From: Bacteroidota bacterium
GTDB lineage: Bacteria > Bacteroidota > Bacteroidia > Bacteroidales > JAIFNL01
Assembly (NCBI GenBank): GCA_020047755.1
Contig: JAIFNL010000182.1
Location: forward strand, 1-35,460
Direction of reading: 5' to 3'
Length of the DNA: 35,460 bases
Shown here: positions 1 to 35,460 of the stretch, piece by piece
Layout: each line of letters starts with the position of its first letter
Numbering within the stretch: the first letter of the stretch is position 1
Program-made: the position numbers and the translations under genes
Notes under the pieces: generated by a model
What the model was told of the DNA's origin: nothing
What the model saw: the letters and a program-made list of their open reading frames with translations, nothing else
Databases searched by the model: none

Positions 1-2
1 TT

Positions 3-699
3 TCGGTAGTTATTCCTTGCAAAAACGAAGCTGGAAACATTGAAGACGCGGTTAAACGCGTTCCGAACATGGGAAAACACACTGAAATTATTTTTTGTGA
101 TGACAAATCGACCGATGGAACACCCGATATAGTACGCGAAATGATGCAAAAATATCCGCAACGCGACATAAAACTTTATGATGGACCCGGAATTAGCAAA
201 TCGGAGAACGTTTGGACTGGTTTTGACCGTGCCGAAGGCGATATTTTGATGATTCTTGATGCCGATTTGACCGTTATCCCTGAAGAATTGCCTTATTTTT
301 ACGATGCAATTGCCAAAAGGCGCGGAGAGTACATCAACGGTTCGCGTTTGGTTTATCCTATGCACAATAAGGCAATGAAGTTGTTCAATATAATTGGAAA
401 TAAGTTCTTTAGCTTATTTTTCTCGTATATTTTAGATTCGAGTGTGAAAGACTAAAGTAGTGTGGCGGCGTGATTATGAGCGCATTAAAAAACTTCGCAA
501 TACTTGGGGAGTAAGAGACCGCTGGGGCGATTATGAACTTATTTTTGGTGCTAACAAATTTAATTTGAAGCATTTAGACTTACCTGTGCATTACTACGAG
601 CGCACGTATGGTGATACAAAAATGACTGGAGTAATTAAAAATGGCTGGATAATGCTAAAAATGAGTTTTGCAGCATTGTTTAAAATCAAGTTTCATTGA
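3..699 (+). pseudogene. Family 2 glycosyltransferase (dolichyl-P-mannose synthase-like), 5' truncated by window edge, internally frameshifted
   Basis: Frame from base 3 reads SVVIPCKNEAGNIEDAVKRVPNMGKHTEIIFCDDKSTDGTPDIV...DADLTVIPEEL (GT-A fold, DxD-like DAD), stops at 453-455; the continuation WRRDYERIKKLRNTWGVRDRWGDYELIFGANKF is in another frame from ~463 to 699. Confidence 0.75.
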
Positions 700-848
700 A
701 TTTATTCCTGTTTTCTTTTTCTTTGTATATTCAATATTACTTATTAATTTCTTATTTATCAACAATTTATTGTGTTATTTATATAATTATTATTGGGTAG
801 ATTAAAATATTTTAAGAAAAAAAAAATTTTTAATTCTATTTTATTTAT

Positions 849-856
849 TACATTTG
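849..856 (+). promoter_or_regulatory. Possible Bacteroidota -7 element (TACATTTG) upstream of hemerythrin genes
   Basis: Matches TAnnTTTG; no clear -33 TTTG; ~240 nt upstream of the ATG. Confidence 0.3.
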
Positions 857-1093
857 TAATATAAATACTAAAAACTGAGACTATTTTAAATAGAGGAATA
901 ATAGATGTTAGATATTTAATTTCTTGAAAATAAGTGCAATACCTATTTTCTGTTAGAACAATTAGATTCCGTTATCATTAAAAGAACAGTCGGTATTTTT
1001 ATTGTGTTTTTTATTTGAGAGTGTAAATAGTTTTTTTGTGTTTCTAATTTTTTTTTATTATTAGAAAATATATTTTAAAAATTTATTTATTAT

Positions 1094-1495
1094 ATGCTAG
1101 ATTGGAAAAATGAATATTCACTTGGTATTCAAGAAATTGATAACCAGCATATAAAGCTTATCGAATTGATTAATAGGCTTTACGATGCATTTATAAAACG
1201 AAAACAAGCAGAAGAAGTACTCAAAGTGATTAAAGAGTTATCTGATTATACAGAAGAACATTTTTCAACTGAAGAGGTTTATTTTAGGCGTTTTAATTAT
1301 GCCGAAACCACAGAGCACATTAAAGAGCATCACTTTTTTATACAAAAAGTGAAAGAATTTCAGGCGCAAGCAAAAGAAAACCCGGGCAGGTATGTGTTTA
1401 ATATTATTACTTTTTTACAAGATTGGATAGTGAATCATATCACAGTAACTGATAAAAAATATATTGAGTGTTTTAAAAGAAATGAGGTATTTTAA
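1094..1495 (+). CDS. Bacteriohemerythrin
   Basis: IDNQHIKL, HFSTEE, HIKEHH and HITVTD iron-ligand motifs in canonical order. Confidence 0.9.
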   Translation: MLDWKNEYSLGIQEIDNQHIKLIELINRLYDAFIKRKQAEEVLKVIKELSDYTEEHFSTEEVYFRRFNYAETTEHIKEHHFFIQKVKEFQAQAKENPGRYVFNIITFLQDWIVNHITVTDKKYIECFKRNEVF

Positions 1496-1512
1496 CTAGT
1501 AAAAAATATAAA

Positions 1513-1917
1513 ATGAAAGAATTATTTGTATGGAATCAAACTTATGAGCTTGGTATTCAAACTATTGACGAGCAACATAAAAAATGGCTTGGTATTATGA
1601 ACAAGCTATATAATTCATTTGTAAAAAAAGAAGCTTCTGATAAAGTGCTTTCCATAATTAAAGAAATGGAAGATTATACAATCTATCACTTTTCGAGTGA
1701 AGAACGCTTCTTTAAGCAATTTGGATTTATTCAGGAATCAGCTCATTTAAAATTACATAACGATTTTAAATTGGAATTGAAGAAGTTAAAAACAGAGTAT
1801 GAAAAAAGCCCTTTGAGTTTGACATACAAATTAATGACTTTTATGCAAACTTGGCTTAGAGCTCATATTTTAGAAGCCGATAAACAGTATGTGAGTTTGC
1901 TGAAAGGAAAAATTTAA
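1513..1917 (+). CDS. Bacteriohemerythrin (tandem paralog)
   Basis: IDEQHKKW, HFSSEE, HLKLH, HILEADKQY ligand motifs; 17 nt after the preceding paralog. Confidence 0.9.
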   Translation: MKELFVWNQTYELGIQTIDEQHKKWLGIMNKLYNSFVKKEASDKVLSIIKEMEDYTIYHFSSEERFFKQFGFIQESAHLKLHNDFKLELKKLKTEYEKSPLSLTYKLMTFMQTWLRAHILEADKQYVSLLKGKI

Positions 1918-1952
1918 TTTTTTTTGAAAATATAAACAAAAAACGATTTTAT

Positions 1953-1983
1953 AATTCACTAAAAAGAACTTTTTTAGTGAATT
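1953..1983 (+). terminator. 13-bp hairpin between hemerythrins and phosphatase gene
   Basis: AATTCACTAAAAA / TTTTTAGTGAATT, perfect 13 bp, 5-nt loop, followed by T-rich tract. Confidence 0.55.
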
Positions 1984-1998
1984 TTAATTGTAACACTA

Positions 1999-4644
1999 AT
2001 GATAAAAATAAAGCTTTATAGTATATTTTTAACCTCATTTCTCTTTTTTTTTGCACACACAAACGCAAAAGATGCGCCTTTGGTGAGCAAAGGAAAGATA
2101 AATTTGTCGGATTATGATTTTGGTAGCAATGAAATTATTGATTTAGATGGCGAATGGGAGTTTTATTATCAGAAACTTTACTCACCTGAAGCCTTTATTG
2201 AGCAATCCTTTGCACCCGAATACTTTGTTTTGCCACAAATTTGGAATGATAATTATTTGAAAGGGAAAAAATTAAGCCCGTATTCTTATGCTACATATAG
2301 GTTGCAATTAGTATTGCAAAAAGGAAAACGCTATGGATTAAAATTTCCATATCAAGCTACCGCATTTAAAGGATACATTAATGGCGAGCTCGTTTTTCAG
2401 TCGGGAAATGTGTCGGTGCAAAAAGATAGTATTGTACCATCATACATCAATCAATTTTATTTTTTTCAGGCTAAAAGTGCTGAAAATGAGATTATTTTGC
2501 AAGTTGCAAACAACTCACACCGAAAAGGAGGAACGTGGAGTTCTATCCTGCTTGGTTCAAAAACACAAATGGAAAATGCACGACATTACTCTATTTTTGT
2601 TGAAATTTTTATTGCCGGAGCCTTATTTATCATGGCTTTTTTTCATTTTATACAGTACTTTAATCGAAATAATGAACCCGCATTACTTTCTTTTTCCATT
2701 TTTTATTTCATTGTGTTTGCGCGACTTATTACAACCGGCGAACGTGTTTTATTAATGGGTTTTCCATATTTAGAATTTGAATTGTATAACAAAATAGAGT
2801 ATTTATCCTTCTTTTTAGCTGTGCCCGCTTTCCTTTTTTTTATAGAAAAGCTATTTATTGGATTGATTTCCAAAAGAATGCAATTTATTGTACTTGTTAT
2901 TCCAGCTATTTTTAGCATTATTACTTTATTTTCTACCGTTAGTTTTTATTCTTATCTTATTATACCTTTTCAAATAATAGCGTTGTTAGGTATTTTGTAT
3001 TCTATTTATTTGATTTACAAAGCTATAAAGCAAAAGAAAAAAGGGGCGAGATTGATATTTATTGGTACTTTTATTATTATAATTGGTACTGTAAATGATA
3101 TTTTCTACACCAATCAAACCTTTAATACCATCGAGATGACTCACTATTGTGTACTGGTATTCTCTATTTTTCAGGCAGTTGCAGTTTCTTTGAATGTAAT
3201 GGAAATTGAAAATAAAAACAATAAACTCGAAGCTGAATTTAATACCACTAAATATTTGAGCGAAGTTGGCAAGCAAATTACATCTTCTCTCGATACCCAA
3301 AGTATATTTAAGACTGTGCATCAATATCTTATAGAAATGATGCAGATAGATATTTTGAAAGTTGGATTGGTGGAGAATAATAAAAAAAGAGTATTTTTAT
3401 TTGATACAAAAACACAAGGATTATTTCCTTTAGAAACAAAAAATGAGGTATTTGAAGAGGAGTTAGAGGCTTGGTGCGCAAAGCACAAAAAGCCAATTTT
3501 ACTCAATTCGATTGGTAGCAATTTCGATGCTTTTCAATTTACCCAAAGTAAAATTGGTAATTCAAAAGCAAAATCAATTATCTTTCTGCCACTCATTAAG
3601 TTAGATGCTGTTGTTGGATACATCAACATTCAAAGTTCTGTTGAAAATTCTTATACTCAAAACCATTTGAATATTATAGAAAGTATCATTGCTTATGCGT
3701 TTATAGCTTATGCGAATGCAAAATCGTTTGAACAAATACAAGAGCAAAAGACTGAAATAGAGGTACAAAGAGATTTATCGATGAAGCAAGAGAAAGAAAT
3801 TACTTCGAGCATCAACTATGCAAGTCGCATACAGCATGCAATGCTTCCTGCCGAAACTCTTTTTGAGGAGAATTTTGACGAGCATTTTATCTTTTTTAGA
3901 CCAAGAGATATTGTAAGTGGCGATTTTTATTGGGTTCGCAAAGTGGAAGATACCATTATTATTGTGGCTGCCGATTGCACAGGACACGGAGTTCCGGGAG
4001 CATTTGTAAGTATGTTAGGTATTTCTATCCTCAATAAAATAAATATTAAAGCCAATAAAACTAAGGCTGGAGATATATTAGATATTTTGCGAGAAGAAAT
4101 AAAATTTGCATTGAAACAAACCGGAAAAGACCACGAGTTGCGCGATGGAATGGACTTGTCGCTTTGCTTGATAAATATGAAAACCAAAGAGTTACAGTTT
4201 GCTGGTGCAAATAATCATTTGTATATTATAACCAAAAATAAGCTAAGTACTGCAACTTTGAATGAATTGACTCAAAATCCGGCAGTTGGTGTTTTTTCAG
4301 AAACAGCAGATTCAAATTTGAATTATTTAATTGAAATTAAGGCAGATAGACAACCGATAGGTATTTACAGAAAAGAATACTCCTTTACTACGCACACATT
4401 CAATATTCATCAAGGTGATAAGATTTATATGTTTTCCGATGGTTTTGTCGATCAATTTGGAGGAGATAAAGGACATAAATTTAGAAGTAAATATTTTAAG
4501 GAATTACTTTTGCAAATTCAAAATGAAAATCTGCCAAAACAGCATGATATTATTGAAAATACATTCGATGAATGGAAGCGAGACAGAAAACAGATTGACG
4601 ATGTGTTAGTTATGGGAATTAAAATTAAAAAGGAACTGGTTTAG
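1999..4644 (+). CDS. 7TM-DISM-type membrane sensor with GAF and SpoIIE/PP2C-like phosphatase domain
   Basis: Signal peptide, extracellular IDLDGEWEFYYQKLYSPEAF domain, multiple TM helices, GAF-like region, then SGDFYWVRKVEDTIIIVAADCTGHGVPGAFVSMLG ... MFSDGFVDQFGG ... QIDDVLVMGIKI typical of SpoIIE. Confidence 0.85.
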   Translation: MIKIKLYSIFLTSFLFFFAHTNAKDAPLVSKGKINLSDYDFGSNEIIDLDGEWEFYYQKLYSPEAFIEQSFAPEYFVLPQIWNDNYLKGKKLSPYSYATYRLQLVLQKGKRYGLKFPYQATAFKGYINGELVFQSGNVSVQKDSIVPSYINQFYFFQAKSAENEIILQVANNSHRKGGTWSSILLGSKTQMENARHYSIFVEIFIAGALFIMAFFHFIQYFNRNNEPALLSFSIFYFIVFARLITTGERVLLMGFPYLEFELYNKIEYLSFFLAVPAFLFFIEKLFIGLISKRMQFIVLVIPAIFSIITLFSTVSFYSYLIIPFQIIALLGILYSIYLIYKAIKQKKKGARLIFIGTFIIIIGTVNDIFYTNQTFNTIEMTHYCVLVFSIFQAVAVSLNVMEIENKNNKLEAEFNTTKYLSEVGKQITSSLDTQSIFKTVHQYLIEMMQIDILKVGLVENNKKRVFLFDTKTQGLFPLETKNEVFEEELEAWCAKHKKPILLNSIGSNFDAFQFTQSKIGNSKAKSIIFLPLIKLDAVVGYINIQSSVENSYTQNHLNIIESIIAYAFIAYANAKSFEQIQEQKTEIEVQRDLSMKQEKEITSSINYASRIQHAMLPAETLFEENFDEHFIFFRPRDIVSGDFYWVRKVEDTIIIVAADCTGHGVPGAFVSMLGISILNKINIKANKTKAGDILDILREEIKFALKQTGKDHELRDGMDLSLCLINMKTKELQFAGANNHLYIITKNKLSTATLNELTQNPAVGVFSETADSNLNYLIEIKADRQPIGIYRKEYSFTTHTFNIHQGDKIYMFSDGFVDQFGGDKGHKFRSKYFKELLLQIQNENLPKQHDIIENTFDEWKRDRKQIDDVLVMGIKIKKELV

Positions 4645-4741
4645 CTACTATTTAATTATACGATATTTTTTAAATTACAGCGAGGGTTATTTAGAATCTC
4701 ACTAAATTATTGATTCTATTTTTGAGCTATTTTTTTTTTAG

Positions 4742-4749
4742 TATATTTG
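4742..4749 (+). promoter_or_regulatory. Possible -7 element (TATATTTG) of the rubrerythrin gene; TTTG at 4721-4724
   Basis: TTTG N17 TATATTTG, close to TTTG N19-21 TAnnTTTG; ~55 nt upstream of ATG. Confidence 0.45.
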
Positions 4750-4805
4750 TTCAAAATTTAATTCACAAATTCTATTCTTATTAAATATTACATAAAATAC
4801 TTAAA

Positions 4806-5381
4806 ATGAAGAGTTTAAAAGGAACAAAAACAGAACAAAACTTATTAAAAGCTTTTGCTGGCGAATCGCAAGCTCGTATGCGTTACAATTATTTTGCCGA
4901 AAAAGCAAGAGAAGAAGGATTAGAGCAAATTGCTGCTCTTTTTGAAGAAACTGCGATTAATGAAAAAGCACACGCACGTCGCTTTTTCGATTTTTTAGAA
5001 GGTGGAGGAGTTGAAATTACAGCTATGTATCCTGCTGGAATGGTGGGCGATACGCTTCAAAACTTGAAAGCCGCTGCCGATGGCGAAAACGAAGAATGGA
5101 CTGAGCTTTACCCTGAATTTGCTCGCATAGCAACTGAAGAGGGATTTCCGGCGGTGGCTTCGGCTTTTAAATTAATTGCTAAAGTCGAAAAAGAGCACGA
5201 AGAACGTTACAGAACGCTATATAATAATTTAGAAGCAGGAAAAGTGTTTATGCGTGGCGACAAAATTATGTGGAAATGCAGAAACTGTGGCTATATTCAC
5301 GAAGGCGAAAGTGCTCCAAAAACTTGCCCAACTTGCTTATTCCCACAGTCTTATTTCGAGATTAAAGAAACAAACTATTAG
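4806..5381 (+). CDS. rbr: Rubrerythrin
   Basis: [43 protein letters not shown] diiron motif plus C-terminal rubredoxin-like CRNCGY...[11 protein letters not shown]. Confidence 0.92.
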
Positions 5382-5399
5382 TTTGTATTCTGAATTATA

Positions 5400-5435
5400 A
5401 AAAAAGCCGTAAAATTTTTATTTTGCGGCTTTTTT
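5400..5435. terminator. Bidirectional intrinsic terminator between converging genes
   Basis: AAAAAAGCCGTAAAA tttta-type loop TTTTGCGGCTTTTTT. Confidence 0.8.
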
Positions 5436-5467
5436 TGAAAAATGTATGTTGCTTTTAATCACTAAAT

Positions 5468-6205
5468 TTACTGCTTTAATGCTGCTTTTGTAAAAATATA
5501 TTCAGGAATATTTTGGTCAAATTTCATGTCAATTATATTAAATTCAGTGCCTTCGCCTTGTTTTAGCATATCTTTGTAAAGCATTTTTGTTGGAAACCAC
5601 CGATTTTGTATTTTTTTCACTTCCGAAAAACTTGTGCGTTTCAATAGTTGTCCACTTTTTGCATACAATTCTTCTTTTAATGGCACAAAACGCTCTGTAT
5701 CAATCCAAATTTTGCGCGAGTAGTAAGCCAAACCTTGTACTTTGGCTGTAAGTTCGAGCAAATGAGTGTTCCTTTGGTCAATTGTTTCGTTTTTAATAAA
5801 TTTTGCGGTATAAATATCCGTGAGTTTTCTATCGTCCATCATATCTTCATACGACAAGTCGGAGCCCATAACCGACTGCCGGAGCATGTGTCCCGAAATT
5901 TGCATCGTGCGGTCGGTTGACGGCGAATAAATCCAGAGTTTGTCTTCTAACTTTAGCATTTTAGTTCCTTGCTCGCGGGCTGGCGATAAATATTCTGTAA
6001 AAGCTTTTTGGTTGCCTACCGAGTGCGATTTTGAAGTAATTGTTCTGCTACTGCGTTTTGTGTGGATAGTCATAGATGATTCTACTATTCTATTTTTGGA
6101 CGACATATTTTTATCTACTTTTTCCATAATTTCGAGTGCATTTTGTGCCGAAATAGACGAAAAAATCAAAGAGACTGTAATGCTTAAAATTAATTGTTTG
6201 AGCAT
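5468..6205 (-). CDS. Outer membrane lipoprotein-sorting protein (LolA-like fold)
   Basis: Signal peptide; SPAREQGTKMLKLEDKLWIYSPSTDRTMQISGHMLRQSVMGSDLSYEDM, typical of the family. Confidence 0.85.
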   Translation of the reverse strand: MLKQLILSITVSLIFSSISAQNALEIMEKVDKNMSSKNRIVESSMTIHTKRSSRTITSKSHSVGNQKAFTEYLSPAREQGTKMLKLEDKLWIYSPSTDRTMQISGHMLRQSVMGSDLSYEDMMDDRKLTDIYTAKFIKNETIDQRNTHLLELTAKVQGLAYYSRKIWIDTERFVPLKEELYAKSGQLLKRTSFSEVKKIQNRWFPTKMLYKDMLKQGEGTEFNIIDMKFDQNIPEYIFTKAALKQ

Positions 6206-6278
6206 AAATTTATTTTTTAGTTAATACAAAAAAAATGATATTTTCGAATATTCTACTATTTTCTTGTAGGAAAACAAA

Positions 6279-6680
6279 CTAGCTAGTAATCCATTCCATT
6301 GCGGAAATTTCGTTTTTAAAATACTTAATATCAATTGGTTGTATATTTTTAGCTTCGTTGGCTTGTTGCACTGAAATACTCGAAAATATATCTGCGCCAA
6401 GCACAAAAGCCAATCGTTGTACACCTGAATCTACTGCTTTTTTATTTATATTATTATCAATCCAGCTTTGAATTTCTGGCACTACTGTGTATTGCATATT
6501 TTCCATATTGTGCAGAATGTATTTAATACCCAAATTAAAAAAACTCGGAAATTCAGCCATTTCGAGCTTGAACAAATCATTTGTCATATCTTTTGTTGCT
6601 GATTTCCATGTTATTTTGATTAATTTTTGATTTTCAATAAAGTCAATATCTTTAAATCTGGAGGAACTTAATTTTTTCAT
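6279..6680 (-). CDS. Small SpoIIAA/STAS-like protein (133 aa)
   Basis: Alternating hydrophobic pattern, ending FKNEISAMEWITS; resembles the proteins at 18651 and 26825. Confidence 0.55.
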   Translation of the reverse strand: MKKLSSSRFKDIDFIENQKLIKITWKSATKDMTNDLFKLEMAEFPSFFNLGIKYILHNMENMQYTVVPEIQSWIDNNINKKAVDSGVQRLAFVLGADIFSSISVQQANEAKNIQPIDIKYFKNEISAMEWITS

Positions 6681-6779
6681 TTTTTTTAAATTTCGAGTAT
6701 TCTAAAATGTTAATTTGAACATCAAAAATAGATAATTTTTGGTAAAACGCAACATTAATATTCACTTGTTTGCTCTTTT

Positions 6780-8054
6780 TCATACTTCTAATTCTTTAAA
6801 AAGCTGAGCCGTTTTGCGTTTATAAATTCCAATTCCAGAGAGCGCATTACCTAAAACCATAGAAAATAAACCCGGAATAAAACCAATGTAATACGCCTCA
6901 GGCTTTACAATGGCACGAAAAACAGTAGGCATCATCAGACCTCCATCTTGCATAAGATTTCCTAAATTAATTCCATGGTTTTGAAGATAATATCCAGCTG
7001 CTAGCCCAATCATAGTGCCAATTATCGAGCCTATAAAACCAATAAACACAGATTCGTAAATTAGAGTTTTGTAAATATGTCGTTTTTCTTCTCCCATTGC
7101 CAGGCGTATTCCGAACTCATTATATCGACGTAAACCGCCTAAAAGTCCTGTATTCCAAAGCACTATCGACATTACAAGTATAAAAAGAAAAATCATAATT
7201 GACGACATGTTTTCCGATAAAATAATGTATTCGCCTAAGCCGTTTTGTTCGCTGAGTAACAACATTTTGGAAGCGAATTCATCGTTTATTTTTTTATGTT
7301 TGTTGTTAAATGCTTGTTTAATTTTTTCGGCATTTTCTTTATTGTAAGTATTATTATTAAAGAAACCAAGTATTTCGCCTGCTGCATTTTCCATATCAAG
7401 AGCTTTTTGGGCGTCACTCAAATCAATAAGAATTGCTCCTCTATCTAATGCCTGCATACCAAAGCGTAACGTTCCTACTATCTTAAAGTTATAAAAAGTC
7501 ATGCTGGTATTCATAGTAGAGCTAAAAAGAGTGATTTCGTCGCCTAAGCGGAGATTGAATCGTTTGAAAAAATCGTGGCTAATGAGCGCATCGCCTGATT
7601 TTGTTGGCAATTTTCCGGTTATAAGTGAATTGTGAATGTTCATTCGCTTTACTTCCTTTGATTCTGTCGAAAAAAAATCGATAGCCTGACCTGCCGCTGG
7701 TCCTTGTGCTCGTGTTTCGCCTTGTTTATCAGGTATATCCAACAAGCCACCAAATTGAATTCTAGCAGCCCAATCCATTTGCGGGTAATCTTGCTTCAGT
7801 TCAGCCATTAGTTTATCTACTTCGAGTAGAGCTAAATCATTGGGTATCTGAGTTATATTCTCGGCATAAGCCTTGGTCATTATTTTTACGTGTCCTGTGC
7901 TTAAGTTTGCATTTACGTTTACCATATCGGAAAAAACTCCGCTGAACCAAGTGCTGAAAAATACCGTGAGCGCTACACCTATTGAAATGACGATAATTGG
8001 TAGAAGACTTCTATTCTTATCGCGCAAAATACCTTTTATTAAGAATTTTATCAT
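6780..8054 (-). CDS. ABC transporter permease, FtsX/LolE/MacB-like
   Basis: N-terminal TM, periplasmic domain, three C-terminal TMs with RRYNEFGIRLAMGEEKRHIYKTLIYESVFIG. Confidence 0.88.
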   Translation of the reverse strand: MIKFLIKGILRDKNRSLLPIIVISIGVALTVFFSTWFSGVFSDMVNVNANLSTGHVKIMTKAYAENITQIPNDLALLEVDKLMAELKQDYPQMDWAARIQFGGLLDIPDKQGETRAQGPAAGQAIDFFSTESKEVKRMNIHNSLITGKLPTKSGDALISHDFFKRFNLRLGDEITLFSSTMNTSMTFYNFKIVGTLRFGMQALDRGAILIDLSDAQKALDMENAAGEILGFFNNNTYNKENAEKIKQAFNNKHKKINDEFASKMLLLSEQNGLGEYIILSENMSSIMIFLFILVMSIVLWNTGLLGGLRRYNEFGIRLAMGEEKRHIYKTLIYESVFIGFIGSIIGTMIGLAAGYYLQNHGINLGNLMQDGGLMMPTVFRAIVKPEAYYIGFIPGLFSMVLGNALSGIGIYKRKTAQLFKELEV

Positions 8055-8220
8055 TTTATATATTTTGATAATAAATTATAAGTATTTTATTATTTTATAA
8101 TTGAATATATTCTTTTATAAAAAAATAAATAATTTGAATTATTTTTAAAAAAAAGAATATAAATTTAGTTGTTTGGAAATTGAAATCAGTTTAATTATCA
8201 CAAATAAATTAGAATAATTA

Positions 8221-9390
8221 CTATTGAATTTTTCCTTTTAAAGCATCGGTTGGTTTTAATTTTGCTATTTTGCTCGCTGGCAAAAAGCTAACGATTGTAG
8301 CAGCCAAAACAACAAAAACTAGTGTTGAAACAATTAGTTCGATGCTAAAACTAGGAAAAATTCGTTCGGAAATAGCAATATTCATGTTATTCGTTCCTGC
8401 CGGCATAGCCAAGCCTGATTTACTGAGGCTCCAGAATAGAGGAGAGCCGCAAATAGCTGCTAAAATAGCTGCTAAAATGCTGTACATGCTGCCTTCTACT
8501 GTAAAAATTTTTACTACTTGCCAGCGTGTCATTCCTAATGCAATGTAAGTTCCAATTTCTTTTTGGCGTCTGAAAATTGAAAGTACTTGAGTATCAAATA
8601 TTGCCAGCAGAGCTATTAATAATAGAAGCCCGTAAAATACCACGCCAGAACCTCGTTTGGCTTCGATAATTTGGTTCAAATCGGCAAGTAAAAAATCAGT
8701 TGTTTTGAATTTCCATTTTTCGAAATCTCCTCCTTTATATTTTTCATTTACAATAAAATAGCTCGCTTGGTTCTCTAAGTTTATCATTTTTTGTAAGTTA
8801 GCTAGCGAAATCCATATTTTTCCATTATCTACACCCGGAACATCGCAATCAAAAATTTCAGATATTTCTATTTCTATCGCATCGAATGTACCATTTTTGT
8901 CGCGCCACCTTATTAATAAATTTTCTCCTTTTTTAAGTTTTAAATTTTTTGCCATTTGTTTTCCGATAATAGCTTTAATTATTTCATTTTCAGATGATAA
9001 TGCTGCCGATGGAAGTTTAACTATTTTTTGATTGGGAATAATTCCTTTGAGTAAAATACTTTGCATTCTACCTTGTGGGTAAGCAGATGCTTGCGTTAAT
9101 AAAATAGGTGTAACTTTTTGTTGTTTAATTAGTTTACTCATTTTTTTTGAGATAGGAGAGTGTGCATCTTGATAAGTGAAAACGTCGAGCGGGTCGAAGT
9201 TTTCGTGCCAAAGTTGTCCTTGTCCTATTTCCCAAGCTTGTGTGTCGTTTCTGGCTTGCAAATTCCAACCATCAATTATACCATTGTGAAAAATGATTAT
9301 TAGGTAGGCAACTGACAAAACACTGATATTGAGCCAAGTTCTTAATCCTGCACCTATTAAATTTCTTATTGCTAATTTTATTGCTAACAT
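8221..9390 (-). CDS. ABC transporter permease, FtsX/LolE/MacB-like
   Basis: FRRQKEIGTYIALGMTRWQVVKIFTVEGSMYSI motif and FtsX topology. Confidence 0.88.
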   Translation of the reverse strand: MLAIKLAIRNLIGAGLRTWLNISVLSVAYLIIIFHNGIIDGWNLQARNDTQAWEIGQGQLWHENFDPLDVFTYQDAHSPISKKMSKLIKQQKVTPILLTQASAYPQGRMQSILLKGIIPNQKIVKLPSAALSSENEIIKAIIGKQMAKNLKLKKGENLLIRWRDKNGTFDAIEIEISEIFDCDVPGVDNGKIWISLANLQKMINLENQASYFIVNEKYKGGDFEKWKFKTTDFLLADLNQIIEAKRGSGVVFYGLLLLIALLAIFDTQVLSIFRRQKEIGTYIALGMTRWQVVKIFTVEGSMYSILAAILAAICGSPLFWSLSKSGLAMPAGTNNMNIAISERIFPSFSIELIVSTLVFVVLAATIVSFLPASKIAKLKPTDALKGKIQ

Positions 9391-9502
9391 ATTTTTATTT
9401 AATTATAAATTTAAGCGATAAATAGCTGTATTTTAACTATTTTTTTATCTTAAAATTTGAAAAAAACATTACATTAATTGTCTTATTCAAAATTAGTTTG
9501 TT

Positions 9503-10186
9503 TTATTGTATTTCATCTTTTGTAATTTGCCCATCGGCAAGTGAAATCATTCTTTTCAAATAGCTCATTACTTTTTCGTCGTGAGTGGCAAAAACAAAGG
9601 TTGTTTTTAATTCTTCATTCAGCTTTAGCATGGTTTTCAATATATTATGAGAATTTTCTGAATCTAAATTTGCTGTAGGCTCATCGGCAAGCACCAATTT
9701 TGGTTTTTTTACCATCGCCCGAGCAATTGCAACCCTTTGACTTTCACCGCCCGATAATTGTGAGGGTTTTGATTTTATTTTCTCGCTAAGTCCTACCCAT
9801 TCTAAGGCTTCGAGTACAGCCTTTCGCCTTTCGCTTGCTCCCATTTTTTGTAAAAGTAGAGCAAATTCTACATTTTCATAAACTGTATAAACTGGCAATA
9901 AGTTGTAAGTCTGAAAGATAAACCCTAAATGCAAATTTCGTAATTGCGCTGATTCTTTGTGAGATAAATCGGCAATGGATTTACCTAAAACTTCAATTTT
10001 TCCTTCACTAGGCACATCAAGTGAACCTATAATGTTGAGCAAAGTTGTTTTCCCTGAGCCACTTGGACCTACTAAACCTGTAAATTCTCCCTCGTTTAAC
10101 GTTAGGTTTATTTTGTTTAGTGCAGTAAAATGGCTATTTCCAACTGCAAAACGTTTGCTCATATTATTTATTTTTATAATTTCCAT
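9503..10186 (-). CDS. ABC transporter ATP-binding protein (LolD/MacB class)
   Basis: Walker A GPSGSGKTTLL, signature LSGGESQRVAIARA, Walker B LVLADEPTANLD. Confidence 0.95.
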   Translation of the reverse strand: MEIIKINNMSKRFAVGNSHFTALNKINLTLNEGEFTGLVGPSGSGKTTLLNIIGSLDVPSEGKIEVLGKSIADLSHKESAQLRNLHLGFIFQTYNLLPVYTVYENVEFALLLQKMGASERRKAVLEALEWVGLSEKIKSKPSQLSGGESQRVAIARAMVKKPKLVLADEPTANLDSENSHNILKTMLKLNEELKTTFVFATHDEKVMSYLKRMISLADGQITKDEIQ

Positions 10187-10216
10187 AGATTTTAATTTTA
10201 AATTTTTATGTCTTTC

Positions 10217-11350
10217 TTAATGATTTAACAGTAGCATTAGTTGAATCCCTTTGCCACTAAATAAGTTATTACCAATAGTTTGTGTAGGCATAATCGAATC
10301 TTTTGGATTCCAAAAGGCTAAAACATGCAAACTTAGTTTATTGAACTGTCGCTGCCAATTCATAAAATTGTAAAGCGCATTGTTATTCCAATCGTAGTAA
10401 AACATAACTCCTAAATTATCGAATAAACTAATTGGATATGAAGCAGATATAGCAGATAGATTTAGAATGTTTTTTAGTTGGTATGCTTTTTCTGTGTTGT
10501 TTGCAAGTAAATGTTCTAACACAAAATTTAATCCATTTCCAATCTTAAAAGTATAATCACTTCCAATTGTTAATAATTTTTGATGAGTATAAATTCCTAA
10601 ATTTTCTGATTTTGAAGACAAGGTTGTTTCTAACCAAATTCCTATAAACCAATCAATTTTTAGGTCAAAGCCAAATTTATTTTCAGGTATTTTTTCTAAT
10701 GGAATAAATAAGCCATTTAGAGAGCGAGAATCGAGCAAATTATGGTGATAACTAAAACCTATTTCGCTGTTTTTCAATGGAAATTGTACTCTTGTTCCAA
10801 ATTCAGGAAGTTTTTTATTGTGTTCAATAAATTCCCAGCCACGAGGTGCTTTATTTTTATATAAAGCCCAAAGCCAAATATTTGAATTATTCATAAAATA
10901 ATATCTGCCCAAAATACCCCAAACTCCGTCGGTCAATTTTAGCGGATCACGTGCATCAACTTGGTCGAACCACATGAGCGGGCGCAACATAGTGGCTGAG
11001 CCAAAATTTATTTTTTGAAGTCCAGCTCTTAGTTCAAATTGTTTTCCAGAGTAGCGAGCCCAAACTCGGTATGGTTTTAATTGGGCGTTGGAATAGGTGG
11101 AGTCATTAAAATTTGTAGCAAACGTTCCAAATGTATTTATAGAAGCCTCAAAATCAATTTGTTGTTCATTTTTTAGTATGTTTGTATAATTTAGTTGCGG
11201 AATATATCTGCTTCCAAACCAATAGGGTAGCTCATTGTTGCTACTATACAAAAGCCAATTTGAAAATTGCCCTTTTAGTTTTAGCGTATCTTGCGCTTTA
11301 GCCTGTAAAAAAAGGCTTAGTAACAGAATGAAAATTATTTTACTTCGCAT
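10217..11350 (-). CDS. Predicted outer membrane beta-barrel protein
   Basis: Signal peptide MRSKIIFILLLSLFLQAKAQ; aromatic/alternating strands throughout. Confidence 0.6.
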   Translation of the reverse strand: MRSKIIFILLLSLFLQAKAQDTLKLKGQFSNWLLYSSNNELPYWFGSRYIPQLNYTNILKNEQQIDFEASINTFGTFATNFNDSTYSNAQLKPYRVWARYSGKQFELRAGLQKINFGSATMLRPLMWFDQVDARDPLKLTDGVWGILGRYYFMNNSNIWLWALYKNKAPRGWEFIEHNKKLPEFGTRVQFPLKNSEIGFSYHHNLLDSRSLNGLFIPLEKIPENKFGFDLKIDWFIGIWLETTLSSKSENLGIYTHQKLLTIGSDYTFKIGNGLNFVLEHLLANNTEKAYQLKNILNLSAISASYPISLFDNLGVMFYYDWNNNALYNFMNWQRQFNKLSLHVLAFWNPKDSIMPTQTIGNNLFSGKGIQLMLLLNH

Positions 11351-11374
11351 TTATTTTGATATTAGCTATTGTTT

Positions 11375-11989
11375 TTATTTTTTATCTTGATGCGCACCTA
11401 TTCCGTAAAAGAAAAACTCGGTTACTTCCATAATTAAGGCTTGTGGTGTTTCATATTTTTCAATTAGTTGATTATCAGTTATCATTCTTGCCATTTGGTT
11501 GAAAAAGTATAAAATAAAATCTATTTTTAAATTTTTCCGGATAAATCCTTCTTTTTGAGCTTTTTGGATAAACAAAATTGTTAATTTTAACGATTCTTTA
11601 TTTAATTCATCAATGAATGGAATTAAGCCTAGTTCTGGATTTTTGTATAAATCTAAAATAAACTCTTGTCCCACATTTTTGATGCTTTCTAGTTTCATTT
11701 CTATTAGTTTATTTATTTTTTCAGTAAAACTTATATCGCTGGTTACAAGGTTTTTATATGAATCAAAGCCTTCTTTTGCTACTTTTTCGAGTAAATGTTT
11801 TGCTAGCTCTATTTTGTTTGGGAAAAAACGATAAAATGTCATTTTACTTACTTTAGCCAATGAGCATATTTCTTCTATACTCACTCTTTTAACCCCATGC
11901 TTCCAGAATAATATTTGGCTGGCTTTAATAATTTGTTGGTATTTTTGATTTGTTTCTTTTTCAGACATTTTGCTACTTTTTTTTAGCAA
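11375..11989 (-). CDS. TetR family transcriptional regulator
   Basis: N-terminal HTH IIKASQILFWKHGVKRVSIEEICSLAKVSKMTFYRFFPNKIELAKHLL. Confidence 0.92.
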   Translation of the reverse strand: MLKKSSKMSEKETNQKYQQIIKASQILFWKHGVKRVSIEEICSLAKVSKMTFYRFFPNKIELAKHLLEKVAKEGFDSYKNLVTSDISFTEKINKLIEMKLESIKNVGQEFILDLYKNPELGLIPFIDELNKESLKLTILFIQKAQKEGFIRKNLKIDFILYFFNQMARMITDNQLIEKYETPQALIMEVTEFFFYGIGAHQDKK

Positions 11990-12222
11990 TTATACGAAAA
12001 AAATCTAAATATACAAATTTCGTAAGTTTTTTTTAATTTCGTTTTTATTCGGAGAATCGTATTGTATTGTTTTCAATTATAGTTTGAATGTATTTGGAAA
12101 GGGAAAAGCTCCATTTTGGCTTATAAAATAGCTAAAAAGTGATAATTTTTGATTAAAATATGGCATAGTTAGTTAGAAAGATAGAATCTAGGCACTTTAA
12201 CTGCGAAAAAAAATGGAAGTGT

Positions 12223-12597
12223 TTATAAACCTAAGACTGATTTGAGTTTGGAAACCTGTTTTTTCCATAACTGGATTGCATCTTCTTTTTCTTCACTATT
12301 TTCGGCAAAATCGGTAATAATCAGAGCATTATCGCCAGTTACTGGATTATTGCGAATGGAAAATTCAAAATATTCATTGTCGTTGCTGTCTTCCCATTTG
12401 AATTTTACCTTTTCATTTTTTCTATTTTCTTTGAGAAAAGCAATTTGCTCATTTTTTTCCCACACAAAAATAAATTTATCTTGAGCCACAAAAACATCGT
12501 CGGCAAACCATTCGCCGAGCCCACTTGGTGTTGAAAGCCTCATATAGAGTAAGCTACTTGAGGTATTCAATGGAAATTCTATTTCGTATTTTTCCAT
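12223..12597 (-). CDS. START-like / SRPBCC domain protein
   Basis: SSSLLYMRLSTPSGLGEWFADDVFVAQDKFIFVWE resembles Bacteroidota START-like AHSA1-type proteins. Confidence 0.75.
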   Translation of the reverse strand: MEKYEIEFPLNTSSSLLYMRLSTPSGLGEWFADDVFVAQDKFIFVWEKNEQIAFLKENRKNEKVKFKWEDSNDNEYFEFSIRNNPVTGDNALIITDFAENSEEKEDAIQLWKKQVSKLKSVLGL

Positions 12598-12815
12598 AAA
12601 TTTGTGATATTAAAAAACTTTGAAAAATTAAGTTTTAGCTGCCTTTAAAATTTTGTTATTTTATAAGAATTGAACTAATCTATTTATTATTAGACAAATA
12701 AGTAAATCTAAATTAAAGTATTAAATCGCTACAATATAGAAACAAATTTCGAATAAAAAAAATTAAAAAAAAATACTTTTTTTTTGAAAAAATTTTTTCT
12801 TTTAAAAAAAACGTT

Positions 12816-12823
12816 TACCTTTG
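12816..12823 (+). promoter_or_regulatory. -7 element of tRNA-Met gene (TACCTTTG)
   Basis: Matches TAnnTTTG; 43 nt upstream of the tRNA 5' end. Confidence 0.65.
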
Positions 12824-12866
12824 CACCCGCAAATGAGAAACAAAAACGTTTAGAATTTGTGGTCAT

Positions 12867-12940
12867 GGCGAGGTAGCTCAGCAGGTTAGAGCGCATGATT
12901 CATAATCATGAGGTCCCCAGTTCAATCCTGGGTCTCGCTA
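12867..12940 (+). tRNA. tRNA-Met (CAT anticodon)
   Basis: Cloverleaf: acceptor GGCGAGG/TCTCGCT, D arm GCTC..GAGC, anticodon stem CATGA/TCATG with loop TTCATAA, T arm CCCAG TTCAATC CTGGG. No CCA encoded. A CAT anticodon could also be Ile2. Confidence 0.93.
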
Positions 12941-12942
12941 CT

Positions 12943-12980
12943 AAAAAAGCGGCAATTCATATTTATGAGTTGTCGTTTTT
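12943..12980 (+). terminator. Terminator downstream of tRNA
   Basis: AAAAAAGCGGCAATTCAT ATTT ATGAGTTGTCGTTTTT, stem with G-U pairs followed by T-run. Confidence 0.75.
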
Positions 12981-13050
12981 TGTTTCTATTTTCTACTTAA
13001 TTTTGCTCCTATCTGGCGCAGCAATTTTTCTTTCAAACTCTTCTTAAGCT

Positions 13051-13150
13051 GTGAACCAAAATTAATTGTATAGTTCGTTTTGCCAAGTGCTTAATAAAAT
13101 AAGCAAGCAACAAGAGGTTTCTTCAAAAATATAATAGCTTGGTACTTAAT
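13051..13150 (+). repeat. Dispersed ~100-bp intergenic repeat, copy A
   Basis: gtgaaccaaaattaattgtatagttcgttttgccaagtgcttaataaaataagcaagcaacaagaggtttcttcaaaaatataatagcttggtacttaat, aligns with copies B, C and D. Confidence 0.85.
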
Positions 13151-13354
13151 CTTTTTCTTTAAGAGCACTTTTCTTATTCAATTTTAACGTTAAGTAAGTT
13201 CAAATAATTACCTGATAGATTGAGCATTCCTAATTTATTACAATTGAATTTGGTATATAAAAAAGCAATTTTTAGTGTGAGAAATTTGAAGGAGTGGTGA
13301 TGAATTTCATAAAATTTAGTTGCCAATTGTGTGTAGTAAATTAATGCGCCTTTT

Positions 13355-13649
13355 TTATTTATAGTACGTTAAATCAAACAGATAGACTCTTTTTTTATTC
13401 CTAATTTTGTTTAAACGTTTTTCTATTACTTTGCTTGCATCAATTTGAAAAATTGTTCCAAATTCATCTGCTTCGGTAGAAAGAATTGCTTTTTTTGAAT
13501 ATAAATGATGTAACTTTTTTCAATGGAATAACTAAATGTAAGTCATACCTAATTTTCTGATTATAAGCATTTTTTAGAGTAAATACGATGAAAATTACAA
13601 TAAAAGTTAATTTCATTTGTAAGCTAGTTGTATTTTTTATATCTTGCAT
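13355..13649 (-). pseudogene. Candidate frameshifted small secreted protein gene
   Basis: Frame 1: MKLTFIVIFIVFTLKNAYNQKIRYDLHLVIPLKKVTSFIFKK; continued in another frame after an A7 run as KKAILSTEADEFGTIFQIDASKVIEKRLNKIRNKKRVYLFDLTYYK*. Confidence 0.4.
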
Positions 13650-13806
13650 ACTCTATTTTGCTTGTAAGGCTTTTCTTAAGAATCGAATAAATTTTTTATT
13701 TGAGCTAAAAAAGTGAAATTTTTTGAATAATTTGTAAAAAGTGGCTTCTAATTTTGCTTTTTCACACAAACTCTGTCATTTTTTTGGGTGGAAAAATCTA
13801 CTAAAT

Positions 13807-16800
13807 ATGAAAAAAAAACGAAATATATTTTTAACTTTTTCTTTTATTATTGCCTTTATTGTTTGTGTAGGTCAAAATCATAGCATAAAAGTAGTCGAAA
13901 TTGTTGATGCAAATGGCAATACGCCTAACTCTACTTCGTCTTTTATTCAAGATAAAGATGGATTTGTTTGGTTTGGAACTCTCAATGGATTAATTCGTTA
14001 TGATGGTTCTGATTTTAAGATTTACAGAAACAATGGTACGAAAAACTCATTGTCGAACAACATTATTAGGGCTTTGCAAATAGATAAAGAAGGCTTTATT
14101 TGGGTAGGAACCCAAGGCGGTGGCTTGAATAGATACAATCCTAAAACTGATAATTTTACCGTTTTTGAGCACAACCCGAAATCGGTCAATTCATTGTCTA
14201 ACAATAATATATGGACTTTACTTTTAGATAAAAACGAAAACTTATGGATAGGAACTTTAGGAGGAGGGCTTGATAAATTTGATAAAAACACAAAGCGTTT
14301 TAAAAACTACAACCATTTGGGAAGTAATGAAAACACGGTGAGTGATAATGATATACGCAGCCTTTTTGAAGATAAAAATGGCAATATTTGGATAGGAACT
14401 CAGAGCAATGGCTTGGATATGCTCAATCCGAAAACGGAGAAAATCACTCATTATAAATTTGATGCTTCAAATAAAAATTCATTGCCTTGCAATAGTATTT
14501 ATTCTATTTATCAAGACAAAGACGGACTGTTGTGGCTAGGAACAAATGGTGCTGGTTTGCAATTACTTGACTTAAAAACGGGAATATTTTCGCCTTTTTA
14601 TAAAAATTCTGAAATGAGTCAAATTATTTTTGGAATTACCAAAAAAAATGATGGAAATTTAGCTATTGCTACTGAACATGGGCTTTACATCATTACTGCG
14701 AGCAATAAAAAAGAAGTCAGAAAAATTAGCGTAGAAAATACACCCAATCTTAAAACGAACCGTTTGCGAGGACTTTTTGTTGATAAAAATGATAATTTAT
14801 GGATAGCTACAGAAAGCGGCGTAAGTAAACTTATTGAAAATAAGGCTTTTATATTATTTACACACGATGCTGAAAATAAAAATAGCCTTGCTGGTAAAAC
14901 AATTCGCTCGGTTTATGAAGACAAGGAAGGCATTTTGTGGATTGGTACATTAGGGCAAGGATTGACTAGTTATAATTTTGAAAACCAAGAATTTATAAGC
15001 ATCAAGTATAGTTTGGTGCAAAAAAAATTATTAGGCTCTGAAATAACTTCGATTATGGAAGATAGTTTGGGCAATTTTTGGGTTTCTTGTTGGGGGCAAG
15101 GGCTTTTTTTGTTTGATAAACAAACACTTACTGTTAAAAAAAATTATCGACACAAGGAAAATTCTAATTCTCTTTCCGACGATAGAGTGCAGGCTGTTTT
15201 TGAAGAACAAAAGGGTATTTTGTGGGTTTCCACCGAAAATGGGCTCAATAGATTGAACATCGAAACGCAAGAATGGACTAACTTTTATTACGATTACGAC
15301 AATAAAAATAGTGTTAGCGGAAATAAATTTCAATCAAAATCGCTAGTAAAAGATAAAAATGGAGTCGTTTGGGCTGGCACGTGGGGAGATGGGCTTAACG
15401 CGCTGATTCCAAACAAAAAAGCACAAAATGGTTATAAAATTCTTTCGTGGAAAGAAGCATTAAACAATTCTAATTCAATTAGTGCCTCTTCGGTTATTTC
15501 GCTTTTTCTCGACTCAAAAGGCAATTTGTGGATTGGAACTTTTGGCGGTGGAGTGGATTTATTAAAAGCTTCGGAATTGAATTGGATTGGAAAGCGTGAA
15601 CTTAGATTTATTAATTATAATATTTCTAAAGGTCTGGCTAACAATATTATATATGGCATTCTGGAAGATATAAATGGGAACATTTGGTTTTCGAGCGATA
15701 GTGGAATCTCTAAATTAGATATCGAAACACAGGAATTTACTAATTATAATGTAGCTTCTGGATTAAATTCGAATCAATTTTTTTGGGGAGCTAGTGCAAG
15801 TGCTCGAAACAAAGATTTGTATTTTGGAAATATTGATGGTTTGGTTTTGGTAAAACCTCAAAAATTGACCAAACAAGATGATTCTTTATATTTAGAAATG
15901 ACCGATTTTCGTTTTTTGGAAGAAAATAAGCAGGCAAAATTTGAAGCTTCGATGAAAAATAAAAACATTAATCGGCTCAAAAAAATTGAAATAGAAAGCG
16001 AAGACGCTTTCTTTACTATTAAATTTGCCGCTGTTTATTACAATTCCAATAGCCAAATGCGGTACGCTTATAAATTGCAAGGAAGTGGCGAAAACTGGAA
16101 CGAGCAAGTTAAAAACGAGGTTACTTTTAACAATTTGAAGCAAGGCGACTACGTATTTATGGTAAAGGCGTTTAAGCCAAACTCTAAAACATGGTCGAAG
16201 CCTAAAGCTTTGATTCACATTAAAATTTTGCCACCTTTTTGGGAGACTACATGGTTTATCACTCTACTTTTTATCGTAATAAGTTCTTTATTATTAAGAT
16301 ATTATAGAAGTAAAATTAGTCGATTTAAGCAACAGAAATTAGAACTTGAACTAAAAGTAGAAGAGCGAACCAAAGAATTGCACGAAAAAAATACTCAATT
16401 GCAAAGCATAAACCAAAACTTAGCCCAAAAAAGGGAAGAAGCTGAAATACAAAAAGAAAAAACAGAGCGAATTAATAAAGAACTAAACGACTTTGCTTAC
16501 ATTATTTCACACGACTTGAAAGCGCCTTTGCGTGGAATAAGCCAACTAGCTACTTGGATTTCAATAGATTATGCCGATAAATTTGACCAAGAAGGAAAGC
16601 AACAACTTTCGATGCTCGTGGAAAGAGTAAAAACTATGGACAAAATGATAGAAGGAGTGCTCCAATATTCGCGGGCAACCAATTTTGTTGGAGAATTTGA
16701 ATTAATTGATTTGAATTTACTAGTAAAAGAAATAATAGAACTGATTGTTCCACCCCAAAATATTAAAATAGAAGTATCGCAACTTCCAAGTATTAATGGA

Positions 16801-17142
16801 GATAGAGTCAGAATTATGCAAATTTTTCAAAACCTCATTAGCAATGCCATTAAATACATGGACAAACCTGAAGGTTTCATAAAAATAAACCACTCAGACC
16901 AAGGTACGCACTGGCAATTTGATATTGAAGACAATGGAATTGGGATACCTCTCAAATACCACGAAAGTATTTTTAATATATTTCAGATGGTAGATAGTAG
17001 CCGCAAAAAAGATAGTACTGGCATAGGTTTGTCGATAGTTAAACGCATTGTAAATATTTACAAAGGACGTATTTGGGTAGAAAGTGAACACGGAAAAGGT
17101 TCTATCTTTAAATTTACGCTTAGCAAAGCCGTAGGTTTTTAG
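13807..17142 (+). CDS. Two-component propeller sensor histidine kinase (no receiver domain)
   Basis: Start at 13807 gives signal peptide MKKKRNIFLTFSFIIAFIVCVGQ; many propeller blades (DKDGFVWFGTLNGLIRYD...), Y_Y_Y-like region, TM, H-box ISHDLKAPLRGI, N box NLISNAIKYM, G boxes DNGIGIP, GIGLSIVKRIV. Confidence 0.92.
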   Translation: MKKKRNIFLTFSFIIAFIVCVGQNHSIKVVEIVDANGNTPNSTSSFIQDKDGFVWFGTLNGLIRYDGSDFKIYRNNGTKNSLSNNIIRALQIDKEGFIWVGTQGGGLNRYNPKTDNFTVFEHNPKSVNSLSNNNIWTLLLDKNENLWIGTLGGGLDKFDKNTKRFKNYNHLGSNENTVSDNDIRSLFEDKNGNIWIGTQSNGLDMLNPKTEKITHYKFDASNKNSLPCNSIYSIYQDKDGLLWLGTNGAGLQLLDLKTGIFSPFYKNSEMSQIIFGITKKNDGNLAIATEHGLYIITASNKKEVRKISVENTPNLKTNRLRGLFVDKNDNLWIATESGVSKLIENKAFILFTHDAENKNSLAGKTIRSVYEDKEGILWIGTLGQGLTSYNFENQEFISIKYSLVQKKLLGSEITSIMEDSLGNFWVSCWGQGLFLFDKQTLTVKKNYRHKENSNSLSDDRVQAVFEEQKGILWVSTENGLNRLNIETQEWTNFYYDYDNKNSVSGNKFQSKSLVKDKNGVVWAGTWGDGLNALIPNKKAQNGYKILSWKEALNNSNSISASSVISLFLDSKGNLWIGTFGGGVDLLKASELNWIGKRELRFINYNISKGLANNIIYGILEDINGNIWFSSDSGISKLDIETQEFTNYNVASGLNSNQFFWGASASARNKDLYFGNIDGLVLVKPQKLTKQDDSLYLEMTDFRFLEENKQAKFEASMKNKNINRLKKIEIESEDAFFTIKFAAVYYNSNSQMRYAYKLQGSGENWNEQVKNEVTFNNLKQGDYVFMVKAFKPNSKTWSKPKALIHIKILPPFWETTWFITLLFIVISSLLLRYYRSKISRFKQQKLELELKVEERTKELHEKNTQLQSINQNLAQKREEAEIQKEKTERINKELNDFAYIISHDLKAPLRGISQLATWISIDYADKFDQEGKQQLSMLVERVKTMDKMIEGVLQYSRATNFVGEFELIDLNLLVKEIIELIVPPQNIKIEVSQLPSINGDRVRIMQIFQNLISNAIKYMDKPEGFIKINHSDQGTHWQFDIEDNGIGIPLKYHESIFNIFQMVDSSRKKDSTGIGLSIVKRIVNIYKGRIWVESEHGKGSIFKFTLSKAVGF

Positions 17143-17283
17143 ATTCAAAATTAAGGAGCATTTTTTTTACGCGTTTTTATTTCTAAACTACTCATTCATA
17201 GTCATAAATTGAAATTTTTGAATTCTAATTGTATCTAAAAATTAAATTTATAGATACGATTAGAAAAAAAAGGCTTTTTTTTT

Positions 17284-17314
17284 TTTGAAAAATAATATTT
17301 TTTACATAACTTTG
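17284..17314 (+). promoter_or_regulatory. Bacteroidota sigma-A promoter for the 86-aa gene at 17509
   Basis: TTTG (17284-17287) N19 TAACTTTG (17307-17314). Confidence 0.75.
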
Positions 17315-17340
17315 AATACAAAATAGAAAAGCACAGATGC

Positions 17341-17468
17341 TTATTTAGTGTCTGAAAGAAAACACACTTTTGGGTTATGTTGAAACTCTAAAATCTTCAT
17401 TTACTTGTTTAAATTGGGGTTCTAAGATTTTAAAATTTCTCAAATTTGCTATTTTCTTTCAAATACTA
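17341..17468 (+). other. Leader inverted-arm element 1 (structured 5' UTR or MITE-like)
   Basis: AGTGTCTGAAAGAAAA (from 17347) vs TTTTCTTTCAAATACT (to 17467): 14 WC + 1 G-U of 16; inner stem TAAAATCTT (17389-17397)/AAGATTTTA (17424-17432). Confidence 0.6.
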
Positions 17469-17508
17469 TCTCTATTAATTAATTATTTTTTTTAAAAATT
17501 ATAACAAT

Positions 17509-17769
17509 ATGGGATATTACAAAACAATAGACGGCGTAAAATATGATGCCGACTTAATTGAAGCAGCTGAAACAGCAGTAGCAGGACAAGGAGATGGCAA
17601 AATTTCGTTTGAAGATGCCCAAATTCTGCTTGAAAAAGTAAAAGATGGCGACACTTACACAGATGTAGAGAAAGCTACAATGGCGTACATTCGCGAAAAT
17701 TTTAAATGGACAGAAAAAGCCGATGAGTGGTTTAGAGCTGAAATTAGAAAATGGGCTGCCACTAAATAA
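17509..17769 (+). CDS. 86-aa conserved-type protein of unknown function (paralog 1)
   Basis: Ungapped alignment to the 18174 ORF with ~50/86 identities counted by hand; EF-hand-loop-like GQGDGKISFEDA. Confidence 0.85.
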   Translation: MGYYKTIDGVKYDADLIEAAETAVAGQGDGKISFEDAQILLEKVKDGDTYTDVEKATMAYIRENFKWTEKADEWFRAEIRKWAATK

Positions 17770-17787
17770 TATTAAAATGCTGTATAT

Positions 17788-17816
17788 TAGGGATTTATCT
17801 ATTTGTTAAATCCCTA
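17788..17816 (+). terminator. Hairpin downstream of 17509 gene
   Basis: TAGGGATTTA / TAAATCCCTA perfect 10-bp stem. Confidence 0.5.
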
Positions 17817-17899
17817 TTACCGGCTTTATATAAAACAATATTTTTTTTATAAAAAGATAGTTCGCAATGCTTTTTAAGCATTCGATTTTTCTTGTTACA

Positions 17900-18138
17900 T
17901 AGTGCATGAAAGAAAACTCATAAGTATTTCTAATTTAATTGATTGATAGTATAACAAGCGATAACTTTTTTTTAAAAGTTATTTAAAATTTATCATTTTA
18001 CAATTTTTAGTGATAAAATAGTAAAGAACAATTTGGCAATTTGCTATTAGAGTTTAGAAAAAGTTGCAGAATTTTTTTTAAAATTTCGCTTCTTATCAAG
18101 CAAAGAAATGATGAATATGCGTTTTCTTTCAAGCACTA
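17900..18138 (+). other. Leader inverted-arm element 2 (structured 5' UTR or MITE-like)
   Basis: TAGTGCATGAAAGAAAAC (17900-17917) vs GTTTTCTTTCAAGCACTA (18121-18138): 17/18 inverted match; interior hairpin ATAACTTTT/AAAAGTTAT (17961-17982). Confidence 0.7.
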
Positions 18139-18173
18139 TTAAATAGCTTACAAAATAAGTTCAAACACATAAA

Positions 18174-18434
18174 ATGGAAAAACACATAATAATAGAAGGC
18201 ATTGAATATGACGCTGCTTTGATAGAAACTGCCGAAAAAGCAGTTGCCAAAAATAGTAATGGAAAAATTTCGATGGAAGATGCCGAAATATTGCTGGAAA
18301 TGATAAAAAATGGCGAAATATACAGCAATATCGAAAAAGCAACTATCGCTTATATTCGCGAAAATTACCGATGGGTGAGCGATGCCGATGTATGGCTTAG
18401 AACAGAAGTAAGAAAGTGGGCAGCTAGAAAATGA
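18174..18434 (+). CDS. 86-aa conserved-type protein of unknown function (paralog 2)
   Basis: Same length, ungapped paralog of 17509 gene. Confidence 0.85.
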   Translation: MEKHIIIEGIEYDAALIETAEKAVAKNSNGKISMEDAEILLEMIKNGEIYSNIEKATIAYIRENYRWVSDADVWLRTEVRKWAARK

Positions 18435-18534
18435 TTTAAGCACTAGTGCTATTTTATTTTTGAGTAATTCTTTTGCTAATTGCTTATTTTTTAAGCATTT
18501 GGCAAAACGAAATATACAATTAATTTGGGGTTAC
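18435..18534 (-). repeat. Dispersed ~100-bp intergenic repeat, copy D (inverted)
   Basis: Reverse complement gtaaccccaaattaattgtatatttcgttttgccaaatgcttaaaaaataagcaattagcaaaagaattactcaaaaataaaatagcactagtgcttaa aligns to copies A-C. Confidence 0.85.
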
Positions 18535-18559
18535 TAATTTATAAAAACCGGTAAAAAAA

Positions 18560-18586
18560 AATTACCCGTGGGGTACACGGGTAATT
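18560..18586 (-). terminator. Terminator of the 18651 minus-strand gene
   Basis: AATTACCCGTG GGGTA CACGGGTAATT, followed on the minus strand by T9. Confidence 0.75.
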
Positions 18587-18650
18587 AAAACAACTGACAG
18601 TAAAAATGTTAAATAAATTGAGGATTTTTGAAATTATGAAAAAAAAAATT

Positions 18651-19052
18651 CTATTCGTTTAGTAACCAATCCTTTGCTATTTCCATATCATCGAAATATT
18701 GAGGAACTATGATTCTTTTCGATTGCATTTCGGCTATTTGCTCTATGCTAACAGGAGAGTTGAACTCATCGTTCACAATAAATGCCATTTTTTCAAGTCC
18801 GCCTCTAACTACTTCGGGCATTAAACCACGCAATAGCCATTCTTCGTTTACTTCATTTATTGGTGTTTCTCTTTCTGTCAAATCGATTAAGAACTTTTCG
18901 GGTTTTATTTTTTTTATTAACTCTAAAATTTCTCTGTGTTCCTTTACAAACTTGATGTTTGTAAAATCTTTAGCTGAATATTTTTGCTCTAACAAAGAAG
19001 TTGTATCGTCAAAATAAACCTGTACATAATCGCTTTTGTATATTTCCATCAT
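18651..19052 (-). CDS. Small SpoIIAA/STAS-like protein (133 aa)
   Basis: KFLIDLTERETPINEVNEEWLLRGLMPEVVRGGLEKMAFIV...YFDDMEIAKDWLLNE, STAS/SEC14-like. Confidence 0.65.
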   Translation of the reverse strand: MMEIYKSDYVQVYFDDTTSLLEQKYSAKDFTNIKFVKEHREILELIKKIKPEKFLIDLTERETPINEVNEEWLLRGLMPEVVRGGLEKMAFIVNDEFNSPVSIEQIAEMQSKRIIVPQYFDDMEIAKDWLLNE

Positions 19053-19211
19053 TCTGGTAATATTAATAATGTTTTGGTTGTTATTGTTTTTAAATATTTA
19101 CGTTACACAAAAATTAAAATTTTAAAAAATTGCCTGCATGGTTCACACCGTGCAGACACAAAAACTTTTACTATTGATTAAAAATGTATTATAAATACTT
19201 AATTTCTGATG

Positions 19212-19219
19212 CAAAGATA
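19212..19219 (-). promoter_or_regulatory. Possible -7 element (TATCTTTG on minus strand)
   Basis: Matches TAnnTTTG; weak TTTCG-like -33; ~160 nt upstream of the 19052 start. Confidence 0.45.
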
Positions 19220-19308
19220 AAGCTGTTTGGGCTAATGCGAAATAGTTAAAATACCCATTTTTAAAATTAATTTTAAGTCTTTTTTATTAAAAAAAACAGT
19301 CTATCAAA

Positions 19309-19356
19309 AAGCACTGTCGCAAATCTGACATTTCGTATAAATTTGCGACAGTGTTT
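19309..19356 (-). terminator. Long hairpin downstream of response regulator gene
   Basis: GCACTGTCGCAAAT (19311-19324) / ATTTGCGACAGTGTTT (19341-19356); T-rich tract follows on minus strand. Confidence 0.5.
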
Positions 19357-19584
19357 GTTTACTAAAAAACTTTATATTGCCTGTAAAATAAGGAATATTT
19401 CTAAAATTAGTTATTTTTTTGAAATGCCACTTTCTGTATTGTTTTTTTCGTGAAAATAGCTTCCGCCAATTGGAAATTTTATTTTTTTGCTGTAAAAGTA
19501 GTTTTTTGTACAAAAAAAAATTTTCTTGTGCAAAAAAAAGCAATTTATAGCAATTCGCGATAGTTCAATCTTGCAAATGGGGGA

Positions 19585-20685
19585 CTAATCTAGCTCTATT
19601 TCTATTAATTTATTTTTTATCGCAAATAACACTAAATCTACGGTGCTGTGAGTATTGGTTTTTTCTATCAACTGAGCCCTGTGGCGTTCGACCGTGCGTA
19701 CACTCAAAAAAAGTTTTTCACTTATTTCATGTTTTGTAAGACCATTGCAGAATAATTCCAATACTTCAAACTCTCGTTTGGTGATATTTATATTTAGCTT
19801 AGGTTTTTCATTGCTGTTGTAATTTTGCGAAAGTTTTTTTAATTTTTCAACCGATTCTGGCGAAAGAGAGCTTTGGTTTTGCTCTAATATTTCAACAACT
19901 TTATCTAAATCGGTTTTCGATATTTCATCTATCCAAAGAGAAATATCTACTTTGGACTTATTTTCTATTGCAATTACGTTGCCAATGAGCGAAGGTTTTC
20001 CTTTGTAATTGGTAATTCCGGCACTCAATTCTAGGTCGAGTAGTTTCCTTTTTTTGCTTATTATTTTTAGCTGCGAATGGATAACTTTGTTAATTCCCAA
20101 CGAAAGACTTTTGAATTTTGAGAGTAGATGTTTTTTATCTTCTTGGCTAATAAGGCTTAACCAATTTATTTCATTCAATTCTTCGTGTGTGTAGCCCAAA
20201 AATTTGCTAAACTGTTTGTTTACATACACAAATCGTCGCCCTGTGATAACAAAAACACCTGTTAGTGAATTTTCAAATAGCGTTTTGTAGGTTTCGGAGG
20301 CTGCCCTTGTGAGTCGTTCGCGTTTTTCTATGCGCACTTTTATGGTTTGTAAAAGCTCATCGTAGTCGAAAGGTTTGGTTATGTAGTCATCTACCCCTTT
20401 TTGCATTGCAGCTCTAATGTCTTCATTTTCAGCTCTTGCTGTAAGAAAAATAAAGGGAATTATACGAGTGTCGATGTTTTCTTGTAAAATGCTATATACC
20501 TCGTAGCCATTAAAACTAGGCATCTCGATGTCGCACAAAACTAAATCGGGAAGGTTTTTTATGGCGGATTTGATTCCCAGCATTCCGTCTTGCGCTGTAA
20601 AAACTTTAAACCCTTCTTCTTGTAAAAAATCGGCAGTAGCTTCGCGCAAAACAATATCGTCTTCTATTAAAAGTATTTTTTTCAT
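19585..20685 (-). CDS. Response regulator: REC-PAS-LuxR HTH
   Basis: REC MKKILLIEDDIVLREATADFL..LVLCDIEMP..ITKPFDY; PAS YKTLFENSLTGVFVITGRRFVYVNKQFSKFLGYT; LuxR LTKREFEVLELFCNGLTKHEISEKLFLSVRTVERHRAQLIEKTN. Confidence 0.93.
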   Translation of the reverse strand: MKKILLIEDDIVLREATADFLQEEGFKVFTAQDGMLGIKSAIKNLPDLVLCDIEMPSFNGYEVYSILQENIDTRIIPFIFLTARAENEDIRAAMQKGVDDYITKPFDYDELLQTIKVRIEKRERLTRAASETYKTLFENSLTGVFVITGRRFVYVNKQFSKFLGYTHEELNEINWLSLISQEDKKHLLSKFKSLSLGINKVIHSQLKIISKKRKLLDLELSAGITNYKGKPSLIGNVIAIENKSKVDISLWIDEISKTDLDKVVEILEQNQSSLSPESVEKLKKLSQNYNSNEKPKLNINITKREFEVLELFCNGLTKHEISEKLFLSVRTVERHRAQLIEKTNTHSTVDLVLFAIKNKLIEIELD

Positions 20686-20867
20686 ACATTATTTTCAAAA
20701 AAAAAGTGCAATGTTTATCATAAATCAGTTCAAAAAAATAATTTTGGAAAATAGATAGTTTAGTATTTTGAAACTGAATTTTTTATAGTACGAAAGTAAC
20801 TATTTTTTTTGAAAATAAAAAGGTATGAAAAAAAAATAGGCTTAATATTGTTTTTTTTTGGTGCGGA

Positions 20868-21491
20868 TTATCTAAAAGAAGGGCAATCGCACGCTTTTTT
20901 ACGTGCCGAGTGCTTTTTCTTTTTGTATTTGAATAGCTGTTTTACGCCAACTGAAAAGGTAAAACCTTGCAAATCGATTTGATTTATTGAAAAACTCAAA
21001 TAATTTAACTTTGAAAAATAATAGCTGTATTCGATTTCGCCGCTGAGCATAAAAAATTTGTACTGAAATGAATCGAACTCATTGTAAATATCCTCGTTTA
21101 TATAATTGTCAATTTCTGACCAATTTTGGCGATAAAAAAGGCTTGGACCTATTCCAAGAGCCAAAGTGTGGCGTTTTTTATTGTAAACGTAAGCTCGAAA
21201 CCCCAAATGCGTAAAACCTGCTAATTTTCCCATTCTATCTAAATAGATTGATTGCATGGGTTTTAGCGATACCGAATTAGAATTAATAAAAAACTCGGAG
21301 GCAATAATTAAACCTGGCTCAAAGGCGAGTTTGCCATTTGCATCTATTTTTTTTGTCAAAATAGATGAATTTACTTCCGAAAAAGGGTGAACTCCCAAGC
21401 CATAAGCTTTAATGCTGAAATTGTTTTGAGCAAAGCACAAATTTGCAGTCAATAATAAAATTAGAATGCTTAAATATTTTAATACTTTCAT
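20868..21491 (-). CDS. Predicted secreted outer membrane protein
   Basis: Signal peptide MKVLKYLSILILLLTANLCFAQ and beta-barrel-like strands. Confidence 0.6.
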   Translation of the reverse strand: MKVLKYLSILILLLTANLCFAQNNFSIKAYGLGVHPFSEVNSSILTKKIDANGKLAFEPGLIIASEFFINSNSVSLKPMQSIYLDRMGKLAGFTHLGFRAYVYNKKRHTLALGIGPSLFYRQNWSEIDNYINEDIYNEFDSFQYKFFMLSGEIEYSYYFSKLNYLSFSINQIDLQGFTFSVGVKQLFKYKKKKHSARKKACDCPSFR

Positions 21492-21609
21492 TTTTGCTGA
21501 GTATTTGTTTTCTTTCTTTTTCTCGAAAGTATTTCAAATATTATACCTTATATTATGTATGAATGAAATTTTTTATCCTTTTGTTGTTTTTTGATGCTAA
21601 AAAAATGAA

Positions 21610-22767
21610 TTAATGACTTCGTTTGCCTTTTAATAATATGTTATTGAGTGCTTTAACCAAATAAATACAATCTGTTTTTAGTGGAGCTTTTTGGTAAGCT
21701 TTTAAATAGTTCATTTCTGATTGTATAATTTCGTTTAGAGTTCGAGGCATATCTACATAAAAAGGCGGAACTAATCCGGGTTTTGTTTGTGTTCTTAAAA
21801 TTTGTAATTCTTTGGGATATAAATTAAAATATTGATTGCTAAGTGGTCTTACTCCAAAAAATTTCATATCGCCTTTGAGTAAATTAAAAAACATAGGTAT
21901 TTCGTCTATCCACATTTTGCGAATGTATTTTCCTATGGGCGAAATTCTAAAATCATCTTTAAATTTTCCACCTTCTTGCAAGTTATTGTGCTGATAAATA
22001 TAGTCTTGCAAATATTCGGAATAAGGATACATACTCCTAACTTTGTAAACCGTTATTTTTTTTCCGTTTTTTCCAACTCGTTTCAATTTAATAAAAAGAC
22101 CATGTTTTTTATCTTCTTTATTACTAGCTCCTACTTTTTTTGCTGCAAAAAAGAGCCTGCCGTTAATTTCTTTTTCGTCAGTAATTTCGAAACCGTTGTA
22201 ATACAATCTACCATAAAGTTCAGCTTTTGAAATACTTGCATATCTTTTTACGTTACTTTTTTTCACTATTAATTGCAAAATCAGTTGCCAAGAAAAAGAA
22301 AGTATTATTATTAAATGGCTCAGCGGAAAAAAGAAACGATTTTTTATGGCTTGTTTCCAATGGTTTTGCGTATTTAAGAAGCCTAAAAAAAGGCCATTGA
22401 GCTCGAGTGATTCATTTATTTCGCTAATACATTTGTGTAGATTTTTGGTTTCATCGAGATTTTCGAGTTGTATTGCCAACATTGCACAACTATCTTGTTT
22501 TGAACGGTCTATGAGTAATTTATTCGAAATTAGGTTGAAATATTTCTTAGTTTCAAAAGGGACAAAATTAGACACAAAATCGAAGCCTTCGTTGCTTAGA
22601 TTATTAATTATTAGTTGCTTGGCGTTGTTTACATAGGCTGTATTATTTTTTTGAATAATAGCTGCACTTTGTAATTCAACGTTATCAAAATCTTTTACAC
22701 TTCGGCTTTTATTGTTTGGAGAAATAAAAGTCCAAAAAAACGGTAAAGAAGTAAAGAATGTTCTCAT
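21610..22767 (-). CDS. Sugar transferase (bacterial sugar transferase / WcaJ C-terminal type) with atypical N-terminus
   Basis: C-terminal KVRSMYPYSEYLQ...DDFRISPIGKYIRKMWIDEIPMFFNLLKGDMKFFGVRPLS. Confidence 0.85.
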   Translation of the reverse strand: MRTFFTSLPFFWTFISPNNKSRSVKDFDNVELQSAAIIQKNNTAYVNNAKQLIINNLSNEGFDFVSNFVPFETKKYFNLISNKLLIDRSKQDSCAMLAIQLENLDETKNLHKCISEINESLELNGLFLGFLNTQNHWKQAIKNRFFFPLSHLIIILSFSWQLILQLIVKKSNVKRYASISKAELYGRLYYNGFEITDEKEINGRLFFAAKKVGASNKEDKKHGLFIKLKRVGKNGKKITVYKVRSMYPYSEYLQDYIYQHNNLQEGGKFKDDFRISPIGKYIRKMWIDEIPMFFNLLKGDMKFFGVRPLSNQYFNLYPKELQILRTQTKPGLVPPFYVDMPRTLNEIIQSEMNYLKAYQKAPLKTDCIYLVKALNNILLKGKRSH

Positions 22768-22930
22768 AACTTACCAGTTATTATATGATACATAAAAGCT
22801 AACAACGCATTTTGCTTTTGATTTTAAGCAAATTGAGAATCAATTTTTAGAATTGATAGATTTCAGTATTCTGTTTTCTAAATTTTTAAATCAGTTGTAT
22901 TCTAAATTATTGTACTTCAATTATATAGCT

Positions 22931-23548
22931 TTATTTGAATGATTTTATTTGAAAAGCGACGTAAACTCCCGGGCTTAAAAAATCTTTGTTTGAAATGTAA
23001 GGATTTAGTTTGTCGATGCTGTAAGCTCCTTGAATGTAGCCGCCCATAGTGAAATTAACATAAGTTCCTAATTTTGAATAAAATCCACCATATGCTTGGG
23101 CTATGTAAAAATAATCGCGAGTCGAAACTTTGTTCCAATTATCGTCGTTGAGCCAAAGCACACCGCCGCCAATTCGTGCACCAAAAGTTGCTCTAATCTT
23201 CGATTTACGCAAAATATAACTCTCTTTTCGTTTCAATGCTACAATATTGCCTCCAATATTTATACCCAGATGCTGGCAACTTATGTCGTTTGTTTGCCCT
23301 ACAATAAAATCGGTGTGCATCATAGGAATGGCTTTTTTTGAAACATAACCACCAAAAAAGATTTTGTTGTTAAAAATTATATTTCCACTCAAACTGCCAA
23401 TTGCATTGTAATCGGCAGCTATTTTTGCAAATTCGACGCGGGGTTCAATCATAAAATTGATGCGACCTTGAATTTGATTTTTGGCTACCTGTCCAAAACT
23501 TGTTATTGCAAGTGCCGATAGCATAAAGACTATTAAATATTGTTTCAT
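22931..23548 (-). CDS. Hypothetical secreted/outer membrane protein
   Basis: Signal peptide MKQYLIVFMLSALAITSFGQ; beta-rich sequence. Confidence 0.6.
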   Translation of the reverse strand: MKQYLIVFMLSALAITSFGQVAKNQIQGRINFMIEPRVEFAKIAADYNAIGSLSGNIIFNNKIFFGGYVSKKAIPMMHTDFIVGQTNDISCQHLGINIGGNIVALKRKESYILRKSKIRATFGARIGGGVLWLNDDNWNKVSTRDYFYIAQAYGGFYSKLGTYVNFTMGGYIQGAYSIDKLNPYISNKDFLSPGVYVAFQIKSFK

Positions 23549-23959
23549 AGTTTTGTGTTTTTTTTTGATTCTTCAAAAATGATAGAATCTATATTATTTT
23601 GTACTTTAGATTAAATAAAAAATGAACGCAAAAATAAGCTATTATTCCTATTAATTTTTATATAATATTAACGTAAAATATTGTATTTTAGTAAATACTA
23701 AAAAAAAAGCCGTAAATAGAGCACTTTCTTTTACTTATATTGTGCTTTTAATTAAATACTTATGAGTAATTTTATTGTTGAAAAAACGAATAAAACTTTT
23801 CCGTTTTTTTCTATACTTTTTTCGTATTTTAGTTAAAATGAAGCAAAAAAATTAGTACTTTGGTTTTTTACTTAGTTTTTTCTTTTTGTATAATTTACTT
23901 AACCAAAAACTATGCAAAAAAGTTGCTTGCGATGAATGATTCTATTTTTTGTACCTTTT

Positions 23960-23980
23960 TTCTTTCAAACACTATTGAAA
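23960..23980 (+). other. Single copy of the TTTTCTTTCAAACACTATT arm motif
   Basis: TTTTTCTTTCAAACACTATT matches right arms at 18121 and 17452; no convincing left arm seen. Confidence 0.45.
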
Positions 23981-23993
23981 ATTCAAAGCCGTT

Positions 23994-24056
23994 AAGTTAA
24001 GATTATTTGGAAAACAGCGTCCCGTCAAGGGATTTAAACCCTTGGCGGCTTAACTT
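23994..24056 (+). other. GC-rich structured hairpin, possible ncRNA or palindromic repeat
   Basis: CCGTCAAGGG (24022-24031) ATTTAAA CCCTTGGCGG (24039-24048), 10 bp with one G-U; outer AAGTTAAG (23994-24001)/CTTAACTT (24049-24056). Confidence 0.5.
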
Positions 24057-24323
24057 GGGCGACATTGATTTAAGATTCCGTATTTTTTAGTGATAAAATA
24101 ACAATTTAACCAAACCATTTCTTTTTAGTCGAAAGCGTTTTTTTACAAGTTTATCTTTGTTAAGTAACTATTCCGAATTATTTTATCCTTACATGTTATT
24201 TATTTATGAAAAAAAAACAAATGTAACTATTTGAAAAAAAGTGTTTTAAATAAAAAAACAAGAAACTTTTTTTTTAGAATAAACATTTTTTTACATTTGA
24301 GCCATAAAAAACCAAAAAGTTTA

Positions 24324-24331
24324 TATTTTTG
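24324..24331 (+). promoter_or_regulatory. Possible -7 element (TATTTTTG)
   Basis: Matches TAnnTTTG, TTTG at 24296-24299 (24-nt spacer, longer than consensus). Confidence 0.4.
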
Positions 24332-24553
24332 CAAACAAAGCAGAGCTTTATAAATTTACTTTTTTTATTAAATTTAGAGCTTTATGTTTTTGTATGTTTT
24401 TTTGTATGTAATTGTTTATTAGTTATTTATTTTAATATAAACTTCTAAAAACCAAAATGTACAAGAAGAATTCAAAATCAAAAAAAAATAAAAAAGACTG
24501 TTCTGCAGTCGAACAGATATTTGTTTTAATCATTTCAAAAAAAAATTATTAAC

Positions 24554-25171
24554 ATGAAATTAGGAATTCAAATTGCATTATTTTTGCTTATAGCATTTTT
24601 ATCTTATGAGTTATATCAAAGTATAAAAGAACCCATTGTTTTTCAAAATGAAAAGGACAAAAGGTACAATGCTGTTATCGAAAGTTTAAAGCAAATCCGC
24701 TCATTGCAAGTTGCTTACAAGCAAGTACGTGGCGAATATTGCGACAACTGGGATACTTTGATTTACTTTGCTAAACACGAGTCTTTTAGAGTTGTTAGAG
24801 CAGAAGGAACACGTCCTGATACTATTGCTACTGATGCTGAGGCTCTTGCATTAGGTTTGATTAAACGTGATACTACTTATGTGAGTGTGAAGGATTCGCT
24901 TTTCAAAAAAGCATCTCAGCTCGATTCTATTAAATTTGTTCCTTTCGGAAAAGGTGAAATTTTCTTTTTAGCTAAGGATACAATTCCTACCGCTTCGGGA
25001 GTTACTGTTGCCGTTTTTGAAGCTAATGCACTTAACAATGTTATCTTGAATGGTTTAACTAAACAAGAAATTGTTAATATGAATGCAGAAGCCAAAAAAT
25101 TGAAAAGATTTCCGGGTTTGAAAGTAGGAGATGTAAAAGAGCCTAACAACAATGCAGGTAACTGGGAATAG
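24554..25171 (+). CDS. Hypothetical membrane-anchored protein (205 aa)
   Basis: N-terminal TM MKLGIQIALFLLIAFLSYELY followed by soluble domain; precedes DUF3822-like gene. Confidence 0.75.
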   Translation: MKLGIQIALFLLIAFLSYELYQSIKEPIVFQNEKDKRYNAVIESLKQIRSLQVAYKQVRGEYCDNWDTLIYFAKHESFRVVRAEGTRPDTIATDAEALALGLIKRDTTYVSVKDSLFKKASQLDSIKFVPFGKGEIFFLAKDTIPTASGVTVAVFEANALNNVILNGLTKQEIVNMNAEAKKLKRFPGLKVGDVKEPNNNAGNWE

Positions 25172-25385
25172 CTTTTTGCAAAAAAGTAAATAGGTAATTT
25201 TATTTCTATTTTTTTTTATAGAAATACAGAACACTTTCAAGCTTTTTTTGTTTTGAACAAATTTAACGCTTGGATGTGTTCTTTCTTTACAACTAATATT
25301 TTGAAAATAAATGAATTAAATTTTGATTTGTTTCCTTTTTCAATCAACAAATTAAAGTAACTATTGACGGTATAAAAGTAGGATT

Positions 25386-26225
25386 ATGAGAAAATTTGAA
25401 TATTCTTCGAGCGATTTTAAAAAGGCAGAAGCTCCTAAATACAAGCTAGCCATTCAATTTGGAAAGTTAGAGTACGGCTATACAATTTATAGCATAGCTC
25501 TCAAAAAATTTGTATTTGTAAAGTTCAATCCTTTTCCCAATGAAGAGGAATCTTTAACAGAGAAATTGAATTATGTATTTGGAAAAGAGCCTCTTATTAA
25601 GTTGAATTATCATTCTACGGCTTTTTTGTATCTTTCAACTAAAGCCACTTTAATACCCGAAAACTTATTTACCGAAGAAAGTAAAACCACTTTTTTTGCG
25701 TACAATCATTTTTTATCCGAAACGGAAATTGTATTAAGCAATAAAATTGAACATTCCGACATAGTCAATGTTTTTTCGTTTCCCGAAAAAGCAAAAGCTA
25801 TTTTGGCTTCAAACCTTACCAATTACAAAATCTATCACCAATATACAAGCTTTGTAGAATCGGCTTTGCTTTCGAGTGCCAATAACCAAAAAACCAAAGA
25901 AATTTACTTGAATATCGACAACGATTTTTTTAACATCTGTGCTACACAATCAAATAACTTATTGTTCAACAATAGTTTTGAATACCAAACCATTGACGAC
26001 TTTATTTATTATGTACATTTGACCTTGAAAAATCTTAATATTACCGATAATTCTACGCCTATTATTTTATCAGGAAATATTTCGACAAAAGTAGGAACTT
26101 ATAAAATTTTGAAGCGTTTTTTCAAAAATGTGAAATTTAAAGACAATTTTCCAAAGGCAGCATTTAGCAAAGAATTAAAATTAGACAAACATTATTTCGA
26201 TAATTTGATTTACATTACTGTTTAA
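25386..26225 (+). CDS. DUF3822-like family protein
   Basis: Size and sequence style (NEEESLTEKLNYVF..LYLSTKATLIPENLF) and position directly before rsmD, as is typical in Bacteroidota. Confidence 0.7.
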   Translation: MRKFEYSSSDFKKAEAPKYKLAIQFGKLEYGYTIYSIALKKFVFVKFNPFPNEEESLTEKLNYVFGKEPLIKLNYHSTAFLYLSTKATLIPENLFTEESKTTFFAYNHFLSETEIVLSNKIEHSDIVNVFSFPEKAKAILASNLTNYKIYHQYTSFVESALLSSANNQKTKEIYLNIDNDFFNICATQSNNLLFNNSFEYQTIDDFIYYVHLTLKNLNITDNSTPIILSGNISTKVGTYKILKRFFKNVKFKDNFPKAAFSKELKLDKHYFDNLIYITV

Positions 26226-26265
26226 CAAAAAAAAAATTCATTTTTATCAAAATAATAGAACCAAT

Positions 26266-26820
26266 ATGCGAATAGTTAGCGGTAAATTTAGAGGAAAGCG
26301 TTTTTCACCGCCCAAAAGCTTTAGTGCTCGACCTACAACCGATGTTGCAAAAGAAAGTCTTTTCAATATTTTGGAAAACGATTACTATATGGACGAAATT
26401 CGTGTATTGGATTTATTTTCGGGCACAGGAAGCATTAGCTACGAGTTTTTTTCGCGTGGATGCAACGATGTAACTGCTGTAGAGCTTGATATTCATCATT
26501 TTAAATTTATCGAGCGCACAATAGCAGAGCTAAAAGCCGAAAAGAATATAAATTTATACAAAGCCGATGCTTTTAAGTTTGTAAAGAAAAATTCGTTATT
26601 TTACGACATAATCTTTGCCGACCCTCCTTTCGATTTGCCTAATTTAGAAACGCTTCCTGTTTTAATTTTTGAAAATCAACACCTTAAACCAGAGGCTTTG
26701 TTGATTATTGAGCATTCTTTTAGCACCGATTTTTCAACAATGCCTTATTTTTTTAAACAAAAAAATTACGGAAAGGTAAATTTTTCCTTTTTTTCAAAAA
26801 AACAAGCAACCCAGGAGTAA
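26266..26820 (+). CDS. rsmD: 16S rRNA (guanine(966)-N(2))-methyltransferase RsmD
   Basis: MRIVSGKFRGKRFSPP...ARPTTDVAKESLFNIL, LDLFSGTGSISYEFFSRG, IIFADPPFDLP. Confidence 0.94.
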   Translation: MRIVSGKFRGKRFSPPKSFSARPTTDVAKESLFNILENDYYMDEIRVLDLFSGTGSISYEFFSRGCNDVTAVELDIHHFKFIERTIAELKAEKNINLYKADAFKFVKKNSLFYDIIFADPPFDLPNLETLPVLIFENQHLKPEALLIIEHSFSTDFSTMPYFFKQKNYGKVNFSFFSKKQATQE

Positions 26821-26824
26821 CTTT

Positions 26825-27190
26825 TTATTCGTTTGTAAGCCAGTCTTTAGCTTCTTCCAAGGTGTCGAAAGCCCTTATGTTGGTTCCCGCAATTCTGTTT
26901 ACTGAGTTGAGTAATATTTTTTTAGCACTCGAGATACCTACTATTGCCTTTTTTCTATTAAATTTTGAGGTCAATTTTGCAACCCTCTTTAATTCGGTTA
27001 GAGACTCCACTGAGGCAAATGAATTTGTAACATTAATAATTTCTAGCAGTTCATATTCATTCATCGACAAAATAAAATCTGACGTTTCCTTAATAGCTGC
27101 TAAAGATTCTTCGGCACTAATTAAATTAGACCAATCGGTATAGTAGATTTTCTTTCCGTTGTGGAAAATTGGATAAATTCTAGCTAACAT
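26825..27190 (-). CDS. Small SpoIIAA/STAS-like protein
   Basis: Likely start MLARIYPIF at 27190 (inside the 145-aa ORF); ends FDTLEEAKDWLTNE like the 18651 protein. Confidence 0.6.
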   Translation of the reverse strand: MLARIYPIFHNGKKIYYTDWSNLISAEESLAAIKETSDFILSMNEYELLEIINVTNSFASVESLTELKRVAKLTSKFNRKKAIVGISSAKKILLNSVNRIAGTNIRAFDTLEEAKDWLTNE

Positions 27191-27290
27191 TCTAATATTG
27201 TTTTTTTTATTGTGAGAGTATATTTTTATATTTCGTAAAAAAGGTTTTGCAAAATTAAACAAAATAATTAAAAATCAATAATTTTAAGAA

Positions 27291-27390
27291 GTGAACCAAA
27301 ATTAATTGTATATTTAGTTTAGCTAAGTGCTTAAAAACAAGCAAATAGCAAAGAGGTTGCTCAAAAATAAAATAGCACAAGTGCTTATTT
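27291..27390 (+). repeat. Dispersed ~100-bp intergenic repeat, copy B
   Basis: gtgaaccaaaattaattgtatatttagtttagctaagtgcttaaaaacaagcaaatagcaaagaggttgctcaaaaataaaatagcacaagtgcttattt. Confidence 0.88.
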
Positions 27391-27611
27391 TTTGCTTTTT
27401 TTTTTGAATTATTATTTTTTTCTGAATAATTAGTCATTACTCCACTTTTTTTTATTTTTCAAATAAGAATTTGCCTTATTTTGCGTTATTTACTTGTGTT
27501 GATTTATAAAAAAATAAAAGTGCATTGTATTTTTTTATATTTCCGTTTTTTTTATTTTATTTTTTAATCTTTTTTATGATAACTTTTCTTAAAAAAAGCG
27601 TATAATGGATT

Positions 27612-27619
27612 TATATTTG
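27612..27619 (+). promoter_or_regulatory. Possible -7 element (TATATTTG) of KamA-like gene
   Basis: Matches TAnnTTTG; implies a ~390-nt leader. Confidence 0.35.
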
Positions 27620-27666
27620 TATCTATTTTAGTTGTTAGTAGGCTTGAATATTCAGATTATAAGTGT

Positions 27667-27915
27667 TGTAGATTTCAAAATCGATTTTGATTCATTTTTT
27701 TTGAATCAATTAACTTCTTCAAATCTACACTTTTTCAAGTTTTATTAAAATTACCAACATTTTTAAATGAATAGTACAATTTTAGTAAATAATATTTGAA
27801 CGTAAATCAGATTTAAGGCATTTGAAATTTTTAAAACCGCAGTTTACTTGCAGTAAACTAGGATATTAAAATTTCAAACGAACATAAAAGATGTGTTTTC
27901 TTTCAGATTCTAAAT
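27667..27915 (+). other. Structured leader of KamA-like gene with arm motif
   Basis: TGTAGATTT/AAATCTACA (27667/27721) enclosing TTGATTCA/TGAATCAA; TTTGAAATTTTTA/TTAAAATTTCAAA (27821/27866) enclosing AGTTTAC TTGCA GTAAACT; then GTGTTTTCTTTCAGATTCTAAATAA. Confidence 0.5.
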
Positions 27916-28019
27916 AAAATGAAAACAACAATGCGGTAAGTACTATTGATTGTAAAATTCTATCGTAAGCCGTTTGTTTTGGCTTTCTTTTTTTTCAAAA
28001 ACTAAATTATTTTACAAAA

Positions 28020-30212
28020 ATGCTCAAAAATAAAAGAAATAATAAGGTAGCTATAAGTTTAAAATCTTATAGAATTTTGGCTAAAATTTTAGATGAAAAT
28101 CCATTATTGGCTAAAATATTGTCTCAAAGTAAAAATGAAACAGAGGCGATGCTGGAAATAAGAGCTTTGGCATTTTCGGTATTAGAAAAAAATGAACACG
28201 CCTTGGCATATTACAAACGCGAATTGAATGGAAGACAGGCTTTTGAGAAATTAGAATGGTGTTCGATAGCTGCAATTCGTATTTTAGATTACATTGATTA
28301 TGCCGGAAAAAAGTATGTAGATTTGAATAGAAAAGGCGAGCTAATCACCAATAATCCAATGAAATATCTTTGGTTGGCAGCAAAAGATGGAACTGGAGGA
28401 GCAAGATATGGCTTTTTTGTGGATATGCTATATTTGTTTCGGCAGCTAACCGGAAAATTGCAAGAAAAAAATCCACCTAAAGAGCAGATTTTGAAATGGA
28501 TGGACAAATTTCCGTCGGGGCTCGAACCTCGAATAGTGGCAATAAGAAAAGAAAATAAAGAGCGAATTATTAAAATATTGATACGGATAATTGAAAAAGG
28601 CGAAATTAAGAGCAAAAACTATTTTTTTGAACCAGATTTATCGTACGAACAAAAGTTTTTTAAAGTATTGAAATGGTGGGATATTAGTCATTTTCATCTG
28701 AAATTTGCCATCAGAAACCCCAAATTGCTCAACGAAATGCTCGATAATTCTTTGTCGGAAGAGCTTTTGAATACCTTATACAAAGCCGAAAAAGCAGGAA
28801 TTCCATTTTTTGTAAACCCGTATTTTTTGTCGCTTATTGATACTAAAATTAACAGCTTTTCGATAGGTGCCGATTTTGCCATGCGCGATTATTTGTTTCA
28901 TAGCAAGCAGTTGGTCGAAGAATACGGCGAAATTGTTGCTTGGGAAAAAGAAGACACAGTGCAGCCCGGAAAACCAAATGCCGCAGGTTGGGTCTTGCCC
29001 TCATTGCACAATATTCACAGACGTTACCCCGAAGTAGCCATTTTGATTCCCGACACAACCGGCAGAGCTTGCGGAGGTTTGTGCGTTTCGTGTCAGCGTA
29101 TGTACGATTTTCAATCGGGGCATTTGAATTTCGATTTGAACAAACTAAAACCCAAAGAAACTTGGTTGCAAAAGCTTGACCGCTTGATGCTTTACTTTGA
29201 GGAAGATGCTCAATTGCGCGACATTTTGATTACCGGAGGCGATGCTTTTATGAGCTCAACGCCTGCGCTTCGCAATATTTTAGAGGCTGTTTACACCATG
29301 GCACTTCATAAGAAAAAAAACAACGAAAATTTGCCAGAAGGCGAAAAGTTTGCCGAAATTACCCGTGTGCGTTTGGGCACACGATTACCCGTTTATTTAC
29401 CACAACGTATTACAAACGAATTAGTTGCACTTCTTCGCGATTTTAAAAGCAAAGCTTCCAAAATTGGAATCAAGCAGTTTTTTATTCAAACACATTTTGT
29501 GTCGCCAATGGAAATAACTCCAGAAGCTTTGCAAGGTGTAAAACTTTTAATTTCAGCTGGTTGGACTGTTGCAAACCAACTTGTTTTTACCACTTCTGCC
29601 TCCCGACGTGGGCATTCGGCTAAATTGCGTAAGGTTTTGAACGACATAGGAGTGATAAATTATTATACCTTTACCGTAAAAGGTTACCGCGAAAATTATC
29701 ATAACTTTGCAACCAACGCAAGAGCCGTTCAAGAGCAATTGGAAGAAAAGGTAATTGGTTCAATACCAAAGAAATATTACGATGAAATAAAGCATTTTCC
29801 TGAAGATGCTGAAAATATGGAAGCAAAAATTGATAAAATACGAAAACTTGAAAACATTCCTTTCTTGGGAACCGATAGAAATGTATTAAACTTGCCAGGA
29901 GTGGGTAAAAGCTTAACTTTTAGAGTAATAGGCATTACTAAAGGAGGAAGACGCATACTGGAATTTGAGCACGATACTGCAAGGCATCACAGCCCAATCA
30001 TCAATAAAATGGGCAGAGTTATTATCATAGAATCAAAATCAATTGTCGATTATTTTGCCCAACTAGAAGAAATGGGAGAGGATTCGGCTGATTATGAAAC
30101 AATTTTTGGCTACTCAATAGGAGAAACCGAAAAATTAATGCCTATTTTTGAATATCCCGATTATAATTTTAAAATTACATCGAAATTTACTAATTTAGAA
30201 ATTGATTTGTGA
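28020..30212 (+). CDS. KamA-like (lysine 2,3-aminomutase family) radical SAM protein
   Basis: GRACGGLCVSCQRMYDFQSG gives CxxxCxxC; ITGGDAFMSS and RLGTRLPVYLPQRIT match the KamA core. Confidence 0.85.
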   Translation: MLKNKRNNKVAISLKSYRILAKILDENPLLAKILSQSKNETEAMLEIRALAFSVLEKNEHALAYYKRELNGRQAFEKLEWCSIAAIRILDYIDYAGKKYVDLNRKGELITNNPMKYLWLAAKDGTGGARYGFFVDMLYLFRQLTGKLQEKNPPKEQILKWMDKFPSGLEPRIVAIRKENKERIIKILIRIIEKGEIKSKNYFFEPDLSYEQKFFKVLKWWDISHFHLKFAIRNPKLLNEMLDNSLSEELLNTLYKAEKAGIPFFVNPYFLSLIDTKINSFSIGADFAMRDYLFHSKQLVEEYGEIVAWEKEDTVQPGKPNAAGWVLPSLHNIHRRYPEVAILIPDTTGRACGGLCVSCQRMYDFQSGHLNFDLNKLKPKETWLQKLDRLMLYFEEDAQLRDILITGGDAFMSSTPALRNILEAVYTMALHKKKNNENLPEGEKFAEITRVRLGTRLPVYLPQRITNELVALLRDFKSKASKIGIKQFFIQTHFVSPMEITPEALQGVKLLISAGWTVANQLVFTTSASRRGHSAKLRKVLNDIGVINYYTFTVKGYRENYHNFATNARAVQEQLEEKVIGSIPKKYYDEIKHFPEDAENMEAKIDKIRKLENIPFLGTDRNVLNLPGVGKSLTFRVIGITKGGRRILEFEHDTARHHSPIINKMGRVIIIESKSIVDYFAQLEEMGEDSADYETIFGYSIGETEKLMPIFEYPDYNFKITSKFTNLEIDL

Positions 30213-30285
30213 TTTTTAAAATTTGCAGATTAATTATAATATCTTTATTATTAGTTATTTAACTTGAGAAAACTTTTCTATTTTT

Positions 30286-30318
30286 ACATCTTTCTTTTTT
30301 ATTTTTAAAAAGAAAGAT
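30286..30318 (+). terminator. AT-rich hairpin downstream of KamA-like gene
   Basis: CATCTTTCTTTTT ... AAAAAGAAAGATG inverted repeat. Confidence 0.4.
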
Positions 30319-30549
30319 GCTTTCATTTAAAATATTTTGAATAAAATAAAAGGAATTTGTATTTTTGTGTGTGAATTGAAAGCTGATTAAAAAGGTATTA
30401 ATTCTAAATTTTGCTTTCTATTGTGTTATAAAATAGCAATTTATAGATTTCACAAGCGTAGTTTAATGAATAGAATTTCTAAAAAGGCAGTCAAAAAATA
30501 GATTTTTTTTTTGACGTTCCGTAAAACAAAATCTACTTATAAAAACAGA

Positions 30550-32202
30550 ATGAAAAACATTAAAAAAATTTCTTCAACAGTACTATTTTTATTTCTTGTG
30601 GTTGCATTTGCATTTGCGCAAGAAAAAAGCACAGATAAAGTTACAATAAACGGGATTTCGTATTATTTGCATAAAGTAGGTAAAAAAGAAAGTTTATATG
30701 CTATATCTAAAACTTATAATGTTGATATAGATGAAATTAAACTTGTAAATCCGAGCATTGAAACCGGTTTGCAAAAAGGAAAAACCATCAAAATTCCTAT
30801 TTTTGAGAGCGAGTTTAAGTATCACGCCGTTGAAAAAGGGCAAACAGCATACTCTATTGCAAAAAGTTATGACATTACTCCCGAAATTTTGACTCAAAAC
30901 AATCCATTTCTCTCTGCTGGTTTGGCTGAAGGCGATATTTTGAAAATCCCGCGTAATGTGAAAAAGCAACAGGCTGAAGTAGTTTTTGAGCAAGACAACA
31001 ACGAAAATAAGGGAGATGTAAGCTCCGTTATCAATTATGTTGATAATCCTTGTGGGAAATTTAATTATACCGGACAAGTATTTAAAATTGCCCTTTTGCT
31101 TCCATTATTTGTAGAAGAAAATAAATATATGAGTTATTCGGGCGAAAGCGCATCTAAAGCTATAAAATATTATCAAAATTCAAAGCTTTTTCTTGAATAT
31201 TACGAAGGCACTTTACTTGCTTTAGACTCGTTGCGCAAAATAGGAGTTTCGGTTGATTTGCATGTTTTTGACACCAAAAATAGTGTGCAAACGGTAAAAG
31301 AAATTGCAAATTTGCCTATTATTTCAGAAATGGATTTAATTATTGGACCTGTTTATTCTTCTAATATTAAAGCTTTTGCGCAAGAAGTTTCAGGCAAAAA
31401 CATAAACATTATTTCGCCTTTAGACTCTAAAGACAGTTTGGTATATTCGCTACCAAATGTTTTTCAAGTTAATTCTTCTGACGACGTAAGGATAAAGAAA
31501 ACAGCTCAATACATTAGCAAAATTGACAATAGAAATATCGTTATTGTGCATGGCGGTACAAAAGCAGAACTTAATATGCTCGAATTTTTGAGAAGACAAT
31601 TTGCTTCTACAAATGATGATATTCAGGAAATTAGCTTTCGTAAAAGTTCCGAGGTTTATAAACTTCAGTCGCTTCTTGTCAAAGACAAAACCAATGTAAT
31701 TTTAACTCTCTCAGAGGAAGAAGTTGTGGTTACCAATTTAATGAACAGATTAATGACAGTTGCTGATAGATATTTGATTGCTGTTTTTGGCTCTAGGCGT
31801 TGGGAAACTTTTTCAAACATGGATTTTCAATATTACGGAAATTTGAATATACACTATCATTCAAATACTTACACCAATGATGATGCCGTTGAAGTAGTTG
31901 AATTTACAAATAAATTTGAGCGTATTTATAATTACGAACCTTCCGAATATGCTATGCACGGTTTTGATATTACTTTTTACTTTGGTCAAATATTGAAAAA
32001 ATACGGCAAAAATTTTAATCTTTGTTTAGCAAACGAAAAAACAGAATATCAAGGTTTGCATACCGGATTTTATTTTGAAAAGAATTTGCCTGCACAAGGT
32101 TACGAAAATAATAGTGTTTATATTATTCGCTACGACGAGGAGTTTCGTTTGAAAAAAATGGATTCTAATCGCTCGGTTATTTCTATTTTTGGAACAGAGT
32201 AA
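30550..32202 (+). CDS. LysM-domain protein fused to periplasmic-binding-protein type 1 domain
   Basis: Start at 30550 gives a signal peptide; two LysM repeats (YYLHKVGKKESLYAISKTYNVDIDEIKLVNP; YHAVEKGQTAYSIAKSYDITPEILTQNNP); PBP1-like LPLFVEENKY...DLIIGPVYSSNIKAFAQEVS. Confidence 0.85.
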   Translation: MKNIKKISSTVLFLFLVVAFAFAQEKSTDKVTINGISYYLHKVGKKESLYAISKTYNVDIDEIKLVNPSIETGLQKGKTIKIPIFESEFKYHAVEKGQTAYSIAKSYDITPEILTQNNPFLSAGLAEGDILKIPRNVKKQQAEVVFEQDNNENKGDVSSVINYVDNPCGKFNYTGQVFKIALLLPLFVEENKYMSYSGESASKAIKYYQNSKLFLEYYEGTLLALDSLRKIGVSVDLHVFDTKNSVQTVKEIANLPIISEMDLIIGPVYSSNIKAFAQEVSGKNINIISPLDSKDSLVYSLPNVFQVNSSDDVRIKKTAQYISKIDNRNIVIVHGGTKAELNMLEFLRRQFASTNDDIQEISFRKSSEVYKLQSLLVKDKTNVILTLSEEEVVVTNLMNRLMTVADRYLIAVFGSRRWETFSNMDFQYYGNLNIHYHSNTYTNDDAVEVVEFTNKFERIYNYEPSEYAMHGFDITFYFGQILKKYGKNFNLCLANEKTEYQGLHTGFYFEKNLPAQGYENNSVYIIRYDEEFRLKKMDSNRSVISIFGTE

Positions 32203-32220
32203 AAAAAAGTTATTAATCCT

Positions 32221-32257
32221 AAAAAAGCCTTAGTAAAATTTTTACTAAGGCTTTTTT
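32221..32257. terminator. Bidirectional intrinsic terminator
   Basis: AAAAAAGCCTTAGTAAAA TT TTTACTAAGGCTTTTTT, near-perfect. Confidence 0.85.
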
Positions 32258-32263
32258 GTTGCT

Positions 32264-33829
32264 TTATAAAATGTAGCCTTTGGCTAATTCGGTAAATTCA
32301 CGAATTTGATTTTCTTTCCATAAATTATTGAAATTTAATTCATTAGCTATTATTTCGGCAACTTCGGGAGCTATTTCTACGGCAGCGCGCGCATCTAAGT
32401 AAAGTGCTCTTACTCTGCGTGCTAGCACGTCATCTATCGTGCGAGCCATTTCTTGGCGAACTGCCCAAATCACTTCTACTTTGGTAAATGGCAAACGAGT
32501 GTGCAACTTTTTTCCAAATTCAGGATTTTCTTGTACTAAACGTGCCAAATGTAATTTATCAACGCCATAAATATATTGATGGTCAGTCCAATCAGTATTT
32601 TTTACATAACCATGAATAGGCATATTTTTTGTTTCGCAAGCCCTTTCTGGCAAGCCACCAATGAGTGCGGCTTTGTCGATGGTATCTTCAGCCATTTTGC
32701 GGTAAGTTGTCCATTTTCCTCCAGTAATAGTTACTAAGCCCGAAAGTGCCACAATAATTTTGTGACTTCTCGAAATTTCTTTGGTATTTTGTTCATCGCC
32801 CTGCGGTGCTGCCAGCGGACGCAAGCCGGCAAAAATACTCAAAACATCGCTTCTTTTGGGTACTTTTTTTAGATATTCAGAGGCAGTTGAAAGAATAAAT
32901 TCAATCTCTTCGTCGAGCGCACGAGGTTCGAGGCTAGGCGAGTCGATAGGAATATCGGTTGTGCCAACCACTACTTTTCCGTGCCAAGGAACGGCAAAAA
33001 GCACACGCCCGTCGGAGGTTTTGGGAATCATGATAGCCGAATCGCCTTGCAAAAAAGATTTATCTAGCACAATATGAATGCCTTGGCTTGGTTTTATTGT
33101 TTTGGCTTGCTCCGGATTGTCCATTTGTAGAATATCGTCGGCAAAAACACCTGTTGCATTTACTACCACTTTTGCTGCAACTTCGTAGATTTCACCACTT
33201 TCCATATCTTTAAGCTTAACTCCCGAAATCATTTGCTGGGCATTTTTAATTAAGCCAACCGCTTTCATATAATTGATGGCAATGCCCGAATTTTCTACAA
33301 AAGTTTGAGCCAAATTGATGGCAAGCCGCGCATCGTCGAACTGTCCGTCGTAATAAATAACACCGCCGGTAAGCTCTTTGTCCGAAATATTTGGAATTGC
33401 TTTTAACGTTTCTTCTTTTGTAATATGCTCAGAAGGACCAAGCCCAAGCTTGCCTGCCATCATGTCATATACTTTCATGCCCACGGTGTAAAATGGACCT
33501 GTCCACCAAGTGTAATTTGGAATTACAAACGACTGATTTCTAACCAAATGCGGAGCATTTTGCCGCAACAAACCTCGCTCTTGCAGGGCTTCTAAAACAA
33601 GCGAAATATCGCCCTGCGCCAAATAGCGAACGCCACCATGAACCAATTTTGTACTTCTACTCGAAGTTCCTTTTGCAAAATCTGATTGCTCTACCAGCAA
33701 GGTTTTGTAACCTCTTGCAGCAGCGTCGAGTGCTGTACCTAAGCCACTTGCACCGCCGCCTATTACTACTACGTCCCAATTTCTGCCAGTTGGCGAATTG
33801 AGTGTTTGCATCATTTCATTTCTATTCAT
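32264..33829 (-). CDS. glpD: Glycerol-3-phosphate dehydrogenase (FAD)
   Basis: FAD motif VVVIGGGASGLGTALDAAARGYKTLLVEQSDFAKGTSSRSTKLVHGGVRYL; C-terminal GlpA/GlpD domain. Confidence 0.94.
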   Translation of the reverse strand: MNRNEMMQTLNSPTGRNWDVVVIGGGASGLGTALDAAARGYKTLLVEQSDFAKGTSSRSTKLVHGGVRYLAQGDISLVLEALQERGLLRQNAPHLVRNQSFVIPNYTWWTGPFYTVGMKVYDMMAGKLGLGPSEHITKEETLKAIPNISDKELTGGVIYYDGQFDDARLAINLAQTFVENSGIAINYMKAVGLIKNAQQMISGVKLKDMESGEIYEVAAKVVVNATGVFADDILQMDNPEQAKTIKPSQGIHIVLDKSFLQGDSAIMIPKTSDGRVLFAVPWHGKVVVGTTDIPIDSPSLEPRALDEEIEFILSTASEYLKKVPKRSDVLSIFAGLRPLAAPQGDEQNTKEISRSHKIIVALSGLVTITGGKWTTYRKMAEDTIDKAALIGGLPERACETKNMPIHGYVKNTDWTDHQYIYGVDKLHLARLVQENPEFGKKLHTRLPFTKVEVIWAVRQEMARTIDDVLARRVRALYLDARAAVEIAPEVAEIIANELNFNNLWKENQIREFTELAKGYIL

Positions 33830-33894
33830 AGTTCAAATTTTTTACAAAAATTGCTTTATTTTAGCTCAAAATCAAATTTTTTAACATATATGTA

Positions 33895-33996
33895 GCGAAC
33901 CAAAATTAACCTCTATATTTTGTTTTGTCAAGTGCTTAAAAATAAGTAAATTGCAAAAGGTTGGCTCAAAAATTAAACAGCACTGGTGCATATTTT
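33895..33996 (+). repeat. Dispersed ~100-bp intergenic repeat, copy C
   Basis: gcgaaccaaaattaacctctatattttgttttgtcaagtgcttaaaaataagtaaattgcaaaaggttggctcaaaaattaaacagcactggtgcatatttt. Confidence 0.85.
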
Positions 33997-34009
33997 CGAT
34001 AAAATTAAA

Positions 34010-34040
34010 ATTGTGAAAATAGTTTTTTTTCGTAATTTTG
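34010..34040 (+). promoter_or_regulatory. Probable pbpC promoter
   Basis: ATTG (34010-34013) N19 TAATTTTG (34033-34040). Confidence 0.5.
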
Positions 34041-34184
34041 TAATGCTTTAAAAATGAAAAAGAGTGCTTTATTTTTGTAAAATAAAAACTTATTTTGTTT
34101 CTATAAAAATGAAATTTGTTATAAAATAATTATCGGCTTTCTTTTTTTTATATTTTCTTGAATAAGGTATTTTGCTAAAATATC

Positions 34185-34230
34185 TAAAAGTTTGTTCAAA
34201 AATTAAATAGCACTGATGCTTAAATTTTTC
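34185..34230 (+). repeat. Partial copy E of the intergenic repeat (3' half)
   Basis: aaaagtttgttcaaaaattaaatagcactgatgcttaaatttttc aligns with the end of copy C. Confidence 0.75.
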
Positions 34231-34246
34231 AAATATATTAGAATTA

Positions 34247-35460
34247 ATGAAATTGTATGCTTTTTTTAAAAAGATAAAATATTGGTTTGTCAGTTTATCT
34301 AAAAAACAAAAAATTTTACTTACAATAAGTATTTCGGTATTTTTAGTATTTTGGTTTTCTTTGCCATCGGAGTTATTTGACAAGCCGATTTCTACTATTT
34401 TGGAAGACAAAAATGGTAATTTATTAGCAGCAAAAATAGCCGATGATGCACAGTGGCGTTTTCCTGAAATGGAGGAAGTTCCCAGCAAATACGTTGAGTG
34501 TGTGAGAATTTATGAAGATAAACGTTTTTATTATCACTTAGGTTTTGATATTTTTTCGATAGCCCGAGCTACTTGGCAAAACATTAAATCGGGTAATATT
34601 GTGAGCGGAGGGAGCACTATTAGTATGCAAGTAATTAGGCTCTCGCGCGATAATCCACCTCGTACTTTTACCGAAAAAATTAAAGAAATACTGCTTGCTT
34701 TTAGAATGGAATTGACTTATTCTAAGAAAAAAATATTAAAACTTTATGCTTCAAATGCGCCTTATGGTGGAAATGTAATTGGTTTAGAAACAGCAGCTTG
34801 GCGTTATTTTGGCAGAGAACCCGAAAAATTATCTTGGGCTGAAAGTGCGATGCTTGCCGTTTTGCCCAATTCGCCTTCTTTGATTCATTTGGGAAAAAAC
34901 AGAGCAAAACTTTTGATTAAACGCAACCGTTTATTAAAGCAATTGCTCCACGAAAATGTAATTAACAACGAAACGTACCTACTTGCTTTGGAAGAAGAAA
35001 TACCTGAAGAACCAAAAGTTTTTCCGCATTTTGCGCCTCATTTATTAGACAGAGCTAAGATGGAACACGCACACGATTTTAGAATTAAAACTACTTTAGA
35101 TATTGAGTTGCAGAAGCAAGTGATTGAAATAACCAATAGACATGCTAAAATACACAAAGCCAATCAAATAAATAATATTTCGGCTCTTGTGCTTGATGTA
35201 AAAACGGGAAATGTTTTGGCTTATGTTGGTAATCTGACCGATTTGTATGATGAAATTAATGCCTCGCAAGTAGATGTAATTATGGGCGATAGAAGTACTG
35301 GAAGTATTTTAAAACCACTTCTTTATGCCTCGATGCTTACCGAAGGGTTTGCTTTGCCCAAAATGCTATTTCCCGATATTCCTACCTATATAAATGGCTA
35401 TATGCCACAGAATTACAAACTTGAATACGATGGAGCTGTTCCGGCTGATAGAGCTTTGGC
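34247..35460 (+). CDS. pbpC: Penicillin-binding protein 1C (partial, runs off window)
   Basis: Hand translation MKLYAFFKKIKYWFVSLSKKQKILL...LEDKNGNLLAAKIADDAQWRFP...YEDKRFYYHLGFDIFSIARATWQNIKSGNIVSGGSTISMQVIRLSR; transpeptidase start GDRSTGSILKPLLYA. Confidence 0.9.
   Translation, partial: MKLYAFFKKIKYWFVSLSKKQKILLTISISVFLVFWFSLPSELFDKPISTILEDKNGNLLAAKIADDAQWRFPEMEEVPSKYVECVRIYEDKRFYYHLGFDIFSIARATWQNIKSGNIVSGGSTISMQVIRLSRDNPPRTFTEKIKEILLAFRMELTYSKKKILKLYASNAPYGGNVIGLETAAWRYFGREPEKLSWAESAMLAVLPNSPSLIHLGKNRAKLLIKRNRLLKQLLHENVINNETYLLALEEEIPEEPKVFPHFAPHLLDRAKMEHAHDFRIKTTLDIELQKQVIEITNRHAKIHKANQINNISALVLDVKTGNVLAYVGNLTDLYDEINASQVDVIMGDRSTGSILKPLLYASMLTEGFALPKMLFPDIPTYINGYMPQNYKLEYDGAVPADRAL

Follow-up and report, generated by a model that had tools for sequence, protein, structure and literature searches.

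The two leaders that precede a pair of neighbouring paralogous genes in the window (here, the whole 35,460-nucleotide stretch analysed, contig JAIFNL010000182.1 of the Bacteroidota assembly GCA_020047755.1) are very probably independent, old insertions of a single non-autonomous MITE family of the ISNCY type, most likely mobilised in trans. The family is new, but elements of this kind are already known. The insertion of MITE-like elements was the alternative offered in a first-pass annotation of this DNA, and it is borne out by the identity of the ends, dispersal in multiple copies, duplicated target sites, orthologous sites that are empty, and a full-length IS that shares these ends.

In the proposed course of events, elements with the termini GTGTTTGAAAGAAAAC...GTTTTCTTTCAAACAC, which insert at TANNTA with a 6-bp duplication, were most likely mobilised in trans by an ISNCY-type (NF033593) DDE transposase. 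Element 1 would have landed between the promoter and the start codon of gene 1, and element 2 between genes 1 and 2, where it may have been invaded later by another repeat.

Arrangement of the elements and genes

The features of the window are as follows (G002 is a sister genome):

17284-17314, + strand: Bacteroidota-type promoter (TTTG-N19-TAACTTTG) of the gene at 17509; pattern match, kept 5' of the orthologue in G002 and G001
17342-17347, unstranded: left target copy of element 1, TATTTA; the right copy (17467-17472) is TATCTC, 4/6, decayed
17346-17468, + strand: element 1, a 123-bp class-A MITE, with terminal inverted repeats (TIRs) and full-length homology to the ~124-bp copies of the genome; absent in G002; strictly 17348-17466 if the duplicated TA is assigned to the target
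17509-17769, + strand: 86-aa gene 1, uncharacterised family, with no Pfam or NCBIfam match above cut-off
17896-17901 and 18137-18142: target copies of element 2, TACATA and TATTAA, 3/6, decayed
17900-18138, + strand: element 2, a 239-bp TIR element, by TIR match; absent in G002; strictly 17902-18136
17943-18105, + strand: second dispersed repeat, ~165 bp, nested in element 2; right limit approximate
18174-18434, + strand: 86-aa gene 2, paralogue, 58% identity
23958-23974, + strand: lone right end TTTTCTTTCAAACACTA, a remnant of the MITE family; absent in the syntenic gap of G002
27790-27912, - strand: element 3, a class-A MITE copy; without an equivalent in the corresponding (syntenic) gap of G002

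The sequence bears out the first-pass annotation as to the arm pair before each gene, the spacing of the arms, and the promoter of the 17509 gene. The arms of element 1 (17346-17362 and 17452-17468) enclose an interior of 89 nt, and those of element 2 (17900-17917 and 18121-18138) one of ~204 nt, with gaps of 40 and 35 nt, respectively, counted between the right arm and the ATG. The pairing of 17/18 claimed for element 2 was reproduced in Watson-Crick pairs, while the 15/16 claimed for element 1 holds when one G-U pair is counted, and falls to 14/16 under strict Watson-Crick pairing. The predicted promoter of the 17509 gene reads TTTGAAAAATAATATTTTTTACATAACTTTG.

A single pair of arms is not very rare by chance in AT-rich DNA, given that Markov-1 sequences of the same stretch yield 0.28 chance 17-bp pairs, with at most two mismatches, per 1.5 kb. 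The arms exceed chance because the same arm recurs throughout the genome, where the longer consensus TAGTGTTTGAAAGAAAAC is found 129 times with at most one mismatch, against 0 for the reversed control. Where inverted arms are shared by the leaders of paralogues, then, their copies should be counted genome-wide first.

Element 3 closely precedes the gene at 28020, which, judging by its sequence, may encode a lysine 2,3-aminomutase. Remnants of older copies of the family, in the form of right ends that are solitary or degraded, lie at 23958-23974 and 13026-13042.

The 86-aa family itself is widespread, mostly in Bacteroidota MAGs, and has a conserved GDGRIS stretch. Scans of the protein against Pfam and NCBIfam returned nothing above cut-off, and weak sequence matches to calbindin were found in the PDB over residues 25-45. 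The AlphaFold model is confident (pLDDT 90), and a fold search of the PDB with this model gave no match (best E 0.9), which leaves an EF-hand-like layout unsupported.

Copy number and distribution

With at most two mismatches, the arm TTTTCTTTCAANNACTA occurs 342 times in the genome of the window, compared with 107 for the reversed pattern. Under the threshold of one mismatch, TAGTGTTTGAAAGAAAAC has 30 and 54 occurrences in two congeners, and 0-2 in each of 56 other genomes of the order, with 0-1 for the reversed controls. In a class-level sample of 389 genomes, the exact TIR TAGTGTYTGAAAGAAAAC turned up in the window's own genome, and in none of the other 388. High counts in the genus and 0-2 elsewhere in the order point to a family that is close to genus-specific.

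Many of the arms are paired and face inward, the commonest element lengths being ~124 and ~156 bp. The copies are mostly 80-243 bp long, with TIRs of 17-18 bp, and have no coding capacity. Among the sampled copies with sufficient flank, 13/13 are intergenic by crude ORF calls, two of them lying in the window. The features by which a MITE is recognised are all found here, that is, a short, non-coding element with TIRs, many dispersed copies, target-site duplication, and insertion polymorphism.

Target sites and empty sites

The check for target-site duplications that the first-pass annotation had proposed gave a positive result. With the ends taken as GTG...CAC, an exact 6-bp duplication flanks 37/63 of the well-preserved copies in three genomes of the genus, against a mean of 6.6 and a maximum of 14 in 500 shuffles of the partners. 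The target is TANNTA, with T at -6 in 60/63 and A at -5 in 59/63 copies; given that the TA beside GTG belonged to the search pattern, the independent evidence resides in the outer TA and in the identity of the middle bases only. A 2-bp duplication outside TAGTG was also considered, and was replaced by the 6-bp TANNTA with ends GTG/CAC. In the window, the duplication is perfect in element 3 (TAAATA, 6 bp, at 27786-27791 and 27911-27916) and decayed in elements 1 and 2.

The sister genome G002 is syntenic with the window across the compared stretch, and has both 86-aa genes and the gene 1 promoter TTTGAAAAACAATATTTTTTGCATAACTTTG, without elements 1 and 2. At the matching place, its gene 1 leader reads ...AAATATTTACTAATTAATTATTT..., which contains TATTTA, and the window, in an alignment of the joined flanks, has TATTTA, the element, and TATCTC, followed by TATTAATTAATTATTT. 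The empty site of element 2 aligns only in part, the right flank having diverged. G002 is also devoid of element 3 and of the solitary right end at 23958, and, in the reverse case, carries one insertion that is missing from the window. The paralogues are therefore older than the insertions, and elements 1 and 2 are independent of each other.

Interiors and the nested repeat

At least two interiors are found in the genome of the window, class A (~124 bp), which has an AT-rich hairpin, and class B (~157 bp), in which the hairpin is GTTCGACCGACTTGTCGGTC... Element 1 can be aligned with class A over its full length, as can element 3, and shows 75-83% identity to the best copies. It has ~40 matches in its own genome, and is one of ~15 alignable copies of ~124 bp. 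The class-A alignment comprises 16 copies, with elements 1 and 3 included.

The interior of element 2 is unrelated to that of element 1, each of them matching a different dispersed family. From around position 43 to position 206 of element 2, there are ~40 matches in the same genome, on many contigs, and the six that were examined all lack the MITE arms. This second repeat has termini of its own (TTGATAGTGTAACAA...TTACGCTATCAA), and element 2 is therefore best read as a short member of the MITE family that was invaded by a second dispersed repeat. The same ~165-bp repeat family is also present in the window at 24084-24105.

In the sister genomes (loci L116-L119, L122, and L124-L131), MITEs with the same ends have unrelated interiors, such as a CTCTGTG-rich one of ~242 bp and CCCCTTTAGGGG of ~156 bp. 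The occurrence of unrelated interiors between the same ends suggests that the interiors may have been replaced. The same ends around several unrelated interiors in three species provide a useful case for the study of MITE formation.

A probable ISNCY-type partner

MITEs usually, though not strictly by definition, share their genome with an autonomous partner. A complete IS of 1,853 bp was found in another family of the order (genome G047, locus L112, positions 589-2441), with the ends TAGTGTCTGAAAGAAAAC...GTTTTCTTTCAGACACTA, a TIR that is 17/18 identical to that of the MITE, and the target TATATA on both sides. Its one long ORF encodes 488 aa, and scores 383.7 bits against NF033593, the ISNCY family transposase (cut-off 325).

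Transposases with 57-60% identity to that of L112 are present in G038, G085, and G329. In G038 and G085, they lie inside IS of 1,848 and 1,869 bp, with the similar ends TAGTGCC..TAAGAAAA (TAGTGCCTCTAAGAAAAC and TAGTGCCACTAAGAAAA), and a third homologue (L174) has similar ends, as read by eye.

The MITE ends and target thus agree with those of an autonomous IS of the NF033593 family, and a DDE transposase of this type, represented here by the relative from another family of the order, is the likeliest agent of their movement in trans. No ISNCY transposase was found in G000, G001, or G002, which are draft MAG assemblies that may lack one, and it has perhaps been lost from the genus, or was not assembled. 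A search of plasmids for the transposase recovered distant ISNCY matches only (<60%). In the literature searched, no MITEs paired with ISNCY-type elements turned up.

The leaders as RNA and the alternative explanations

The predicted leader RNAs fold better than their shuffles (z = -3.7 for element 1 and -5.5 for element 2), each paralogue has one, and element 1 lies 3' of a conserved promoter, all of which would favour the principal reading of the first-pass annotation, that is, a riboswitch-like or autoregulatory cis-regulatory RNA belonging to the 86-aa gene family. This good folding is explained by the terminal inverted repeats alone, however, and the arm pair is missing from the leaders of G002, G001, and 30 further members of the family, while dozens of copies are found elsewhere in the genome. 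Covariation is minimal, with an RNAalifold term of 0.05 and double changes in 3/28 pairs, which shared transposon ends would also produce; the pair count exceeds the shuffles in score, yet rests on few events. An Rfam scan returned nothing for the leaders at the gathering threshold, only a tRNA. The absence of the elements from the orthologous sites refutes a family-wide RNA element, and a regulatory RNA belonging to these genes is now highly improbable. Even less credence is due to the copying of the arms together with the gene, in which one leader would have been duplicated alongside its paralogue. The paralogues are neighbours, and their arms are the same and lie at a similar distance, but the unrelated interiors belong to different dispersed families, and the element-free paralogues of G002 refute a joint duplication of gene and leader.

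Element 1 follows a predicted promoter, which is conserved within the genus, and precedes the start codon; it is therefore probably transcribed as a 5' leader hairpin, as a side effect. By analogy with the Correia elements of Neisseria, in which RNase III is reported to cleave the transcribed copies at their TIRs (PMC10969869; PMC2229807), this hairpin is a possible target of RNase III, or may be neutral. The long-stem fold of element 1 within the predicted leader, together with this cleavage, would suit MITEs exapted as transcribed hairpins that determine, for both paralogues, how stable the mRNA is or how well it is translated. This seems unlikely, however, since element 1 is losing the match between its arms (14/16 pairs) and between its target copies, a different repeat has split element 2, and the sister species manages without the elements. 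More doubtful still is the broader proposal that ISNCY-type MITEs found across the genus were recruited as leader hairpins that tune the paralogues jointly, with interiors that arose through the repeated capture of DNA. Insertion of non-autonomous MITEs remains the preferred reading, and a false lead, the candidate RNA regulator, is replaced by a family of mobile elements with a named transposase type, a target, and empty sites.

Relation to known elements

The IS982-derived MITE of Cardinium (PMC9769881) is an example of a bacterial MITE derived from an IS, and is likewise short, non-coding, multicopy, and restricted to a lineage, with TIRs shared with a full-length IS. The present family differs in having a partner IS of the ISNCY type, which turned up in a different family of the order only, and several unrelated interiors between the same ends. 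The NF033593 ISNCY elements also have ends in GTG(C/T)..., and short palindromic TA..TA target duplications, although the MITEs lack the transposase; L112 and its relatives are ~1.85 kb long, and have an AAGAAAA sub-terminal motif. In Rhizobium, ISRle10, which is annotated as ISNCY, also ends in GTGCC, but its TIR differs beyond this motif, its target duplication is longer, and its transposase is ~27% identical to that of L112.

The Correia/NEMIS elements of Neisseria, which are 100-160 bp long, are likewise MITEs with TA-containing ends, with no relation claimed between the TIR sequences, and they are sometimes transcribed as hairpins with neighbouring genes (PMC2229807; PMC10969869). In the Bacteroidota, the BrickBuilt MITE of Porphyromonas gingivalis (PMC4596501) is similarly intergenic and restricted to its species, but is made up of 23-nt tandem repeats, unlike the MITEs described here.
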